Assembly: GCF_010731295.1 (NCBI RefSeq)
Contig: NZ_AP022579.1
Span: 1,550,001-1,614,000, forward strand
Direction of reading: 5' to 3'
Length of the DNA stretch: 64,000 nucleotides
Source: Mycolicibacterium boenickei
Lineage (GTDB): Bacteria > Actinomycetota > Actinomycetes > Mycobacteriales > Mycobacteriaceae
The notes beneath the pieces are model-generated. The model was given only the letters and a program-made list of their open reading frames with translations. It made no database searches and was not told the origin of the DNA. A program made the position numbers and the translations under genes. The first letter of the stretch is position 1; the number at the start of each line of letters is the position of its first letter. Shown piece after piece: positions 1-64,000 of the stretch.

Positions 1-17
1 CTCAGGATGCCACCTTT

Positions 18-31
18 TTGATATATGTCAA
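18..31. promoter_or_regulatory. ArsR-type operator upstream of the arsR-like gene
   Basis: TTGATATATGTCAA is an inverted repeat (TTGA / TCAA, 6-nt spacer) of the form typical of ArsR/SmtB operators. It sits inside a wider inverted repeat, TGCCACC (8-14) and GGTGGCA (36-42), and ends 21 nt before the ATG at 53. It is probably the autoregulatory site. It could also control a divergent gene beyond the left edge. Confidence 0.6.
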
Positions 32-52
32 GATTGGTGGCAGGATGGGGTC

Positions 53-412
53 ATGCCCAAAGCGCTGCCCGTGATCGACATGTCCGCGCCGGTATGCTGC
101 GCCCCGGTAGCCGCGGGCCCGATCAGCGACGACGACGCCCTGGCGGTGGCGATGCGCCTGAAGGCGCTCGCCGACCCGATGCGGGTCAAAATCATGTCTC
201 TACTGTTCAGTTCGCGCCCCGGCGAGGAGACCAGCGGGGAACTGGCCGGGGCGCTCGACTTGAGCGAATCCACCGTCAGCCACCACCTGGGCCAACTCCG
301 CAAAGCCGGGCTGGTGATCTCCGACCGTCGCGGCATGAACGTCTTTCACCGCGTCAAACCCGAAGCGCTCCAAGCACTCTGCGTGGTGCTCGACCCCGAC
401 TGCTGCACTTAG
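53..412 (+). CDS. ArsR/SmtB-family metalloregulator
   Basis: 119-residue winged-helix repressor. Residues about 30-105 form the ArsR fold, with the recognition-helix region around SESTVSHHLGQLRKAGL. A Cys-Cys pair near the N-terminus (VCCAP, residues 14-15) and another at the extreme C-terminus (DCCT) are candidate thiol ligands for arsenite or another soft metal. The usual CxC motif of E. coli ArsR in the recognition helix is absent, so sensing would have to use these terminal pairs. The gene converges on the recombinase genes. Any target operon is probably divergent and outside the window. ArsR family is sure; the metal is inferred. Start chosen for the intact N-terminal Cys pair and the operator spacing. 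Confidence 0.85.
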   Translation: MPKALPVIDMSAPVCCAPVAAGPISDDDALAVAMRLKALADPMRVKIMSLLFSSRPGEETSGELAGALDLSESTVSHHLGQLRKAGLVISDRRGMNVFHRVKPEALQALCVVLDPDCCT

Positions 413-492
413 CCGACAGGTGAGCTGGACACCGTCGCCGCGCGCGCGGGTCAGCTGGGATGCTCCGGAATGACCGCCCCACGGTGAGATGA

Positions 493-906
493 TCAGGTGA
501 TCTGTTCGTGAAGGGTGTCGAGTTGGCCGTAGAGCAGCTCGATCGTTGATTGTTGTTCTGCCACGGTGGCTTTGAGTGCGGCGATCTCTTTGTCTTTGGC
601 GGCGAGCCGGTGGCGCAGCGCAGCGTCGATGCTGGTTTCGCGGCCGGCCGGTGCTGGCTGGCGGGCGGCGGGGCGGTCGCGGTACTGCTTGATGAGGGCC
701 ACCAGGTCGTCGTGTTTGTAGATGGTCTTGCGGGACACCTTGGCGCGGCGGGACACGGTGGAGAAGTTGATGTCGGCGTTGGTCTTGCGCAGGTAGGCGA
801 TCGCTTTTTCGACGGCACGCCGCTTCTCATCGCTGCGGCCGTCGCGGTATTCGGCCAGCGCATTCAGTGCTTTCTGGGTGGGTGGCGGCGGCTTGGGGCG
901 ACTCAT
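493..906 (-). CDS. tnpC: TnpC-like transposition accessory protein (DUF6262 type)
   Basis: 137 residues, last gene of the recombinase operon. The N-terminal half (about 10-70) looks like a helix-turn-helix (TVSRRAKVSRKTIYKHDDL). Residues about 95-137 form a coiled coil with heptad-like leucines and alanines (KDKEIAALKATVAEQQSTI). Tn554 TnpC is about 125 residues and affects the efficiency and orientation of transposition. This protein has the right size and position. The ATG overlaps the stop of the upstream tnpB-like gene by 4 nt (903-906), so translation is coupled. Name given by position and architecture, not by a search. Confidence 0.7.
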   Translation of the reverse strand: MSRPKPPPPTQKALNALAEYRDGRSDEKRRAVEKAIAYLRKTNADINFSTVSRRAKVSRKTIYKHDDLVALIKQYRDRPAARQPAPAGRETSIDAALRHRLAAKDKEIAALKATVAEQQSTIELLYGQLDTLHEQIT

Positions 907-3143
907 CGCGGCGTGTCCGGGTCAGCCTTGCGCAACACTGATTCGTGGCTTCCGCGGGCAGCAGTCTGCATCGTGGGTGCCCGGTTGGCGGTACCCGCAC
1001 CGGCGACGCTGTTTGCGCCGTCATCGGTCACGTCGTCGCGGTGGAGCCGGTCGAGGATGGCGTCCAGGGAGGCGATTTCGCGTCGACGCTCATGGATCCA
1101 CACGTTGTCGTCGGTGAGCTCGCGCCCGGTGCGGGCACGGTACTGTTCGCGGCGGACGTCGATCAGTTTCAGGGTCCTGGCGCGTTGGTCGACCAGTTCG
1201 TCGAGGTGGGTGGCGTCGGTGGCGAAATGCCCGCATGACAAGCAGGCGTTGCCTTTGTCGCAGGTGGCTACCGGTGGCAGCAGGCATACCCCGTTGGGCA
1301 GCACCCGGTCGGTGCGGGCCGAGAGCTGGGTCATGTCGTAGATGTCGGACGGGCTGATGGTGATATCGGTGCCATGGGCGCCGATCTTTTTGTGCCGCAG
1401 GAACTCCGCTTCGGCGGTCGCTTGCAGGGTGGCGGCATAGCGCAGGGTCATCGCCGGGGAGGCGTGTCCGAGATAGCGCTGCACCACATGGATCGGGACG
1501 CCGTCGTTGAGCAGCTCGGTGGCCCGGGTGTGGCGCAGCCGGTGGGTCTGGGAGAACCGCAGCGGGTGGCCGGCGGTGTCGGTGAGACCGTGGATGTTGT
1601 CGAGCCGATTGAGGATCCGGCTGTAGGAGTCATAGCTGCGTGGTCGTTGGCCCTGGTGCTGGTAGCGCACCCCGAGGAACAGGTACTTCGTCTCCAAATC
1701 CGGGTAACGCCGCCGGATCCAGTCTTGCTGTTCGCTGATCACGTTGACCACGGCCTGCTCGACCAGAATGGTGGGCACCACCCCGTCGACTTTGGTCTGC
1801 TGGTAACGCAGTTTGGCCACGAACCCATCGGGAACGTCGGTGGCTCCCGCGGGGCGGTCATGCCCCGGGATCGGCTGCAGCGGGTCGAAATCGAGCATCA
1901 GAATCTCCGAGGCCCGGCGCCCGGTCAACGCTTGCAGCAGCCAGATCCGGGCCGCTTGCGGATCGCCGAGACCAGCCACGACCGAGATGGTGGAATCGGG
2001 ATGGGTGATGACCACCGGTTTGCCCGCATCGGCGGCCAGCACGTCGAGATAGCACAGCATCCGCTGCAGCTCGGCGGTCGAAAACCAGGTCAGCTCCCGG
2101 CCGCCGGTAGGGCGTCGGCTGCGAAACGCCGCACCCCACAACCGGGTATGGGTGTCGGTCAACCGGCTCCAGCGAGGATCTCCGGTCGCTGCCGCGGCTT
2201 CCTCGGCATGGTCCACCATGAACGTGTAGAACATCTGAATCTTGGACTGGACGACCGCGATCGTCGCCGCCGACAGCGGACGCTCCGGTTTGGCCCGCGC
2301 GGCAGGTGATTTGAGGTATTCGGTGAACTCGGTGAACACCAGCCGCAGCGCCGCCCGGTCGGTGCTGATCACCGGATCATCGATCCCGCGTTCGACCAAG
2401 AATGGACCCAGATGGCGGGTGATGCCGCGGGTGCGGCCGATCACCGACGACCAGCGCAGCAGTTCAGCCGTCAAACAGGTGCGCAGCCAGAACCGCACCC
2501 CTTCACGCAGCCAGACCGGTTCGATCCCTCCGAGGCGGGCAACCTGGTCATGGCAGGGTTCGTGCTCACGCTGCGGGATGCGGGGATCAGCGTCCAGATC
2601 CCAGATGTCATGAGCCCACCATGGCCGGTCGGTGCAGCGGACCGACACGTACAGGTGCAGGTGCTCGATGAAACTGGCCACGTTGCGCCGAAACCCGGCC
2701 GAGGGCAGCCGACCGGTGCGGCGCTCGAACTCGCGTACCCCGTGACGCACGATGGCCTCGGCGCTCAGATCAGCGACACTGACCGGGTAACGCCGGTGCC
2801 GTTGGTGGTAGTCGGCGGCGGCGATGCTCAGTGCACCGCTGGTCCATTTCAGCAGCGACGGTTCGATCTTGCGACGTTCTTCGTGTCCACACAGCCACAC
2901 CCACCACGCGAGCTCCTCGCACAACCGTTGCGGCACACCCTGCGGGGTGAAGTCGTGGCCGTCCGGGGTGGGCCGGTAGCGCGGGTTGCGCTGAAAGACC
3001 GTGTTGGCCGGGCCGGTATCCAGGTGATAGACCAGCCTGCGCCACTGCGGCGGCACTTGTTGCCACTGCTGTGTCCACCGATCCCCGGCGGCACCGCGCG
3101 TCGGTGGGGTATGCGCTGGTGCAGGACTGTCATTGCCCGTCAC
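903..3143 (-). CDS. tnpB: TnpB-like large tyrosine recombinase
   Basis: 746-residue site-specific recombinase. The C-terminal catalytic domain carries the first Arg in LLQALTGRRASEIL, the HxxR box HRLRHT (H534, R537), the second His in YLGHA (H560) and the nucleophile Tyr569 (LRYA). After the catalytic Tyr comes a Cys-rich tail (C620, C628, C634, C637: CDKGNACLSCGH), a putative zinc-binding module as in the long Tn554-type TnpB proteins. The N-terminal ~300 residues would be the core- and arm-binding region. It overlaps the tnpA-like gene by 14 nt at its start and tnpC by 4 nt at its end, so the three genes form one operon. All catalytic residues are present. Confidence 0.85.
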   Translation of the reverse strand: MTGNDSPAPAHTPPTRGAAGDRWTQQWQQVPPQWRRLVYHLDTGPANTVFQRNPRYRPTPDGHDFTPQGVPQRLCEELAWWVWLCGHEERRKIEPSLLKWTSGALSIAAADYHQRHRRYPVSVADLSAEAIVRHGVREFERRTGRLPSAGFRRNVASFIEHLHLYVSVRCTDRPWWAHDIWDLDADPRIPQREHEPCHDQVARLGGIEPVWLREGVRFWLRTCLTAELLRWSSVIGRTRGITRHLGPFLVERGIDDPVISTDRAALRLVFTEFTEYLKSPAARAKPERPLSAATIAVVQSKIQMFYTFMVDHAEEAAAATGDPRWSRLTDTHTRLWGAAFRSRRPTGGRELTWFSTAELQRMLCYLDVLAADAGKPVVITHPDSTISVVAGLGDPQAARIWLLQALTGRRASEILMLDFDPLQPIPGHDRPAGATDVPDGFVAKLRYQQTKVDGVVPTILVEQAVVNVISEQQDWIRRRYPDLETKYLFLGVRYQHQGQRPRSYDSYSRILNRLDNIHGLTDTAGHPLRFSQTHRLRHTRATELLNDGVPIHVVQRYLGHASPAMTLRYAATLQATAEAEFLRHKKIGAHGTDITISPSDIYDMTQLSARTDRVLPNGVCLLPPVATCDKGNACLSCGHFATDATHLDELVDQRARTLKLIDVRREQYRARTGRELTDDNVWIHERRREIASLDAILDRLHRDDVTDDGANSVAGAGTANRAPTMQTAARGSHESVLRKADPDTPR

Positions 3144-4347
3144 GGTTCACCTTCCACCCAGCGACATAGTTCTTCCATTCGGCCAGCGTGCGCATCTCGG
3201 CGTCGGCGGTCACCCACCCGTAGGTCGACAACGTGGTCTGCACGTCGGCGTGACCGAGACGACGCATCACCACATGCACATCCACCCCAGCCAGCAACAA
3301 CGCGGTGGCGTGGGTGTGGCGCAGCCAGTGCGGCGTCCACTGCTCAGGCAGCACGCCGGTTCGGCGCGCGGTGATCAGATCCACCTTGTCGTAGATGGTT
3401 TCCGGTCGCAGCGGGGCATAGCGCACGCCTCGCACCAGGTTGACAAACACGAAACACGACGCCAGATCGCCGACCGTGACATCCGCGCCGGCGGCCACCA
3501 ACTGCCACACGTACTCGGTGTAGAGGGCGACCAGATCGTCGCCGATGTAAATCCGGCGCGGGCCCGATTTCGCGCGCACCCCGTGCGGATGATCATCACG
3601 GCCCGCCACCATCACCGATGGGGTACCGCCACCGGCAATATCAAAATCACTGTGGCGCAACGACAACGCCTCACCGAGCCGCATCCCGGTTTCGGCCAAC
3701 ACCGCGAAGAACAACCGGTCACGCAGCCCCGCCCCGCCGCCCGACCATTCACCCGAGACCGTCTGGACACTGCACGCATCCAAGATGGCGTTGACCTGCA
3801 CCGGCAGCAGCACCGGTGTTTCGGCGCGCTGCAGGCCGCGGAGCCGGTGAATCGGCCCGTCCTGCTCGCGTTTCGGGCCGACCCCGGCCAGAAACGGTGC
3901 ATAGCGGCCCCGCCGGGACGTACGAGCATGACTGGCGTACAACCGCCGGTAGGGGCGCACCAGGTCATGGGCATTGGCGAAATACCGGTACATCGACAAC
4001 ACCGCCGCACTGCGCGGCAGCAGCGAGGATTCGGCCAATCTCTGCTCCGGTTCACCGATACGGGCCACCCCAGGCAGATCCCCGGTGCGCAGATAAGCCA
4101 GGAACTGGCCAAACAGACTGGTGGGGAAGTCATCCCACGCGGTACCGGTACCCTCCAGCACCGTCCACCACGCCGCCAGCCCATAGGCATAGGCGCGCAG
4201 CGTGTTCGGTGAGCCCCCTTGGTTGCGCAGAAACGTCAGGTACTCGCGCGCCGGGGCCACGGGCAGCTTGTCGACGCCGACCACCGTGTAGGTGGGTGGC
4301 CGGTCCTCAAAGCGCACCCGCTGCACCTGTGCCACCGTCAGCCGCAC
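3130..4347 (-). CDS. tnpA: TnpA-like tyrosine recombinase
   Basis: 405 residues. An N-terminal SAM-like DNA-binding domain (about 30-130, EYLTFLRNQGGSPNTLRAY) is followed by a phage-integrase catalytic domain. Active-site residues visible are the Arg in LAETGMRLGEAL, HWLRHTHAT (H340, R343), RLGHA (H366) and Tyr376 in LSTYGW. It is the first recombinase gene of the tnpABC operon and starts 10 nt after the stop of the XRE-ImmA gene, so the recombinases may be co-transcribed with that regulator. Tn554 TnpA is about 361 residues; this one is slightly longer. It probably carries out strand exchange together with TnpB. Confidence 0.85.
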   Translation of the reverse strand: MRLTVAQVQRVRFEDRPPTYTVVGVDKLPVAPAREYLTFLRNQGGSPNTLRAYAYGLAAWWTVLEGTGTAWDDFPTSLFGQFLAYLRTGDLPGVARIGEPEQRLAESSLLPRSAAVLSMYRYFANAHDLVRPYRRLYASHARTSRRGRYAPFLAGVGPKREQDGPIHRLRGLQRAETPVLLPVQVNAILDACSVQTVSGEWSGGGAGLRDRLFFAVLAETGMRLGEALSLRHSDFDIAGGGTPSVMVAGRDDHPHGVRAKSGPRRIYIGDDLVALYTEYVWQLVAAGADVTVGDLASCFVFVNLVRGVRYAPLRPETIYDKVDLITARRTGVLPEQWTPHWLRHTHATALLLAGVDVHVVMRRLGHADVQTTLSTYGWVTADAEMRTLAEWKNYVAGWKVNRDGQ

Positions 4348-4357
4348 CCCACCACAT

Positions 4358-5614
4358 TCACGATGGCCTGCCCTTACGGAAATCGTCCAACCGGATCACC
4401 TGGGAGCCGCCATCGGCCGGTGGGGCCGCGGTGCGGCCATGGCCGACACTGGCCGCGACCGGATTATGCTCGGCCGCCGGCGCCGGCCGCTGCGTGGCCA
4501 AAAACCAATCCAGCACATCAGCGGGATAGATCATCGAATCCCGGGCGCTCAGCATCCGCACCGACGCGCCGCCGTAGCAGCGCTCCACCCACTTACGCAG
4601 CAGCCGGGGCCGCTCCGGGACGCGGTCAGCCCACCCCGGTTCCGTCATACCCCACGTGTGCCCGGTATCCGGGTTGATCCGTGAATGCAGCTGGGTGGTC
4701 AACATTTTCGCCCGATCCGGCGCGATCAGCCCCGAATCCCGCAGATGCATGATCAACGACCCCAACGACAGACCCCACTTGGCTTTGAGCGGACGCAGAT
4801 TCAACAGCGACATCACCCGCGGCAACTCACCGGCGATGACCCCTGCCGGGGCCAACAACTCGGTCGCGAACCGGTTTGCCTCCAACTCGTCGGCGGCACT
4901 GACCGAGCAATAGGCGTGACTGTGCAACACCAAATGACCGAGCTCATGGGCGACCGTGAACCGGGTCCGCTCCCACGAGTCGCTATCCCTCAACACCAGC
5001 AGCGGCCGGTCCCGTAACCGGCCCACCCAACTCGAATACCCCAAATGCCGCTCATCACGAGAACGCCCACCGGTAGCGGCGAATTCGCTTTCCCATTCAC
5101 CGGCGACCCGGCGCCGGACAATCACCGGAGCACCCAGCCGCTCGGCCTCATACATCAAATCGTCAAGCGGCTCATCGGGTTCCAGTCCCATCGCCTCACG
5201 CAGACGTGCTGCGGCCACCGTGATCGAACTGTGTGCCAGCTCATCGGGACTGACCGTCGGAACCTTCACCGGAGGCAGCTTCGACCGGCCATCGAGCTCA
5301 CCGAGAAAATCGCCTGCCAACGACGCGAACGTCGCCAGAAACTCCTGCTCACCCAACGTCATTGACTTCGGCGCCCGAAACAGCAACTCGTTCGCGGTGA
5401 TCCGTGTCCGCGGCTCCGAGCTGAAAAACGCTGCAGGAAACCGGAACAACCCCGCCAGCAACGCAACATCGCCGTCGTCGAGCCGCACCGTCAGCGACTT
5501 CTCAATCTGGGACTGCCGTGACGTACTCCAGCCTGTGGCTTCCACCACCGACCGTGCCGTCATCCGCCTCAACAACCGGGCCTGCCGGACCCGTGCACCA
5601 AAAACCTCAATCAT
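4358..5614 (-). CDS. XRE-family HTH / ImmA-IrrE metallopeptidase
   Basis: 418 residues. The N-terminal XRE helix-turn-helix (about 5-65, VVEATGWSTSRQSQIEKS) is joined to a COG2856 (ImmA/IrrE) peptidase domain at about 140-260. The zinc motif HELGH is at 223-227, with the downstream ELEANRFATELL segment supplying the third ligand. Such fusions are self-contained repressor-proteases that control mobile elements or toxin-like partners. It lies 64 nt downstream of the unknown gene at 5679 and directly upstream of tnpA. This suggests control of the partner gene, the recombinases or both, perhaps through the palindrome at 6393-6410. C-terminal ~120 residues unassigned. Confidence 0.8.
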   Translation of the reverse strand: MIEVFGARVRQARLLRRMTARSVVEATGWSTSRQSQIEKSLTVRLDDGDVALLAGLFRFPAAFFSSEPRTRITANELLFRAPKSMTLGEQEFLATFASLAGDFLGELDGRSKLPPVKVPTVSPDELAHSSITVAAARLREAMGLEPDEPLDDLMYEAERLGAPVIVRRRVAGEWESEFAATGGRSRDERHLGYSSWVGRLRDRPLLVLRDSDSWERTRFTVAHELGHLVLHSHAYCSVSAADELEANRFATELLAPAGVIAGELPRVMSLLNLRPLKAKWGLSLGSLIMHLRDSGLIAPDRAKMLTTQLHSRINPDTGHTWGMTEPGWADRVPERPRLLRKWVERCYGGASVRMLSARDSMIYPADVLDWFLATQRPAPAAEHNPVAASVGHGRTAAPPADGGSQVIRLDDFRKGRPS

Positions 5615-5678
5615 CGTGCGCTCAATTCAACGTCACCGGGTTGGGAAACCCACATGCACCCAACACTGTGCACGATGG

Positions 5679-6392
5679 CTACGACGATTTCGGCGGACCG
5701 TCCTCCTCGTCCTGATCGCTCGCAGCGTCCTCGTCGACCTCGGCGAAGTCGTCGTCGCGGCGCCGTGTCCCGAAAGTCCCCGGTCCCGCGCCCTCCCGAC
5801 GGCTCCCGCCGAGACCAACATTGAATGAGCGGTCCTCCATGATCGGCGGCGGCAACGGTGTCCGACCGTAAAGAACCTCCACATTGTCGAGGAGTAGTCC
5901 CGCCGCGAGGACCGCGCCGCCGAAAAACCCGCGACCGTCCGGCCACCACAACAGGTATTCCCGATACTTCTGCGGCTCGGGAATACCCTCTTCGCCACCG
6001 ATCGGGTGACCCAGCACCTCCTCGATGCTGTACTGCTCCCCACCCGGCACAAACGGCACAGTCTCGATCAGCTGACCAGTCCGCCGATTGCGCGGATGCT
6101 TGCGCACATAAATCCGCGAGCCCTTCCCGTCGAGCAGAAGAACTCCCATCCCGTTGCCCGCCTTGACTTTTAGAGTCGAATCGGGAGTCTCCCGCCGTAA
6201 CCGCGATAGCAGAAACGTTTCCAACACCGAGCACGACACCGTGATCGGTCGCACATTGCTGCCCTGATCGACAAAACGATCTGGGACTTCCGGATGCCGC
6301 GCAGCCAGATCCCCATGCGCCTCGCCCAAAACCTGAGCATGCTGCCGGACGAGTTCCTCCACCAACTGCTGAGGATCGTCGTGTAGTTCCAT
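5679..6392 (-). CDS. unknown protein paired with the XRE-ImmA gene
   Basis: About 237 residues from the ATG at 6392, or 247 from a GTG at 6422. I do not recognise a family. The first ~170 residues look folded. The last ~60 are rich in Gly, Arg, Asp and Glu and probably disordered (DDDFAEVDEDAASDQDEEDG). There is no signal peptide or clear membrane helix. Position directly upstream of an XRE-ImmA gene suggests a partner of that regulator (inference). Start: a perfect 18-bp palindrome ends exactly one base before this ATG, which would suit a leaderless mRNA. The GTG has a short GAGG four nt upstream. The choice is open. Confidence 0.55.
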   Translation of the reverse strand: MELHDDPQQLVEELVRQHAQVLGEAHGDLAARHPEVPDRFVDQGSNVRPITVSCSVLETFLLSRLRRETPDSTLKVKAGNGMGVLLLDGKGSRIYVRKHPRNRRTGQLIETVPFVPGGEQYSIEEVLGHPIGGEEGIPEPQKYREYLLWWPDGRGFFGGAVLAAGLLLDNVEVLYGRTPLPPPIMEDRSFNVGLGGSRREGAGPGTFGTRRRDDDFAEVDEDAASDQDEEDGPPKSS

Positions 6393-6410
6393 GGGGTAAA
6401 CATTTACCCC
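6393..6410. promoter_or_regulatory. palindromic operator, putative XRE-ImmA site
   Basis: GGGGTAAACATTTACCCC: two perfect 8-bp arms around a 2-nt centre, touching the ATG at 6392 of the unknown leftward gene. It has the size and symmetry of an XRE-dimer operator. Binding would block initiation of the unknown gene and of the regulator downstream. Confidence 0.55.
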
Positions 6411-6510
6411 GGTATCCCACACTCAACCTCGCGCCACGCCGCTGCCGGTCGGCAAAATTTTGGCTGCTCATACCTAATAGGTTACATGTATGCGTGGATA
6501 AAACTGCACT

Positions 6511-6537
6511 TCAACACACCTTTAAGGCGTGTTTTGA
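6511..6537. other. imperfect palindrome near the right end of the Tn554-like element
   Basis: Arms at 6511-6523 and 6525-6537 are complementary with few mismatches (outer TCAA / TTGA, inner CACC.TT / AAGGCGTG). The structure lies 16-40 nt inside the inferred junction at 6553 and is not within a gene. It could be a recombinase arm or core site, or a promoter element. A smaller repeat, ACCT-AAT-AGGT, lies at 6472-6482. The rest of 6411-6553 shows no gene. Confidence 0.35.
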
Positions 6538-6555
6538 GAATTTAACGCCTGATAA

Positions 6556-7320
6556 GCGCTGGGGTCGGTGTTCCATCTGCAGGGCGATCTCGTCGACGAG
6601 AACCGGCTGTCGGCCTGTGCGGATCTGCTGATGACGACGAGCCCAAACGTCCTGGTGTACAGCGCGATCGACGGATGGCGGCGGCAGATGGTCGAACGGG
6701 GTCACGAGTTGATGGGTGCCGCACTGGATCTGGCGCGGGAAACACGCCGCGAGATCGAAGAGATCGACGACATCGAGGTTCTCGACGAGGAACTGCTGGG
6801 CAAGCAGGCTTCGCACGATTTGGATCGGCTTCAGGTGTTGATCGACGTCTTCGCGACAGGTACCTCGGGATACCAGGCCGCTGATTGGATGCGGGAGTAC
6901 TGCCAGCTCGATCTGGGGATGACCGACCACCGCCGGGTGCTGGCCACCATGTCGCTGGCCGACGGGCCGGACACCGCGGGCCGACTGGTCGAGGCACTCA
7001 AGCTGTGGCGCAAGGCCGCACACGATTTCGATCCGCCGCCGCGTGTCGACCTGCCCTCACCCGACGAATTGGAGTTGGAGACCGTGGTGGCGCCACGGGA
7101 TGCGTTCTTCGGTCCCGTCGAGGATGTACCGGTCGAGAATGCGGCCGGCCGGGTCTCCGCCGAGCAGATCACCCCGTACCCGCCGGGAATTCCCGCGGTG
7201 GTTCCCGGAGAGCGCATCAACCAGGCCGTGCTGGACTATCTGCGGACCGGGCTCGCAGCAGGGATGAACGTGCCCGACCCGGCCGATCCGTCGTTGCGGA
7301 CGGTGCGCGTCGTCGCATAG
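6556..7320 (+). pseudogene. Orn/Lys/Arg decarboxylase, C-terminal remnant
   Basis: From codon 6556 the frame reads as the distal part of a PLP-dependent basic amino-acid decarboxylase (fold I): ALGSVFHLQGDLVD, then the C-terminal domain with ENAAGRVSAEQITPYPPG and IPAVVPGERI. The PLP-lysine region and everything before it are missing. The frame is closed by TAA at 6553-6555, exactly where homology starts, so the gene was cut by the element to its left. A GTG at 6568 could start a 250-residue fragment. That fragment lacks the catalytic core and is probably non-functional. It overlaps the convergent UdgX gene by about 85 nt. Confidence 0.75.
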
Positions 7321-7937
7321 GCGGTGCGGAGGTCCGCGACCAGTCCGTCGAAGGCTTGGTCACGGGTCTCAGATGGCCCTCGCAATACCGCTGACGGGTG
7401 GATCGTGGCGACGAGCGCCGGGTCCCCGTCGGGAACCAGCCCGGTGACGGACAGGATCTCCCCTCGGTGTCGAGATACTCGGAAGTCGTTGCCCAACAGG
7501 GACTTGGCGGCGGTCGCTCCGAGTAAGACCACGACATCCGGCGCGATCGAGTTCAATTCGGCGATCATCCACGGCCGGCACGCCTCGACCTCGGTGCGGC
7601 TGGGGGTCTTGTGGATCCGGCGCTTGCCCCGCTCGTTGGTGGTGAACTTGAAATGCTTGACGGCGTTGGTCAGGTAGAGCTCGGAGCGGTCGATCTCGGC
7701 CGCGGCCAAGGCTTTGTCCAGGATGCGGCCGGCGGGGCCGACGAAGGGGGCTCCGGCACGGTCCTCCCGGTCACCCGGCTGCTCACCGACCAGCATCATC
7801 CGGGCGGATGCGGGCCCGGACCCGAACACGGTCTGGGTGGCATCGCGGTACAGCGGACAACCCATGCATCCCCGCGCTGCCTTGGCCAGTTCGGTCAGCT
7901 CACGTGTTTCGGGGACGAACTCCGCTGCGCTGCTCAT
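7236..7937 (-). CDS. udgX: UdgX-type uracil-DNA glycosylase
   Basis: 233 residues of the UDG superfamily with Fe-S cysteines. Motif A is GEQPGD (51-56). The R-loop insertion KRRIH is at 105-109, with His109 in the place of the residue that forms the covalent bond to the abasic sugar in M. smegmatis UdgX. Motif B is HPS starting at His180. Cluster cysteines C24, C27 (CMGC) and C120 are visible. UdgX removes uracil from DNA and stays attached to the site, rather than turning over like Ung. The C-terminal ~24 residues run past the usual end and overlap the decarboxylase remnant, so they may be an added tail. Identification is firm because KRRIH is diagnostic. Confidence 0.92.
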   Translation of the reverse strand: MSSAAEFVPETRELTELAKAARGCMGCPLYRDATQTVFGSGPASARMMLVGEQPGDREDRAGAPFVGPAGRILDKALAAAEIDRSELYLTNAVKHFKFTTNERGKRRIHKTPSRTEVEACRPWMIAELNSIAPDVVVLLGATAAKSLLGNDFRVSRHRGEILSVTGLVPDGDPALVATIHPSAVLRGPSETRDQAFDGLVADLRTAYATTRTVRNDGSAGSGTFIPAASPVRR

Positions 7938-8016
7938 GGCCGGGGGATACCCGCTTCAACCGTTTCGCCATGCCGAGTTCGGGTATTCGTTATGACAACA
8001 ACAGGAGATGATCGCC

Positions 8017-9000
8017 ATGACCGGGGCATACGCGGCAAAACGGGTACTGCACCGAAGGACGAGCCTGGAGGCCGCGGCCTTGGGAATCGGCTGCCGGGTC
8101 GCCGTGAAGAACGTGATCCGCGCCTGGGCATTGCAACCGGACCTGGCGTGGCCGCTGCGGTCGATCGACCAAATCGTCGGCCTGCTCCCGAGCCGCCCCG
8201 CAGCATCGGTTGAGCCCCTGACATTGCCGAACTGCCCGGCGGAACTGATCCACGCACCCGGGACATCGGGGCGCAACGCGATCCTTTACTTGCACGGTGG
8301 GGCGTTCCTTACCTGTGGGCTCAACACCCACCGTGCTCTAGCTGCTCGATTGTCGGCTGCGGCAGACGCTTTGGTGCTCAACGTCGGCTACCGGATGTTG
8401 CCTGCGTGCGGCCTTGCCGACGCGGTCGAGGATGCCCTGGCCGGATTGTCCTGGCTGCGGCGGCGGGGCTTCGGTGCGGAGCAGACGGTGATCGCAGGCG
8501 ACTCGGCGGGGGGATATCTTGCGTTCGGGACGGCGCTCAGGTCGTTGGCCCACGGTCTGCGTCCGGCAGCGGGCCTGGCCGCCATCTCACCGCTCATCGA
8601 CCTGGACCCAGCGCGGAAATTGGTTCACCGCAACATCTCTCGGTGTTCGATGTTCACCGGCCCGGCGCTGTCGGCCTTTGCCCGATGCGTGCGGCGTAGC
8701 CAGTGCCAGTCGAGCCGGTGCGAGGCCGAGCCGCTGATCGATCCGGCGACGGCCGATCTGACCGGCATGCCTCCGGTGATGATTCACGTCGGCGCCGACG
8801 AATTGCTGTTGGCCGACTCGGAATTGGTGGCCGATCGGCTGGCCCACGCGCATTCGTCCTGCGAGCTGCACGTCTGGAGCGGCCAGGTGCACGACTTCCC
8901 GCTCGCCGCCGACATTCTGCCGGAAGGCCGGCGGGCCATCGGCTACCTGGGCGACTTCGTCAAAGGCGTGACTACCGCACCTGCTCAGATCGCGGCCTGA
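8017..9000 (+). CDS. alpha/beta hydrolase, hormone-sensitive-lipase type
   Basis: 327-residue esterase/lipase-like protein. The oxyanion motif HGGAF and the nucleophile elbow GDSAGG are in the order and spacing of the HSL (abhydrolase_3) family. The catalytic acid and His would be in GADELLLADS and GQVHDFPL. The substrate is unknown; mycobacterial relatives hydrolyse short- to medium-chain esters. The ATG at 8017 is preferred over 8008 because AGGAG at 8003-8007 is 9 nt upstream of it. It stands alone, divergent from udgX with a 79-nt gap. Confidence 0.85.
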   Translation: MTGAYAAKRVLHRRTSLEAAALGIGCRVAVKNVIRAWALQPDLAWPLRSIDQIVGLLPSRPAASVEPLTLPNCPAELIHAPGTSGRNAILYLHGGAFLTCGLNTHRALAARLSAAADALVLNVGYRMLPACGLADAVEDALAGLSWLRRRGFGAEQTVIAGDSAGGYLAFGTALRSLAHGLRPAAGLAAISPLIDLDPARKLVHRNISRCSMFTGPALSAFARCVRRSQCQSSRCEAEPLIDPATADLTGMPPVMIHVGADELLLADSELVADRLAHAHSSCELHVWSGQVHDFPLAADILPEGRRAIGYLGDFVKGVTTAPAQIAA

Positions 9001-9051
9001 CCCGCCTTCCCGAGGGGTTTCCCGTGGCGCCGCCGCGGGCATCCCCACCTC

Positions 9052-9333
9052 ATGAGCGATATCGAGAACGGACCGGATGACACGCTGTCGCCGAGTGAGT
9101 CGACCGATTCCGACGAGGTCGCCAATGCTGATGGCGACGATGTGGTCGATCCGCCCGAGCATTGGCACGGCGCGGATCGCGCGGATGAGCCGGAATCGCT
9201 CGAGAGCAAGCTCGATGCGGAACGGCCCGACCGTCTGGCGGGGCAGGCACCTGCGCGCGACGTCGACGAGGCGATCGCCGAGCGTGAGGGCTTTCAGATT
9301 GTCAGCCCCGACGACGAGTCTCAAGACGGCTGA
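9052..9333 (+). CDS. small acidic hypothetical protein (DUF5709-like)
   Basis: 93 residues, very acidic and poor in hydrophobic residues, probably disordered. The order of short motifs (DDTLSPSES, DDVVDPPEHW, ESLESKLDAERPD) resembles the actinobacterial DUF5709 proteins of unknown function. No enzyme motif, signal peptide or membrane helix. It follows the hydrolase by 51 nt and could be co-transcribed. The family link is tentative. Confidence 0.6.
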   Translation: MSDIENGPDDTLSPSESTDSDEVANADGDDVVDPPEHWHGADRADEPESLESKLDAERPDRLAGQAPARDVDEAIAEREGFQIVSPDDESQDG

Positions 9334-9359
9334 GAATCGCACGCAGGGGCTATTTGTAG

Positions 9360-10127
9360 TCAGCCGGCCTGACGTTGCAGCGTGACCGAGGCGGTATTGG
9401 CATCGGCGTGGGTGGCGATGCCGCTGCCCTTCGCCGTGACCGCCAGCGCCGTGCGGTCCCCGCGGAACAGGTCGCGGGAGAACTCGCACGGCGAGCCGTT
9501 CTGGTCGTAGGTGACGCGAGTGATCAACAGCAGTGCCGCTTTGGGCTTGATGCCAAGCAGCGTGGCTTCGCTGCTGGTCGCGCTGACCGCCTCGATGCGC
9601 TCGTCGGCCCGGCCGGTGACCAAACCGTATCGGGATTCCAGGATTTCGTAGAGGGAGCCGCCCAGCTGCTGGTCGAGCAGGCCGGGAAACGCATCGGCGG
9701 GGAACTGTGCGTGTTCGAGCGAGATCGGGGAGCCGTCGGCCAGCCGGACGCGTTGGATCTCGATGACGTAGTCGCCCGGGCCCAGGCGCAGGGCGGTCTT
9801 GGTGGCGTCGTCGGGGGTGGTGATGCGCGTCGAGAGCACCCGCGTCCCCGCGACGTACCCCTGATTGGCCAGGAAGGCCGGCACACCGACCACGTCGGAC
9901 AGGTGGCGCTCCACCTGCCCGTGGCTGATGAAGATGCCACCGGCCCGGCCGATCACCCGGTGCACCAGGCCGGCTTCCTCCAATGCGGCCAGGACCTGCC
10001 GCAGGCTGGAGCGGCTGGTGCCGTAGCGTTCGGCCAGGTCGCGCTCACTGCCGAGTTTGGCACCGGGAGTGCCCGCGTTGATGTCGGCGACGATGCGCCT
10101 GCGCAACTCCTCGCTGTGAACTGCCAC
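9360..10127 (-). CDS. GntR/HutC-family regulator of the microcompartment locus
   Basis: 255 residues from GTG 10127, which has AGGGGG about 5 nt upstream; the open frame upstream of it overlaps the SDR gene and is not coding. The N-terminal GntR winged helix (LGSERDLAERYGTSRSSLRQVLAALEEAGLV) is followed by a UTRA ligand-binding domain (about 90-240, QRVRLADGSPISLEHAQF). It is the last gene of the leftward microcompartment operon. A candidate operator lies just upstream (10147-10161), with a close copy in the main divergent promoter (17312-17326), so it probably controls both itself and the locus. The ligand is likely a pathway amine or aldehyde (inference). Confidence 0.88.
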   Translation of the reverse strand: MAVHSEELRRRIVADINAGTPGAKLGSERDLAERYGTSRSSLRQVLAALEEAGLVHRVIGRAGGIFISHGQVERHLSDVVGVPAFLANQGYVAGTRVLSTRITTPDDATKTALRLGPGDYVIEIQRVRLADGSPISLEHAQFPADAFPGLLDQQLGGSLYEILESRYGLVTGRADERIEAVSATSSEATLLGIKPKAALLLITRVTYDQNGSPCEFSRDLFRGDRTALAVTAKGSGIATHADANTASVTLQRQAG

Positions 10128-10146
10128 CCCGGCCCCCTGCCCGTGT

Positions 10147-10161
10147 ATTGGTACAGCCAAT
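10147..10161. promoter_or_regulatory. candidate GntR operator 1
   Basis: ATTGGTACAGCCAAT: perfect 5-bp arms (ATTGG / CCAAT) and a 5-nt centre, 20 nt upstream of the GTG of the GntR gene and just after the SDR stop. It matches operator 2 at 17312-17326 at 12 of 15 positions. This suggests autoregulation through an internal promoter. Confidence 0.6.
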
Positions 10162-10176
10162 TCTATCCAGGTTGAA

Positions 10177-10956
10177 CTAGAGTTCAGCGATCGCCATGTG
10201 AGATTCGGGCAGAATCTGTCCGCCGTCCACGACCAGCGACTGACCGGTGATGTAGGCGGCTTCGTCGGTGGCGAAGAACAGCGCGGCGTTGCCGATGTCG
10301 GCGACCGATCCCAGCCGGCCGGCAGGAACTGCCGACGCCATTTGGTCCATGTAGTCCTGGCCCATTTCCACCAGGCCCTCGGTGACGATGTTGCCCGGCA
10401 GCACGGCGTTGACGGTGATCTTCTTGGGGGCGAGTTCCATCGCGGCGGTGCGCAGGAAGCCGAGCTGGGCGGCCTTGGACGCACCGTAGTGCGACCAGCC
10501 GGGGTAGCCGGTGACCGGACCGGTGATCGACGAGGTGATGACGACGCGTCCGCGTCCGCTGGCGGTCAGGGCGGCGAGGGCGGCCTGCACGATGTAGACG
10601 GTGCCCTTGAAGTTCACCGCCAGGACCTGGTCGATGTCGTCGGGGGTGAGGTCCTCCAGCCGGCCGGAGGGGAAGATGCCGGCGTTGGCACAGACGATGT
10701 CCAGCCCGCCGTGCCGCTCGACGGCGGCGTCGACGACCTGGCGGGCGTCGTCGGGACTGGTCACGTCCGCGCGCAGGGCACTGACCCGGCCGGGGGTGTC
10801 GGCAAGCGCCGTGACCGCGTCGTCGAGGTCAGACTGGTTGCGCCCGGTGATGAGGACGTCCACGCCGGCGTTGGCGAACGTCTGGGCAATGCCGCGGCCG
10901 ATGCCCTTGCTGCCGCCGGTGACGATGGCCGAGCGGCCCTGAAGCGATGCGAACAT
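10177..10956 (-). CDS. SDR dehydrogenase, probable 1-amino-2-propanol dehydrogenase
   Basis: 259-residue classical short-chain dehydrogenase: TGGSKGIG cofactor motif (13-20), NAG (91-93), Ser142/143, and Tyr157-x3-Lys161 in YGASK. In the Rhodococcus/Mycobacterium microcompartment (RMM) the equivalent SDR interconverts aminoacetone and 1-amino-2-propanol with NAD(H). The same role is inferred here from its place directly downstream of the kinase and shell genes. It has no obvious encapsulation peptide, so it may act at or outside the shell. An 18-nt gap separates it from the kinase. Confidence 0.85.
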
Positions 10957-10973
10957 ATTGAATCCTTCGAGTG

Positions 10974-11966
10974 TCAGGTCAAGGTGAGGCCGTTGGAGCG
11001 CAGATAGCGCTCGGCGAGTTCACAGCTGCCGGCGGCGTAGCTGATGGCCTTGGTGGCCGATTCGCGGGAGTGGCTGTGGCTGCCCATCCAGGCCAGCAGC
11101 AGCAGCCTGCGCAGTAGCACGAACGAGGCCAGCATGTCCTCGTCGGAAGCGGGCAGGTTGCGGCGGGTGCGGTAGCCGCGCACCCAGGCGTCTTGCCACT
11201 CCGGAAGTGCCGGGTCATCTTCGATGAACGACACTGCGGTGCCGAAATCGTAGAAGTACCAGCCGAATCCGCAGTCATCGAAGTCGATGACGGTGATGCC
11301 CGACCCCGCCGGGTCGGGGTCCACCAGCAGGTTGGCCAGACGCAGGTCAGCGTGGATCAGGCCGTAGACGTCGGGGCCCGTGCCGTAGGCGTGTAGCCGA
11401 TCGTGCAGCAGCGCCTGGGCGCGCTCCAGCACTTGTTGCTCGGCGGTGCCGACGCCTTCGGCGTCGTGCCAACGGCCCCAGCGTCCGGCCGCGCCCAGGC
11501 TGTGCTCCCAGTCCCACGAGAACCGGCCGAACCCGGCCGGGCGTTCCCACCGCTGCGAATGATCGTGCAGTGCAGCGGTGATCCGGCCCAGCGTGTGGAA
11601 ATCGTCGAGGGTCAACGTGCCCTCGTCGGGCTCGGCCCCGGCGACCATGCCGAAATGCACGGCATAGCGGTCGGTTCCATCGGCGTTGACCGTGACGAGG
11701 CGACGTCCGTCCCGGGTGGGCAGGACGTTCGGAACCGTGACATCACTGTCGGCGCGTAGCGCCGCCAGCCAGTCCAGCTCCGACTCGATCTCGTGGGGCT
11801 GGTGATAGTTCTGCCGGTGCACCCGCAGGATGGACTGGGTGCCGGCATCCTCGACGAGATAGGTGGCGTTCTCGGACAGGTTCAGCAACCGCAGCGTCGC
11901 GTCCGTCCCGATGTCGTACTGGCGTAGCGCCAGTTGGGCGACATCGATCTCGTCGGTGATAACCAT
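10974..11966 (-). CDS. APH/choline-kinase-like aminoalcohol kinase
   Basis: 330 residues, aminoglycoside-phosphotransferase fold. The Brenner motif is IHADLRLAN (His205, Asp207, Asn212) and the metal-binding Asp is in VIDFDD (Asp229). In the RMM model this enzyme phosphorylates 1-amino-2-propanol, preparing it for elimination by the class III PLP enzyme to give propionaldehyde. Here that role is inferred from context. Its ATG overlaps the stop codon of the BMC-T gene by one base (11966), which points to coupled translation. Confidence 0.82.
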
Positions 11967-12628
11967 TAGTGATCCCGTCCTTCAATCCCATCCAGCACCG
12001 CCGTGATCCGATCCCGGGCCACAGTGACATCCGCGGTGCTGCCACCGATGTAGAGCCTCCCAGCGGCGCCGATCATCTGCACGTCAACCACAGTAAGTCC
12101 AGGTGCGGCCCGCTCGGCCTCATTGGCCGCCACCGCTGCGAACAGCGCCGGGGTCATCTCGTAGACCAGCAGCGACTGTCCGGGCAGGATCATCGATGCC
12201 TGCCGGTTGCGGTTGAGGATCACCGCGTGCTGATCGGTGATGTTCTCGATGATGTCGTGGTAGAGCACCCGCGGCCGGAGCTGATCGGAGGCCTTGTTGC
12301 CGGTGCCCGCCAGGATCGCCTCGCCGGCCCGCTGCACGTCCTCGAGGTTGGCCGAGTGGATCTCGAGCACCCCGAATTGGCGTTCCACGTAGAGGATTCC
12401 GGGCTGGATACCGGGGACCTCACGCAGGGCCAGGTCGATCACCCGCTCGATCGCCAAGGCGGGGGACACCTCGACGATCAGCGCGTGTTCACCCTCGTAC
12501 GGTGGGTAACCCCGGGCCCGGGTCGGTGTTCCGAGGTAGGCGGCGAACTGGCGCTGCAGATCCTCCACCAACAGGTAGACGCGGATCTGGGTGCGAATCC
12601 GCGTGCTCTCCTCAGCTTTGGTCGGCAT
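11966..12628 (-). CDS. BMC-T tandem-domain shell protein
   Basis: 220 residues with two BMC domains in tandem, about 25-110 and 120-210. The second ends with the conserved segment IGAAGRLYIGGSTADV, close to IGATGRVYLSGTEADV in the paralogue at 13772. Tandem-domain proteins form pseudohexameric trimers that tile the shell facets and often have gated pores. An N-terminal ~20-residue extension (KAEESTRIRTQIRVYL) is longer than in the paralogue. It lies 2 nt downstream of the BMC-H gene. Confidence 0.88.
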   Translation of the reverse strand: MPTKAEESTRIRTQIRVYLLVEDLQRQFAAYLGTPTRARGYPPYEGEHALIVEVSPALAIERVIDLALREVPGIQPGILYVERQFGVLEIHSANLEDVQRAGEAILAGTGNKASDQLRPRVLYHDIIENITDQHAVILNRNRQASMILPGQSLLVYEMTPALFAAVAANEAERAAPGLTVVDVQMIGAAGRLYIGGSTADVTVARDRITAVLDGIEGRDH

Positions 12629-12630
12629 GG

Positions 12631-12912
12631 CTACTTGCTGGCGACCGAGAAGTGCGCGCCGAGCTCGTTGTGCGGACGCGGGATGACGTGCACGCTGACC
12701 AGTTCGCCCACCTGCGAGGCGGTCTCGGCGCCGGCCTCGGTGGCGGCCTTGACCGCACCCACCTCACCGGTGACGATCACGGCGACCAGGCCGTCGCCGA
12801 CCTGCTGGCGATCGGTGATGGTGACGTTGGCGGCCTTGACCATGGCGTCGGCGGCGGCCAGTGCGGCGACGAAGCCCTTGGTCTCGATCAGTCCGATTGC
12901 GTTGCTGGACAT
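12631..12912 (-). CDS. BMC-H hexameric shell protein
   Basis: 93 residues, canonical single BMC domain (PduA/CcmK type): MSSNAIGLIETKGFVAALAAADAM start region, then VTGEVGAVKAATEAG and the VSVHVIPRPH strand. Six copies form the basic facet tile. The loop VTGEVGAV lies where the central pore residues are expected, so pore chemistry differs from the KIGSG loop of PduA. It is the only BMC-H gene in the locus, so it is presumably the main facet component with the two BMC-T proteins. Confidence 0.95.
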   Translation of the reverse strand: MSSNAIGLIETKGFVAALAAADAMVKAANVTITDRQQVGDGLVAVIVTGEVGAVKAATEAGAETASQVGELVSVHVIPRPHNELGAHFSVASK

Positions 12913-12924
12913 GGGTGTTTCTCC

Positions 12925-13188
12925 TTATTTGTTGGGGTTGGTGTCGGGTTTGACGTCGATGGATCCGATGATGAGAGCGTCGACCGGAGGCGGGGTGCCG
13001 GTGAACCAGCCCGAGGCCACCGAGCCCTGGGCGACGAGGACGTGCTCGCCCACGCCACTGCCGAGGACGTCGAAGGCGATGAGCTTCGATCCGCTGCCGT
13101 CGATCTCGACCTCGAGGAACGCTCCGGCCGGGATGCCGTCGATCCGACGGGTAGACCACACGTTGCCGGTGACAACCGCTGAAATCAT
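12925..13188 (-). CDS. BMC-P pentameric vertex protein (EutN/CcmL type)
   Basis: 87 residues of the EutN/CcmL family: start ISAVVTGNVWSTRR, then LIAFDVLGSGVGEHVLVAQGS and the VDALIIGSID end strand. Pentamers cap the 12 vertices, so little of it is needed compared with BMC-H. The gene is preceded by a tandem repeat in which the AAGGAG ribosome-binding site occurs four times; the last copy, 5 nt from the ATG, is the one that fits this start. That arrangement may lower or buffer its expression. Confidence 0.93.
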   Translation of the reverse strand: MISAVVTGNVWSTRRIDGIPAGAFLEVEIDGSGSKLIAFDVLGSGVGEHVLVAQGSVASGWFTGTPPPVDALIIGSIDVKPDTNPNK

Positions 13189-13190
13189 TT

Positions 13191-13287
13191 GCGCTCCTTC
13201 GTCGCTCGGGCCATCATGTGCGCTCCTTCGTCGCTCGGGCCATCATGTGCGCTCCTTCGTCGCTCGGGCCATCATGTGCGCTCCTTC
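13191..13287 (-). repeat. 29-bp tandem repeat forming a chain of mini-ORFs before the BMC-P gene
   Basis: Three perfect 29-bp copies (13191-13219, 13220-13248, 13249-13277) and a 10-bp partial fourth (13278-13287). Read leftward, each unit carries AAGGAG followed by ATGATG and a 10-codon ORF, MMARATKERT, ending in TGA. The 33-nt ORFs overlap by ATGA, so each stop meets the next start. The final codons of the upstream gene (EKERT then TGA) are the same sequence, so the unit looks like a duplication of that gene end with its ribosome-binding site. The third copy overlaps the end of the upstream gene. Confidence 0.9.
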
Positions 13288-13775
13288 TCAATCGTGATGC
13301 CCAGAGTGCGGGCCTTTTCGCGGGCCAGCGGGGTCAGCACCGCCTTGCGACCGAGCACGAGCGTGCCTCCGGCCATGTCGGCGATGTGCCGCTCGGTGAC
13401 GGCACCGGATTCGATGCGTCGGCTGGCACCGCCGCCGGCTCCGCGGGTGGCCCCGGCCAGCCGGAAGCTCAGCCGCCCGGCCTTCAGGTCCGCACGGGTC
13501 TTCGGGCTTTCGAAGAGCCGCAACAGCTTTCGGACGAAGTTGTCGAGGTCTCGGTCATTGGCCAACTGCACGGTCTCGGTGCGGTTCTTGCCCTCGACAG
13601 CGCGGGGGCCGGTGGGGTCCACGCCGAACTGGTCGGCGATCGTCGGCGGGGCCGGGGCCGGCGGCGGGGGGACAGCCACCGGCCCCGGAGTCCTGGTGGC
13701 GGCTCCGAAATCCTTGACCGCCTCCCGCACCACCTCACGCACCAGGACGCGCAGTTCGTCCCTGTTGATGCTCAT
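13272..13775 (-). CDS. microcompartment-locus protein of unknown function, possible cargo or scaffold
   Basis: 167 residues in three parts. The N-terminal amphipathic helix (INRDELRVLVREVVREAV, about 3-20) looks like an encapsulation peptide and resembles the C-terminal helix of the aldehyde dehydrogenase at 14382. A Pro/Ala-rich linker spans about 30-48. A basic C-terminal region (about 60-167) ends in LTPLAREKARTLGITIEKE, a segment seen at domain ends of several microcompartment proteins (EutQ/PduL surroundings). No catalytic motif recognised. It overlaps the BMC-T gene upstream by 4 nt. I infer a lumen protein tethered to shell or enzyme. Confidence 0.7.
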   Translation of the reverse strand: MSINRDELRVLVREVVREAVKDFGAATRTPGPVAVPPPPAPAPPTIADQFGVDPTGPRAVEGKNRTETVQLANDRDLDNFVRKLLRLFESPKTRADLKAGRLSFRLAGATRGAGGGASRRIESGAVTERHIADMAGGTLVLGRKAVLTPLAREKARTLGITIEKERT

Positions 13776-14377
13776 GCAGTGGCCCTCGCCAGCGCGTCCT
13801 GGGCCGCCTCGGCCGCCGTACGGACATCGGCTTCGGTGCCGGACAGGTAGACGCGGCCCGTGGCGCCGATCATCCGGAAGTCGACAACCTTGATGTCCGC
13901 TGCCTTCTCGGCTTCGTTGGTGGCCAGGATGGCGTAGGACGCCGGGGCCACCTCGAGCACGAACAGTGACTCACCCGGCAGCACCATCGAGCCGATCTTG
14001 TTGCGGTTGATCAGGAACGCGTGCTGGTGGTCGACGCTGGAGATGATGCGCGAGGCCAGCACGTTCGGCTGTACCGCGCTTCCGGTGTTGCCACCGAGTT
14101 CGTCCAGTGCGGCGTCGGCGGCCGCCTTGACCGCGCCGGTTTCGCCGTGGAACTCCAGGTAGCCGAACTGCCGCTCTACCACCAGGATTCCGGCCTTGAC
14201 CTCAGCATGCTTGAGGGCGACGTCGGTGACGCCCTCGATGTCCAGACCGGGTGCCACCTCGATGATCTGGGCGGCCTGGTTGGCGCGGGGGAGCGCGCCC
14301 TTGATCCAGGTGCCTAGATACGACATGGTCTGCGGTTGCAGCCGGTCGATGAAGATGAAGGAACGAAGTTCAGCCAC
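13772..14377 (-). CDS. BMC-T tandem-domain shell protein, first copy
   Basis: 201 residues with two BMC domains (about 5-95 and 105-195). It is closely related in layout to the BMC-T at 11966, including the near-identical segments ILVVERQFGYLEFHG (versus ILYVERQFGVLEIHS) and VVDFRMIGATGR. It lacks the N-terminal extension of the other copy. It lies 4 nt downstream of the aldehyde dehydrogenase stop and overlaps the next gene by 4 nt. Having two BMC-T types with one BMC-H fits the RMM class of shell. Confidence 0.88.
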   Translation of the reverse strand: MAELRSFIFIDRLQPQTMSYLGTWIKGALPRANQAAQIIEVAPGLDIEGVTDVALKHAEVKAGILVVERQFGYLEFHGETGAVKAAADAALDELGGNTGSAVQPNVLASRIISSVDHQHAFLINRNKIGSMVLPGESLFVLEVAPASYAILATNEAEKAADIKVVDFRMIGATGRVYLSGTEADVRTAAEAAQDALARATA

Positions 14378-14381
14378 AGCC

Positions 14382-15935
14382 CTACCTCTTGATCAGTTGT
14401 GCGAGTTCTTCGGCGACCAGCGCGCGCAATTCGGCACGCAGTGCGTCCAGGCCCAGGTCGGTCGAGCGGGCCGGGGTGGACCGGCGCGGTGCTGTCCTGG
14501 CCTGAGCAGGCGTGCCGTTGCGGTCGTTGGAGGCGCGCGGATACTCCGGCACCGGTCCGGCCGGTGAGTGCCACGGGTTGATGCCCGCGAAGTTGCCCAT
14601 GGGTACGGCGGAATCGCTGTTGTAGGCGATGCGGGCCCAGTTGATCAGGTTCTGTGGTTGCAGGTTCTCCCCGATCGAGCTGCGCCCGACGAACCCGGTG
14701 CCGATCGTCATCGACGGCGCCAGGTTGGTGTCCAGCCCGGAACTTCCGGTGCTGTTGCCGACGTTGACCGACACTCGCAGCACCGGCACCTGGGCGGCGA
14801 AATCGGTGATCACCGAAGGATTCTCGCTGTGGATGGCCGCCGAGTGACCGGCCCCGCCGATCCGCACCACCGCCCGAGCAGCGCGGATGCCCCGTGCCGC
14901 GTCGGCGGCCGTGGTCATGCCGAGTACCGGGGACAACTTCTCGTGCGCCAGCATCTCCTCGGCGATCACGTCGTTGAACGGCGCGATCAACACCCGGGTC
15001 TTGGGCGTGACCCGCAGCCCGGCCTGCCCGGCGATCCAGGCGGCGTCGCGGCCCACCACGTCGGTGTTGAGGTGGCCGTCGGCGAACATGTAGGCCCGCA
15101 GCCGTCGTGCGCCGTCCTCGTCGAGGATGTGCGCACCGGCGCGGGTCAGCGCACCGTTGAGCTTGCCGGCGATCGCGTCCTCGGCGATCAGGACCGATTC
15201 GTTGGTGCACAGCACCGAGTTGTCGAAGGCCTTGCTGTCCACGATGCGCTTGGCCGCGGCGTTGATGTCGGCACTGGCCTCGACGAACACCGGGACATTG
15301 CCCGGTCCGACCCCGAGTGCGGGGTTGCCGGACGAGTAGGCGGCCCGCACGACCCCGGTGCCCCCGGTCGCCACGATGACGTCGGTGCGATCGTCGGCCA
15401 TGAGCGCCTGTACGAGCGGGATCGACGGTTCCTCGACCACCTGGACGATGCCGTCCGGCGCACCGGCCGCCACCGCCGCCTCGGCGAGCAGCCGGGCCGC
15501 ATCGGCCGAGCACTGCTTGGCGCGCGGGTGCGGGGCGACCACGACGGCGTTGCGCGTCATCAGTGCCAGGATCACCTTGAAGTACACCGTGGCAACGGGA
15601 TTGGTGGTCGGCGTCAGTGCCAGCACCACCCCCGCGGGCCGGGGCAGCTCGACGATCTTGCTGGCTTCGTCGACGCGCGGCGACACAAAATCTTCGCCCC
15701 GGTAGTAGTCGACGATGCCGCGCGAGCAGGCCCGGTTCTTGGTGACCTTGTCGGCCACCACGCCCATCCCGGTCTCGGCCACCGCCTCTGCGGCGAACCG
15801 CTCGGCTGCCGAGTAGGCGGCGTCGGCCACCGCGTTGACGATCTCGGTTACCGCGGCCGCGTCGTAATCGGCGTATGCCGCCGCGGCCCACCCGGCCCGC
15901 TCCAGCATGTGGCCGGCCTGTGCGGTACTGGTCAT
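14382..15935 (-). CDS. CoA-acylating aldehyde dehydrogenase with encapsulation helix
   Basis: 517 residues, PduP/EutE-like. The signature TPTTNPVATVYFK (108-120) and the catalytic Cys243 in SVLCTNES are typical of acylating, CoA-linked enzymes, which would turn propionaldehyde into propionyl-CoA. After a linker rich in Ala, Pro, Arg and Thr (about 462-490), the last ~27 residues form an amphipathic helix (LDALRAELRALVAEELAQLI). This is the usual C-terminal position of an encapsulation peptide in related systems. The start overlaps the stop of the class III PLP enzyme by 4 nt. This enzyme is the most secure lumen cargo and identifies the locus as an aldehyde-handling compartment. Confidence 0.9.
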   Translation of the reverse strand: MTSTAQAGHMLERAGWAAAAYADYDAAAVTEIVNAVADAAYSAAERFAAEAVAETGMGVVADKVTKNRACSRGIVDYYRGEDFVSPRVDEASKIVELPRPAGVVLALTPTTNPVATVYFKVILALMTRNAVVVAPHPRAKQCSADAARLLAEAAVAAGAPDGIVQVVEEPSIPLVQALMADDRTDVIVATGGTGVVRAAYSSGNPALGVGPGNVPVFVEASADINAAAKRIVDSKAFDNSVLCTNESVLIAEDAIAGKLNGALTRAGAHILDEDGARRLRAYMFADGHLNTDVVGRDAAWIAGQAGLRVTPKTRVLIAPFNDVIAEEMLAHEKLSPVLGMTTAADAARGIRAARAVVRIGGAGHSAAIHSENPSVITDFAAQVPVLRVSVNVGNSTGSSGLDTNLAPSMTIGTGFVGRSSIGENLQPQNLINWARIAYNSDSAVPMGNFAGINPWHSPAGPVPEYPRASNDRNGTPAQARTAPRRSTPARSTDLGLDALRAELRALVAEELAQLIKR

Positions 15936-17212
15936 GATGCTTTACGTCCTCTCACGACGGTCTCGGCCCTGGCCACCGCGACGGCGAGGCGGTCCAGGAC
16001 GTCCTCGCAGAGCTCGCGCGAGAGCAGCAGACCCGGTTTGAATTGCAGGACACGGGGATCCAGTGTCGAGAAGATCGCCCACACGCCGTTCTCGTAGAGT
16101 TCCCGCATCACGAACTTGGCGCCTTCTGGGTGATCGAACTCCAGACCGATCACCACGCCGTTCTGCCGGATGCCGACGAACCAGTCCGGATGGTCGGCCT
16201 GGATGCGCTGCAGCCCGTGGTCGAAGATGTCGGCGATGTAGTGCACCATCGAGCGCACTTCCGGCCGGGTGGAGATTTCGAGTGTCTTCAGCGCGGCGAC
16301 GCAGCCCAGCTCGGCGCCGCCGAACGTGGAGATATGGCCGAAGCCGTCCTCATCGAGCCACTTCGCAGCGCGATCGCTGAGCAGCGCCGCGGTGATCGGG
16401 TACATGCCGCCGGACAGGCCCTTGCCCGTCACCAGGATGTCGGGCTCGATGCCGTGTTTGGTGATGCACCACAGTTCACCGGTGCGCATCAGACCGGTCT
16501 GCACCTCATCGGCGATGTACAGGGTCCCGTGCTTCTCGGTGATGGCCTTGACGGCTTCCAGGTAACCCGGTGCGGGAAGCGGGAATCCGTAGGTGGCCGG
16601 GATGGTCTCCATGATCACCGCGGCGACATCGCCAGGTGCCAGTACCCGTTCCATCGCCTCGATGTCGTTGAACGGCACCTGGAGGAACTCGTCGGGCTGG
16701 TCGGCCAGGAAGAACTTGGCGAACCGGTCGTCGCCGGTGGCCACGGCCAGGCCGGTGTGGCCGTGGTAGGCCTTGACGATCGAGACGATCTTGCGGCGTT
16801 TGGTGGCGTGCCGGGCGCTCTTGAGCGCGATGTCTATCGCCTCACCGCCTCCTGACCCGTACGCCACCTTGGTGATCGACGCCGGCGCGGTCTCGACCAG
16901 GCGCTGCGCCAGTGCGGTGCGGGCCACCGACGGGAAGTGATGGTTTCCGACGTCGAAATGCTCCATTCCGTCGGTAATCGCCTGCATCACTTCGGGATTG
17001 CGGTGCCCGAGGTTGTAGGTACCGCCGTTGAGGTGCAGATCGATCAGGCGGCGGCCGCCCATGTCCCACAGGAAATATCCCTCGCGGCGGTCGATCACCA
17101 GATCGACACCGGTATCAGTCCAGAACTGTGTCTTGTCTGGATTCCAGAACGTCTTCGCCTTGTCCAGCACTTCGGCTTTGGACTCGAACGTGAACGTGCC
17201 GTAGTCGTACAT
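15932..17212 (-). CDS. class III PLP enzyme, probable aminoalcohol-phosphate phospho-lyase
   Basis: 426 residues, class III aminotransferase fold: YGSGGGEAIDIALK (118-131), AYHGHTG (148-154), Asp235 in IADEVQTG and the PLP-Lys264 in TGKGLSGGMYP. In the RMM pathway the enzyme at this place is thought to act as a phospho-lyase on phosphorylated 1-amino-2-propanol, releasing propionaldehyde, ammonia and phosphate. A plain transaminase cannot be excluded from sequence. First gene of the leftward operon. GGAGAGGGAG lies upstream of the ATG, and the 183-bp divergent promoter contains two palindromes. Confidence 0.85.
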   Translation of the reverse strand: MYDYGTFTFESKAEVLDKAKTFWNPDKTQFWTDTGVDLVIDRREGYFLWDMGGRRLIDLHLNGGTYNLGHRNPEVMQAITDGMEHFDVGNHHFPSVARTALAQRLVETAPASITKVAYGSGGGEAIDIALKSARHATKRRKIVSIVKAYHGHTGLAVATGDDRFAKFFLADQPDEFLQVPFNDIEAMERVLAPGDVAAVIMETIPATYGFPLPAPGYLEAVKAITEKHGTLYIADEVQTGLMRTGELWCITKHGIEPDILVTGKGLSGGMYPITAALLSDRAAKWLDEDGFGHISTFGGAELGCVAALKTLEISTRPEVRSMVHYIADIFDHGLQRIQADHPDWFVGIRQNGVVIGLEFDHPEGAKFVMRELYENGVWAIFSTLDPRVLQFKPGLLLSRELCEDVLDRLAVAVARAETVVRGRKAS

Positions 17213-17266
17213 GCGGCTCCCTCTCCAGCTATCCGGTAGCTGTGATGGGCCTCACCGTAAACGGTC

Positions 17267-17290
17267 GCAACCATTTATGTCAATGGTTGC
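17267..17290. promoter_or_regulatory. palindrome in the microcompartment divergent promoter
   Basis: Perfect 9-bp arms GCAACCATT (17267-17275) and AATGGTTGC (17282-17290) with a TATGTC centre. It lies 55-78 bp upstream of the PLP-enzyme start. It differs from the GntR-type repeat at 17312, so it may bind a second regulator or overlap the promoter. Confidence 0.5.
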
Positions 17291-17311
17291 AGGAAGTGCT
17301 TGCCAATCGGT

Positions 17312-17326
17312 TTTGGTAGTGCCAAT
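17312..17326. promoter_or_regulatory. candidate GntR operator 2
   Basis: TTTGGTAGTGCCAAT, 12 of 15 positions identical to operator 1 at 10147, with TTGG and CCAA at the same spacing. It sits between the divergent permease (start 17396) and the microcompartment operon (start 17212), where a single site could control both. Confidence 0.6.
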
Positions 17327-17395
17327 ATACGTAGGTCCGTCTGTGGCCCAGGCCACATCGGGCATCCCACTGTTACCTGGAAGGTATCCCGCTAG

Positions 17396-18931
17396 ATGAC
17401 CGATCAAGCTGTCGCCGGGAGTGAAGACACAGCTCACGACGTCCAGAGACTGAAACGCAACGCCGTCGGCACTGTCGGCGTCATCTTCATGGCGGTGGCT
17501 ACCGCCGCCCCGATCACGGCAATGGTCGGCAACGTCCCGATTGCCGTCGGCTTCGGAAATGGTTCGCATGCGCCGGCCGGCTACATCGTCGCAACCGTTG
17601 TCCTCGGCCTCTTCGCCGTCGGCTACGCGACCATGGCCAAGCACATCACGACCACCGGCGCTTTCTACGGTTACATCTCCCACGGGCTGGGCCGCATCGT
17701 CGGGATGGCCAGCGGCGGTTTGATCACCATGGCCTACGTGGTGTTCGAGGCCTCCTTGATCGGGATCTTCTCGTTCTTCTTCCAGAACTTCATGCAATCC
17801 CAACTGGGCATCCACATCCACTGGGTGATCCCGGCACTGCTGATGCTGGTCACCAACGCGATCCTCACCTACTTCGACGTCAACCTGACCGCCAAGGTGC
17901 TCGGCGTGTTCCTGGTGACCGAGATCGTCATGCTCGCCCTCGGCGCGCTGGCGGTGCTGTTCAGGGGCGGCGGCCCGCAGGGCTTCGCGGTCGCCGAGAC
18001 GATCAACCCCATCGGGGCCTTCTCGCCGGCAGCCGGAATCGCCGGTGCCAGTGCCGGATTGGGCCTGTTCTTCGCCTTCTGGTCGTGGGTCGGCTTCGAA
18101 TCGACCGCGATGTACGGCGAGGAGTCGCGTAACCCGAAGAAGATCATCCCCCGGGCCACGATGCTGAGTGTCGTCGGAGTCGGGCTGTTCTACGTGTTCG
18201 TGTCCTGGATGGCGATCGCCGGTACCGGCCCGCAGCGTGCAGTGGAACTCGCGCAGGATTCGGCCACGTCCTCGGAGATCTTCTTCGGGCCGGTGCGTGC
18301 CACCTACGGCGAATGGGCGATCACGATGTTCAACATCCTGCTGGTCACCGGGTCATTCGCCTGCGGCATGGCGTTCCACAACTGTGCCTCGCGTTACCTG
18401 TACGCGCTCGGTCGCGAAGGCCTGTCCAAGGGGCTGCAGAAGACCATCGGCTCAACGCATCCCACGCACGGATCGCCCTACATCGCTTCGTTCGTGCAGA
18501 GCGCGATCACGCTCGTGATCATCCTGTCGTTCCTGTTCGCCGGGATGGATCCCTACGTGCACATGTACACGCTGCTGGCGATCCTGGGCACCATGGCGAT
18601 CCTGATCGTGCAGTCGCTGTGCGCCTTCTCGGTGATCAGCTACTTCCACATCCGCAAGAACCACCCGGTGTCCAAGCACTGGTTCAAGACGCTGATCGCC
18701 CCCGGGTTGGGCGGGATCGGCATGCTCTACGTCGTGTACCTGCTGTGGGAACACAAGGATGCGGCCGCGGGGACGGCCTCGGGCACCCTGCTGTTCAAGC
18801 TGACCCCGTGGATCGTGGTGGGAATCTTCGTCCTGGGCGCGAGCATGGCCACCTACTTCAAGCTGCGCGACCCGCGCCGCTACGAGTTGATCGGCCGGAT
18901 CGTGTTCGAGGACAACGTTGTTCGAGACTAG
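17396..18931 (+). CDS. APC-superfamily amino acid/amine permease
   Basis: 511-residue inner-membrane transporter with about 12 hydrophobic helices. The first carries the APC signature region (GTVGVIFMAVATAAPITAMVG). It is transcribed away from the microcompartment operon across a shared promoter, as in other RMM loci. Its likely job is uptake of the substrate amine (aminoacetone, 1-amino-2-propanol or a related compound; inference). GGAAGG lies about 11 nt upstream of the ATG. The small gene at 18932 begins directly after the stop. Confidence 0.88.
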   Translation: MTDQAVAGSEDTAHDVQRLKRNAVGTVGVIFMAVATAAPITAMVGNVPIAVGFGNGSHAPAGYIVATVVLGLFAVGYATMAKHITTTGAFYGYISHGLGRIVGMASGGLITMAYVVFEASLIGIFSFFFQNFMQSQLGIHIHWVIPALLMLVTNAILTYFDVNLTAKVLGVFLVTEIVMLALGALAVLFRGGGPQGFAVAETINPIGAFSPAAGIAGASAGLGLFFAFWSWVGFESTAMYGEESRNPKKIIPRATMLSVVGVGLFYVFVSWMAIAGTGPQRAVELAQDSATSSEIFFGPVRATYGEWAITMFNILLVTGSFACGMAFHNCASRYLYALGREGLSKGLQKTIGSTHPTHGSPYIASFVQSAITLVIILSFLFAGMDPYVHMYTLLAILGTMAILIVQSLCAFSVISYFHIRKNHPVSKHWFKTLIAPGLGGIGMLYVVYLLWEHKDAAAGTASGTLLFKLTPWIVVGIFVLGASMATYFKLRDPRRYELIGRIVFEDNVVRD

Positions 18932-19177
18932 ATGGACTCGTTCGACCGCGTGTTACTGAAGTTCGTCCTCGCGTGGGCTCCCTATGGGGGTCCGCGCGAG
19001 GACGACGTTTGGCTGGAGTTCGGGATGACCGCCGAGCAGCTGTGTGTCCGGTTCGCCCGGATCGTGTCGGGTCAGATCCCCAGGGTCAGGGCCTTGTCGG
19101 CCGCCGACCGCTGCCTGCTGGAACGCGCCTGCCGGTACCTGCGACACCAGCGAGAGTCAGGCGAACGCCGCGCGTAG
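18932..19177 (+). CDS. small hypothetical protein (DUF3263-like pattern)
   Basis: 81 residues. The ATG directly follows the permease TAG (TAGATG), so translation is likely coupled. The pattern RVLLKFVLAWAPYGGPREDDVWLEFGMTAEQL loosely resembles the helix-turn-helix-like actinobacterial DUF3263 proteins; the link is weak. No membrane helix. The 3' end overlaps the convergent lipW by 21 nt. Function unknown. Confidence 0.6.
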   Translation: MDSFDRVLLKFVLAWAPYGGPREDDVWLEFGMTAEQLCVRFARIVSGQIPRVRALSAADRCLLERACRYLRHQRESGERRA

Positions 19178-20059
19178 CCGCGCGCACTGGCTGGCCATGA
19201 AGGCCTGGGCCACCGGGGTTTTCGCGGCGATCTGGTCGAAGCCGTGGAACGCCCCGTACACCTGTTCCACCTGGCAGTCCACTCCCGCGGCCCGCAGGCG
19301 TTCGGCGTAGGCCATGTCCTCGTCGTGGAACAGGTCCAGGGTGCCGACACCGATCCAGGCGGGAGGCAGCCCGGCCAGGTCCTCCCGACGGCCCGGCACG
19401 GCGACGGCCGGATCGGCGTCGCCCAGATAGGCCGACCAGCCGAACTTGTTGCTGCCCTGGGTCCACAGCCGGTGGCCGGGATTCTCCAGCTCCGGGCCCA
19501 CCGACCGGTCGTCGAGCATCGGGTAGACCAGGATCTGCGCGGCAAGCGACACCTCGCCGCGATCACGGGCCAGCAGCGCGAGGGCGGCGGCCAGTCCGCC
19601 GCCCGCACTGGCGCCGGCGACCGCGACGCGCGTGGCATCGACCGCGGGCAGCGCCGCGAGCCATTTCAGCGCGGCATAGCAATCCTCCAGGCCGGCCGGG
19701 TAGGGATTCTGCGGCGCCAGCCGGTACTTGACCGCGGCCACCGTGGCGCCGAGTTCCTTGGCGAAGCGTCGGCACAGGGCGTCGTCCTGCGCCGGGCTGC
19801 CCAGCACGTACCCGCCACCGTGGATCCACAGCAGGGCCGGCGTCGGTTCGGTGACCCCGGTGGGCCGGAACAGCCGCACCCCGGCGCCGGAGCTCAGGGT
19901 GAGCACCTCGACGTCCTTGGGTGTCTGGCGGTTCTGCAGCACCGTCAGCCGCTGCAGCAGCGGCAGCGTGCGCCTGGACACCAGCTTGCGCGGGATGAAG
20001 CGGGCGATGCGTTCCAGGTCGGGGTGGAACGCGGGCCGGACGTCTGTGCTTGAGGTCAC
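19157..20059 (-). CDS. lipW: LipW-like esterase/lipase
   Basis: 300-residue HSL-type alpha/beta hydrolase: oxyanion motif HGGGYVLG, nucleophile elbow GASAGGG, acid in GVGTLDLFHDED and His in YGAFHGFD. M. tuberculosis LipW (Rv0217c) is 302 residues and lies just before lipC, which supports the name. The GTG at 20059 is preferred; the open frame upstream runs into the IS30-type element and is not lipase-like. The IS30 end is only 100 bp upstream of the start, so the native promoter may be displaced. The 100 bp contain a CCACGCGTGG palindrome and no gene. Confidence 0.8.
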   Translation of the reverse strand: MTSSTDVRPAFHPDLERIARFIPRKLVSRRTLPLLQRLTVLQNRQTPKDVEVLTLSSGAGVRLFRPTGVTEPTPALLWIHGGGYVLGSPAQDDALCRRFAKELGATVAAVKYRLAPQNPYPAGLEDCYAALKWLAALPAVDATRVAVAGASAGGGLAAALALLARDRGEVSLAAQILVYPMLDDRSVGPELENPGHRLWTQGSNKFGWSAYLGDADPAVAVPGRREDLAGLPPAWIGVGTLDLFHDEDMAYAERLRAAGVDCQVEQVYGAFHGFDQIAAKTPVAQAFMASQCARLRAAFA

Positions 20060-20159
20060 AATTACCGTTTTACCCGGTGATCTCGGCGCCACGTCAAGCA
20101 GGCCCTCCGTCGTCCGTGCGCGCGGTTTTCCACGCGTGGGCCGTGCATCGCGTGGTGGT

Positions 20160-21466
20160 TTCAAGCGGTCTACGCAACAGCTGGTGGTTTTGAGAGTAGT
20201 TCGTTGAGTGCTTCGGCCGGGGTTTTCCATTCAAGGGTTTTGCGGGGTCGGCCGTTGAGTTCGGCTGCGACGTAGTCGAGGTAGTGCTCGCCGTAGACCG
20301 ACAGGTCAGTGCTTTTGGGGAAGTATTGGCGCAGTAGCCCGTTGGTGTTCTCGTTGCTGCCACGTTGCCAGGGTGAATGTGGATCGCAGAAGTAGATGTC
20401 GAGATCGGTGGCTTTGGCGATGGCACGGTGGTTGGACATCTCAATGCCCTGATCCCAGGTCAACGAGCGGCGCAGGTGCGCGGGCAGCTGGGTGATCTTG
20501 GCGACGATGGCGTTTTGCACACTTTCGGCGCTGTGGTCGTCGGGCAGGTGCAGCAGCATCACGAACCGGGTGCTGCGTTCGACCAGGGTGCCGATCGCCG
20601 AGCCTGAGGCGGTGCTGCCCATGATGAGATCGCCTTCCCAATGCCCGGGCACTGCGCGGTCGGCCACCTCCGGTGGGCGTTGGCTGATGTTGATCATGTC
20701 CGGGATGCGGCTGCGTCGAGTTCCGGGCTGATGTTGAGGTCGTCGTATTGCCCGTTTTGTTCGCAGACACTGGTGCAGTTCTCGGCGTAACGAACCCCGT
20801 CCCTGCACGTAGATCGCCTGGTAAATGGCTTCGTGTGACACCCACATCTCCGGATCGTCGGGAAAGTCGATGCGCAGCCGCTGGGCGATCTGCGCCGGGC
20901 TGTGCCGCAACTCCAATCGACTCTGCACCTGCTGACGCAACCTGTCATTGCGCGCCAGGCGGCGTTGTTTGTCGCCTGGCCCGATCAGCGGATCGGTCGT
21001 GGGCAGACAACGCGCGGTAGACCACTTTCGCCGAGGCTCCACTCTGTTGAGCCCCGAAGGCATGCTTGCGTCGATACCCCGATTTGTGTGGATTCTTGCG
21101 GGTGCGCAGTTCGGTGTTCTCGTCGATCTCGCGTTTGATCGTCGAGGCCGGTCGGCCCAGCCGTCGACCGATGGAACGCAGCGATTCGTCGGCGTGGACG
21201 CCGGCTTGGATCTCGATGCGCTCCTGCAAACTCAACCGTCGACGCGCACCGGTGCCCGAAGGCTTACTCACGTGCGGTTTCACCCCGCCAGCTTGACGAA
21301 ACCACCGCCGTCCACAGGTCGCTGACACGCCGACGGCCACACCGGCATCCCCGGGCAACAGGCCTTCGCGGACCCGCTCCCAAAACAACCGCTTTCTCGA
21401 CTGGAACGAACCCCGAGCCATGCAACACTCCTCAAATCAGAAGGTGTGTTGCGTAGACCCCTTGAA
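20160..21466 (-). mobile_element. IS30-family insertion sequence
   Basis: 1307-bp element bounded by 20-bp imperfect inverted repeats at 20160-20179 and 21447-21466; read inward they share TTCAAG, one variable base, then GGTCTACGCAACA. The single transposase region runs leftward and ends inside the left repeat. I see no clear target-site duplication (GGT on the left, CTC on the right), though IS30 duplications are only 2-3 bp. It lies between lipW and the acyl-CoA dehydrogenase. Confidence 0.85.
20170..21421 (-). pseudogene. IS30-type transposase, frameshifted
   Basis: Two frames together give one IS30 transposase. The first (21421 to 20945) has the HTH region and SLQERIEIQAGVHADESLRSIGRRLG. 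The second (ending 20170) has the DDE core: Asp in HWEGDLIMGS, Asp in LTWDQGIE and Glu in GSNENTNGLLRQY, all present. The first frame continues sensibly to SADRARR and the second resumes at KQRRLARNDRL. The break is therefore near 20975-20990, in a CGACAAACAACG stretch, and needs a +1 shift. IS30 transposases are usually one ORF, so this is probably a mutation that silences the copy. A programmed shift is less likely. Confidence 0.75.
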
Positions 21467-21523
21467 CTCAAGCGTCGCACCGCGACCCGCAGGTAGAAAT
21501 CGGCGCCCCCGGCGCGAGGTCAG

Positions 21524-23686
21524 CTACTTCAGCAGCGGATCGCGGGGCAGGCCCAGGATGCGCTCGGCGATGGTGTTGCGGGTGATCTCCGACGTGCCAC
21601 CGGCGATCGTCATGGCCCGGTTGCCGAGGTAGGCACGGGTCAGCTTCGGGGTCTGGCCGGTCACCCCGGCTGAGCCGACCAGGTCCATGCCCAGTTCGGT
21701 CAGATGCTGGGAATGTTCGGCGACGAGCAGCTTGGTGACGTTGCCCTCGGGCCCGGGTTCCGCGCCGGCGATCGCGCGGCTGACCCGGCGGAGGTTCAGC
21801 AGCCGCAGCGTGTGGCCCACGGCGATCACCTCACCGGCTCGGCGCACGTAACGGGCCCCGTCCGGATCGGCGTCGATCAGGGCCACCAGCTCGTCGGCAT
21901 CGAATCCGGTCGGCGCAGCGGAACCGCCGCCGATCGAGATGCGCTCATTGCCCAGGGTCGCGCGCGCGACCAGCCAGCCCTTGTTCACATCGCCCACGAC
22001 ATCGGCGTCAGGAACGAAGACGTCGTCGAAGAACACCTCGTTGAAGTGTGCGTCGCCGGTCAGCCCGCGCAGCGGATTCACTTTTACCCCAGGGGCTTTC
22101 ATGTCGATCGCCATCATGGTGACGCCGGCGTGCTTGGGGGCGTCCGGATCGGTGCGTACGGTGGCCAGGCCCCACTGGCAGTGCTGGGCCAGGCTGGTCC
22201 ACACCTTCTGGCCGGTGACCAGCCAGCCGCCGTCGACTTTCTTGGCCGCGGTGCGCACCGCGGCAGCGTCCGACCCCGCGCCCGGCTCGGAGAACAATTG
22301 GCACCACATCACCTCGCCGCGGAGCACGGGCTCCACCCAGCGCTCGCGCTGATCCTCGGTGCCGGCCTGGGCGATGGTCAGGGTCACCCAGCCGGTGATG
22401 CCCATATCCGCGCGCTCGATGTCGGTGAACTCTTCCTCGATCACCAACTGCTCCAACACATCCGCGGCCCGGCCGTATGGCTTGGGCCAATGTGGCACCA
22501 GGTAGCCGGAGTCCACCAGGTAGTCGCGGCGCTTGTCCTCGGGCAGGGCGCGGACTGCGTCCGCGGCGTCGCGCGCGTCCTTCCGGTACCGCTCGGCCTC
22601 CTCGGGCAGCGCGAACGACGCCCCGTGTGCCTGCCCGCCGCGTTGCCCGTCGACGACGTCGATCAGGGGATCGGCACCGTCGCCGAGCACCGCGGCCAGC
22701 GTGCGGGCCCGGCGCAGGTACAGGTGTGCGTCGTGTTCCCAGGTGAACGCGATGCCACCGTGCAACTGAACGTTGGTCTGCGCACAGAAGATCTGGGCGC
22801 GGATTGCGTGGGCAGCGGCCACGGCGGCGGCGAACCAGGCGCCATCGAGGCTGTCGGCGCGGGCCGCATCCCACACCGCGGCGGTGGTCTGTTCGGCGTC
22901 GACGAGCATGTTGGCCGCATGGTGCTTGACGGCCTGAAAGGTGCCGATGGTGCGGCCGAACTGCTCGCGCACCTTTGCGTACTCGACGGCCATGTCGAGC
23001 GCGGCCCAGGCGACCCCGACCGCCTCGGCCGAGCCGAGGATGCGGAACGCCGTACGCGCCGCCCGCGCTGCGCCGCGCAGGATCCGGCTCTCATCGACGG
23101 CCACGGCGCGTAGGTCGACCGTGCCGATGCTGCGCGTGGTGTCCAGGGAATCCTCTGCGGTGACGGTGATTCCGTCGGCAGTGGCGTCCAGGACGACGAT
23201 GTCGTCGCCGGCGGCCAGCACGAGTACCTGGGCGTCGGGTGCACCCAGCACGGCGCGCGCCTGCCCGCCGAGAACGCCGTCGGCACCGATGGTCACCGAA
23301 CCGGCCAGGCCGAGTGCCGCCACCGTCGTACCGTCGGCGAGGCCCGGGAGCAGTTCGGCCCTGACAGAGTCCGGGGCGTAGCGGTCGATGACCACCGAAG
23401 CGGACACGGTCGGCAGGAACGGGCCCGGGGACAGTTCGCGGCCGGCCACCTCGGCAACGACGGCGAGTTCGGCCAGGCCGAATCCGGAACCGCCGTACTG
23501 CTCAGCGATGGCCAGCCCGTTCCAGCCGAGTTCAGCACCGGCAGACCAGATTTCGTCGGGGTAGGTGCCGGCGTTCTCCAGCGTCGCGCGGCCGGCCGCG
23601 CGGCTGTCGAGCCGGGTCAACTGCCCGAGTGCCGCGTCGGCGAGGTCCTGGTGCTCTTCGGTGATGGCCAGCGCAGACTTTGTCAT
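21524..23686 (-). CDS. double-domain acyl-CoA dehydrogenase (FadE type)
   Basis: 720 residues, about twice the usual ACAD length, with two ACAD folds in tandem (about 1-345 and 375-720). The C-terminal half has the classical segments WCQLFSEPGAGSDAA and GQKVWTSLAQHCQWG and the end RNTIAERILGLPRDPLL. The N-terminal half is more degenerate. Mycobacteria have such fused enzymes (FadE6-like), while steroid-degrading FadEs are often heterodimers. This fusion may be the single-chain counterpart. It oxidises an acyl-CoA, substrate unknown. A 15-bp palindrome touches the ATG. The IS30-type element is inserted 57 bp past its stop. Confidence 0.85.
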   Translation of the reverse strand: MTKSALAITEEHQDLADAALGQLTRLDSRAAGRATLENAGTYPDEIWSAGAELGWNGLAIAEQYGGSGFGLAELAVVAEVAGRELSPGPFLPTVSASVVIDRYAPDSVRAELLPGLADGTTVAALGLAGSVTIGADGVLGGQARAVLGAPDAQVLVLAAGDDIVVLDATADGITVTAEDSLDTTRSIGTVDLRAVAVDESRILRGAARAARTAFRILGSAEAVGVAWAALDMAVEYAKVREQFGRTIGTFQAVKHHAANMLVDAEQTTAAVWDAARADSLDGAWFAAAVAAAHAIRAQIFCAQTNVQLHGGIAFTWEHDAHLYLRRARTLAAVLGDGADPLIDVVDGQRGGQAHGASFALPEEAERYRKDARDAADAVRALPEDKRRDYLVDSGYLVPHWPKPYGRAADVLEQLVIEEEFTDIERADMGITGWVTLTIAQAGTEDQRERWVEPVLRGEVMWCQLFSEPGAGSDAAAVRTAAKKVDGGWLVTGQKVWTSLAQHCQWGLATVRTDPDAPKHAGVTMMAIDMKAPGVKVNPLRGLTGDAHFNEVFFDDVFVPDADVVGDVNKGWLVARATLGNERISIGGGSAAPTGFDADELVALIDADPDGARYVRRAGEVIAVGHTLRLLNLRRVSRAIAGAEPGPEGNVTKLLVAEHSQHLTELGMDLVGSAGVTGQTPKLTRAYLGNRAMTIAGGTSEITRNTIAERILGLPRDPLLK

Positions 23687-23687
23687 G

Positions 23688-23702
23688 CTTAGCGAAGCTA
23701 AG
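23688..23702. promoter_or_regulatory. palindrome abutting the start of the acyl-CoA dehydrogenase
   Basis: CTTAGC-GAA-GCTAAG, perfect 6-bp arms around 3 nt, beginning 2 nt upstream of the ATG at 23686. Its position over the ribosome-binding region suggests a repressor site or an mRNA hairpin over the start. The remainder of the 123-bp gap to lipC has no further repeat that I can see. Confidence 0.45.
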
Positions 23703-23809
23703 GGGGTTACGCGGATAAGTCGATGTGATGCACGTCACAATTTGACGCCCGGTGGACAAGTCGGCGAAGTTGTCGCCTGCGCGAATACGCTGCGGGGTAC
23801 GCTCGCGCA

Positions 23810-25033
23810 ATGACGGCACGACCGGATAACCGGTACCCCGCACCGACGCTCGCTGATCGAGCTCGATGGTTGCTACACGCCAAGCCGGCCGACCATATGC
23901 TGGCACTAAGTGTGGCATCGACTTCGCTACCGGTCGTGGGCAAGCACCTGGAACCGCTCGGCGCCCTGACTGCCATGAGCGTGTGGGGGTTCCGCCACCT
24001 CCCCGAATTCGTCAGCTCCTCGGCGAAGTCCTGGTTCGCGCCGGACAACAGCGAGCAACGCAAGGCTGAGCGGGAACAGACCACCGCGGTCGCGCAGGAG
24101 GCTCTGCGTGGCGTGGTGTCACCGGCTGACCTGGCCATCGACTGGCCGGCCCCGGACAGCCTCGCGCCGTTGTGGCACACGTGCGAGTACCGCCGCGACG
24201 TCTACCGGACGTCGGTGCGCTACGGCGATGACCCGGCCCAACTGCTCGACGTGTGGCGGCCCAAGCATCTGCCCACCGAACCCGCGCCGGTGCTCCTGTT
24301 CGTGCCGGGCGGCGGCTGGGTCCACGGCGGCCGGATCCTGCAGGGCTATGCGCTGATGTCGCACCTGGCCCAGCAGGGCTGGGTGTGCCTGTCCATCGAC
24401 TACCGGGTGGCCCCGCATCACCGTTGGCCCCGGCACCTCACCGACGTCAAGGCCGCGATCGCCTGGGCGCGAGCCAATGTCGACAAGTTCGGCGGCGACC
24501 GCAATTTCGTCGCGATCGCGGGCTGCTCGGCCGGCGGGCACCTCGCCGCACTCGCCGGTCTCACCCCGAACGACCCGGACTTGCAGGGGGATCTGCCCGA
24601 CGGGGCCGACACCTCGGTCGATGCCGTGGTGGGTATCTACGGGCGTTACGACTGGGAGGATCGCTCCACTGAGGAGCGGGTCCGATTCGTCGACTTCCTG
24701 GAACGGATTGTGGTGGGACGCAAGATCGATCGCCATCCGGAGATCTTTCGGCAGGCCTCCCCGATCGCCCAGATCCATCCCGACGCGCCGCCGTTCCTGG
24801 TCATCCACGGCACCGGTGACAGTGTCATCCCGGTGGCGCAGGCTCGCAGCTTCGTCGACAAGCTCAAAGCGGTGTCACGGGCCGTGGTCAGCTACATCGA
24901 GCTGCCCGGCGCAGGGCACGCCTTCGACATGACCGACGGCGCCAGAACTGGGGCGATGACAACCGCAATCGGCTTGTTCCTCAACCAGATTCACCGAAAC
25001 CGGGCGATGGACGAGGCCAAAGCTGTCATCTAG
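23810..25033 (+). CDS. lipC: LipC-like esterase
   Basis: 407 residues. An N-terminal ~120-residue region precedes an alpha/beta-hydrolase domain with GGGWVHGG (oxyanion), AGCSAGGH (nucleophile Ser), the acid in HGTGDSVIPV and the His in GAGHAFDM. M. tuberculosis LipC (Rv0220) is 403 residues and is followed by the acyltransferase Rv0221, exactly as here. LipC is a cell-surface esterase in M. tuberculosis. No classical signal peptide is evident in this copy. The paralogue at 47323 has the same layout. Confidence 0.85.
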   Translation: MTARPDNRYPAPTLADRARWLLHAKPADHMLALSVASTSLPVVGKHLEPLGALTAMSVWGFRHLPEFVSSSAKSWFAPDNSEQRKAEREQTTAVAQEALRGVVSPADLAIDWPAPDSLAPLWHTCEYRRDVYRTSVRYGDDPAQLLDVWRPKHLPTEPAPVLLFVPGGGWVHGGRILQGYALMSHLAQQGWVCLSIDYRVAPHHRWPRHLTDVKAAIAWARANVDKFGGDRNFVAIAGCSAGGHLAALAGLTPNDPDLQGDLPDGADTSVDAVVGIYGRYDWEDRSTEERVRFVDFLERIVVGRKIDRHPEIFRQASPIAQIHPDAPPFLVIHGTGDSVIPVAQARSFVDKLKAVSRAVVSYIELPGAGHAFDMTDGARTGAMTTAIGLFLNQIHRNRAMDEAKAVI

Positions 25034-25060
25034 ACGTTTCCACACCTGGGGAGGGACACC

Positions 25061-26479
25061 GTGAAGCGGTTGAGTGGGTGGGACGCGTTCCTGCTTTATA
25101 CAGAGACACCCAACGTGCACATGCACACCTTGAAGATCGCGGTCATCGCGCTCGAGGACATGGGCGATCGGACGTTCGGGATCGAGGAGTTCCGGGAGGT
25201 GATCCGCGGACGGCTGCACAAGCTCGACCCGTTCCGCTATCAGCTCGTCGACATCCCGTTCAAGTTCCATCACCCGATGTGGCGGGAGAACTGCGACGTC
25301 GACTTGGAGTACCACGTCCGGCCCTGGCGGGTCCGCGCCCCGGGCGGGCGCCGCGAACTCGACGAGGCCATCGGGGAGATCGGCAGTACCCCGCTGGACC
25401 GCAGCCGACCGCTGTGGGAGATGTACTTCGTCGAAGGCCTGGCCAACGGGCGTATCGCGGTCGTCGGCAAGATTCACCACGCGCTGGCCGACGGAGTCGC
25501 CTCGGCGAATCTCCTGGCCCGCGGGATGGACCTCCGCGACGGCCCGGACCGCGACGACGACTCGTATGCCACCGATCCGGCGCCCTCCAAGACCGAACTG
25601 GTGCGCTCGGCGTTCGCCGACCACATGCGCCAGCTCGGCCGGTTGCCCGGGACCGTGCGGTACACGGCCAAGGGATTCGGGCGGGTCCGGCGCAGCAGCC
25701 GCAAGCTGTCGCCCGAGCTGACCCGGCCGTTCACCCCGCCGCCCAGCTTCATGAACCACATCCTCGACGAGAAGCGCCTGTTCGCCACTGCCACACTGGC
25801 ATTGGCGGACGTCAAGGAGACCAGCAAGAAGCTCGGGGTGACGATCAACGACCTGGTGCTGGCCATGTCATCGGGAGCGCTGCGTACCTTGTCGCTCAAG
25901 TACGACGGCAAGGCCGACCATCCGCTGCTGGCCTCGGTGCCGATGAGTTTCGACTTCTCTCCGGACCGCATCTCGGGCAACCGGTTCAGTGGTGTGCTGG
26001 TGGCACTGCCGGTGGACGTCGAAGACACCGCCGAGCGGGTGCGCAAGGCGCACGACGCCGCCGCCCTGGCAAAAGAAAGCCATCAACTGATCGGGCCGGA
26101 ACTGATCGCACGCTGGGCCGCGTACATGCCGCCGGCACCCGTCGAGGCGGCCTTCAAATGGCTGTCCCATCAGGACGGTCAGAACAAGGTGCTCAACCTC
26201 AACATCTCCAACGTGCCCGGTCCGCGGGAACGCGGCAAGGTCGGCGGCGCCACGGTCACGGAGATCTACTCGGTGGGGCCGATCACCACCGGCAGTGGGC
26301 TGAACATCACGGTGTGGAGCTATGTGGACCAGCTCAACATCTCGGTGCTCTCCGACGACGCCACGGTCGACGACCCACACGAGGTCACCGACGGCATGGT
26401 CGAGGAATTCCGCGAGATCCGCAGGGTTGCAGGGCTTTCGGACAAGCTGACCGTGGTTGAGTCCGCGATGCCGCAGTAA
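25061..26479 (+). CDS. wax ester synthase / diacylglycerol acyltransferase (Rv0221-like)
   Basis: 472 residues of the WS/DGAT family. The catalytic HHxxxDG motif is HHALADG at 139-145. The C-terminal region has the conserved NLNISNVPGPRE and SVGPITTGSGLNIT segments. It uses acyl-CoA to esterify diacylglycerol or alcohols for storage lipid. GTG start with GGGGAGGGACACC directly upstream, 27 nt after lipC, so the esterase and acyltransferase probably form one operon. Confidence 0.9.
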   Translation: MKRLSGWDAFLLYTETPNVHMHTLKIAVIALEDMGDRTFGIEEFREVIRGRLHKLDPFRYQLVDIPFKFHHPMWRENCDVDLEYHVRPWRVRAPGGRRELDEAIGEIGSTPLDRSRPLWEMYFVEGLANGRIAVVGKIHHALADGVASANLLARGMDLRDGPDRDDDSYATDPAPSKTELVRSAFADHMRQLGRLPGTVRYTAKGFGRVRRSSRKLSPELTRPFTPPPSFMNHILDEKRLFATATLALADVKETSKKLGVTINDLVLAMSSGALRTLSLKYDGKADHPLLASVPMSFDFSPDRISGNRFSGVLVALPVDVEDTAERVRKAHDAAALAKESHQLIGPELIARWAAYMPPAPVEAAFKWLSHQDGQNKVLNLNISNVPGPRERGKVGGATVTEIYSVGPITTGSGLNITVWSYVDQLNISVLSDDATVDDPHEVTDGMVEEFREIRRVAGLSDKLTVVESAMPQ

Positions 26480-26490
26480 CTCCCCCTGCA

Positions 26491-26563
26491 CCGCGAGCAT
26501 GCGTGTTTGCCCGCCGACACACCGCGCAACTGCGACAGTTTCTGCACGCTCACGGTCTCGCGG
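26491..26563. terminator. long-loop intergenic palindrome D
   Basis: Outer arms CCGCGAG (26491-26497) and CTCGCGG (26557-26563), with inner GCGTG (26501-26505) and CACGC (26545-26549). It lies after the acyltransferase stop and before the DUF6891-like gene. It has the same architecture as the palindromes at 40123, 45868, 55667/57159 and 60729. Probably a terminator-like or dispersed repeat. Confidence 0.45.
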
Positions 26564-26618
26564 GCGGGCGGACGGATCGGTATTGCCACAGAACCAGGCG
26601 AGCGGAAGGATTCGACCC

Positions 26619-27374
26619 GTGGACATCCGTGACTCGGAGACCGGTGATCTCGCCGAGCTCAAAGAGGAGATAAGGCTTCGGCTGATCGCCGGGTTCTGGG
26701 ACTACGACGACCTGCTCGAGTGGGCCTCGGATTCTGACGTCGTGCCGCCTGACGACGCGGCGGCCCTGGTGAGGTCGATGTGGGACGAACGGATAACCGA
26801 GCAAGCAGTGTGGACGGACACCGGTGATTACGGCCGGTTGAAGGACACGTTCACACAGTTGCAGTCCGAGGGCATCCTGTCGCGGATGTGTTTCTCGTGC
26901 TGCGTGACCTGCGCGACCAGCGAGATCGACGACGAGCGCACCCTCCACCCGAATCCGCCGGACTGGTACCGCTACCGCGAGTGGGCCTACACCTACTTCC
27001 ACGAGCAGGATGCCCTGCGGCTGGGAGAATCCCCACCGCAACTCCTCCTGGGGTACAGCTCTTTTCGTGCACATCCGGACCTACCGGAGGCGTTGGTGCA
27101 GGCATCCTACGACGGCGATGCGGCGGCGGCCGAGGAGGTCAAGGAGCGCACCGAAACGATGGTCGGTCAGCGAATCGTCGCAGTGGCCGAGAGTTTCGGT
27201 CTGACCACCTATTGGTCGGGGTCGCGCCACGAACGAATCGAAGTGGCAATCAACCAGTGGCGTAAGCCGTTGCCACCCCGCGTATCTGGAGTGGTTCAGT
27301 CGCAGAGTCGGAGCCGGTCGGCGCCGATGCGCTGGCTGGGATCTCTGCTGAAACCACGCAACGGCAATCTCTGA
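26619..27374 (+). CDS. DUF6891-like protein
   Basis: 251 residues from GTG 26619, preceded by GGAAGGA 8 nt upstream; the frame upstream is open but looks non-coding. Characteristic stretches are GFWDYDDLLEWASD, SMWDERITEQAVWTDTGDY and a Cys cluster CFSCCVTCATSEI (about 95-107) that could bind metal. It resembles actinobacterial DUF6891 proteins of unknown role. C-terminal ~30 residues are Arg/Ser-rich. It stands alone in orientation and is followed by 55 nt to the convergent gene. Confidence 0.7.
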   Translation: MDIRDSETGDLAELKEEIRLRLIAGFWDYDDLLEWASDSDVVPPDDAAALVRSMWDERITEQAVWTDTGDYGRLKDTFTQLQSEGILSRMCFSCCVTCATSEIDDERTLHPNPPDWYRYREWAYTYFHEQDALRLGESPPQLLLGYSSFRAHPDLPEALVQASYDGDAAAAEEVKERTETMVGQRIVAVAESFGLTTYWSGSRHERIEVAINQWRKPLPPRVSGVVQSQSRSRSAPMRWLGSLLKPRNGNL

Positions 27375-27429
27375 CGGGCCGCCATGACACACACTGAGGT
27401 CGATTTCATCACTGTCGCGGGACCCCAGG

Positions 27430-28248
27430 TCAGAGAACGACCGCCAGTAGTGACGCCGCCACTTCGGCCAGTTGACGGTCGCCACTCAATTCGATTCGCT
27501 CGCGTCCTTGCTCCACGGTGATCCCGCGGCTGGCCAAACGCCACAGAGTGTCTTGGTCCATGCGCACCGTGGCGTCCGGATCTGACAGTGATCCGGCGCG
27601 CAGATTCCATTGCGCACCTTCGGAAATCACTGCCCAGTGTCCGCCGGCCGCTCCGCTGACTTCGAAGCCGACCGCGGTACCGGGCGGCCGCGGGTGATCG
27701 CGTAACGCGAAGGGCGCGGCGTGCAGGAACGTGGCCAGAACGGGATTGAGCAGGGCGGCGTCGTCAGCGCCCTCCTGCGACACCGCGTCGCGGATCTGCT
27801 GCTGATGTACCCAGTACTCTGTGTAGTCCCGCGCGATGTCGAGCCAGGCCGGGCTCGTTCCGTCGCCGGCCCACGAAACGTTCAGATGCGCGGCGCTGTC
27901 CAAATCCATGCCCGCCCATACCGCGTCCAGCTGCGGACCCAGGTGGGCCAGTAAGTCGATCATCATGGTGGGGCTGCATTGCCGCATCGCCCGCACGAAC
28001 TCCTCGTTCACGCGGGCCAGGTAGGTCGGCAGCGTCTCGTCATCGGCAAAGGACGCGCCTGCATACCGGTCGCGGCTGCCCGACACGCGCCGCATGTAGT
28101 CGTTGAGGATGTGCGCGACGATGTCGTGCACGGTCCAGCCCGGGCACACCGTCGGCCTGGCCCAGTCCGCCGGCTGCAGGGTCTCCAGCAGGCCGAGCAG
28201 TGCTTGTCGTTCCACCGGAAACAGGTGTCGGACATCGAGGCGGATCAT
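27430..28248 (-). CDS. maleylpyruvate isomerase-family protein (mycothiol-dependent, DinB-like)
   Basis: 272 residues. The N-terminal DinB-like four-helix domain (about 5-160) has the family hallmark WARPTVCPGWTVHDIVAHI, supplying a metal-binding His. The C-terminal region (about 185-272, SLSDPDATVRMDQDTLWRLA) looks like the SCP2-like MDMPI C-domain. Relatives catalyse mycothiol-assisted isomerisation in aromatic breakdown, but most of the family is uncharacterised. It is the last gene of a leftward run with the TauD and Rieske genes, so a role in ring cleavage downstream of the oxygenases is possible. Confidence 0.75.
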   Translation of the reverse strand: MIRLDVRHLFPVERQALLGLLETLQPADWARPTVCPGWTVHDIVAHILNDYMRRVSGSRDRYAGASFADDETLPTYLARVNEEFVRAMRQCSPTMMIDLLAHLGPQLDAVWAGMDLDSAAHLNVSWAGDGTSPAWLDIARDYTEYWVHQQQIRDAVSQEGADDAALLNPVLATFLHAAPFALRDHPRPPGTAVGFEVSGAAGGHWAVISEGAQWNLRAGSLSDPDATVRMDQDTLWRLASRGITVEQGRERIELSGDRQLAEVAASLLAVVL

Positions 28249-28288
28249 GACGCCAAGCTAGCCGGTGAGTACCCGAGGATGCTCCTGG

Positions 28289-29134
28289 TTATCGGATCGG
28301 TTCGTCGCCGAGCACGGTGGTGCGCAGCATGTGGCGGGGTGAGTTGGGTTCGTAGGGCGCAGCGCGGTGCAGGACTCCCTGGTTGTCCCAGATGACGGTG
28401 TCGCCGACGGACCATTTGTGGCGGTACACCTTGTCGGGTGTGGTGGCGTGGGCGAGGAGTTCGGCCAGCAGTGCGCGGCCCTCATCGAGATCCATGCCGA
28501 CGATGTGATCCGCTGAAGCACCCAGCACCAAGGACTTTCGTCCGCTTCGGTGCGTCCACACCAGCGGGTTTTCGTGCGTCGGCCGGGCGGCCCAGCGCTG
28601 CCGTTGCTCGGGTGTGGGGTCGGGGTAGACGCGCCGTTGCGACGCCTCGAGCGAATGCACCACCCGCAGGCTGCCGTAGAGCTCCTTCTCGGCTTCGGTG
28701 AGGGACTCGTAGGCGGCGTAGGCGTTGGCGAACTCGGTTTCCCCTCCGCGGGCGGCGACCTCGACGGCTGACAGTATCGTCGCCTTTTGGGGGCATTCGT
28801 CGTGCATGGGAGTGCAGCCGTCGATATGCCAGTCGAATGTGGCCTTGAGGTATTCGGCGGCCTTGTTCTTCGTCCGGTCCAGGGTGATCGGGTAGATGCC
28901 CGAGACAGGATGGTGGCCGTCCGCGGAGCGATCGATCTCGCCGAGCCGCTGGGAGAACGCCACCTGGGCTTCGGGATTCAGGTGCAGGCCGTGGAAGACC
29001 AGCACACCGTTGTCTTCGAGCGCGTCCAGCACGGCCGCGCCCAGGCTGTCGTCGGTGCCCAGGCGCTCGGGGTCGACGCCGACGACCTCGGCGCCCACCG
29101 ACGAGGTCAGCTTGTTGATGGTCAACACACTCAC
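28289..29134 (-). CDS. TauD/TfdA-type 2-oxoglutarate dioxygenase
   Basis: 281 residues. The iron ligands are in FDWHIDGC (HxD) and the distal His in GVLHRAAPY. The 2-oxoglutarate-binding Arg is in RHMLRTTVLG near the C-terminus. All expected residues are present. Family members hydroxylate sulfonates, phenoxyacids, alkyl sulfates or other substrates using Fe(II) and 2-oxoglutarate. The substrate here is not readable. GTG start with GAGAGGAC upstream. It lies 28 nt after the small Rieske-associated gene and is probably in the same transcript. Confidence 0.88.
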   Translation of the reverse strand: MSVLTINKLTSSVGAEVVGVDPERLGTDDSLGAAVLDALEDNGVLVFHGLHLNPEAQVAFSQRLGEIDRSADGHHPVSGIYPITLDRTKNKAAEYLKATFDWHIDGCTPMHDECPQKATILSAVEVAARGGETEFANAYAAYESLTEAEKELYGSLRVVHSLEASQRRVYPDPTPEQRQRWAARPTHENPLVWTHRSGRKSLVLGASADHIVGMDLDEGRALLAELLAHATTPDKVYRHKWSVGDTVIWDNQGVLHRAAPYEPNSPRHMLRTTVLGDEPIR

Positions 29135-29162
29135 GGGTACGTCCTCTCGTGTTCGGTGCCGG

Positions 29163-29498
29163 TCACGGCCGGGGCTCTCCGGTGCGGATCATGACAGCGT
29201 CGGCGGAATCGGTCGGGGCGGGTTGGTGCATGATCTCCACTGACATTGCGACCATGATCAGCGAATAGATCAGGTACAGCAGGTTCAGCGCATCGTCGGG
29301 CAGGTCGTCGAGGGAGAATTTGTCGCAATACTCGATCGCCTCCTCTATGCGAGGGAAGAAGGCGTCGTGGAACTCGTGCATTTCGGGCATGGTGCTGGCC
29401 AGGCGACGCTCCCAGCGTTCGGTCTCCGTTGGCAGACACCAGATCTCGGCGTAGGGCTCCAGTTCGGAGAAGGCACTCGGCAGTCGGGGCGAGGTCAT
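29163..29498 (-). CDS. small Rieske-associated protein, copy 1
   Basis: 111 residues, no known domain. It is a clear paralogue of the protein at 35748: both contain ERRLASTMPEMHEF / KRLASTMTEMQAF and CDKFSLDDLPDDALNLLY / CDKFSLDDLPEDVLNLMH. Predicted mostly helical, with a hydrophobic segment near YLIYSLIMVAMSV. The start overlaps the stop of the Rieske gene by 4 nt, so the two are translated together. It occupies the place where a ring-hydroxylase beta subunit would be, but is too short and unlike one. I propose a dedicated partner of the oxygenase. Confidence 0.7.
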   Translation of the reverse strand: MTSPRLPSAFSELEPYAEIWCLPTETERWERRLASTMPEMHEFHDAFFPRIEEAIEYCDKFSLDDLPDDALNLLYLIYSLIMVAMSVEIMHQPAPTDSADAVMIRTGEPRP

Positions 29499-30766
29499 CG
29501 CGACGCTCCTGCCGGTGTACGTCCTCGCTGGTAGTCCTCGACCCAGTCGACCGCCATCTTGTGCAGATGGCGCACCAGGATCTCCTGGTCGTTGAGCGGG
29601 AAGTCGTCGATGACGTCGTACTCGAGTGCGGCCTGCGTGCCGCCCAGCATGCCGGCGTCCTGCAGGGCGAACTCTTTGAGCACCACCGCGGCCACCTCGT
29701 GCTCGATCCGCTCCCGCACGGTACGGGCCGGATGGAAATACGTGAACGCCTCGAACCGGTGGGTGTTGTGCGAGGTCGGCCAGTAGCGATACAGCAGGTA
29801 CCAGCCGCCGTAGATCAGGATCTCCAGGTTGGGGAAGATCTGGAAGTTGCTGATGCCCCAGGGTTCGATGTTGCCGGGGTTGAGCCCTGACGGGAGCTCG
29901 CCGATGTCCGGTGTTCGCCAGGGACCCACCAGTCCACTCTGGGTTGCCCGCTCGATCGGGTACATGTACTCCGGCGCCAGCAGCCAGCGCCGCGTACCGG
30001 CCGTCGAGACCAGCCGGTGTGGGCCGTCGAGCTGAAAGTGCCCACAGGTGAAGCCGGCGTTGGGATCCCGAACCTCGGGCGGCACCTGCTGGGTGTGCAG
30101 CGACGGCACATGGTAGTACTCCTGGAAGGCATCGGCGAAGATCTTCCAGTTGCTGTTGTTGTGCGCGACCCAGTCGTAGCGCTCGGTGAGTTTCCCGAAC
30201 GGGTAGTCGTCGAGGGCGGTGACCATGGGGCCGAGGAACTCCCGCAGGGGCTGGTGTGGCTCGCGGTCGAAGTTGACGAACACGAAACCGGCCCAGACAT
30301 CACAGTGAACGGGGACCAGGCCGTAGTCGTCGGTATCCAGGCCGGTGTAGCCGTCCACGTCGGGTTGAGACAGCAGCCGCCCATCGAGACCGTACCGCCA
30401 TCCACAGTGCCGGCATTCGAATTCGCCACCGGTACTGCGTAGTTCGGTGGCCCGGAAGTCTGCCACGACCACGGGGTGTCCGCGCCGCCGGCACAGGTTG
30501 TGGTAGGCGCGGATAACGCCGTTGTGATCTTTCACCAGCAGCAGCGAAGCGTCGGCGGCCTCGACCTGGCGGGTGATGAAACTGCCGACCTCAGGGGTCT
30601 CCTCGATACGGCTGATGTTGAGCCAGGCCCGCTTGAAGATCGCCTGCCGCTCCTGCGCGTAGAACTCGGCGGAGATGGAGTCCCGGAACGGGATCGGCCC
30701 GGTGCCCAGATCCGGGTAGTGCTCGGTCCAGGATCCCTCAGCCGGCTTGGGCCACTTGGTTGCCAT
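29495..30766 (-). CDS. Rieske-type oxygenase alpha subunit with altered cluster ligands
   Basis: 423 residues. The Rieske domain (about 45-160) should read CxH...CxxH but reads C92-R-R94 and C118-R-H-C121, so both cluster histidines are replaced (Arg94, Cys121). The catalytic domain keeps its mononuclear iron residues (EYYHVPSLH, His219 and His224) and the acid in LQDAGMLGG. The paralogue at 36082 has the normal set. Possible readings are an atypical cluster with three Cys and a nearby His (His97 or His120), a cluster-less subunit, or loss of activity. GGAGG lies upstream of the ATG. An SDR and a ferredoxin reductase lie directly upstream in the same operon. Confidence 0.85.
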   Translation of the reverse strand: MATKWPKPAEGSWTEHYPDLGTGPIPFRDSISAEFYAQERQAIFKRAWLNISRIEETPEVGSFITRQVEAADASLLLVKDHNGVIRAYHNLCRRRGHPVVVADFRATELRSTGGEFECRHCGWRYGLDGRLLSQPDVDGYTGLDTDDYGLVPVHCDVWAGFVFVNFDREPHQPLREFLGPMVTALDDYPFGKLTERYDWVAHNNSNWKIFADAFQEYYHVPSLHTQQVPPEVRDPNAGFTCGHFQLDGPHRLVSTAGTRRWLLAPEYMYPIERATQSGLVGPWRTPDIGELPSGLNPGNIEPWGISNFQIFPNLEILIYGGWYLLYRYWPTSHNTHRFEAFTYFHPARTVRERIEHEVAAVVLKEFALQDAGMLGGTQAALEYDVIDDFPLNDQEILVRHLHKMAVDWVEDYQRGRTPAGASR

Positions 30767-30820
30767 GTGAACCTCCGTGTGACTAGTGCGTTCGGGGACT
30801 GTTCGGACGGATATCGGCCG

Positions 30821-31579
30821 CTACATCACCGCGCCGCCGTTGACCCCGAGAGTCTGACCGGTGATGAAGCCCGCTTCCTCGGAGCACAGGAAGCCCACGG
30901 CGGCAGCGATATCCGCTCCGGTGCCGAGGCGGCCGAGGGGAATGTTGGCGGCGATCGTCTCATTGGGCGGCAGATATCCCGCGGCTTGCGACTGGTGCTG
31001 CATAGGGGTTTCGATGCCCGACGGGGGAATGTTGTTGACCGTGATGCCGTGTGCGGCATATTCGCGGGCCAGTGATTTCGTCAACGTCAGCAGTGCGCCT
31101 TTGGAGGCCGCGTAGTGCGCGGCGAACGGTGTGCCGCGCTGGGCGCTCGACGAGGAGATCATCACGATGCGGCCCCATCCGGCGTCGACCATGTCCGGCA
31201 GGGCCACCTGACAACACCGGAAGGTGCCGCTCAGGTTCACGTCGATCATCTGGGCCCAGGACTGCTCGGTGATGTCGGCGAAGGAGGCATACCCGAACAT
31301 GCCCGCACTGGTGACCAGGATGCCGACGGCCCCGAGTTCACTACGGACCTTGCCGAAGGCCTCTTCCACCGCGGCGCGGTCGGTGATGTCGGCGCCGACC
31401 GCGAAAGCGGTGACGCCGGCCGACCGTAGATCATCGGTGACGCGTTGCGCGGCATCGGCATTCACGTCGAGTACGGCGACCTTGTGGCCGCGTCGCCCCA
31501 ACTCGTGGCACGTCGCTTCGCCCATGCCCGAAGCCCCGCCGGTCACCACAGCCACCCTGCTCATACTTGCTTTACTCAT
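30821..31579 (-). CDS. SDR-family oxidoreductase
   Basis: 252 residues, classical SDR: TGGASGMG cofactor loop, SAG in place of NAG (VTSAGMFG), catalytic Ser in ISSSSAQ and YAASK for Tyr/Lys. It probably dehydrogenates an alcohol or cis-diol made by the neighbouring oxygenases (inference). Its ATG overlaps the end of the reductase gene by 8 nt, and a second Met at residue 6 is an alternative start. 54 nt to the Rieske gene. Confidence 0.87.
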   Translation of the reverse strand: MSKASMSRVAVVTGGASGMGEATCHELGRRGHKVAVLDVNADAAQRVTDDLRSAGVTAFAVGADITDRAAVEEAFGKVRSELGAVGILVTSAGMFGYASFADITEQSWAQMIDVNLSGTFRCCQVALPDMVDAGWGRIVMISSSSAQRGTPFAAHYAASKGALLTLTKSLAREYAAHGITVNNIPPSGIETPMQHQSQAAGYLPPNETIAANIPLGRLGTGADIAAAVGFLCSEEAGFITGQTLGVNGGAVM

Positions 31580-32657
31580 AGACCACTCTCACTCGGCGGC
31601 TGGTGGGCAGCGCCTGACACGTCACCACCCAACCCTCTGCGATCTCGTCGTCGTCGAGGGCGTCGTTGTTGAGCATGTGTGCGCTGCCCTCGGTCACCTG
31701 CGCCATACACGTTCCGCACGAACCGGTTTCGCACGACGACGGCGCCTTGAGGCCGGCCAACCGCGCGGTCTGCAGCAGCGTATTGCCGGGCCGGTAGGGC
31801 ACGGTGACGGTCCGGCGGTCGAGCTCGATGGTCACCTCTTCTGTGACGGTGGGTTCGGCTGGGTCGGGTGGTGGGATCGCCGCGACCGTGAAGCGCTCCA
31901 GATGCAGTTGTCGCTTGGGAATTCCGGCGTCGAGGAGCACCCGCTCGACGGTGTCCATGAACGGTGCGGGACCACAGATGTAGTAGTCGGTATGTGCGTG
32001 GTCGCCTCTCGGTTCAGCACTGCCGATGAAGTCGGCGACCTGTTGTGGCGAGACGATCCCATCGCGGTCATCGAGGTGGTGGTGCACCTCGAGTCGCCCG
32101 GCGTGCACATCGATGAGGCTCGACAATGCGTCCTGGAAGATGACCGACTCGCGATTGCGGTTGGCGTAGAACAGCCGGGCCCTGCGGGTGGTGGTAGCCA
32201 GCGCCGAGTGCACCAGGGAGAACACCGGGGTGATGCCGCTGCCGCCGGCGAAGGTGACGACGTCCCGGTCTGTCGAGGTGAGGACGAAGCGTCCCTCGGG
32301 CGGTGCGATGTGCAGCTCGTCGCCGATGCTCACGGTGTCGTTGACCCAGTTGGAGACCAGGCCGTCGCGATCGCGTTTGACGGTGATTCGTAGATCGCGT
32401 TCGACGGCGGGGGACGAGGACATCGAATAGCACCGGGGGTGTTCGGCCCCGTCGATTCTCGCCCGAATGGTGATGAATTGCCCTGCCGCATAACGGAACT
32501 GATCTCGGACCGACTCGGGGATGTCGAGAACCAGGGACACTGCGTCGACGGTCTCCCTGATCACCTGCTTGACCCGCACTGCGGTGAACCCGTCCGCGTC
32601 GGTGACGCGGGCAGGGCGATCCAGGGGTTTCGTCGACGTCTCCATCGCGTTCGACAT
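31572..32657 (-). CDS. ferredoxin-NAD(P)H reductase component (KshB/HmpB type)
   Basis: 361 residues. An N-terminal FAD-binding domain (RCYSMSSSP), then an NAD-binding domain (VTFAGGSGITPVFSLVHSAL), then a C-terminal plant-type 2Fe-2S domain with the C-x4-C-x2-C motif CETGSCGTC and a fourth Cys in WVVTCQ. It would pass electrons from NAD(P)H to a Rieske oxygenase or to the divergent desaturase. The ATG at 32657 is used; the TTG at 32663 lies within the operator at 32658-32670. First gene of the leftward operon ending at 27430. Confidence 0.88.
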   Translation of the reverse strand: MSNAMETSTKPLDRPARVTDADGFTAVRVKQVIRETVDAVSLVLDIPESVRDQFRYAAGQFITIRARIDGAEHPRCYSMSSSPAVERDLRITVKRDRDGLVSNWVNDTVSIGDELHIAPPEGRFVLTSTDRDVVTFAGGSGITPVFSLVHSALATTTRRARLFYANRNRESVIFQDALSSLIDVHAGRLEVHHHLDDRDGIVSPQQVADFIGSAEPRGDHAHTDYYICGPAPFMDTVERVLLDAGIPKRQLHLERFTVAAIPPPDPAEPTVTEEVTIELDRRTVTVPYRPGNTLLQTARLAGLKAPSSCETGSCGTCMAQVTEGSAHMLNNDALDDDEIAEGWVVTCQALPTSRRVRVVYE

Positions 32658-32670
32658 TATCAAGTACTTG
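32658..32670. promoter_or_regulatory. shared MarR-like operator, reductase promoter
   Basis: TATCAAGTACTTG includes the perfect palindrome CAAGTACTTG and touches the reductase ATG at 32657. It differs by one base from the reverse-strand site at 37449-37461. The rest of the 221-bp divergent gap to the desaturase (32658-32878) has a further CAAGTGGTAGATAC half-site at 32681-32694 and no gene. Confidence 0.55.
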
Positions 32671-32878
32671 CTATTAATCTCAAGTGGTAGATACGGGTTG
32701 CGGTGCAGGGGCGCACCCAGCTGGGGTTGAGGCGCGCAGACGATACGTCAGCACCACCATTTCGCTTGTTCGGCGCACCTCGATTACCCGTCGGTAAGCC
32801 TCAGGCTCTACGCTGCGGTCTGACGCTCGCGGTGATTGTGCCGCTCTACCTGCCGCACACACCCCGAGGACACCTTTG

Positions 32879-33976
32879 ATGGCGATCGCCGATGTTCCCG
32901 CCTACCTGCATCTCAGCAGTGAGGATGTCGAAAAGATCGCCTATGAACTCGACGTGATCCGCCGAGACATCGAGGACTCGCTCGGAGCGAAGGACGCGGC
33001 CTACATCCGGCGGGTGATCCATTTCCAGCGGGCGCTCGAGGTCGTGGCACGACTGACGATCGCCGGGAGCCGGTCGAAGACCGGGTGGCTCGTGGGAACG
33101 TGCGCGCTGGCATATGCGAAGTCCATCGAGAACATGGAACTCGGCCACAACATCTCCCATGGCCAGTGGGATTGGATGAATGATCCCGAAATCCACTCCA
33201 ACACCTGGGAGTGGGACATGGTCGGGCATTCTGCGCAGTGGCGGTACTCGCACAATTACCGGCACCACGTGTACAGCAATGTGCTCGGCATGGACGAGGA
33301 CATCGGTTATCGCCTGCATCGGGTCACCACCGACCAGCCGTGGCGCTGGGTCCACCTCGCGACTCCGGTCCGAAACCTGGTGCTCGCCGCGATGTTCGAG
33401 TGGGGGATCGCCCTGCATGGCCTGCACTCCGAGCGCCTTCGGCACGAGACACCAGACGGCCTCGCCGTGGAGAAGCGGAACTTTCGCGACAAGATCGTTC
33501 GGCAGCTCGCCAAGGATTATGTGTTCCTACCCGCACTGAGCCTGCGCCGGTGGCGTCGGACTCTGGCAGCCAACATCACCGCGAATGTGCTGCGGAACCT
33601 GTGGGTGTACGTCAACATCATCTGCGGGCACATCCCCGACGGCGCCGAGACGTTCGACCCGGCGGTGGTCAAGGACGAGACCAACGGCGAGTGGTACCTC
33701 CGGCAAATGGTCGGGACTGCGAACTTCAACGCGAGCCCCCTGCTGGCGATCTCCGGCGGTCACCTGTGCTACCAGATCGAGCATCACCTGTTCCCCGACC
33801 TGCCGAGCAACCGTCTGCCAGAGATCAGCGTTCGCGTACGGGAACTGTGCGAGAAGTACGACCTGCCCTACAACACGGCATCGCTTCCGCGCCAGTACTT
33901 CCGGACGCAACGGATCATCCATGGATTGGCGTTTCCCGACTGGATGCTGAGCATCGGCCGGCGACGCCGCACATAG
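32879..33976 (+). CDS. membrane fatty acid desaturase
   Basis: 365 residues with the three His clusters of the FA desaturase family: GHNISH, HNYRHH (HxxxHH) and QIEHHLFP. These bind the diiron centre. Two hydrophobic regions lie between boxes 1-2 and 2-3. The N-terminus lacks a cytochrome b5 domain, so an external reductase is needed, and the divergent ferredoxin reductase is a natural partner, as with DesA3/Rv3230c. ATG 32879 with GAGGAC upstream; a TTG just before it is less likely. Confidence 0.85.
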   Translation: MAIADVPAYLHLSSEDVEKIAYELDVIRRDIEDSLGAKDAAYIRRVIHFQRALEVVARLTIAGSRSKTGWLVGTCALAYAKSIENMELGHNISHGQWDWMNDPEIHSNTWEWDMVGHSAQWRYSHNYRHHVYSNVLGMDEDIGYRLHRVTTDQPWRWVHLATPVRNLVLAAMFEWGIALHGLHSERLRHETPDGLAVEKRNFRDKIVRQLAKDYVFLPALSLRRWRRTLAANITANVLRNLWVYVNIICGHIPDGAETFDPAVVKDETNGEWYLRQMVGTANFNASPLLAISGGHLCYQIEHHLFPDLPSNRLPEISVRVRELCEKYDLPYNTASLPRQYFRTQRIIHGLAFPDWMLSIGRRRRT

Positions 33977-33998
33977 GAGAGCGCTCCATCGGGAGACG

Positions 33999-34451
33999 TC
34001 ACGGGTCGATGTGATCGGAGTGCGGGGTGTGGCCCGTTCCCTGCTCGATCACCCGGCGCAGGAGCGCTTTCAGCTGCTCCTGCTCGTCATCGCTGAGCAC
34101 GCCGAACACCCGCTCGTGGGCCGCGACCGCGTCGGCCACCACCGCAGAGGCCACGGCGCGGCCCTCATCGGTCAGGAAAACCTGCAGGATGCGCCCGTGC
34201 TGCGGGTCCTGTTTGCGCTCGACCAGGCCGCGCTTCTCCAGCGCGGTCAGCGCGAGTTGGACACCCTGAGGGGTGATCAGCAGGCGTCGGGCCAGCTCAG
34301 CCCCGGATAGGCCCGGTTGATTGGTCAGCTGGCGCAGGACGCCGATCTGGGCGGTGGTGACGCCGTGCTCCTTGACGGACTCGTTCACCTCGGTCAGCGA
34401 GAAGTAGAACGCCTGCTTGAGCCACCACAAGGTGTTCTCGGTGAGGTCCAT
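33999..34451 (-). CDS. MarR-family regulator 1
   Basis: 150 residues with a MarR winged helix: LTNQPGLSGAELARRLLITPQGVQLALTALEKRGLVERK, then the wing QDPQHGRILQVFLTDEG. GGAG lies 8 nt before the ATG at 34451. It is downstream of the amidohydrolase by 34 nt in the same direction, so it probably belongs to the operon from 37347. It is a good candidate for binding the related palindromes at 32658 and 37449. The ligand would be an aromatic or organic acid, as in many MarR systems (inference). Confidence 0.87.
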   Translation of the reverse strand: MDLTENTLWWLKQAFYFSLTEVNESVKEHGVTTAQIGVLRQLTNQPGLSGAELARRLLITPQGVQLALTALEKRGLVERKQDPQHGRILQVFLTDEGRAVASAVVADAVAAHERVFGVLSDDEQEQLKALLRRVIEQGTGHTPHSDHIDP

Positions 34452-34485
34452 GCTCTCGTCTCCTGCCGTGCCCACCACCTCGACG

Positions 34486-35751
34486 CTAGCGCACCTCGTG
34501 TTTGTAGATCACGCCATCTTTCATCACGAACCGCACATCGAGCGTCGCCGCGACGTCCACGCTGGGGTCTCCCGCGACGGCGATGACGTCGGCCAGATAC
34601 CCCGGCGTCAGTTGCCCCAGTTCGTCGGCGGCATCGACCAGTTCCGCGGCCACCACGGTCGCGGCCTGCAACGCCTGCATCGGGGTCATGCCGCGCTCGA
34701 CCAGTGCGCACAGTTCCTTGGCGTTCTCGCCGTGCGGGATCGCCGGGGCGTCGGTGCCGCACGCGATGCGGACCCCGGCGGCAATCGCCTTGGGCAGCAT
34801 CGATTTTGCTCGTGGGAACACGTCAAGCGCCTTCTTGCGCAGCTCCGGTGCGATCCGGTCGACGGCCATCGCATCCGTCAGGTAGGTGGTGGACACCAGG
34901 AACGTGCCGTGGTCGACCATCATCTGGATCGTCTCGTCGCTGGCCAGGAATCCGTGTTCGATGCAGTCGATGCCGGCCCGGATGCAGGCCTGGATGGCGG
35001 TGTCCCCGACGGCGTGGGCGGCGACCTTGACCCCGGCGCGGTGCGCCTCGTCGGCGATGGCGGCGAACTCGGCGTCGGAGTACTGCTGGGCACCTGGCGC
35101 GGTGCTGTGCGACATCACGCCGCCCGACGCGGACACCTTGATCAGCTTGGCGCCGTGGCGAATCTGGTAGCGCACGCAGGCGATGACGTCGGGCACCCCA
35201 TTGGCGATGCCCTCGGCCACCGACAGCGGCATGATGCCAGGTGCGAGCCGCTGGAACACCGTGGGATCGAGGTGCCCGCCATACGGGGTGACGGCGTGGC
35301 CGGCCGGATAGATGCGCGGCCCTTGATGCCAGCCCTGGTCGATGGCCCGCTGCAGTGCGACGTCGAGCAGGTAGCCACCGGTCTTGACCATCAGGCCCAG
35401 GTTGCGGACAGTGGTGAACCCGGCGTCCAGCGTGGTGCGGGCGTTGACCGCGCCGCGCAGCGTCCGGTACGCCGGGTCGTCCTGCACGCCGTGCATAGGG
35501 GTCGGCAGGCCGCCGGGGTTGCCCGGACCGCCGATCAGCAGGTTGAGCTCCATGTCCATCAGCCCGGGCAGCAGGGTGGCGTCGCCGAGGTCGATAACGG
35601 TCGCGGAATTCGGTAATGGCCCTTCGGGATTCACCGCGGTGATGCGGTTTCCCTCGACGACCACGACAGCCGGAGACCGGACCTCGCCGCCGGCCACGTC
35701 CACCCAACGGTCGGCGCGCAGAACCGTCGTCGAGGTTTCGGCTTGGGTCAC
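34486..35751 (-). CDS. amidohydrolase (imidazolonepropionase-like) with altered HxH motif
   Basis: 421 residues of the COG1228 group. The first metal motif, normally DxHxH after PGL, is MDMELNLL here, so the two His are Glu and Asn. Other site residues remain: Lys in IKVSASGG, His in AAHAVGD and IEHGFLA, Asp in GTDAPA. The enzyme therefore probably binds one metal or uses different ligands. Substrate unknown; the family cleaves cyclic amides, lactones or Xaa-Pro peptides. It overlaps the small gene at 35748 by 4 nt and is in the same operon as the second Rieske oxygenase. Confidence 0.82.
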   Translation of the reverse strand: MTQAETSTTVLRADRWVDVAGGEVRSPAVVVVEGNRITAVNPEGPLPNSATVIDLGDATLLPGLMDMELNLLIGGPGNPGGLPTPMHGVQDDPAYRTLRGAVNARTTLDAGFTTVRNLGLMVKTGGYLLDVALQRAIDQGWHQGPRIYPAGHAVTPYGGHLDPTVFQRLAPGIMPLSVAEGIANGVPDVIACVRYQIRHGAKLIKVSASGGVMSHSTAPGAQQYSDAEFAAIADEAHRAGVKVAAHAVGDTAIQACIRAGIDCIEHGFLASDETIQMMVDHGTFLVSTTYLTDAMAVDRIAPELRKKALDVFPRAKSMLPKAIAAGVRIACGTDAPAIPHGENAKELCALVERGMTPMQALQAATVVAAELVDAADELGQLTPGYLADVIAVAGDPSVDVAATLDVRFVMKDGVIYKHEVR

Positions 35752-36077
35752 GGCACCGGCTCAGCGACGCAGTCCAACGATGTCGCACCGGAATCGGGTA
35801 CCCGCGGCTGCTTCCAGCACTCCACCGGGAACGACACCGTGATCATCGAGTACAGCAGGTGCATCAGGTTCAGCACGTCCTCGGGTAGGTCATCGAGACT
35901 GAACTTGTCGCAGAAGCTGATCGCCTCCTCGGCCCTCGGCGTGATCGCGTCGTAGAAGGCCTGCATCTCGGTCATGGTGGAAGCCAGTCGCTTGGCGTAG
36001 CGCTGCGGTTCACTGGACAGGCACCAGCCCGAAAACGGTTCCAGATCAGCGAATTCAGCGGGCAGTCGGGTGCTCAT
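35748..36077 (-). CDS. small Rieske-associated protein, copy 2
   Basis: 109 residues from ATG 36077; the upstream open frame overlaps the Rieske gene and is not coding. Paralogue of the 29163 protein, with the same core CDKFSLDDLPEDVLNLMHLLYS and the same leading Leu/Pro segment (LPAEFADLEPFSGWCL). It starts 4 nt after the stop of the Rieske gene at 36082, the same arrangement as copy 1. Conservation of pairing in two separate operons supports a functional link. It differs from copy 1 mostly in its last 25 residues. Confidence 0.7.
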   Translation of the reverse strand: MSTRLPAEFADLEPFSGWCLSSEPQRYAKRLASTMTEMQAFYDAITPRAEEAISFCDKFSLDDLPEDVLNLMHLLYSMITVSFPVECWKQPRVPDSGATSLDCVAEPVP

Positions 36078-36081
36078 CGGT

Positions 36082-37347
36082 TCACACTCCTGCGGTCTTG
36101 CGCTGGTAGTCGTCGATCCAGGCCGCCGTCTCCTTGTGCAGGTGACGCAGCAGGATCTCCTGGTCGCAGAGCAGGAACTCGTCGACCACCCGGGTCTCGA
36201 TGGAGCTCTGCGTCGCCTCCAGGGTGTTGGCATCCTGCAGGCCGTACTCCTTGAACGAGACGGCGGCCAACTCCTGGCCCAACCGTTCCCGCGGCGTGCG
36301 CGGCTGCGGGAAGTACAGCGTGCACTCGAAGGTGTGCGTGTTGAACGACGTCGGCCAGTAGTGGTACGTCAGATACCAGCCCTGGCCCCAGAACAACAGG
36401 ACGAAGTTGGGGAACAGCTGGAACGAATCCAGGCCCCACGGGTCGCACTTGGCGGGGTTCAGCCCAGCCGGCATCTCGCCGAGATCCGGCTTCTCCCACG
36501 GGCCGAAAAGCCCGCTCTGGCAGATGTCTTCGATGGGCTTGCGCATCTCGTCGGGCATCTCCCACGCACGCACGCCCGACGTGCTCACCAGCCGGTGTGG
36601 CCCTTCGATCCGGTAGTGCGGTGCCTCGAAACCGGACTCTGCGGCGGCCTTCGAGTAGGCGGTGGGGGACTGGTTCGCGTGCAGGATGGGTGCGTGGTAG
36701 AACTCCTGGAAGGCGTCCATGTAGAGCTTCCAATTCGCTTTCACCTCAGAGCGATAGGTGAACCGCGAGGTCATCTTGTCGAAGGGGTAACCCTCCAGAT
36801 CGGTGATCATGGGTCCCAGGAACTCGCGCAGTGACTGTTCGGGGACTTTCGCGAAGTTGACGAAGATGAATCCTTCCCACACTTCGCAGTGCACGGGAAC
36901 CAGGCCGTAGCGGCTCTTGTCGAGGTCGAAGAACTCGCCTTCCTGCTGGACGAAGGTCAGCTGACCGTCCAGGTCGTAGCGCCAGGCGTGGTACTTGCAG
37001 GTGAACTGCCGGCACACCCCGCTGGTCTCCTCGAGCGGCATGTCATCCCAGACCAGCTTGTTGCCGCGGTGTCGGCAGACGTTGTGGAAAGCCTTGATCT
37101 GCCCGGATTTGCCGCGAACCACGATGATCGAGGTGTTGGCGGCCTTCATCTCCCTGGTGAAATAGCTGCCTGTGCGTGAAAGCTGTTCGACCCGACCGAC
37201 ATTCAGCCAGGCGCGCTTGAAGATCGCCCGGCGTTCCAGTTCGTAGATCTCCGGACTGATCGAATCTTCGTACGAGACCGGGCCGGTGCCCAGGTCGGGA
37301 TAGTGCTGGGTCCAGCTGCCTTCAGCCGGCTTGGGAAACCGAGCCAT
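36082..37347 (-). CDS. Rieske non-heme iron oxygenase alpha subunit
   Basis: 421 residues. The Rieske domain has the complete ligand set C91-R-H93 and C117-K-Y-H120. The catalytic domain has EFYHAPILH (His218, His223) and the acid in LQDANTLEA. It shares its N-terminal region (FPKPAEGSW, IFKRAWLN) with the oxygenase at 29495, so the two are paralogues. No beta-subunit gene is present, so a homotrimeric alpha-only enzyme is likely. The ATG at 37347 is chosen because of GAGGAG 6 nt upstream. First gene of an operon running to 33999, divergent from an aldehyde dehydrogenase. Confidence 0.9.
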   Translation of the reverse strand: MARFPKPAEGSWTQHYPDLGTGPVSYEDSISPEIYELERRAIFKRAWLNVGRVEQLSRTGSYFTREMKAANTSIIVVRGKSGQIKAFHNVCRHRGNKLVWDDMPLEETSGVCRQFTCKYHAWRYDLDGQLTFVQQEGEFFDLDKSRYGLVPVHCEVWEGFIFVNFAKVPEQSLREFLGPMITDLEGYPFDKMTSRFTYRSEVKANWKLYMDAFQEFYHAPILHANQSPTAYSKAAAESGFEAPHYRIEGPHRLVSTSGVRAWEMPDEMRKPIEDICQSGLFGPWEKPDLGEMPAGLNPAKCDPWGLDSFQLFPNFVLLFWGQGWYLTYHYWPTSFNTHTFECTLYFPQPRTPRERLGQELAAVSFKEYGLQDANTLEATQSSIETRVVDEFLLCDQEILLRHLHKETAAWIDDYQRKTAGV

Positions 37348-37448
37348 GCCCGCTCCTCTGCGATGTGATTCGGCCGACGATGCCGACATGGGCTGCGGAC
37401 GCCGGCCAGGGCTTCAAGCTCGACGGTAGACGGCGGTTCCATCAATGA

Positions 37449-37461
37449 CAAGTAGTTGATA
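37449..37461. promoter_or_regulatory. shared MarR-like operator, Rieske/aldehyde dehydrogenase promoter
   Basis: Forward CAAGTAGTTGATA; its complement TATCAACTACTTG matches the reductase site at 32658 at 12 of 13 positions. Preceded by ATCAATGA, giving a wider ATCAA...TTGAT dyad at 37441-37460. It lies between two divergent catabolic genes (starts 37347 and 37492), suited to control both. Confidence 0.55.
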
Positions 37462-37491
37462 CTCTCGGAGGACTGAGGCGGAAGGATCCGA

Positions 37492-38952
37492 ATGGATCAG
37501 CATCTTGGGGAGTACCTCGGAGTCGAGGCGGACTGGTCGCTGGAGGGCGACCACCGTGACACGATCGAGGTCATCTCGCCGCACACCGAACAGCCCATTG
37601 CCCGCGTGGTGGCGAGCCGGCCGGCGGACGTCGACGCGGCGGTCGCGGCCGCACGCACGGCCGCCGACCACGGACCGTGGCCACGGCTCGATCCGGCGGA
37701 GCGGATCGCGGCGGTACGCGGTCTCGCCGAGTTGTACTCACGGCGCCGCGGTGAGATGGCCCAGCTGATCTCGGCCGAGATGGGTGCGCCGATCAGTTTT
37801 GCCCAGCGCGCACAGGTCGGGCTGCCGGCGATGATGATTCCCGCGTTCTGCGACCTCGCCGAGGGCTACCCCTGGCGTGAGGTCCGTTCTGGGTTCTTCG
37901 GCTCCGACGTCCACGTTCGTAAGGAGCCGGTCGGCGTCGTCGCCGCCGTCGTGCCGTGGAACATGCCGCAGTTCCTCATCATCGCCAAACTGGTGCCCGC
38001 CTTGTTGGCCGGCTGTGCGGTGATACTCAAACCCGCACCCGAATCACCCTTGGATGCCCTGCTTTTGGCCGAGATCCTCAAGGAGGTGGGTCTGCCCGAG
38101 GGCGTCGTCACGGTGGTGCCAGGTGATGCCGAGGTCGGCGCCCACCTGGTCGGTCACCCCGGTGTCGACAAGGTCTCGTTCACCGGGTCCAGCGCCGCGG
38201 GCCGGGCCGTCGCGGCCGCGGCCGCGGCCAACCTGACCAAGGTGAGTCTCGAGCTCGGCGGGAAGTCGGCGGCCGTCGTGCTGGACGATGCCGACCCCGA
38301 AACCGTTGCGGCCGGCGTTCGTTCGGCCAGCCTGTCCAACAGCGGCCAGATCTGCAACGCGCTGACCCGCATCCTGGTGCCCGCCGCGCGTGAGCGCGAA
38401 TTCGTCGACGCCCTGGCCGCGCGGATGAGCGCGCTCGTCGTGGGCGACCCTGCCGATCCCGCGACCGAGTTGGGACCCCTCGTTTCGCGACGACAGCAGC
38501 AGCGCGTCCGCGGCTACATCGACCTCGGACAACGTGAGGGGGCCCGGCTGGTCTGCGGCGGGACTGCGCTACCTGACGGGGTGGACACCGGCTGGTATGT
38601 CCGGCCCACCTTGTTCGACGGCGCGAACAACACGATGCGCATCGCCCGCGAGGAGATCTTCGGTCCGGTGCTGACGGTGATCGGGTACCGGGACGAGGAC
38701 GAAGCGGTCGCGATCGCCAACGACTCCGACTACGGCCTGGCCGGTTCGGTCTGGACCGCCGATTCCGACCGCGGCGTCAGCGTCGCCGAACGTGTACAAA
38801 CGGGCACTTTCGGGGTAAACCAGGGGTACACAATGGATCCGTTCGCACCGTTCGGCGGCGTCAAGGACAGTGGATACGGCCGGGAGCTGGGCCGTGAAGG
38901 GCTCGAAGGCTATCTAGAGACCAAATCCATCGCCGTCGCAACCGCACGTTGA
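37492..38952 (+). CDS. NAD(P)-dependent aldehyde dehydrogenase
   Basis: 486 residues. PWNMPQF begins the cofactor region, FTGSSAAGR the Rossmann loop, LELGGKSAAV holds the catalytic Glu and SNSGQICNALTR the catalytic Cys. The C-terminal EEIFGPVLTVIGY and PFGGVKDSGYGRE motifs are intact. It would oxidise an aldehyde from the oxygenase or amidohydrolase pathway. GGAAGGATCCGA precedes the ATG. It shares its promoter region with the second Rieske oxygenase and is followed by a second amidohydrolase 10 nt on. Confidence 0.9.
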   Translation: MDQHLGEYLGVEADWSLEGDHRDTIEVISPHTEQPIARVVASRPADVDAAVAAARTAADHGPWPRLDPAERIAAVRGLAELYSRRRGEMAQLISAEMGAPISFAQRAQVGLPAMMIPAFCDLAEGYPWREVRSGFFGSDVHVRKEPVGVVAAVVPWNMPQFLIIAKLVPALLAGCAVILKPAPESPLDALLLAEILKEVGLPEGVVTVVPGDAEVGAHLVGHPGVDKVSFTGSSAAGRAVAAAAAANLTKVSLELGGKSAAVVLDDADPETVAAGVRSASLSNSGQICNALTRILVPAAREREFVDALAARMSALVVGDPADPATELGPLVSRRQQQRVRGYIDLGQREGARLVCGGTALPDGVDTGWYVRPTLFDGANNTMRIAREEIFGPVLTVIGYRDEDEAVAIANDSDYGLAGSVWTADSDRGVSVAERVQTGTFGVNQGYTMDPFAPFGGVKDSGYGRELGREGLEGYLETKSIAVATAR

Positions 38953-38962
38953 GGGGACGAAG

Positions 38963-40105
38963 ATGACCGTAACCGCCTCACAGAGGGTTCCCGCCGCCGA
39001 ACGCATCGCCGTGCGCTGCGTCGACTCCGATGTCCATCCGGTGCCGCGCCGCGGCGTGCTGGGGGAGTACATCCCCGAGCCGTGGCGCAGCCGGTACTTC
39101 GGGACGCACGACGTCGGTGAGCTGATCTACTACGACGCGCCCGACTATGCGCACGCCTATGCCATGCGCACCGACACCTTCCCCTCCGACGGTGAATTCG
39201 CAGGCAGCGATCCCGATCTGGCGTTCCGGCAGTTGATCATGGAGGCCGGAGCCGACATCGCGATCCTGGAACCGGCGGCATACTCGGCGCACATCCCCGA
39301 GGCCAACCACGCCATGAACTGTGCGTTGAACGACTGGCAGGCCAACCACTGGCTGGACAGTCACAACAACTGGCACGAGCGGTGGCGTGGCTCCATCTGC
39401 CTGGCTGTCGAGGCGCCGGAGCTCGGGGCGCAGGAGATCGAGCGGTGGGCCGGCCATCCTTACATGGCGCAGATCCTGATCAAGGCCGAGCCGCGGCCGT
39501 CGTGGGGTGATCCGAAGTACGACCCGATCTGGGCCGCGGCCACCAAGCACGACATCACGGTGAGCTGCCATCTGTCTCGCGGCGAATACGACGAGTTGCC
39601 GCTGCCCCCGGTCGGGTTGCCCAGCTACAACCACGATTTCATGGTCACGTACTCCCTGTTGGCGGCCAACCAGGTGATGAGCCTGATCTTCGACGGGGTC
39701 TTCGACCGGTTCCCGACGCTGCGGGTGGTGTTCGTCGAGCATGCCTTCACCTGGATCCTGCCGCTGATGTGGCGCATGGACGCCATCTACGAGAAGCGCA
39801 AGAGCTGGATGGACATCAAGCGCAAGCCATCGGAATACGTCAAGGACCACATCAAGTTCACCACCCAGCCGTTGGACTATCCCGAGGACAAGACGGAACT
39901 GTCCCGGGCGTTCGAGTGGATGGAGTGCGAGAAGATTCTGCTGTTCTCGTCGGACTACCCGCACTGGACCTTCGATGACCCCCGCTGGCTGGTCAAGCAC
40001 CTGCCCGAGCATGCGCGCGAGGCCATCATGTTCCGCAACGGCATCGAGACCTACAAGCTGCCCGAGACCGTGCCGGTCCTCGAGGGCCAGGTACGCGTGT
40101 TCTAA
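38963..40105 (+). CDS. amidohydrolase-2 family TIM-barrel hydrolase/decarboxylase
   Basis: 380 residues of the amidohydrolase_2 (ACMSD/LigW-like) group. The N-terminal metal motif is DSDVHP. Downstream are the His in ITVSCHLSRG, FVEHAFTWILP and the Asp in FSSDYPHWTFD. Members decarboxylate or hydrolyse ring-cleavage or aromatic acid intermediates. It follows the aldehyde dehydrogenase by 10 nt in one operon. GAGGGGACGAAG precedes the ATG. A palindrome follows 17 nt past the stop. Confidence 0.87.
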   Translation: MTVTASQRVPAAERIAVRCVDSDVHPVPRRGVLGEYIPEPWRSRYFGTHDVGELIYYDAPDYAHAYAMRTDTFPSDGEFAGSDPDLAFRQLIMEAGADIAILEPAAYSAHIPEANHAMNCALNDWQANHWLDSHNNWHERWRGSICLAVEAPELGAQEIERWAGHPYMAQILIKAEPRPSWGDPKYDPIWAAATKHDITVSCHLSRGEYDELPLPPVGLPSYNHDFMVTYSLLAANQVMSLIFDGVFDRFPTLRVVFVEHAFTWILPLMWRMDAIYEKRKSWMDIKRKPSEYVKDHIKFTTQPLDYPEDKTELSRAFEWMECEKILLFSSDYPHWTFDDPRWLVKHLPEHAREAIMFRNGIETYKLPETVPVLEGQVRVF

Positions 40106-40122
40106 GCCGCCCAACTCTTGCG

Positions 40123-40179
40123 CGAAACTACGGTCTATTGCGAAACTTCCGGCGGATCGCACCAGAAACCGTAGTTTCG
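40123..40179. terminator. long-loop intergenic palindrome A
   Basis: Perfect 12-bp arms CGAAACTACGGT (40123-40134) and ACCGTAGTTTCG (40168-40179), with a 33-nt loop containing a smaller GCGA/TCGC pair. It lies between convergent genes (stops 40105 and 40204). It is clearly related in sequence to palindrome B at 45868. No U-run follows. Probable bidirectional terminator or dispersed repeat. Confidence 0.6.
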
Positions 40180-40203
40180 GGGTTGAGAGGGCGTGCAGCC
40201 AAA

Positions 40204-40812
40204 TCAGGGCAGCTCGATGGCCGACACATACATTTCGACGATCGGCCGGTAGAGGTCGACGTCATCTAGCTCGCTGCCCAGTACGACGGCGTCGCTGGTG
40301 GCAATGAGTACCTGGGCGAAGGTCGAGGCCGGAATGCGTAACGTGGCTCCCCAGCGCTCCATCCCGGAGGCGATGAACTTGCCCAGCGCCTCGACGACTT
40401 CGGCGCGTTTGGCCGCCACCCGCTCCCGAGCCTCTGGATTGCGACGCAGGTAGAGCGTGAATTCGTGGCCGAGGGCAGCGTGGTCGGCACCTCGGTCTCG
40501 GCTCAGCTCGCGCCAGCGTTTGGCGATCTCGTCGAGCTCGGCCGGCCCGACCTGGGTCGCGCCGGACATCACCTCGGCGAAGTTGTCGAAATACCGCCGC
40601 CAGTACCGGTCGCTGACGGCCAGGAAGAGATCGTCCTTGGTAGCGAAATGCTTGTAGATGGCGCCCTTGGTGTAACCAGCGGCGCGGGCGATGTCGTCGA
40701 GAGTGGCTGGTGCGAAACCTTTCTCGGCGAACACCTCCTCAGCGGCATCGAGCAGCACTGAGCGTGTGTGCTCAAGCCTGCGTTCCCGGGTCCAGCGCTC
40801 CGCCATGGCCAA
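40204..40812 (-). CDS. TetR-family regulator
   Basis: 202 residues. N-terminal TetR helix-turn-helix (about 15-60): LLDAAEEVFAEKGFAPATLDDIARAAGYTKGAIYKHFATKDDLF. The ligand domain is not recognisable to a subfamily. It is divergent from the AveC-like gene with 119 bp between them, and a 17-bp near-palindrome lies between them. It probably represses the AveC-MoxR-VWA operon and itself. A second in-frame Met (40806) is an alternative start. Confidence 0.88.
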   Translation of the reverse strand: MAMAERWTRERRLEHTRSVLLDAAEEVFAEKGFAPATLDDIARAAGYTKGAIYKHFATKDDLFLAVSDRYWRRYFDNFAEVMSGATQVGPAELDEIAKRWRELSRDRGADHAALGHEFTLYLRRNPEARERVAAKRAEVVEALGKFIASGMERWGATLRIPASTFAQVLIATSDAVVLGSELDDVDLYRPIVEMYVSAIELP

Positions 40813-40841
40813 AAGTCTGCCACAGAATCTGAGTAACCTAT

Positions 40842-40858
40842 TGGAATCTCAGATACCA
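40842..40858. promoter_or_regulatory. candidate TetR operator
   Basis: TGGAATCTCAGATACCA: 8-bp arms with one mismatch about a central C, 30 bp upstream of the TetR start and 74 bp upstream of the AveC-like start. A further half-site ATCTGAG lies at 40827-40833. Confidence 0.5.
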
Positions 40859-40931
40859 GTGAGTATATTTGCAGCGGTCGGCCTGCCTCGCACCGCCGAC
40901 TGCATCCACGATCGTCAAGGGGAAACCGATC

Positions 40932-42101
40932 ATGAGTGATCTGTCGAAGAAGCCCGTCATCACCGAAGACGTCGGCGGGATCGCCGACCTCGGAAAGCAG
41001 AGTCCGTCGTCATCCAACGCGTTCAAGATCTGGGCGACTGTCGGCGGTTTGGTGCTCGCGCTGACCTTGTATCTGTTCGTCCGATGGGTCAGCGGCCCCT
41101 ATTTCGAGCCCGTGTCGGGTGGCCCGAGCGAGCCGCCGTTGTACATGAAGATCCCACTGATCGCCAACGCCGTCGTGCTCTGGATCGGCTTACCGGTTGC
41201 CTTGTGGTTCTTCATCATTCGGCCGTGGGTACGGGAGCGGCGGATCACCCTGGACGGCATGCTGCTGGTGTCGATGGCTCTGATGATGTTCCAGGATCCG
41301 ATGCTCAACTACTACAGCACCTGGTGCACGTACAACGCCTGGCTGTTCAACCAGGGTTCGTGGGCGCCATACATTCCGGGTTGGGTGGCGCACGAGGAGC
41401 CGGGGCATACCGTGCCCGAGCCGCTGCTGACCAACATCCCCGGCTACGCGTACGGCGTCTTGCTGATCACCATCGTCGGATGCGCGCTCATGCGCAAGAT
41501 CAAGAACCGGTGGCCCGGCATCAGCAACCTGCGCCTGATCCTGGTCACCTACGGCATCGCCTTCGTCTTCGACTTCGTGATGGAGGCCCTGGTGATGCTG
41601 CCGATCGGCTTCTACTCCTACCCCGGTGCCATCCAATCGCTCTCGTTCAACGCCGGGACCTATTACCAGTGGCCCATCTACGAAGGCTTCATGTGGGGCG
41701 GCGTCCAGGCGGCGCTGTGCTGCTTGCGCTTCTTCACCGATGACCGCGGACACACCGTGGTCGAACGTGGAATCGAACGGCTCCGCGGCGGTTTCGTCAA
41801 GCAGCAGTTCGTCCGCTTTCTCGCGATCTTCGGCGGTGTCAGCGCGTGCTTCTTCCTCTTCTACAACGTCCCCGCGACCTGGCTGGGCATGCACGGAGAT
41901 GCGTGGCCCGAAGATGTCCAGAAGCGCTCGTACTTCAACCCGGGCATCTGCGGCGAGGGAACTGACCGGCCATGTCCGAATCCTGATCTGCCGCTACCGA
42001 CCAAGCATTCTGGGTATGTCAACCACGACGGTGAACTGGTTCTGCCGGATGGGGTGAGCATCCCGCCGGTGGTGCCGATCCAGAGGCCGGAAAAGCCATG
42101 A
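40932..42101 (+). CDS. AveC-like membrane protein (spirocyclase AveC family)
   Basis: 389 residues from ATG 40932 (AAGGGG upstream). About 6-7 hydrophobic helices: ATVGGLVLALTLYLFV, IPLIANAVVLWIGLPVALWFF, the region around GYAYGVLLITIVGCAL, and others. Segments such as DPMLNYYSTWCTYNAWLFNQGSW and FVFDFVMEALVMLPIG fit the AveC family. AveC of Streptomyces avermitilis acts in spiroketal formation, but mycobacterial members have no known substrate. It overlaps the MoxR gene by ATGA. Confidence 0.8.
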   Translation: MSDLSKKPVITEDVGGIADLGKQSPSSSNAFKIWATVGGLVLALTLYLFVRWVSGPYFEPVSGGPSEPPLYMKIPLIANAVVLWIGLPVALWFFIIRPWVRERRITLDGMLLVSMALMMFQDPMLNYYSTWCTYNAWLFNQGSWAPYIPGWVAHEEPGHTVPEPLLTNIPGYAYGVLLITIVGCALMRKIKNRWPGISNLRLILVTYGIAFVFDFVMEALVMLPIGFYSYPGAIQSLSFNAGTYYQWPIYEGFMWGGVQAALCCLRFFTDDRGHTVVERGIERLRGGFVKQQFVRFLAIFGGVSACFFLFYNVPATWLGMHGDAWPEDVQKRSYFNPGICGEGTDRPCPNPDLPLPTKHSGYVNHDGELVLPDGVSIPPVVPIQRPEKP

Positions 42102-42919
42102 CGGTCAGTAAGTTTCGGCCAACCGTCGAATCGGGAACACAACCGCCGTTCTATCGGCCCGCGGGCCGGGAGGTCGAGACCTTCCGGGCGGCCGCCCGCC
42201 GCGGCGCACCAGTGCTCCTGAAAGGCCCCACCGGGTGTGGCAAGACCCGTTTCGTCGAGGCGATGGCTCACGAACTCGGTCGCGAGCTCATCACCGTCGC
42301 CGGCCATGAAGACATGACATCGGCGGATCTGGTGGGCCGGTTCCTGCTGAAGGGCGGCGAAACCGTATGGGTGGACGGCCCGTTGACCAGAGCGGTGCGC
42401 GACGGCGCCATCTGCTATCTCGACGAGATCGTGGAGGCACGTCAGGACACGACGGTGGTCATCCACCCGCTCGCCGACCACCGGCGTGAGTTGCCCATCG
42501 ACCGCCTGGGCACCAGCTTGTCCGCGGCGCCCGGCTTTCAACTGGTGATCTCGTACAACCCCGGCTACCAAAGCATTCTGAAGAGCCTCAAAGACTCGAC
42601 CCGTCAGCGGTTCGTCGCGATCAGTCTCGACTTCCCGACTGCCGAGATCGAGACTGAGATCGTCGCCTGGGAGGCGGGTATCGACCCGGCTATCGCTGAA
42701 ACGCTGGTCACGCTCGGCAACGCGATCCGGCGGCTCGACGGCTCCGCACTGAGCGAGGTGGCCTCGACCCGCATGCTGATTCTCGCCGGCGGTCTCGTAG
42801 GCGAGGGGCTCGGCTTGCGCGACGCTGTGCAGTCCGCCGTGGTGGAGGTGCTGTCGGACGATCCCGACATCATCCGGAGCCTCGGAGAACTGGTCGACGC
42901 AGTCCTGCCGCCGCCGTGA
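42098..42919 (+). CDS. MoxR/CbbQ/NorQ-type AAA+ ATPase
   Basis: 273 residues. Walker A is GPTGCGKTR (about 44-52), Walker B AICYLDEIVEA and sensor-1 QLVISYNPGYQ. The CbbQ/NorQ C-terminal segment follows. Such ATPases work with a VWA partner to insert or reactivate metal cofactors in oxidoreductases such as NO reductase, Rubisco or CO dehydrogenase. The VWA partner follows with a 4-nt overlap and the AveC-like gene precedes with a 4-nt overlap, so the three genes are tightly coupled. The client is unknown. Confidence 0.88.
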   Translation: MTVSKFRPTVESGTQPPFYRPAGREVETFRAAARRGAPVLLKGPTGCGKTRFVEAMAHELGRELITVAGHEDMTSADLVGRFLLKGGETVWVDGPLTRAVRDGAICYLDEIVEARQDTTVVIHPLADHRRELPIDRLGTSLSAAPGFQLVISYNPGYQSILKSLKDSTRQRFVAISLDFPTAEIETEIVAWEAGIDPAIAETLVTLGNAIRRLDGSALSEVASTRMLILAGGLVGEGLGLRDAVQSAVVEVLSDDPDIIRSLGELVDAVLPPP

Positions 42920-44601
42920 GCACCGGGCTCCCCGAACCGCACCACTTCGGTCTGCTGGCGGGTTTCCTCGCCGGGCGCCCGGTCGAGGTGGTTGTAGCAC
43001 CCGCGGACGAGCCCGCCTACACCGACGGGCGGGTCGTCTTCGTTTCGGCGAATGCCGATCGGGACCGGCAGCGTCGCGAGGTACTGGTCCAGAGCGCACT
43101 CCTCGGAGCCGGAAGCCTGGACAGTCAGTACGTCAAGCGGCTGCGGGCGCGGCCCTCGCTTGCGCGCCGCTATCTGGGGCTCGAAGGCCATCGGGTTCTG
43201 GCCGAACTCGGCCCGCGGATTGCCCTGGCGGCATCGGTCGCCCCCACCTCGGCGGCGCCGTCGGCCAGTTGCGAGGAATCGTTGCAGATCGCTCTGGGCC
43301 GAACCGAACTCGACGCGCCGCCGGATTGGTTCGGCACGATCAAACCGGCCAAACTGATCCACACCCGCGGTGAATCTGGTTCACGGGCGACCGAAGCCGA
43401 CGTCCGGATGAACGTCGAGCACACCGACCCGCCCGACGGGGATGAGGACGAGGACGACGACGGACCGGCAGAGAAGAGCCGGATCCTCAAACTGTTCGAG
43501 GCTCCGATCGGTGTGCAGGCGCCCGCGAGATTCTTACGCACCCTCTTCAGCAGCTCCCGCTCCTCTCGAAGCGAGGGCGCCGGCGGCGAGGTGGGGGTGG
43601 GCTCGATGCGACGGACGTTGCGCGCCGGAGTGAACGCGCGGCCGATGCCGACCCCGATCCGCTTCGTCGGTGCCGACAGACCTGGTGCGGCACTTACGGT
43701 CGGTGGGGCTCTGTATCCGGAGTGGGACGTCTTCGGCGGCCGGTATCGGGAGAATTGGTGTCGCGTGGTCGACTATCCGATCACTGCCCCTGCGGATGTC
43801 TCAACGGTTGGCGTAGCCCGCGATGCGGTGCTGCGCCGCAGGCTGGCACGAGTCGGTCTCGGACCCAAAGTGTTACGCGCCCGCGCCGACGGTGACGACG
43901 TGGATATCGAGGCCATGATCGACCTGTTCGTCGATTTGCGCTCAGGCCACTCACCGCCCGAGCACGTGTACACCGAGCGCCGCCGGCTGGCGCGCAATCT
44001 CGGTGTGCTCATCCTCGTCGACGCATCGGGATCGGTGACCGACGCCGACGGCGAAGGGCACGCCGTCCATGATCACCAACGCCGCGCGGCAGCGACGCTC
44101 GCTGTGACGCTCGAGGAGCTCGGTGACCGCGTGGCTGTCTACGGCTTTCGTTCCCAGGGCCGCCGCGCGGTGCACCTGCTCGCTGTCAAGACGTTCGGGC
44201 AGGGATTCGGCGCTCGCGAACGGGCGCGGCTCAGTCAGCTGCAGCCCTTCGGCTATACCCGCCTGGGCGCCGGGATCCGCGGCGCCGGTGCGATCCTCAA
44301 AAGTCAAGCGGGAACACCACATCGGCTGTTGATCGTGCTCTCCGACGGCTACCCGTACGACGACGGTTATGAAGGTCGCTACGCCCAGGCGGACACCGCC
44401 AAGGCCCTCGAAGAATTGCGCGCAGACGGCGTGGCATGTCTGTGCCTGTCGATCGGTACCGACCGTGATGCCGACGCACTCGACCGCGTTTTCGGACCGG
44501 CCAGTCACGCCGGCGCCGCGAAGCTGTCCGAGCTGAGCCCAAGAATGGATGAGTTGTTCTTGTCCGCGCTGGCCGAGTTGGCGGCTCCGAAGCCACGGTG
44601 A
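42916..44601 (+). CDS. VWA-domain protein (NorD/CbbO/CoxE-like)
   Basis: 561 residues. The C-terminal VWA domain (about 350-555) has the MIDAS motif in LVDASGSVTDADGEG and the later Asp in VLSDGYPYDDGYEG. The middle has an acidic tract (DGDEDEDDDGPAE). NorD/CbbO proteins recruit the client to the AAA+ ring. Here it is paired with the MoxR-like ATPase. It starts with GTG overlapping that gene by GTGA. The N-terminal ~150 residues are peculiar to this group. Confidence 0.82.
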   Translation: MSTGLPEPHHFGLLAGFLAGRPVEVVVAPADEPAYTDGRVVFVSANADRDRQRREVLVQSALLGAGSLDSQYVKRLRARPSLARRYLGLEGHRVLAELGPRIALAASVAPTSAAPSASCEESLQIALGRTELDAPPDWFGTIKPAKLIHTRGESGSRATEADVRMNVEHTDPPDGDEDEDDDGPAEKSRILKLFEAPIGVQAPARFLRTLFSSSRSSRSEGAGGEVGVGSMRRTLRAGVNARPMPTPIRFVGADRPGAALTVGGALYPEWDVFGGRYRENWCRVVDYPITAPADVSTVGVARDAVLRRRLARVGLGPKVLRARADGDDVDIEAMIDLFVDLRSGHSPPEHVYTERRRLARNLGVLILVDASGSVTDADGEGHAVHDHQRRAAATLAVTLEELGDRVAVYGFRSQGRRAVHLLAVKTFGQGFGARERARLSQLQPFGYTRLGAGIRGAGAILKSQAGTPHRLLIVLSDGYPYDDGYEGRYAQADTAKALEELRADGVACLCLSIGTDRDADALDRVFGPASHAGAAKLSELSPRMDELFLSALAELAAPKPR

Positions 44602-44607
44602 GGTCTG

Positions 44608-45069
44608 TCAGGGGCTGGCCGGGCCGCACGTGGCGTCGACGCGGCCGGCCTTACGCAACAGCGCCTTGAGTTGCCGTTGTTCGCTGGGCGTGAGACGGTC
44701 CAGTACCCGCTGATCGGCGATGTGGACGGCGTCCTCGGCGCGGGTGAGCAAGGTTCGGCCCGTCGCGGTGAGTTCGGCAGGCAGTGCTTTACCCGCGGCC
44801 GCAGTATCGGGGCGGCGCACGGCACCCGCGGCCTCCAGCCGGTGCAGCAGCTGATTGGTGGCCTGCGCACTGACGTTGGTGACGCGTGCCAGCTCGGCAC
44901 TGGTGAGCCCGGGATTCAGCGAGATGATCCGTAAACAGACGAACTCCGGCAGTCCGAGTCCGAGCGGGGTGAGCACCGCCGCCACCTCGGGGCGCAACGT
45001 CGCAGCCACCCGGTGCAGCAGGTATCCCAGCGGCTCACTGTCGGGGGCAGTCATAGCTGGCATCTTCAC
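44608..45069 (-). CDS. MarR-family regulator 2
   Basis: 153 residues (GTG 45069; ATG at 45063 and 45054 are alternatives). MarR winged helix: LNPGLTSAELARVTNVSAQATNQLLHRLEAAGAVRR. It ends 6 nt from the convergent VWA gene. It is divergent from the Gly/Phe-rich protein at 45244, with a perfect 19-bp palindrome between them. That site is the likely operator and resembles the operators in the Rieske promoters. Confidence 0.86.
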   Translation of the reverse strand: MKMPAMTAPDSEPLGYLLHRVAATLRPEVAAVLTPLGLGLPEFVCLRIISLNPGLTSAELARVTNVSAQATNQLLHRLEAAGAVRRPDTAAAGKALPAELTATGRTLLTRAEDAVHIADQRVLDRLTPSEQRQLKALLRKAGRVDATCGPASP

Positions 45070-45168
45070 ATGCGCCGCCGCCGTCGACCATCCAGATGAG
45101 CCGCACCGTTTCGCCCACAGCTCAACCAGTTCTCAGCCAGATCTCATTGAATTGGCCCCGACTCGAGC

Positions 45169-45187
45169 GTATCAAGGAACTTGATAC
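45169..45187. promoter_or_regulatory. perfect MarR-type operator
   Basis: GTATCAAGGAACTTGATAC: perfect 8-bp arms around GAA, 57 bp upstream of the ATG at 45244 and 100 bp upstream of the MarR start. Its half-site TATCAAG is the same as in the reductase site at 32658. Confidence 0.7.
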
Positions 45188-45243
45188 ACCTGTCGGGCCG
45201 TGCTCCTGCGGTCCGGTTGAAACCTGGAAAAAGGATGTGTGAC

Positions 45244-45855
45244 ATGGGTTTTGGAGGATTCTTCGGCGGCTTCGGTCCGGCGGGGTTCGGCGGCGGTAAC
45301 TGCGGTCCCGAGGGTCAGGGCGGTTTCGGTTCTGGTGCGTTCGGTGGCGGCTTCGGCGGAGGTTTCGGCGGCCCCGGATTCGGTAAGGGCTTCGGGCCGG
45401 GCTTCGCACTCAAGCGTGCCGCCGTCGGGACCGCGGCACTGTTGCTCGACGGGCCGGCCACGGCGGAACAGATCGTGGAGCGCACCACGGAGGCCACCGG
45501 CGGTGCTTTCACGCCGCCGCAGGACATCGTCGAACTCGCCATCGCAGCACTTGCCGGCCGCGGCGTGGTCACCGTCTCCGACGGCGTCGCCACGCTGACC
45601 GAATTCGGCACCCAGCTGCTGGCCTGGCGCGGTGTCACCAGCGAGACCGCGCATGCCTTCTTGGGCAAGGCGGGCAAGTTCGCCGACGTCATCAAGATCC
45701 GCACCGGACTGCACGAGGTCGCGGGGTTGGCCCGCACCATCGCGTTCACCGGCACGGACGAGCAGAAGGCCAAGCTCACCGAGGTACGGACCAATCTGCT
45801 CGCGGCGATCACCGAGGCGAAGAAGGCCCTGCACGGGGTGCTCGCCGAGAGCTGA
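45244..45855 (+). CDS. Gly/Phe-rich N-terminus fused to a winged-helix-like domain
   Basis: 203 residues from ATG 45244 (AAAGGA 8 nt upstream; the frame upstream runs through the operator). Residues 1-57 are low complexity, mainly Gly and Phe in FGG/GFG repeats. Residues about 58-130 (RAAVGTAALLLDGPATAEQIVERT, VVTVSDGVATLTEFG) resemble a PadR/MarR-like winged helix. A helical tail ends in ITEAKKALHGVL. FG-rich segments in bacteria can drive self-association. Probably a regulator or chromatin-like protein controlled by the divergent MarR. Function unknown. Confidence 0.65.
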   Translation: MGFGGFFGGFGPAGFGGGNCGPEGQGGFGSGAFGGGFGGGFGGPGFGKGFGPGFALKRAAVGTAALLLDGPATAEQIVERTTEATGGAFTPPQDIVELAIAALAGRGVVTVSDGVATLTEFGTQLLAWRGVTSETAHAFLGKAGKFADVIKIRTGLHEVAGLARTIAFTGTDEQKAKLTEVRTNLLAAITEAKKALHGVLAES

Positions 45856-45867
45856 GGCTCAAACCCC

Positions 45868-45930
45868 CGCCGAGACTACGGTTTGTGGCCCGAAATCCGG
45901 TAAATCACATCAGAAACCGTAGTCTCGGCG
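45868..45930. terminator. long-loop intergenic palindrome B
   Basis: Perfect 17-bp arms (45868-45884 and 45914-45930; core GACTACGGTTT / AAACCGTAGTC) with a 29-nt loop, between convergent genes (stops 45855 and 45939). The core ACTACGG...CAGAAACCGTAGT is shared with palindrome A at 40123, including loop bases, so the two are copies of one repeat. Confidence 0.65.
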
Positions 45931-45938
45931 CCAGGCGG

Positions 45939-47312
45939 CTAGCGCAGCACCGCACCCGGATTGAGGATGCCCTGTGGGTCCAGGGCGTCCTTGATCCGGC
46001 GGGTCAGCGCGATCACGTCGTCACCGAGTTGTAGTGGCAGCCAATCTCTTTTGAGCCGGCCGATGCCGTGCTCGCCGGTGATGGTGCCACCCATGGCAAT
46101 CGCCAGTTCCATGACCCGGGCGAACGCCACCCGGGCCCGCTCGCTCATGTCCGGATCGTCGGCATCGAATATCACCACCGGGTGCGTGTTTCCGTCGCCG
46201 GCGTGGGCGACGACGCAGATCAACACGTCGCAGTCCTCGGCGATGCGCTTGATGCCGGCCACCAGCTCGGGCAGGTCGGGGATGGGCACGGTGACGTCCT
46301 CGAGGTAGAACGTGCCCAGTTGCATCAGGGCCAGGCCCACCAGGCGCCGGGCCGCGGTGAACGCTGCGCCCTCTTCGGGGTCGTCCGTTGCGTAAACCTC
46401 GGTGGCCCCGGACTTCTCGCAGGCCTCGACGATGTGGGCGATCTCCTCGGCGGCAGCGCCCGGTGCATCGGATTGCACCAGCAGCATCGCCTCTGCCGAG
46501 CGGTCCAGACCCATCCGCCGGTAGTCCTCGACCGCGTTGATGGTGGCGTGGTCCATGAGTTCCAGCATGGCCGGCCGCACCTTCTCGGTGATGGCCACCA
46601 CCGCGTCGGCGGCGTCCTGCACCGAGCCGAACAGCGCGACCGCTGTCGACGCCGGGGGCTGAGCCGGGATCAGCCGCAGGGTGAGCTCGGTGATCACGCC
46701 GAGGATGCCTTCGGAACCGACGAACAGCTTCGTCAAGGACAGCCCGGCAACATCTTTCAAGCGTGGGCCGCCCAACCGGACCGCGGTGCCGTCGGCGAGT
46801 ACCACCTGCATGCCGAGCACGTAGTCGCTGGTGACCCCGTACTTCACACAGCACAACCCGCCGGCGTTGGTCGCCGCGTTTCCGCCGATCGAGGAGATCT
46901 CGACGGAGCCGGGGTCGGGCGGATACCACAGCCCGTGCTCAGCGGCAGCCTTCTTCACCTCGGAGTTCATCAGGCCGGGTTGCACCACGGCGGTGCGGCT
47001 CGCGGTGTCGATGCGGATGTCCCGCATCCGTTCGGTGCTGAGGATGATGCCGCCGTCGACCCCGTTGGCGCCACCGGCGAGACCGGATCCCGCACCTCGG
47101 GGCACCACGGGGACCCGGTGTGCGCTCGCCCAGCGCAGCACGGCCTGCACGTCCTCGGTGCTGCGGGCCCGCACCACGGCCAAGGCTCGGCCGGCCTCCG
47201 GGTCGAGCGCGGCGTCGCGGCGATAGCCCTCGATCACGGCGGGGTCGGTGATCACCGCATGGTCGGGCAGCTGGGCCGCGAGTGCGGCGAGCTCGGCGTC
47301 CGGAGTGGACAT
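45939..47312 (-). CDS. FAD-linked oxidase (GlcD / D-2-hydroxyacid dehydrogenase type)
   Basis: 457 residues. The PP-loop FAD-binding region is VVPRGAGSGLAGGANG, then SIGGNAATNAGG and the C-terminal cap with HAGDGNTHPVV and ITGEHGIGRLKRDWL. The family oxidises glycolate, D-lactate or other D-2-hydroxyacids with FAD. No Fe-S subunit gene is adjacent, so it may be the single-chain D-lactate dehydrogenase type. It stands 10 nt from the end of the lipO-like gene and could be at the end of that operon. Confidence 0.87.
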   Translation of the reverse strand: MSTPDAELAALAAQLPDHAVITDPAVIEGYRRDAALDPEAGRALAVVRARSTEDVQAVLRWASAHRVPVVPRGAGSGLAGGANGVDGGIILSTERMRDIRIDTASRTAVVQPGLMNSEVKKAAAEHGLWYPPDPGSVEISSIGGNAATNAGGLCCVKYGVTSDYVLGMQVVLADGTAVRLGGPRLKDVAGLSLTKLFVGSEGILGVITELTLRLIPAQPPASTAVALFGSVQDAADAVVAITEKVRPAMLELMDHATINAVEDYRRMGLDRSAEAMLLVQSDAPGAAAEEIAHIVEACEKSGATEVYATDDPEEGAAFTAARRLVGLALMQLGTFYLEDVTVPIPDLPELVAGIKRIAEDCDVLICVVAHAGDGNTHPVVIFDADDPDMSERARVAFARVMELAIAMGGTITGEHGIGRLKRDWLPLQLGDDVIALTRRIKDALDPQGILNPGAVLR

Positions 47313-47322
47313 CTCTGAAAGT

Positions 47323-48579
47323 CTAGTAACCGGACGCGACGACCGAGGTGTTCTGCGCTTCGGCCTGTGCCCTGGCCCTGGCCCAGTTCAAGAACTCCGC
47401 GACGGCATCGGCGGTGTAGTGCCCGCGCGGTGAGCCGAAGATGTCGAATGCGTGCTGGGCGTGCGGGATCTCGGCGTAGATCACCGGCGAGTGGGAGACC
47501 TTGCGCAGTGCGGCGACGAACTCCCGGCCTTCGCCGACCGGGATGAGGGAATCGTTGGTTCCGTGCAGCACGAAAAACGGTGGAGCATCGGGACGCACCA
47601 GCAAGATCGGTGAGGCATCTTTGTACACCTGGTCATTGGCGGCCAGCGGCAGCTTGACGATGAGCCGTTCCAGCGCCTCGATGAATTCCTGCCGGCCGGT
47701 GCCGGTGGTGCTGAACCAGTCGTAGCGGCCGTAGACGGGCACCGCCGCCGCGACGGAGGTGTCGGCGTCCTCGAAACCCGGCTGCCACTTGGGATCATTC
47801 GGGGTCAGCGCAGCCAGCGCGGTCAGGTGCCCGCCCGCCGATCCGCCGGTGATGCACACCGCGTCTGGGTCGCCGCCGTATTCGGCGATGTTGGCCTTCA
47901 CCCAGGCCAGCGCCTGCTTCACGTCGATGATGTGGTTGGGCCAGGGGTGGCGCGGGCTGATCCGGTAGCCGATGGACACGCAGATCCAGCCCTGCTCGGC
48001 CAGGTGGCTCATCAGCGGATACGACTGCGGCCGGCGCATGCCGATCATCCAGGCCCCGCCCGGGACCTGCAGCAGCACCGGCGCCTTGCCGTCCAGCGGC
48101 AGGTCAGGACGCATCCAGATGTCGGCCAGGTTGGCCCGGTGCGGGCCGTAGTGCACCGTTTTGCGGACATAGCGGCGCCGGCTCATCGACGTCGAGTAGA
48201 CCTCGCCGCGACGCAGCGGCCGCAGCGCGGACGGGTACTCGTCGGCCAGTGCCTCGCGCACCGGGTCCTCGAAATAGTGCCGCGACTGCACCCCACGACG
48301 GTGTACCAGCACCAGCAGCGCCCAGGAAATCGCCTTGAACAGCAGGGAGATTCGGCCACTTGCGGACCGGTAGTCGCCACGGATGCCGCGGCGCAGCGCG
48401 TCGAGGGCCGACCCGGTGATCACCAGTGGTGCGTTCTCGGAGGTCGGCCAGCCGAAAGCGAAGGCCAGGATGGTGCTGTAGCCCTTGCGTCCGATCGGCT
48501 TCACTGCGTTGGCCGCGTTGAGCAGCTCGACAGCGGCAAGGAGCAGCCGCCTTCTTGGTTCAGGGTGGCGGTCAGCCAT
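47323..48579 (-). CDS. lipO: LipO-like esterase
   Basis: 418-residue alpha/beta hydrolase with the same plan as LipC: a ~130-residue N-terminal part, then VPGGAWMIG (oxyanion), TGGSAGGH (nucleophile), HGTNDSLIPV (acid) and IPHAQHAFD (His). In M. tuberculosis lipO (Rv1426c, 420 residues) is followed by fadD12 (Rv1427c) and the acyltransferase Rv1428c, matching this operon. Its start overlaps the fadD12 stop by 8 nt. It probably acts on lipid esters at or near the membrane. Confidence 0.8.
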   Translation of the reverse strand: MADRHPEPRRRLLLAAVELLNAANAVKPIGRKGYSTILAFAFGWPTSENAPLVITGSALDALRRGIRGDYRSASGRISLLFKAISWALLVLVHRRGVQSRHYFEDPVREALADEYPSALRPLRRGEVYSTSMSRRRYVRKTVHYGPHRANLADIWMRPDLPLDGKAPVLLQVPGGAWMIGMRRPQSYPLMSHLAEQGWICVSIGYRISPRHPWPNHIIDVKQALAWVKANIAEYGGDPDAVCITGGSAGGHLTALAALTPNDPKWQPGFEDADTSVAAAVPVYGRYDWFSTTGTGRQEFIEALERLIVKLPLAANDQVYKDASPILLVRPDAPPFFVLHGTNDSLIPVGEGREFVAALRKVSHSPVIYAEIPHAQHAFDIFGSPRGHYTADAVAEFLNWARARAQAEAQNTSVVASGY

Positions 48580-50209
48580 TCACCTTCTCCTGGAGTTGGC
48601 GACGGTCGATCTTGCCGGTGCTGTTGCGCGGCAACTCGTCGAGCACAGTGATCTCCCGCGGCACTTTGTAATTGGCGAGGTTCTCCCGAACATACGCCTT
48701 GAGGTCATCGGGGGTGGCGGAGCCGGAGAGCACCACGAAGGCGACCAGGCGTTGCCCGTACTGCGTGTCGTCGACACCGATCACCGCGGCCTCGGCCACC
48801 TCGGGATGGCCGGCCAGGACCTTCTCCACCTCGATCGGGTACACGTTCTCGCCGCCGGAGACGATCATCTCGTCGTCACGGCCCACCACGAACAACCGGC
48901 CCGCGTCATCCAGGTAGCCGACATCGCCCGAGGACATGAAGCCCTCGTGGAAATCCTTCGTCGTGCCGGAGGTGTAGCCGTCGAACTGGGTGGAGTTGCG
49001 CACGTAGATGGTGCCTACGTCCCCGGTCGGAACCTGCCGGAACTCGCTGTCGAGGATGCGAATCTCGGTGCCCTCAGCGGGTTTACCCGCGGTGTCGGGT
49101 GCGGCGCGCAGATCGGCCGGTGTCGCGGTGGCGATCATGCCGGCTTCGGTGGCGTTGTAGTTGTTGTAGATGATGTCGCCGAACCGGTCCATGAACGCGA
49201 TGACGACGTCGGGACGCATGCGCGATCCGGATGCCGCGGCGAACCGCAGCGTGCGTCCGTCGTAGCGGTTCAGCACGTTGTCCGGCAGTTCCATGATCCG
49301 GTCGAACATCACCGGCACCACGCACAGCCCCTTGGCCCGGTGCCGGTCGACCAGCTCGAGCGTGGCCTCGGGATCGAACTTGCGCCGGGTGACGATGGTG
49401 CACGCCATCGACGCCGCGAAGGCCAGTTGCGAGAACCCCCAGGCGTGGAACATGGGTGCCACGATCACGACCCGCTCTTCGGTGTGCCACGGGGTGCGAT
49501 CCAGGATCGACTTGAGCACCTCGGGGCCGCCGCCGGAATGCTTGGCGCCCTTGGGGGTTCCGGTGGTCCCCGAGGTCAGCAGGATCACCTTACTTTTTTC
49601 ATCGGCCCGCCGGGGCTCCTCACCCCGGTGCTGCTCGACGAGTTTCGCGACGGTGACGTCGTGGGCGTGGGTATCGGTCCACGCCACGATCCGTGCGGTG
49701 TTCGGACGCGCGGCAAGCGCCTGATCAAGGGTGCCGGTGAACTCTTCGTCGTAGATCACGGCATCGACCGCTTCACGGTCGACCACCTCGGCCAGTGCGG
49801 GCCCGGCGAACGAGGTGTTGAGCAACAGCACATCGGCGCCGATCCGGTTGGCAGCGATCAGCGACAGCACGAAGCCGCGGTGATTGCGGGCCATGATGCC
49901 GAGCACTTTCGGTTCACCACTGGGCAGCGCCTGAAGTCCGGCGGCCAGGGCGTCGGCCTGCTGGTCCACCTGCTGCCAGGTCAGCGTGCCGAGTTCGTCG
50001 ACCAAACCGGGCCGGTTCGGGCAGCGCTGCGCCGAGGCCGCGAAACCCGAAGTGACACTCATGTTCTCGCGCGCCATCGCGGCGGCGATGCGCAGGTACT
50101 TGTCCGGGCGCATCACCGCGAGGATGCCGGCCCGGCGCATGGTCGCGACCAGGCCGGCGGTGTCGGTGACCCGGTCCAGCGGTCCCGTCAGCAGATCGAG
50201 CGGATTCAC
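48572..50209 (-). CDS. fadD12: fatty-acid-CoA ligase, FadD12-like
   Basis: 545 residues of the ANL superfamily. P-loop ILLTSGTTGTPKGAKHSGG; later motifs YNNYNATEAGM and VGRDDEMIVSGGENVYPIEVE; C-terminal Lys in LPRNSTGKIDRRQL. It activates a fatty acid to acyl-AMP and then acyl-CoA. Operon with an acyltransferase upstream (6-nt gap) and lipO downstream (8-nt overlap), so esterase, ligase and acyltransferase may recycle acyl chains. GTG start. Expression likely follows the KstR-type site at 51046. Confidence 0.87.
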   Translation of the reverse strand: MNPLDLLTGPLDRVTDTAGLVATMRRAGILAVMRPDKYLRIAAAMARENMSVTSGFAASAQRCPNRPGLVDELGTLTWQQVDQQADALAAGLQALPSGEPKVLGIMARNHRGFVLSLIAANRIGADVLLLNTSFAGPALAEVVDREAVDAVIYDEEFTGTLDQALAARPNTARIVAWTDTHAHDVTVAKLVEQHRGEEPRRADEKSKVILLTSGTTGTPKGAKHSGGGPEVLKSILDRTPWHTEERVVIVAPMFHAWGFSQLAFAASMACTIVTRRKFDPEATLELVDRHRAKGLCVVPVMFDRIMELPDNVLNRYDGRTLRFAAASGSRMRPDVVIAFMDRFGDIIYNNYNATEAGMIATATPADLRAAPDTAGKPAEGTEIRILDSEFRQVPTGDVGTIYVRNSTQFDGYTSGTTKDFHEGFMSSGDVGYLDDAGRLFVVGRDDEMIVSGGENVYPIEVEKVLAGHPEVAEAAVIGVDDTQYGQRLVAFVVLSGSATPDDLKAYVRENLANYKVPREITVLDELPRNSTGKIDRRQLQEKVNG

Positions 50210-50215
50210 CGGGGC

Positions 50216-51025
50216 TCAGCCGATCACCGGGAAGCGGCGTTCTTCGGCCAGCTCGTCCAGCGCGCGCTGCATGACCCGGCGGACGTGCGCGTCGACCTCG
50301 TCGATGTCGGGGTTCTCGCCGAATTCGGCCTCGATGTCGATCGGCGGCAGCGTCTTCATCACGATCTTGGACGGCAACGGCACATTGAGTGGCAGCACTG
50401 CCGAAAGGCCGAACGGGAAGCCGAACGACACCGGCACGATCTTGGTGCGGGCCATCCGCGCGATCGGGCCGAGCGCCTTGGCGATCTCGGTTCCGCGGGA
50501 CAGGAAGAGTTGCGTCTCCTGACCGCCGATGCCGACCATGGGCACGATCGGCACGCCGGCGTTGATCGCGGCCTTGATGTACCCGGTGCGACCGGCGAAG
50601 TCGATCTTGTTGGCCGACAGGGTCGGTCGGTACACGTCGTAGTCGCCACCGGGGAACACCACGACCACGCCGCCTGACCGCAGGGCCTCGTCGGCATTCT
50701 CGTGGTTGGCCCGGATGAAGCCGGTCTTCTTGAAGAAGGCCGCGGTCGGGCCGGTCATCAGCATGTCGTGGCTGAGGGTGTAGACCGGGCGCTCGAATCC
50801 GAACTTCTCGTAGAAGCCCGTCGCGAACACCGGCACGTCGAGTGCGAACAGGCCGCCGGAATGGTTCGACACCACCAGTGCGCCGCCGTTGGGGAAGCTG
50901 TCCAGCCCGCGCACCTCGGCCCGGTGGTAGCCCTTGATGAGCGGCCGCAGGAAGCCCATGACCTTCTCGGTCAGGCCCGGATCCCACTTGGTGATTTCGG
51001 ACGGGTCGATGTCGGTCGCAGCCAC
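50216..51025 (-). CDS. 1-acyl-glycerol-phosphate acyltransferase-like (PlsC family)
   Basis: 269 residues from GTG 51025 (AGGGGGA upstream). PlsC acyltransferase: the HX4D block is SNHSGGLFALD, and the glycine-rich block is FPGGDYDVYRPT. Matches the position and size of Rv1428c in M. tuberculosis. It is the first gene of the acyltransferase-fadD12-lipO operon. The longer open frame upstream runs over the KstR-type site and is not coding. Confidence 0.85.
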   Translation of the reverse strand: MAATDIDPSEITKWDPGLTEKVMGFLRPLIKGYHRAEVRGLDSFPNGGALVVSNHSGGLFALDVPVFATGFYEKFGFERPVYTLSHDMLMTGPTAAFFKKTGFIRANHENADEALRSGGVVVVFPGGDYDVYRPTLSANKIDFAGRTGYIKAAINAGVPIVPMVGIGGQETQLFLSRGTEIAKALGPIARMARTKIVPVSFGFPFGLSAVLPLNVPLPSKIVMKTLPPIDIEAEFGENPDIDEVDAHVRRVMQRALDELAEERRFPVIG

Positions 51026-51045
51026 AGGGTCCCCCTGATGTGGAT

Positions 51046-51059
51046 TGGAACGTGTTCTA
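51046..51059. promoter_or_regulatory. KstR-type operator
   Basis: TGGAACGTGTTCTA fits the published KstR consensus TnnAACnnGTTnnA at all fixed positions. It lies 21 bp upstream of the acyltransferase GTG, in the 217-bp divergent gap with nat. KstR is the TetR-family repressor of mycobacterial cholesterol catabolism. No other gene is visible in 51026-51242. Confidence 0.75.
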
Positions 51060-51242
51060 GTTTTGCTAGTGTACCCAGGTCGAGGCGGAAAAACCCATTT
51101 GCTATGTGAGCCCCTCAACCTACCGCCGAGTAGCTGCGGACAATCCTCTCAAAACCACAGGTCGCGCGCCGTGGCAATGGGATCACCGGATAAGCCGGGC
51201 AACTTGACCTGAACCGTGGTTGAGGCACCATCATTGGCCGTC

Positions 51243-52103
51243 ATGGGCCCATTGCCACCTGACTCGGGATTCGATCTGCACGGCTACCTCGACCGGATCG
51301 GCTATCGCGGTTCGACGGAACCGAGCGTCGACACCTTGCGGGACATCGTCGCCGCACACGGTCGCTCCATCCCGTTCGAGAACCTGGACCCGCTGCTGGG
51401 CATCCCGGTCGCTGATCTCAGTGCGGCGGCGTTGTCGGACAAGCTCGTCACCCGGCGCCGCGGCGGCTACTGCTACGAGCACAACGGACTGCTCGGGTAC
51501 GCCCTCGATGAACTGGGCTACGGCGTCGACCGTCTCGCCGGGCGCGTGGTCTGGATGAAGGAGCCCGACGCCCCGTTGCCTGCGCTCACCCACAACGTGC
51601 TGGCCGTGACGGTGCCCGGGGAGGCCGGGCGCTACCTGGTGGACGCCGGTTTCGGCGGACAGACGCTGTCGTCGCCGATCCGGTTGCAGACCGGCGCGGT
51701 GCAGCCGACCCGCCATGAGCCGTACCGGCTGCTCGAATTGCCGACCCGCCACGAGCCGGAGTACGAGTTGGCCGCACAGGTCCGCGGTGCGTGGCAGCCG
51801 CTGTATCGGTTCACCACAGTGCCGCAGCCGCGTATCGATCTGGAAGTCGGAAGTTGGTATGTGTCAACACATCCCGGTGGAGTTTTCGTCGTCGGGCTGT
51901 CCGTGGCGCTGGTCACCGACGACGCCAGGATCAACCTGCGCGGCCGGAACCTGGCGATCCACAGCCACGGTGAGACCGAGCGCATCCGCTTCGATACCGC
52001 CGCCCAGGTGCTCGACGCGCTCACCGAACGGTTCGGGCTCAACCTGTCCGATCTCGACGGTGTCGATGTCGAGGCCCGGGTGGCGCAGGTGCTGGACAGC
52101 TGA
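51243..52103 (+). CDS. nat: arylamine N-acetyltransferase
   Basis: 286 residues from ATG 51243. The catalytic triad is Cys77 (RRGGYCYEHNG), His117 (LTHNVLAV) and Asp134 (YLVDAGFGG). The length and the start (FDLHGYLDRIG) agree with mycobacterial NAT. It acetylates arylamines and hydrazines such as isoniazid from acetyl-CoA or propionyl-CoA, and in M. tuberculosis it is encoded in a cholesterol-catabolic operon. Here it stands alone, divergent from the KstR-type site. Confidence 0.92.
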   Translation: MGPLPPDSGFDLHGYLDRIGYRGSTEPSVDTLRDIVAAHGRSIPFENLDPLLGIPVADLSAAALSDKLVTRRRGGYCYEHNGLLGYALDELGYGVDRLAGRVVWMKEPDAPLPALTHNVLAVTVPGEAGRYLVDAGFGGQTLSSPIRLQTGAVQPTRHEPYRLLELPTRHEPEYELAAQVRGAWQPLYRFTTVPQPRIDLEVGSWYVSTHPGGVFVVGLSVALVTDDARINLRGRNLAIHSHGETERIRFDTAAQVLDALTERFGLNLSDLDGVDVEARVAQVLDS

Positions 52104-52166
52104 GCCGGTCGGGACGACCACAGCAGGAAATGTCATGTTCTGAGGGCGGACGGCCGACCATACTCG

Positions 52167-53090
52167 GTGACCGTGGAGGACCAACCGAACGGACGCGACC
52201 GGCTGCGCGAGCTGCTCGACGCCGTCGTCGACGACGAGAACTCGGGCGTAGGCGACATGGCGCGCAGCAGTTACGCGTCGGAATTCCACTTCTCCCGGGA
52301 AGTAAGGAGACTCACGGGAGAGCCGCCTGCCGCACTGCGCCGGCGGGTCATGCTCGAGCGCGCGGCCTGGCGGTTGCAGCAGGGGGCCGGGGTGGCGGAG
52401 GTCGCCGAAACCGAAGGCTGGTCGTCTGCCGAGGTGTTCTCGCGGGCATTTCGCCGCGCGTTCGGTGTGCCCCCCTCTCGCGCCGACGATGTCGGGTTCC
52501 GGCTGACCGCGCCCAACGGGGTGCACTTCCACCCGCCGCAGTCGTTGTGGTGCGATGCCGACCCACGTGAATCCGGCGGTCCGGATATCGCCCAGTTCAT
52601 GCTCGTGCACGACGTCGCCGACACCGAGTACCTGATCGGTGTCGCCGCCACACTCTCGGAACAGCTGTGGGCCCAGGAGATTTCGCCGGGACAGGTAGTA
52701 CTGGACTGGGACGGGCCCGAACCCAGCGTCGCGGCGGTACTCGGCGCGATCGTATGGACCAAGGAAGTCTGGCTGGCGACAATCGAGGGCCGGGATTTTC
52801 CCTCGCGTGACACGACCAGCAAGGCAACCGCCGAGCAACTCGCCGCACATCACCGCGCCATCGGAAAACGCTGGACCACACTGATATCGGAGTACTCGGC
52901 AGCGGGACGGCTGGGGGACACGGTGATCGACGCACTGTGCGATCCGCCGGAATCCTTTCAGCTGTACGGGATCATCGCGCACGTGCTGACCTATTCGGCG
53001 CATCGGCGTGCCCTCGTTCGGGGCATGTTGGCCCGGCATGGCGTGGAAGTAGACCGGGGAGACCCGCTGGAATGGATGAGGAGGGACTGA
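52167..53090 (+). CDS. AraC-type HTH fused to a DinB-like domain
   Basis: 307 residues. The N-terminal AraC-type double helix-turn-helix (about 8-110: MARSSYASEFHFSREVRRLTGEPPAALRRRVMLERAAWRLQ is its typical first part) is joined to a helical DinB-like domain (about 140-300, AAHHRAIGKRW, AHVLTYSAHRRALVRGML). Such fusions are annotated as regulators, but the DinB part may bind a metal or thiol. GTG start at 52167 with a second GTG two codons on. The next gene begins 3 nt after the stop, so they are one operon. Confidence 0.75.
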   Translation: MTVEDQPNGRDRLRELLDAVVDDENSGVGDMARSSYASEFHFSREVRRLTGEPPAALRRRVMLERAAWRLQQGAGVAEVAETEGWSSAEVFSRAFRRAFGVPPSRADDVGFRLTAPNGVHFHPPQSLWCDADPRESGGPDIAQFMLVHDVADTEYLIGVAATLSEQLWAQEISPGQVVLDWDGPEPSVAAVLGAIVWTKEVWLATIEGRDFPSRDTTSKATAEQLAAHHRAIGKRWTTLISEYSAAGRLGDTVIDALCDPPESFQLYGIIAHVLTYSAHRRALVRGMLARHGVEVDRGDPLEWMRRD

Positions 53091-53093
53091 CTG

Positions 53094-53624
53094 GTGAAGA
53101 CCGTTTATTACACCGCGTCGAGCCTGGACGGGTTCATCGTGGACACCGAAGGCAGCTTGGACTGGCTGATCACGCGGAACATCGACCAGGGCGGCCCGTT
53201 CGGGTACGACGAGTTCATCAAAACCATTGGTGCGCTGGTGATGGGATCGACGACGTACGAGTGGATCGTGAAGAACCACCCCGACGAGTGGGGGTACGAC
53301 CAGCCGACGTGGGTGCTGACTCATCGACCAGAGATCATCTCCGCCGAGTATCCGGTGCAGGTTTTCTCCGGCGAGGTCACCGAACTGCATCCGCAGCTGG
53401 TGACGGCGGCAGCGGGCCGGGATGTCTGGGTGGTCGGCGGGGGAGACGTCGCCGCGCAGTTCGTCACGACGGGACTGATCGACGAGCTGATCGTCAGCTA
53501 CGCACCCTGCACGCTGGGGGCGGGCGCACCGGTTCTGCCGGTCCGTTCGGAGTGGGCGCTGGCCGAGTCTGCGCCCAATGGTGACTTTGTCTGTGCGCGC
53601 TGGGTCAGGGCACCGGGCGGCTGA
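53094..53624 (+). CDS. dihydrofolate reductase-like protein (RibD C-terminal domain)
   Basis: 176 residues: KTVYYTASSLDGFIVDTEGSLDWL start, GALVMGSTTYEW, VWVVGGGDVAAQFVTTGLIDELIVSYAP. This is the single-domain RibD-C/DHFR-like fold widespread in actinobacteria, NADPH-dependent, substrate usually unknown. It is not a canonical folate DHFR. Downstream of the AraC-DinB gene by 3 nt and overlapping the convergent TetR gene by 20 nt. Confidence 0.85.
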   Translation: MKTVYYTASSLDGFIVDTEGSLDWLITRNIDQGGPFGYDEFIKTIGALVMGSTTYEWIVKNHPDEWGYDQPTWVLTHRPEIISAEYPVQVFSGEVTELHPQLVTAAAGRDVWVVGGGDVAAQFVTTGLIDELIVSYAPCTLGAGAPVLPVRSEWALAESAPNGDFVCARWVRAPGG

Positions 53625-54252
53625 CCCCGGGTACCCCGTTCCGTCGGACGAATTCCCTTGACTTGATCAGGAATTCGAGTTGCCGGGCGACGTCGTGCAA
53701 CGGGTCGACCGACCGGGACGAGCGGCACAGCACCACAGCGCCTTCCAGGGTGGCGATGCACATCACCGCCAGGGAGGATGCGTCGGATTCGTCGAAACCG
53801 TCGGCGCTGAAGGCCGCGGTCAGCGCTGCACGCCAGCGGTCGAAGATGGCCGCGGCGGCAGCGGCGAGTTCAGGTTCTTCGTCCGGCGCGGCGATCGCGA
53901 CCGCGACCACCGGACAGCCTGCCGTGAAATCGCTTCCGGTGAGCACACGTTCCCAGAACTCGATGAATCGATGTACCAGATCCCATGCGCTGTCGGAAGA
54001 CTCGGCACCGATGATGCCGCCGATGGTGTTCGCGGCGAACTGGAGCGCCTCGGTCAGGATCTGACGGCGGCCGCCGGGGAAGTGGTGGTACACCGATCCG
54101 CGTGGTGCGCCGCTACGGGTCAGTACCTCGTCGATCGTGACACCGGCGGCGCCGCGCTCGCGCAGCACTTCGACCGCGCTGCCGAGCATGCGGGCACGAG
54201 TGGAGCCGCGCTTGTTCCGCGGCTTCGCGGCGGTGTCAGGCGACCCGGTCAT
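53605..54252 (-). CDS. TetR-family regulator
   Basis: 215 residues from ATG 54252. The TetR helix-turn-helix is in VLRERGAAGVTIDEVLTRSGAPRGSVYHHFPGGRRQIL (about 30-67), and the ligand domain resembles the LmrA/YxaF type (FTAGCPVVAVAIAAPDEEPEL). It overlaps the RibD-like gene convergently. The longer open frame upstream has no good start. Target unknown; the region to echA1 is a candidate. Confidence 0.85.
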   Translation of the reverse strand: MTGSPDTAAKPRNKRGSTRARMLGSAVEVLRERGAAGVTIDEVLTRSGAPRGSVYHHFPGGRRQILTEALQFAANTIGGIIGAESSDSAWDLVHRFIEFWERVLTGSDFTAGCPVVAVAIAAPDEEPELAAAAAAIFDRWRAALTAAFSADGFDESDASSLAVMCIATLEGAVVLCRSSRSVDPLHDVARQLEFLIKSREFVRRNGVPGVSRPVP

Positions 54253-54570
54253 GCAGGAATTGCGAGGAACAGCGAAGCAGCATCCGCGGGGTGAGGGTGC
54301 GCACGGCCGGGGTGTGTGGTGTGCGAACCCGACGGGTGAACCGGTGACCGGCGAGGTTGAGCTCAACGACCCACATCGCGCACCGCCCTTCTATGTCATC
54401 CACCATAGAAATGATGGAATCCTCGCATGGTGTCGAGTATCCAACGAGCATGCTTGTGGACAAGAGACTAGCAGGTGAACTGCTTATGAACAGGTTCAGC
54501 CCCGTGCCGGTGAGCCGCGGTCAAATTATGATGACTTGCATAATTCTGTGGCTGAGCGTTGACTGCCACC
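54253..54570. other. intergenic region between TetR and echA1
   Basis: 318 bases without a supportable gene. The sequence turns AT-richer at 54390-54560. A weak inverted repeat, TCATC...GATGG, occurs around 54398-54418. AACAGGTT at 54489-54496 matches only the core of a KstR site. The region probably holds the promoters of both divergent genes. Confidence 0.4.
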
Positions 54571-55368
54571 ATGACGACAGACCCGGCTTTCGACACCCTC
54601 ACGTTGCAGCGGGAGGGTCATGTCCTGCTGATCGGTTTGAACCGCCCCGAGAAACGCAACGCGTTCAACGTCGCGATGCTCACCGAGCTTGCCCTCGCGT
54701 ACGGATTGCTCGAGTCCGACGACGAGCTGCGGGCCGGTGTGCTGTTCGCGCACGGTCAGCACTTCACCGCCGGTCTCGACCTGGTCGATGTGGCGCCACA
54801 CCTGACCAGTGGCGAACTGCCCGTACCCGAGGGCGGGCGTGACCCGTGGCGCCTCGACGGGGACTGGACCAAGCCCGTCATCGCCGCGGCCCAGGGGCGA
54901 TGCCTGACGCTCGGTATCGAGCTGCTGCTGGCCGCAGACATCCGGGTCGCAGCACAGGACACCAGGTTCGCCCAGATCGAGGTGCTGCGCGGCATCTATC
55001 CGTTCGGCGGTGCGACCCTACGGCTACCGCGCCAAACGGGCTGGGGCAATGCCATGCGGTGGTTGCTCACGGGTGACGAGTTCGACGCCGCCGAGGCGCA
55101 CCGCATCGGGCTGGTCCAGGAAGTCGCACCGGATGCGGATGCGGCCGTCACCCGGGCCCGCGAGATCGCGCACACCATCGCCGATCGCGCGGCACCGCTC
55201 GGGGTCCGGGCCACCCTGGCCTCGGCGCACACCGCGCACCGCGAAGGGGACGCCGCGGCGATCGCGCGGCTGCGGCCGGTGATCGCCGAACTGTTCGCCA
55301 CCGCCGACGCCGCCGAAGGTGTGCAGTCGTTCGTCGAACGCCGCGCCGCCAACTTCCAGGGCCGCTGA
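54571..55368 (+). CDS. echA1: enoyl-CoA hydratase, EchA1-like
   Basis: 265 residues of the crotonase family: LIGLNRPEKRNAFNV, then GQHFTAGLDLVDV (oxyanion Gly), ADIRVAAQDTRFAQIEVLRG and GWGNAMRWLLTGDEF. Residues for hydratase activity are plausible but the second catalytic Glu is not certain. Synteny with Rv0222 supports the name. The ATG at 54571 is used; an in-frame TTG lies 12 nt upstream and neither has a strong Shine-Dalgarno. Confidence 0.83.
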   Translation: MTTDPAFDTLTLQREGHVLLIGLNRPEKRNAFNVAMLTELALAYGLLESDDELRAGVLFAHGQHFTAGLDLVDVAPHLTSGELPVPEGGRDPWRLDGDWTKPVIAAAQGRCLTLGIELLLAADIRVAAQDTRFAQIEVLRGIYPFGGATLRLPRQTGWGNAMRWLLTGDEFDAAEAHRIGLVQEVAPDADAAVTRAREIAHTIADRAAPLGVRATLASAHTAHREGDAAAIARLRPVIAELFATADAAEGVQSFVERRAANFQGR

Positions 55369-55370
55369 GA

Positions 55371-55592
55371 TCAGCCCGCGGACTCCAGCGCCACGAGGGC
55401 AGCGGCCACCGCGAAGAACTTGTTCGATCCGAGCTGGCGCACGGTCTTGATGTTGAAGGCCGCGGCGAGGTGCTCGGCGTCGGCATCGGTGACGCCTGCC
55501 AGCGCTGCCGGCGAGGCATCCAGGATCTCCTTGAGCGACTTGTCCTCGTAGGCCTTGTCGAGCGACTTGGCCAGATCAACGGAAACTGCCAC
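55371..55592 (-). CDS. small conserved hypothetical protein
   Basis: 73 residues from GTG 55592, with GGAGG 4 nt before it. The sequence (LKEILDASPAALAGVTDADAEHL, FNIKTVRQLGSNKFFAVA) looks helical and recalls a helix-hairpin-helix-like fold, but I do not recognise the family. It ends 2 nt from the convergent echA1 stop. The IS3-family element lies upstream of it, so its original promoter may have been separated. Confidence 0.7.
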   Translation of the reverse strand: MAVSVDLAKSLDKAYEDKSLKEILDASPAALAGVTDADAEHLAAAFNIKTVRQLGSNKFFAVAAALVALESAG

Positions 55593-55666
55593 GGTGCCTC
55601 CTTGTTGTTGGGCCGCCCACCGTAGTTGCCCAACCTGAATGCAGGCTGTCCATTCCCTGGCCGAGA

Positions 55667-55684
55667 AGACGCAAAACTGCCCCA
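55667..55684. terminator. left arm of intergenic palindrome split by the IS3 element
   Basis: AGACGCAAAACTGCCCCA is the exact complement of the right arm at 57142-57159. Without the element the two arms would be separated by about 14 nt and form an 18-bp stem downstream of the aldehyde dehydrogenase (stop at 57187). Confidence 0.75.
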
Positions 55685-55755
55685 AAACCGGTGTTTGAAG
55701 TGCTCCCCGGAAGTTGGACTGAGAAATTTAGTTTCTTCTTCTGGGGAGTACTTTT

Positions 55756-56247
55756 TTGCATCCTTCTAGTTCGTTGAGTGAGGCCCAACGTGGTGCGGCG
55801 GTAGCGTTGTTCGAGCAGGGTCGGGGCTTTAGCGCCACGGCGAGGTATTTGGGAGTGAGCCGGGGGCCGGTTCGCGAGATACATCGCCGTTGGGTCCTGC
55901 ATGGCAGGAAGGTGCTGGTGGCTAAACCGACCAAAACGCAGTACTCGTTCGAGTTCAAGCTCGAGGTGGTGCGCAAGGTGATCGACGAGGGTGCGACTGC
56001 GCAGCAGGTAGCTCAGGAGTACGGGCTGTCGTCGGCCTCGCTGGTGCAGACCTGGGTGCGGGCCTACCGCCGGCTCGGTGAGGAAGGGTTGAAACCCAAA
56101 CCTAAAGGGCGCCAACCTCAAGACGCTGGTTCCTCGTCGCAGGAGTTGACAGACCTGGCGCGGTTGGAGCAGGAGAATGAGCGGTTGCGGGCGGAGAACG
56201 CCTACCTAAAAAAATTGCGAGCCTTGATGGTGCACGAACAGCGGTGA
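55756..56247 (+). CDS. IS3-family OrfA
   Basis: 163 residues. Two helix-turn-helix segments (GAAVALFEQGRGFSATARYLGVSRGPVREIHRRW and FKLEVVRKVIDEGATAQQVAQEYGLSSASLVQTWVRAY) are followed by a leucine-zipper-like coiled coil (LARLEQENERLRAENAYLKKL), the arrangement of IS150-group OrfA. A run of seven A (56208-56214) lies in the 3' end. The -1 frame from there is open into orfB, so a programmed -1 frameshift would make the OrfAB transposase. Confidence 0.9.
   Translation: MHPSSSLSEAQRGAAVALFEQGRGFSATARYLGVSRGPVREIHRRWVLHGRKVLVAKPTKTQYSFEFKLEVVRKVIDEGATAQQVAQEYGLSSASLVQTWVRAYRRLGEEGLKPKPKGRQPQDAGSSSQELTDLARLEQENERLRAENAYLKKLRALMVHEQR
56208..56214 (+). other. A7 slippery site for -1 frameshifting in the IS3 element
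   Basis: Seven consecutive A near the 3' end of orfA. The orfB frame is -1 relative to orfA and has no stop between here and its GTG at 56244, so slippage gives a continuous OrfAB fusion as in other IS3 elements. Confidence 0.75.
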
Positions 56248-57098
56248 AAGTCGCTGCTGTCGCTGCCCTCAAGGCTGATCATCGGTTACCGGTGCTGCTG
56301 CAGGTGGCGGGGCTGGCCCGTTCAACATTTTACTACCACCACGCCAAACCGCAGGTCCCCGACCCGCGGGCGGACCTCAAGTCCGCGATCACCGAGGCAT
56401 TCACGGATACCCACGGCCGTTACGGGCACCGCCGGATCCACACCGTGCTGATCAAGCGGGGTTTTGTGGTGGCCAAAAAGACCGTGCTGGCGGTGATGCG
56501 TGAACTGGCGCTGATCTGCCGGGTGCGGCGGCGCCGCCGGTACAACTCCTACACCGGCGAAGCCGGTCAGATCGCCGAAAATCTTCTCAACCGCGACTTC
56601 AGCGCGAGCGCGCCGAATCAGAAGTGGGTCACCGATGTGACCGAGTTCCGCATCGGTGAGCGCAAGGTCTATCTGTCGCCGGTGCTCGATTTGTTCGATC
56701 GGTCGGTGCTGGCTTACGCGTGGTCGATGAGCCCGAATGTGGAGTTGACCAACACGTCACTGGCCGCGGCGATCGCGACCTTGCAACCGGGTGAATGTCC
56801 GCTGGTGCATTCCGATCAGGGCTTCCAATACCGGCATTGGTCCTGGCGCAAGTTGCTCGACGACGCTGAGGCGCTGCAGTCGATGTCGCGCAAAGGCAAC
56901 TGCTATGACAACGCGGTCATGGAGAACTTTTTCGGACACCTCAAGGCAGAAATGTTCCACCACAACCGGTTCGACACTGTCGAGGACTTCACCGCTGCCC
57001 TTGACACCTACATCCACTGGTACAACACCGAACGAATCTCAACAACGCTCAAGGGCCTGAGCCCGGCCCAATACCGGGCCCAGGCCCTTGCCGCCTAG
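56244..57098 (+). CDS. IS3-family OrfB integrase-like transposase
   Basis: 284 residues. An HTH_21 segment (RYGHRRIHTVLIKRGFVVAKKTV) precedes an rve DDE domain. Catalytic residues visible are Asp in WVTDVTEF, Asp in VHSDQGFQY and Glu in NAVMENFFGHLK. The C-terminus is complete (YNTERISTTLKGLSPAQYR). It overlaps orfA by 4 nt and is probably made mainly as the OrfAB frameshift product. Confidence 0.93.
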   Translation: MKVAAVAALKADHRLPVLLQVAGLARSTFYYHHAKPQVPDPRADLKSAITEAFTDTHGRYGHRRIHTVLIKRGFVVAKKTVLAVMRELALICRVRRRRRYNSYTGEAGQIAENLLNRDFSASAPNQKWVTDVTEFRIGERKVYLSPVLDLFDRSVLAYAWSMSPNVELTNTSLAAAIATLQPGECPLVHSDQGFQYRHWSWRKLLDDAEALQSMSRKGNCYDNAVMENFFGHLKAEMFHHNRFDTVEDFTAALDTYIHWYNTERISTTLKGLSPAQYRAQALAA

Positions 57099-57141
57099 GC
57101 TCCAAACGTCAGTGTCCAACTTCTGGGGACCACCTCAGTTC

Positions 57142-57159
57142 TGGGGCAGTTTTGCGTCT
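57142..57159. terminator. right arm of intergenic palindrome split by the IS3 element
   Basis: TGGGGCAGTTTTGCGTCT, perfect complement of 55667-55684. It lies 27 nt past the stop of the leftward aldehyde dehydrogenase and is probably part of its former terminator. Confidence 0.7.
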
Positions 57160-57186
57160 GTTCGCGAGTATTACTCGCCCGGCGTG

Positions 57187-58662
57187 TTACTCCGGGGTGT
57201 AGCCGAACGGCAGCAGCACGCTCTTGGCCTGGGTGTAGGCGTCAATGCCCTCCGGACCGTTCTCGCGGCCGATGCCCGAGTTCTTGAACCCGCCGAACGG
57301 GGCGCCCGGATCGAAGGCGTACATGTTCACCGCGTAGGTGCCGGTACGGATCTTCGAGGCGATCTCGACGGCCTTCGGGAAGTCCTGGGTGTACACGCTG
57401 CCTGCCAGTCCGTACGGCGAGTCGTTGGCGATGCGGACCGCGTCCTCCTCGGTGTCGAACGGGATGACCACGAGCACCGGCCCGAAGATCTCCTCCTGGG
57501 CGATGGTCATCGAGTTGTCGACATCGGCGAAGACGGTGGGCTGCACGAACCAGCCCGAATCCAGGCCCTCGGGGCGGCCGCCACCGGTGACGACGCGCGC
57601 ACCCTCCTCGACACCCTTCTTGATGTAGCCCTCGACCCGGTCGCGCTGCTTCTCGGAGATCAGCGGGCCGATCATCGAGGCCGGATCGTCGGGCAGACCG
57701 ACGGGCATGGCGGCGACGGCGGCCGAGAGTTTCTCGACGACCTCGTCGTACCGCGACCGCGGAGCCAGGATGCGGGTCTGGCCGACACAGGCCTGGCCGC
57801 AGTTCATCAGGCCGGAGAACACCAGCATGGGCAGCGTGGAGTCCACGTCGGCGTCCTCGAGGATGATCGCCGCGGACTTGCCGCCGAGTTCCAGGGTGCA
57901 GGGCTTGAGCTTCTCGGCAGCGATCTTGCCGATCTCCTTGCCGACGCCACTGGAGCCGGTGAACGTGAACTTGTCCAGCTCGGGGTTGGCGGTCAGGGCG
58001 CGACCGGTCTCCGGACCGCCGGGCACCACCGAGAGCACGCCCTCGGGCAGGCCGGCCTCGGTGAGCACCTCGGCGAACAGGTTGGTGGTCAGCGGGGTCT
58101 CACCGGCCGGCTTGAGCACGACGGTGCAGCCGGCGAGCAGGGCCGGGCCCAGCTTGTTGCAGGCCAGGAAGAACGGCACGTTCCAGGCGATGACGGCGCC
58201 GACGACGCCGATGGGCTCCTTGATGACCAGGGTCTGGCCGTAGATGCCGTCGCGGATGTCCTTCCAGTCGTACTTGTCGGCAGCGCCGGCGTAGTACTGC
58301 AGGCTCGACACGCCCGCGCCGAACTGCATCATGTCGACGATGGTCGGCGGCTGGCCGGTCTCCAGCTTCAGCAGGTGCTTGAACTCCTCGGCCCGCTCGT
58401 TGATGAGCTCGACGGCCTTGGCCAGCACGGCCTGACGCTCTTCTGGCGTCTTGTGGGGCCACGGGCCCTCGTCGAACGCCTTGCGGGCTGCGGCGCATGC
58501 GGCGTTGACGTCGGCTTCGGCGGCCAGCGGGACCTGGCCGACCTTCTCGCCGGTCGCGGGGGAGAAGACCTCGATGACCTCGGAGGTCGAGGGCTCGACC
58601 CACTGGCCACCGATGAACAGCTTGTCGAATTCGGTCTTGGCGACAGTTGCGCTCTGTGTCAT
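57187..58662 (-). CDS. aldehyde dehydrogenase (Rv0223c-like)
   Basis: 491 residues from ATG 58662; the open frame upstream is unrelated. AWNVPFFLACNK, FTGSSGVGKEIG, LELGGKSAAII (Glu) and NCGQACVGQTR (catalytic Cys) are all present, as is EEIFGPVLVVIPF. The M. tuberculosis orthologue by synteny is 487 residues. It uses NAD(P)+ to oxidise an unknown aldehyde. A near-perfect KstR-type sequence lies 34 bp upstream. The terminator beyond its stop is interrupted by the IS3 element. Confidence 0.9.
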   Translation of the reverse strand: MTQSATVAKTEFDKLFIGGQWVEPSTSEVIEVFSPATGEKVGQVPLAAEADVNAACAAARKAFDEGPWPHKTPEERQAVLAKAVELINERAEEFKHLLKLETGQPPTIVDMMQFGAGVSSLQYYAGAADKYDWKDIRDGIYGQTLVIKEPIGVVGAVIAWNVPFFLACNKLGPALLAGCTVVLKPAGETPLTTNLFAEVLTEAGLPEGVLSVVPGGPETGRALTANPELDKFTFTGSSGVGKEIGKIAAEKLKPCTLELGGKSAAIILEDADVDSTLPMLVFSGLMNCGQACVGQTRILAPRSRYDEVVEKLSAAVAAMPVGLPDDPASMIGPLISEKQRDRVEGYIKKGVEEGARVVTGGGRPEGLDSGWFVQPTVFADVDNSMTIAQEEIFGPVLVVIPFDTEEDAVRIANDSPYGLAGSVYTQDFPKAVEIASKIRTGTYAVNMYAFDPGAPFGGFKNSGIGRENGPEGIDAYTQAKSVLLPFGYTPE

Positions 58663-58695
58663 GAGCGTCACATTACCTAGATTTCCTAGAAAAAC

Positions 58696-58709
58696 GAGAA
58701 CCTGTTCCA
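58696..58709. promoter_or_regulatory. near-consensus KstR-type site
   Basis: Reverse strand TGGAACAGGTTCTC fits TnnAACnnGTTnnA except for the last base. It lies in the 56-bp gap between the methyltransferase stop and the aldehyde dehydrogenase start, in promoter position for the latter. Confidence 0.5.
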
Positions 58710-58718
58710 GTGAATGGG

Positions 58719-59492
58719 TTAGGAGGGTCGAAGAACCAGCACCAGATTGCTCACCAGGAACTCCCGCACCCCAGGCACCGAGGTCATCCACCACGCCCAT
58801 CGTGGGTGGTAGCGGGGAAATGCGGCGACGAGCGCGCCTGTGGATCGCGCCCACTCCAGACCGCCGGCCGCGGACACCGCGAACAACGACGAGCCGTAGT
58901 CGTTCTTGGGTCGATGTCCGTGTTTGCGGGTGTACCGCTCGGCGGCTCGGGCGCCGCCCAAATAGTGCGTCAGTCCCATCTCGTGGCCGCCGAACGGGCC
59001 GAGCCAGACGGTGTAGGACAAGATCGCCAGCCCGCCGGGTTTCGTCACCCGCAGCATCTCGTTGCCCAGCCGCCACGGATGCGGCACATGTTCGGCGACG
59101 TTGGACGACAGGCAGATGTCGACGCTGTCGTCGGCGAACGGCAGGGCCATTCCGGAGGCCCGGACGAACGTCCCTTCCGTCGCGTCCGCGGCTGGTCCCG
59201 CATGCATTTCGCGAGGATCCGGCTCCACCCCGATATAGCGCAGGCCGGCCCGATCGAACGCCGACGCGAAGTAGCCGGGGCCGCCGCCCACGTCGAGCAC
59301 CGTGCGTCCGGCAGCTGATTCACCGGTGGCCGCCGTCCACAGATCGGTGGTCATGGCGACGGTGTCGGTGGCCAGGGCCCCGTAAAAACGGGCCGGTTCG
59401 GTCTGCTCGAACCGGAATTGCGCCAGTAGGCGCACCGACCGGCTGAGGCTCGCCCGGCGGGCAAAGCGCGCCGAGATGTCGCTGGGCTGCAC
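58719..59492 (-). CDS. SAM-dependent methyltransferase (Rv0224c-like)
   Basis: 257 residues. Class I methyltransferase motif I is VLDVGGGPGYFASAF, followed by GVEPDPREM (post-I), and ALPFADDSVDICLSSNVAEHVPHP (motifs II and III region). Synteny and size agree with Rv0224c (254 residues). Substrate unknown. Start at ATG 59492, divergent from the glycosyltransferase with a 33-nt gap, so the promoters overlap. Confidence 0.87.
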   Translation of the reverse strand: MQPSDISARFARRASLSRSVRLLAQFRFEQTEPARFYGALATDTVAMTTDLWTAATGESAAGRTVLDVGGGPGYFASAFDRAGLRYIGVEPDPREMHAGPAADATEGTFVRASGMALPFADDSVDICLSSNVAEHVPHPWRLGNEMLRVTKPGGLAILSYTVWLGPFGGHEMGLTHYLGGARAAERYTRKHGHRPKNDYGSSLFAVSAAGGLEWARSTGALVAAFPRYHPRWAWWMTSVPGVREFLVSNLVLVLRPS

Positions 59493-59525
59493 CCGCCCAA
59501 CTTACTGACCGGTACCCTCAACACG

Positions 59526-60695
59526 ATGTCTGCCCGTCCTGACCCACGCCTGCGGAGCGTCCTGCTCCTGTGCTGGCGTGACACGGGGCACCCCCAGGGC
59601 GGTGGTAGCGAGGCTTATCTGCAGCGGATCGGCGCGTGCCTGGCCGACGACGGCGTCGACGTCACGCTGCGCACCGCCCGCTACCCCGGAGCGCCCCGGC
59701 GCGAAGTGGTCGACGGCGTACAGATCAATCGGGCCGGCGGGCCCTACAGCGTGTACATCTGGGCCGGCCTGGCCATGGTGGCGTCCCGCGTCGGTCTCGG
59801 GCCGCTGCGCAAGGTCCGGCCCGACGTGGTCGTCGACACCCAGAACGGGCTGCCGTTCCTGGCGCGGCTGGCGTTCGGCCGCCGGGTCGCGGTACTCGTG
59901 CACCACTGCCACCGGGAGCTGTGGCCGGTCGCCGGCCCGATGAAGGGCCGCATCGGCTGGTTCGTCGAGTCCAAGCTGTCGCCGCGGCTGCACCGCCGCA
60001 ACCAGTACGTCACCGTGTCGCTGCCCTCAGCCCGCGATCTCAACGAGCTCGGGGTCGACTCGGGCCGGATTGCCGTGGTGCGCAACGGGCTCGACGAGGC
60101 TCCTGGCCCGACGCTGGAGCTGCCCCGGTCGACCACCCCGCGGCTCGTGGTGCTCTCGCGATTGGTGCCGCACAAGCAGATCGAGGACGCCCTGGAGGCG
60201 GTCGCCGCCTTGCGCACCGAGGTGCCGGGGCTGCATCTGGACATTCTCGGCGGTGGCTGGTGGCGGCAGCGGCTGGTCGAGCACGCGGAGCTGCTCGGTA
60301 TCACCGATTCGGTGACGTTCCACGGTCACGTCGACGAGGACACCAAACACCGTGTGCTGCAGCAGAGTTGGGTGCACGTCCTGCCGTCTCGCAAAGAAGG
60401 CTGGGGACTGGCCGTCACCGAGGCCGCCCAGCACGGGGTGCCGACCATCGGCTATCGCGCATCCGGTGGGTTGACCGACTCGATCGTCGACGGGGTCACC
60501 GGGCTGTTGGTCGAGGATCGCGAAACCCTGGTCGCGGGGATCCGCCAGCTGTTGAGCGACCCGGTGATGCGCGTGCAGCTGGGAAGCAAGGCGCAGACCC
60601 GCAGCGACGAATTCTCCTGGCGGCTCAGCGCGGACGCGATGCGCACCGTGCTGGGTTCCGTACACGAGCGGCAGTACGTCAGCGGGCTGGTGTAG
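59526..60695 (+). CDS. GT-B glycosyltransferase family 4 (Rv0225-like)
   Basis: 389 residues. The N-terminal Rossmann domain (RSVLLLCWRDTGHPQGGGSEAYLQRIG) has the GGG sugar-loop. The C-terminal nucleotide-sugar domain carries PSRKEGWGLAVTEAAQHGVPTIGY, with the E-x7-E motif. Cytoplasmic, retaining type. Synteny gives Rv0225, part of a cell-envelope glycolipid region with the neighbouring membrane proteins. Donor and acceptor are not readable. Confidence 0.88.
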   Translation: MSARPDPRLRSVLLLCWRDTGHPQGGGSEAYLQRIGACLADDGVDVTLRTARYPGAPRREVVDGVQINRAGGPYSVYIWAGLAMVASRVGLGPLRKVRPDVVVDTQNGLPFLARLAFGRRVAVLVHHCHRELWPVAGPMKGRIGWFVESKLSPRLHRRNQYVTVSLPSARDLNELGVDSGRIAVVRNGLDEAPGPTLELPRSTTPRLVVLSRLVPHKQIEDALEAVAALRTEVPGLHLDILGGGWWRQRLVEHAELLGITDSVTFHGHVDEDTKHRVLQQSWVHVLPSRKEGWGLAVTEAAQHGVPTIGYRASGGLTDSIVDGVTGLLVEDRETLVAGIRQLLSDPVMRVQLGSKAQTRSDEFSWRLSADAMRTVLGSVHERQYVSGLV

Positions 60696-60728
60696 CCCTC
60701 AGGCGCCACTCAGAGCCGGGGCGGTGCC

Positions 60729-60789
60729 GTTGACTTTGAAACCACGCACACTGCTACCCGCAAAAATGCAGCGTCAGCTCAAAGTCAAC
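60729..60789. terminator. long-loop intergenic palindrome C
   Basis: Perfect 11-bp arms GTTGACTTTGA (60729-60739) and TCAAAGTCAAC (60779-60789), with an inner CTGC/GCAG pair in the 39-nt loop. It lies between convergent genes (stops 60695 and 60802). It has the same layout as palindromes A and B but a different sequence. Confidence 0.6.
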
Positions 60790-60801
60790 AAGAAGTTCTG
60801 G

Positions 60802-62508
60802 CTAGCGCGACTCCGGCTGCCGGCGCCCTCGCCACAAGCTGACCACCATCCCGATCGCGCCGCCGGCCAGCACTCCCAGCCAGACCAGATGCGCGGCGAT
60901 CAACACACCTCGGTGAGGTGAGGCCGGGTGGTCGCCGCCGATCCGGTACAGCGCGATATCGCCATCCCGGTAAGCCACCGGAAGATCCAGTTCGGCGGGC
61001 ACACCATTGGTTTCGACCACCAACCAGCCGACACCGGCGTCGGCCATTGTTCGGCGATCGGCGCCCGAGCGCAGCAGATCCTGGACTTCGCGGGCCCGTG
61101 TTCCCTCGCCGGGCACCACCTGACCGCCGATCACCAGATCGCCGGTCGAGAGCACCTCGGCGCGCAGCCACCGGGGCAGCGGATCGAGCACCGGTGAGGC
61201 ACCGGCCCAGTAGAACATCCGCATGCTGTCCGGTGGCAGTGCCACCACCGGTCGCGGATCGGCGTTGATGTGGGCGGCCGCGGCCGTCCAACCCGCCGGG
61301 TACTGCACCGGGCGCATCTGATTGCCCACACCCCAGGCCAAGTCGGGTAGCACCGCGATCAGCGCCGCGCAGCCCACCGCGGCCGAAGCCGCCAACGGCA
61401 CGCGCAGCCGCGCCAGTGTCACCGGAGCAGCGGCGGCGGCCACCACATAGCCGGGCATGGCCAGGGCCACCCATTTCTGTCCGTCGCGCAGCACACCCAG
61501 GCCGGGAACGGCGCGGATCGTCGCATCGACGAACGCGAGCCCGGGACCGGTGGCCATCGCCGCGGGGATCAGCACCGCCACCGCGGCCAGCCCCAGCAGC
61601 GGCACTGCTGAGCGATTGCGCACCGCCACCGGTAGCCCCAGTGCCACCAGGCCGAGCAGTACGGCGGTCGCCACCACCGCGAAAAGTGTTGTGCGCGAAA
61701 CGGGTACCGCCTCACCGTTCCAGATGCCGCCCAGGCCGGCCAGACTGCCCAGGGTGGCCAGGCCGGGTTCGGCCCTGGCGGCGAAGGCGTGAACCCCCGC
61801 TGCCGACTCCGGAGCGGACACCGTTCCACCGACCGCTGCGGACACCAGCCACGGCATCGCGGCGAGTACGGCCGTCCCCAATGCGAGGGCACCGACCCGC
61901 AGCCGCCCCCACCCAGTGCCGGGGGCCGCGAGGCTCACGAGCGCAATCGTGGCGGCCAGCATCAGACCCGTCGGCGTCAGCCCGGCGAGTGCGATCCAGA
62001 ACAGCAGGCCCGCCGTCGCCGCAGCGCCCGGCGCCGTTCGTAGGCGCAGCACGCACACCGCGACCCAGGGCAGGCAGCCGTAACCGACCAGCAGGCTCCA
62101 GTGCCCCTGCAGCAACCGTTCGGCCACATACGGATTCCAGATGGCCAGAGTCGCCGCGAGGAACTGTCCGGGTGAAGCGGATCCAAGGACGGTCGAGGCG
62201 AGCCGCGCGGCGCCCCAGCCGGCCAGCCACAGGGCGGCCACCAGCAACACCTTGACCACCACTCCGCCGTCGAGGACGGCAGAGGCCAGAGCGACGAAGA
62301 AATCCTGGGGCAGTGCCCGGGGTGCGGCCTCGGTCAGTCCGAGCGCCGCGTCGGTCAGATATGACCGGGGAGTGGAGACGGCGTCGCGCAAAAGCAGATA
62401 ACCGGGCCCCAGCAGGGGCCCGGTTATCAGTAACGACAGTGCCAGCGCATAGGCCGGCAGCAGCGCGGACCGCAGACGCAGGTCTATCGGTCCGGCGGTA
62501 GATCGGAC
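60802..62508 (-). CDS. polytopic membrane protein (Rv0226c-like), start uncertain
   Basis: About 568 residues from around 62508, where similarity to a membrane protein begins. There are many hydrophobic helices (for example LLPAYALALSLLITGPLLG, GLLFWIALAGLTPTGLMLA) and a soluble C-terminal part, in the layout of mycobacterial membrane glycosyltransferase-like proteins of the Rv0226c type (576 residues). There is no ATG, GTG or TTG in frame near 62508. The next upstream is GTG 62715, which would add an Arg-rich stretch lying over another gene; the next downstream is TTG 62391, which would cut off the first helix. It overlaps the DUF3068 gene by about 25 nt. Confidence 0.75.
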   Translation of the reverse strand, partial: VRSTAGPIDLRLRSALLPAYALALSLLITGPLLGPGYLLLRDAVSTPRSYLTDAALGLTEAAPRALPQDFFVALASAVLDGGVVVKVLLVAALWLAGWGAARLASTVLGSASPGQFLAATLAIWNPYVAERLLQGHWSLLVGYGCLPWVAVCVLRLRTAPGAAATAGLLFWIALAGLTPTGLMLAATIALVSLAAPGTGWGRLRVGALALGTAVLAAMPWLVSAAVGGTVSAPESAAGVHAFAARAEPGLATLGSLAGLGGIWNGEAVPVSRTTLFAVVATAVLLGLVALGLPVAVRNRSAVPLLGLAAVAVLIPAAMATGPGLAFVDATIRAVPGLGVLRDGQKWVALAMPGYVVAAAAAPVTLARLRVPLAASAAVGCAALIAVLPDLAWGVGNQMRPVQYPAGWTAAAAHINADPRPVVALPPDSMRMFYWAGASPVLDPLPRWLRAEVLSTGDLVIGGQVVPGEGTRAREVQDLLRSGADRRTMADAGVGWLVVETNGVPAELDLPVAYRDGDIALYRIGGDHPASPHRGVLIAAHLVWLGVLAGGAIGMVVSLWRGRRQPESR

Positions 62509-63674
62509 GGACGTTGTGCGGGCAGCTTCTCGGTCTTGGCCTCGGCGCCGGGGACCTGGAAACCTTGGGTGTTGAAGAACCCGTGATCGGCGGTGTCCAG
62601 TCCGGGATCGATCAGAGTCGACTCGGCGCGCACCGCGAACGAGCCGACGACGGCGCCGCCGACCAGCGCCAGCAGGCCAAGCGCGGCGAAGGTGATCGGC
62701 AGGACGCGGGTCCACAGCGACACCCGGTCCCGCTCGTCCTGAGCGGCCGCGACCTGAGACTCCACGGTCTCCTCGTTGTAGGTGACCTTGTAGTCGACGT
62801 AGGTCACCTCGGGCTTGAGTGCGTCACGCGCGTAGTACTGGTAGCCGTGGTCCTGCGTCTTGACGATGGTGCCGGACACCGGATCGACCCAGAAGGTGCG
62901 CTGCGCGGCGTAGAAGCGGTCCATCGTGATCCGCTCGTCGGGTTCGCCGGGCACACCCCACATCGCGGGACTCGCGGTGACCGAGCTGTCGGCGTCGTCC
63001 TCGTAGAGCGAGGAGTACTTGATCGGATCGGCCAGCTTGCCGTTGGAGTCGTAGCCGACGTTCTGGATGAACCGGTAGGTGGTCAGCCCGTTGACGTCCT
63101 CTTCGCCGTCGTAGTTCGCGTCGAACGCCTTCTGCGCGATCGGGTCGAAGAACGGGTAGGTCTTCTTCTCGGTGTCGAACGGGAACCGGTAGGTCAGACC
63201 CTCGTGCGGCAGCGCGACGTTCGTCGGCGGCTTCTCGTCCTCGATGGCCCGCGGCTTCTGCAGCGCCCCGCCCGGGTTGTTGTCGCTGGACACGGCCAGC
63301 GCCGTGCTGCGGTTCATGGTGACGGTGTCCACCATCGCCAGCAGCAGGCCGGAGTCCTTCTGCCGGTCGGTACGCCGCAGCGTGCTGCCCACCTGCAGAG
63401 TCACCACCTCGGCGTTGGACGGCGATTCCACGCTGACCTGTTGCTGGAGGGCGACCGGCACGTTGCGGTCGACAGAGAACTTCTCGGCCACCAGCGATTC
63501 CGGATCGAAAGCGGTCGCGGTTCCATCGCTGACCAGGCTGGTATCCAGATTGAGCGGGATCTTGGCGATCTTGCCCTTGGTGTAGGTGGTCAGCAACAGT
63601 GCGGCGATGAGCAGGGCTGCACCCAGCCCCATCAGTCCACATGCCGCGATACGCAGCGCAACTGCGCGGTTCAA
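62484..63674 (-). CDS. DUF3068 membrane-anchored protein (Rv0227c-like)
   Basis: 396 residues. An N-terminal membrane helix (ACGLMGLGAALLIAALLL, about 11-28) and a second near the C-terminus (LPITFAALGLLALVGGAVVGSFA) enclose a large extracytoplasmic domain. That domain holds the DUF3068 pattern (YRFPFDTEKKTYPFFDP, VNGLTTYRFIQNV). Synteny gives Rv0227c. The family is annotated as PorA-like in some databases, without proof of function. It is likely co-transcribed with the Rv0226c-like gene downstream, which it overlaps. Confidence 0.85.
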   Translation of the reverse strand: MNRAVALRIAACGLMGLGAALLIAALLLTTYTKGKIAKIPLNLDTSLVSDGTATAFDPESLVAEKFSVDRNVPVALQQQVSVESPSNAEVVTLQVGSTLRRTDRQKDSGLLLAMVDTVTMNRSTALAVSSDNNPGGALQKPRAIEDEKPPTNVALPHEGLTYRFPFDTEKKTYPFFDPIAQKAFDANYDGEEDVNGLTTYRFIQNVGYDSNGKLADPIKYSSLYEDDADSSVTASPAMWGVPGEPDERITMDRFYAAQRTFWVDPVSGTIVKTQDHGYQYYARDALKPEVTYVDYKVTYNEETVESQVAAAQDERDRVSLWTRVLPITFAALGLLALVGGAVVGSFAVRAESTLIDPGLDTADHGFFNTQGFQVPGAEAKTEKLPAQRPSDLPPDR

Positions 63675-63828
63675 ACCGGGCCTCCTTCAGTGTGGGCCAA
63701 CTCGTCGTGAGGCAAACCCGTTCGACCCTAACAGCACTATTTAAGGCCATCACTTACTCCGGCGGCACGCCGCGGGTGCATTAACCCGCAGTTTGGCGGG
63801 GTTGCCATGGCGCGGCACACTGGTCGCC

Positions 63829-64000
63829 GTGGCCACCCGAGTAGCGGAGCCGGAAACGGGTTCGGAGCCGGTCGGCGGAACTCGCAGCTTCCTGCCGGCC
63901 GTCGAAGGCATGCGTGCCTGCGCGGCCATGGGTGTGGTGCTCACCCACGTTGCCTTCCAGACGGGACACACCACCGGGGTGAGCGGCCGGTTCTTCGGCC
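63829..64000 (+). CDS. acyltransferase family 3 protein, 5' end only (Rv0228-like)
   Basis: 57 codons from GTG 63829 before the window ends. The first helix carries VEGMRACAAMGVVLTHVAF, the Arg-x10-His pattern at the start of membrane acyltransferase_3 proteins. Synteny agrees with Rv0228. It is divergent from the DUF3068 gene with a 154-bp gap that shows no other feature. Truncated only by the window edge. Confidence 0.75.
   Translation, partial: MATRVAEPETGSEPVGGTRSFLPAVEGMRACAAMGVVLTHVAFQTGHTTGVSGRFFG

Follow-up and report, generated by a model that had tools for sequence, protein, structure and literature searches.

The window, i.e., the whole stretch of 64,000 nt analysed here, comes from a Mycolicibacterium boenickei genome of 6.59 Mb in two contigs and carries on its minus strand an operon for an RMM-type microcompartment, whose pathway we take to be that of aminoacetone. 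Read along that strand, the operon encodes a class-III aminotransferase (15932..17212), an acylating aldehyde dehydrogenase-like protein (14382..15935), a second BMC-T shell protein (13772..14377), a protein of 167 aa (P0001; 13272..13775), the BMC-P vertex protein (87 aa; 12925..13188), the BMC-H shell protein (12631..12912), a BMC-T-like shell protein (11966..12628), an APH-family kinase (10974..11966) and an SDR dehydrogenase (10177..10956). The gene set of an RMM operon is present, with shell genes of the BMC-H, BMC-P and BMC-T types as well as aminotransferase, aldehyde dehydrogenase, kinase and SDR genes. BMC-P and BMC-H matched the RMM shell proteins MSM0273 (PDB 5l37) and MSM0272 (PDB 5l38) of M. 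smegmatis, respectively. The BMC-H gene begins 12 nt past BMC-P and has its own AAGGAG; the BMC-T-like protein is CcmP-like, although under the model cut-off, and had no Pfam match; the kinase start overlaps the stop of this BMC-T gene (TAATG). Among the named records fetched, M. porcinum was the nearest, with 93.5-95.2% DNA identity across the operon, and the window belongs near the M. fortuitum group. A plasmid origin was rejected, as no plasmid match was obtained.

The gene for the 167-aa protein, hereafter the upstream gene, is by its position presumably the counterpart of MSM0274, and its start overlaps the stop of the second BMC-T gene (ATGA). The protein has a conserved N-terminal LRxLVREVVRxAV helix, a Pro-rich linker and a conserved C-terminal domain, a pattern compatible with a shell-associated protein bearing an encapsulation-type helix; no matches to it were found in Pfam, NCBIfam or PDB. 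Its relatives adjoin BMC-P in other genera too. Two equal-scoring pairs of upstream gene and BMC-P lie 3.9 kb apart in a genome from another genus of the family (G608:C3:402671 and 406564; L109 and L114).

Three identical 29-nt units (AAGGAGCGCACATGATGGCCCGAGCGACG) join the upstream gene to BMC-P on the minus strand (13286-13258, 13257-13229 and 13228-13200), with a partial fourth copy (AAGGAGCGCAAATGAT) after unit 3. The perfect repeats with AAGGAG and ATGATG that an earlier note on this DNA had described were thus confirmed at 13200-13286, both motifs being present in every unit. AAGGAG lies at 13281-13286, inside the last codons of the upstream gene, and again at 13252-13257 and 13223-13228, while a fourth AAGGAG (13194..13199) is BMC-P's own Shine-Dalgarno-like sequence. 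Tandem Repeats Finder reported the array at 13184-13287 with a period of 29, 3.6 copies, 98% matches and a score of 201; the runner-up array of the window scored only 64. Two weaker short tandem repeats are present at 46649-46701 and 53800-53841.

Each of the three mini-ORFs (13243..13275, 13214..13246 and 13185..13217, all minus) consists of ten codons plus TGA and has an ATGA in common with its neighbours. The first starts on the TGA of the upstream gene, and the stop of the third overlaps the BMC-P start, so that ATGA is found at all four junctions and the array links the two genes at both ends, as had been suggested. The peptide MMARATKERT, previously given for all three, is encoded by mini-ORFs 1 and 2, whereas mini-ORF 3 reads MMARATKERK, and the BMC-P start reads ATGATT rather than the ATGATG described. 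The architecture for serial termination and restart stood as proposed, but the steps number four rather than three (from the upstream gene through mini-ORFs 1, 2 and 3 to BMC-P). The period is 29 because ten codons and a stop occupy 33 nt, of which 4 nt are shared with the neighbour, and a stop/start chain of this kind is possible only with a period of 2 mod 3. With up to three mismatches allowed, the unit was found at just these three sites in the 6.59-Mb genome (reversed control, 0). An assembly artefact is unlikely, because the array is only about 104 nt long in a contig of 6.56 Mb and relatives carry one or two near-identical units. A known structured RNA was also rejected, as Rfam gave no match in 9000-19000.

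The junction was surveyed in the same genus by three overlapping draws of 248, 396 and 296 genomes, in which the upstream gene was found in 46, 76 and 66, respectively. Together they comprise 81 distinct genomes, one per species: the 76 of the second draw, M. senegalense (L083, identical with G710) and four that the third draw added. In one of these 81, G056, the homologue is merely a divergent one (44% identity), and this genome was kept in the counts but out of the tree; 17 of 18 separately fetched named loci duplicated surveyed genomes and were counted once. Further searches among relatives gave no extra genome with the locus. No insert was found in 63 of the 81 genomes, whose junctions differ in length by 0, 1 or 3 nt and among which is that of M. 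septicum, while 15, including M. porcinum and M. houstonense, carry one mini-ORF, M. senegalense two and the window three; in the remaining one, L031, an insert of 30 nt continues the upstream frame, a fusion by which the mini-ORF is lost and BMC-P still coupled. A separate mini-ORF is therefore absent in 64 of 81 genomes, and the repeat number does vary, as the earlier note had anticipated, here between species (0, 1, 2 or 3). In all 81 genomes BMC-P starts in overlap with, or directly next to, the preceding stop, the overlap being 0-8 nt (4 nt in 69, 7 in 8, 0 in 2, 1 in 1 and 8 in 1), with closure onto BMC-P by way of mini-ORFs in 17 and of the upstream-gene fusion in one. Shine-Dalgarno-like sequences precede the BMC-P start in 79 of 81.

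The mini-ORFs have 7-11 codons (17 genomes). Peptides resembling MxARATKERx were found in several species, but the peptides are not kept across lineages (MMARATKERT, MIAPATKERT, MITEEPR, VTARPKGRT and MMAALEERK) while the architecture stays. M. smegmatis probably also has one such mini-ORF, because its BMC-P (MSM0273) is closest in sequence to those of L060 (79/85) and L017 (78/85), both with a 23-nt mini-ORF. Family- and class-wide searches provided 29 loci of other genera, six weak or partial matches (L110-L113, L115 and L138) being excluded; BMC-P was not found nearby in three of them, and no insert was present in any of the 26 in which it adjoins the upstream gene. The distance between the two genes did not exceed 8 nt in any of the 26 (22 overlap, one abuts and three have gaps of 2, 8 and 8 nt).

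Insert lengths were 20, 23, 26, 28, 29, 30, 58 and 87 nt, the last two being two and three times 29. Of the 16 genomes with a single insert, 14 have one whose length is 2 mod 3 (20, 23, 26 or 29 nt), the exceptions being 28 and 30 nt; L012, with the 28-nt insert, departs from this rule yet keeps an overlap of 8 nt. Random inserts would close the chain 29.7% of the time, and after one random indel of 1-2 nt only 3.4% would still be closed. Compared with the first of these nulls, closure was seen in 10 of 11 lineages (p = 4e-5) and, when length families were taken instead, in all five (p = 0.002), although the nulls are crude, the lineages and families were sorted by hand, the lineages share ancestry, and the closure range of 0-8 nt was chosen after the junctions had been seen.

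For the history of the insert, a locus tree of 76 rows was built from the DNA of the upstream gene, BMC-P and BMC-H with the junction excluded; G056 and the four genomes of the third draw were left out. At least 11 changes of insert state occurred on this tree, nine of them forced by well-supported branches. Shuffled states gave a mean of 14.6-14.7 changes, and only one or two of 500 shuffles were as low as the observed value; the inserts are therefore also somewhat clustered on the tree. One clade holds the window (three units), M. porcinum (one) and M. senegalense (two). Gain and loss were indistinguishable on the tree, and the 29-nt unit could be an ancient one that has been lost on several occasions. 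In a comparison by hand of 12 unit types from a subset of genomes with two candidate sources, 11 resembled the BMC-P start and upstream tail of their own genome (z 2.5-5.4), the exception being that of L030 (z -0.6); against a 32-nt unit dispersed in these genomes the scores were -0.5 to 2.3 (L030, 2.1). Tandem copying of the gene junction would be the simplest origin, because the units resemble their own flanks more than the dispersed unit; the unit of L030 stays unexplained by it.

Similar mini-ORFs were sought elsewhere by a duplication-aware scan of 2.464 Mb of the window's genome (four 600-kb blocks and the window). Four copies of junctions were matched, of which one, at 3,763,589, is doubtful and three were accepted, i.e., the RMM array, a TetR/P450 junction and an ABM/SDR junction (all four genes confirmed by Pfam). 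A scan of 864 kb for any coupled mini-ORF mostly returned chance frames in GC-rich DNA. Within the window, an 11-codon frame, VTGTEHERTYP (29131-29166, minus), lies between two long frames with GTGA on both sides. The TetR/P450 junction (G000:C1 2208499-2208528, minus; L209 8499-8528) has a locally copied mini-ORF of nine codons, MSLSLGEDK, which repeats the end of TetR, LGEDK. In 30 genomes cut from 32 searched, this junction was without an insert in 17 and with one in 13 (0 to 3 units); 11 of the 13 insert chains were closed according to the script, and by eye L279 runs in frame into P450 and in L280 the second unit closes. The ABM/SDR junction has two units, MSACAKRRQHR and MSACAKRSQR, and when read by eye in 16 genomes (that of the window and 15 chosen from 31 relatives) showed none in five, one in three, two in five, three in two and five in one.

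The ABM/SDR unit is not local; it is the dispersed 32-nt unit (ATGAGCGCTTGCGCGAAGAGGAG..., MSACAKRRQHR). In the window's genome, with up to two mismatches, it has 16 copies at 12 loci (reversed control, 0), mostly at stop/start junctions: 511753, 1686712(-), 1855261, 2266211, 2343376, 2577429(-), 2765689(-) with four copies, 4601376(-), 5089403 with two, 5382896(-), 5438819(-) and 5848941 of G000:C1. At ten of the 12 loci the start lies on the stop of a frame 100 or more codons long, ten close onto such a frame and eight do both; for the 1161 other ATGAGC sites of the four blocks the corresponding numbers were 210, 66 and 13. Two loci do not close onto a long frame. Most copies end in a Shine-Dalgarno-like sequence. 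The unit was present in 59 of 98 same-genus genomes, with up to 53 copies. It was found at the P450 junction of M. aquaticum (L298), and two copies lie between the two P450-junction matches of G087. A further genome (G090:C12:339011-339231) has seven copies, with two mismatches each, at a spacing of 33 nt, which is 0 mod 3 and therefore allows no such stop/start chain. The unit also lies in the RMM operon of relatives, at the BMC-T/kinase junction, where a strict pattern detected 1-3 copies in six of 44 testable junctions (L006, L050, L051, L055, L057 and L016; three copies in M. houstonense and two in DL99) and none in the window; four more genomes (L018, L019, L024 and L052) have diverged copies recognised by eye.

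Several known systems are comparable with the array. Termination-reinitiation at ATGA overlaps in the textbook cases joins two genes in one step; each junction of the array likewise has the classical overlap and Shine-Dalgarno sequence, but up to four steps follow in succession. In the synthetic bicistronic design a short translated leader with an embedded Shine-Dalgarno sequence ends on the next start. The units of the array have the same layout, but they are of natural origin, occur in several copies and would receive their ribosomes from a gene before them. The mycobacterial interspersed repetitive units (MIRU) are tandem repeats of roughly 46-101 nt within operons, in which short ORFs start and stop on the stop and start codons of their neighbours and copy number varies. 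They were reportedly treated, with the senX3-regX3 repeats, by Supply et al. in 1997. As judged by layout, length and dispersal, the 29-nt array also consists of tandem repeats between operon genes with short ORFs overlapping neighbouring stop and start codons, but its unit falls outside that range of lengths, occurs at one locus only and is probably built from its own flanking genes. Dispersal is instead a feature of the 32-nt unit, which shares with the array the mini-ORF on stop/start junctions, the tandem arrangement (at 32 nt) and the variable number, and differs from it in being dispersed and in sequence. MIRU serve as markers by virtue of their variable tandem repeats, according to part of the text of Wirth (2008; PMC2528947). 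In an excerpt of Shell et al. (2015; PMC4633059), RTGA-coupled small ORFs are over-represented (23 of 220 leaderless small ORFs); the array's mini-ORFs agree with them in size (5-50 codons) and in a TGA forming RTGA with the next start, but those small ORFs begin leaderless transcripts, whereas the mini-ORFs of the array are tandem and placed between two long genes. Their position inside the operon argues against a leaderless-transcript start for them. Reinitiation, coupling, MIRU and ATGA all go unmentioned in the portion of Smith (2022; PMC9094748) consulted.

Based on the results of this study, the array is probably a tandem duplication of a coupled gene junction, in which a relay would preserve translational coupling while the copy number drifts. 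Other functions have to be weighed against this reading, which was favoured over that of a dedicated knob for pentamer dosage. In the latter, each stop and restart would lose ribosomes, and the copy number would lower BMC-P relative to BMC-H and set the pentamer:hexamer ratio. The differing copy numbers of such close relatives as the window, M. porcinum and M. senegalense, the closed chain and the position of the BMC-H Shine-Dalgarno sequence outside the chain are all consistent with it. However, 63 of 81 genomes are without the unit, like insertions of variable number stand before P450 and SDR genes without a known need for stoichiometry, and the strong AAGGAG on every copy may keep the loss per step small, so that dosage control is considered rather unlikely. 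The opposite effect, that a translated mini-cistron unfolds the next start and adds entry sites, thereby raising or steadying BMC-P, is distinctly unlikely, since BMC-P is coupled to a gene before it even where units are absent. In its favour, every unit embeds a Shine-Dalgarno sequence in a short frame whose end lies on the next start, the excerpted text of Shell (2015; PMC4633059) suggests that downstream initiation may be enhanced by RTGA-coupled small ORFs, and folding around the start is predicted to be weaker with the insert, at -51.5 kcal/mol on average over 150 nt as against -56.7 without it (p = 0.003, kinship ignored). The predicted accessibility of the start site itself, however, showed no difference between genomes with the insert and those lacking it (16 vs 61 genomes, p = 0.86, kinship ignored). 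Control through masking of the BMC-P start was rejected, as the predicted folding gave it no support.

The repeats could also be slippage DNA with no translational role, the ATGA arising by chance. The perfect identity of the copies suggests recent amplification, presence is patchy, and MIRU loci of the MTBC act as selectively neutral markers given enough loci, as stated in an excerpt of Wirth (2008; PMC2528947); yet closed chains are more frequent than inserts free of constraint would give, and even the frame-changed L031 is still coupled by fusion, which makes a silent minisatellite quite improbable. Descent from a mobile, MIRU-like family inserted at the BMC-P junction would accord with the 12 loci of the 32-nt unit in the same genome, with its presence at another junction of the RMM operon in relatives, and with its weak likeness to the 29-nt unit, which in L030 exceeds that of the flanks. 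Against it, the genome has no 29-nt unit outside the array; a search with the 15-nt core of the unit, which covered 15 of the 18 genomes with an insert, gave eight exact matches, all of them at this junction, while one-mismatch matches elsewhere numbered 11 vs 7 for the reversed control; and own flanks were the better match in 11 of 12 unit types. Such an insertion is very improbable. It is least probable, indeed scarcely credible, that the decapeptide itself acts, whether in signalling or in attenuation: peptides like MxARATKERx are shared by several species, but those of other lineages (MITEEPR, VTARPKGRT and MMAALEERK) are unrelated and the architecture is nevertheless kept.

Under the preferred reading of a duplicated, coupled junction, the start of BMC-P (ATGATxx..CAGCGAC) would have been copied and linked to the last part of the upstream gene (GAAGGAGCGCA), giving rise to a mini-cistron with its own Shine-Dalgarno sequence and a start on the upstream stop, which slippage could then have amplified to three copies in the window. 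On reaching the end of the upstream gene, ribosomes would begin anew at the ATG that overlaps its stop, aided by AAGGAG, translate ten codons, stop, and repeat this through mini-ORFs 1, 2 and 3 until BMC-P is reached; each AAGGAG may also load fresh ribosomes. Selection would keep the chain closed, with BMC-P starting on the stop of the frame before it, while the peptide sequence and the copy number could largely drift. The copy number would then be near-neutral and its effect on BMC-P modest at most. It is the passing of ribosomes to BMC-P that would be conserved, rather than how many steps lead there. A particular role in fixing the number of pentamers is possible, but is not favoured because like insertions also precede genes for P450 and SDR and the unit is missing from 63 of 81 RMM loci. 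A bolder generalisation, which we hold to be unlikely, is that such mini-cistrons are a class of expandable relays of mycobacterial operons, formed where junctions copy themselves or receive the dispersed 32-nt unit, whose number would be an evolvable setting of ribosome passage and in the RMM operon would fix the pentamers per shell.

These junctions present one and the same gene pair with 0, 1, 2 or 3 mini-ORFs in nature, and therefore the efficiency of repeated reinitiation and the tuning of operon stoichiometry become directly testable. Moreover, the comparable inserts at other junctions point to a wider habit of mycobacteria, in which mini-cistrons are built at coupled gene junctions.
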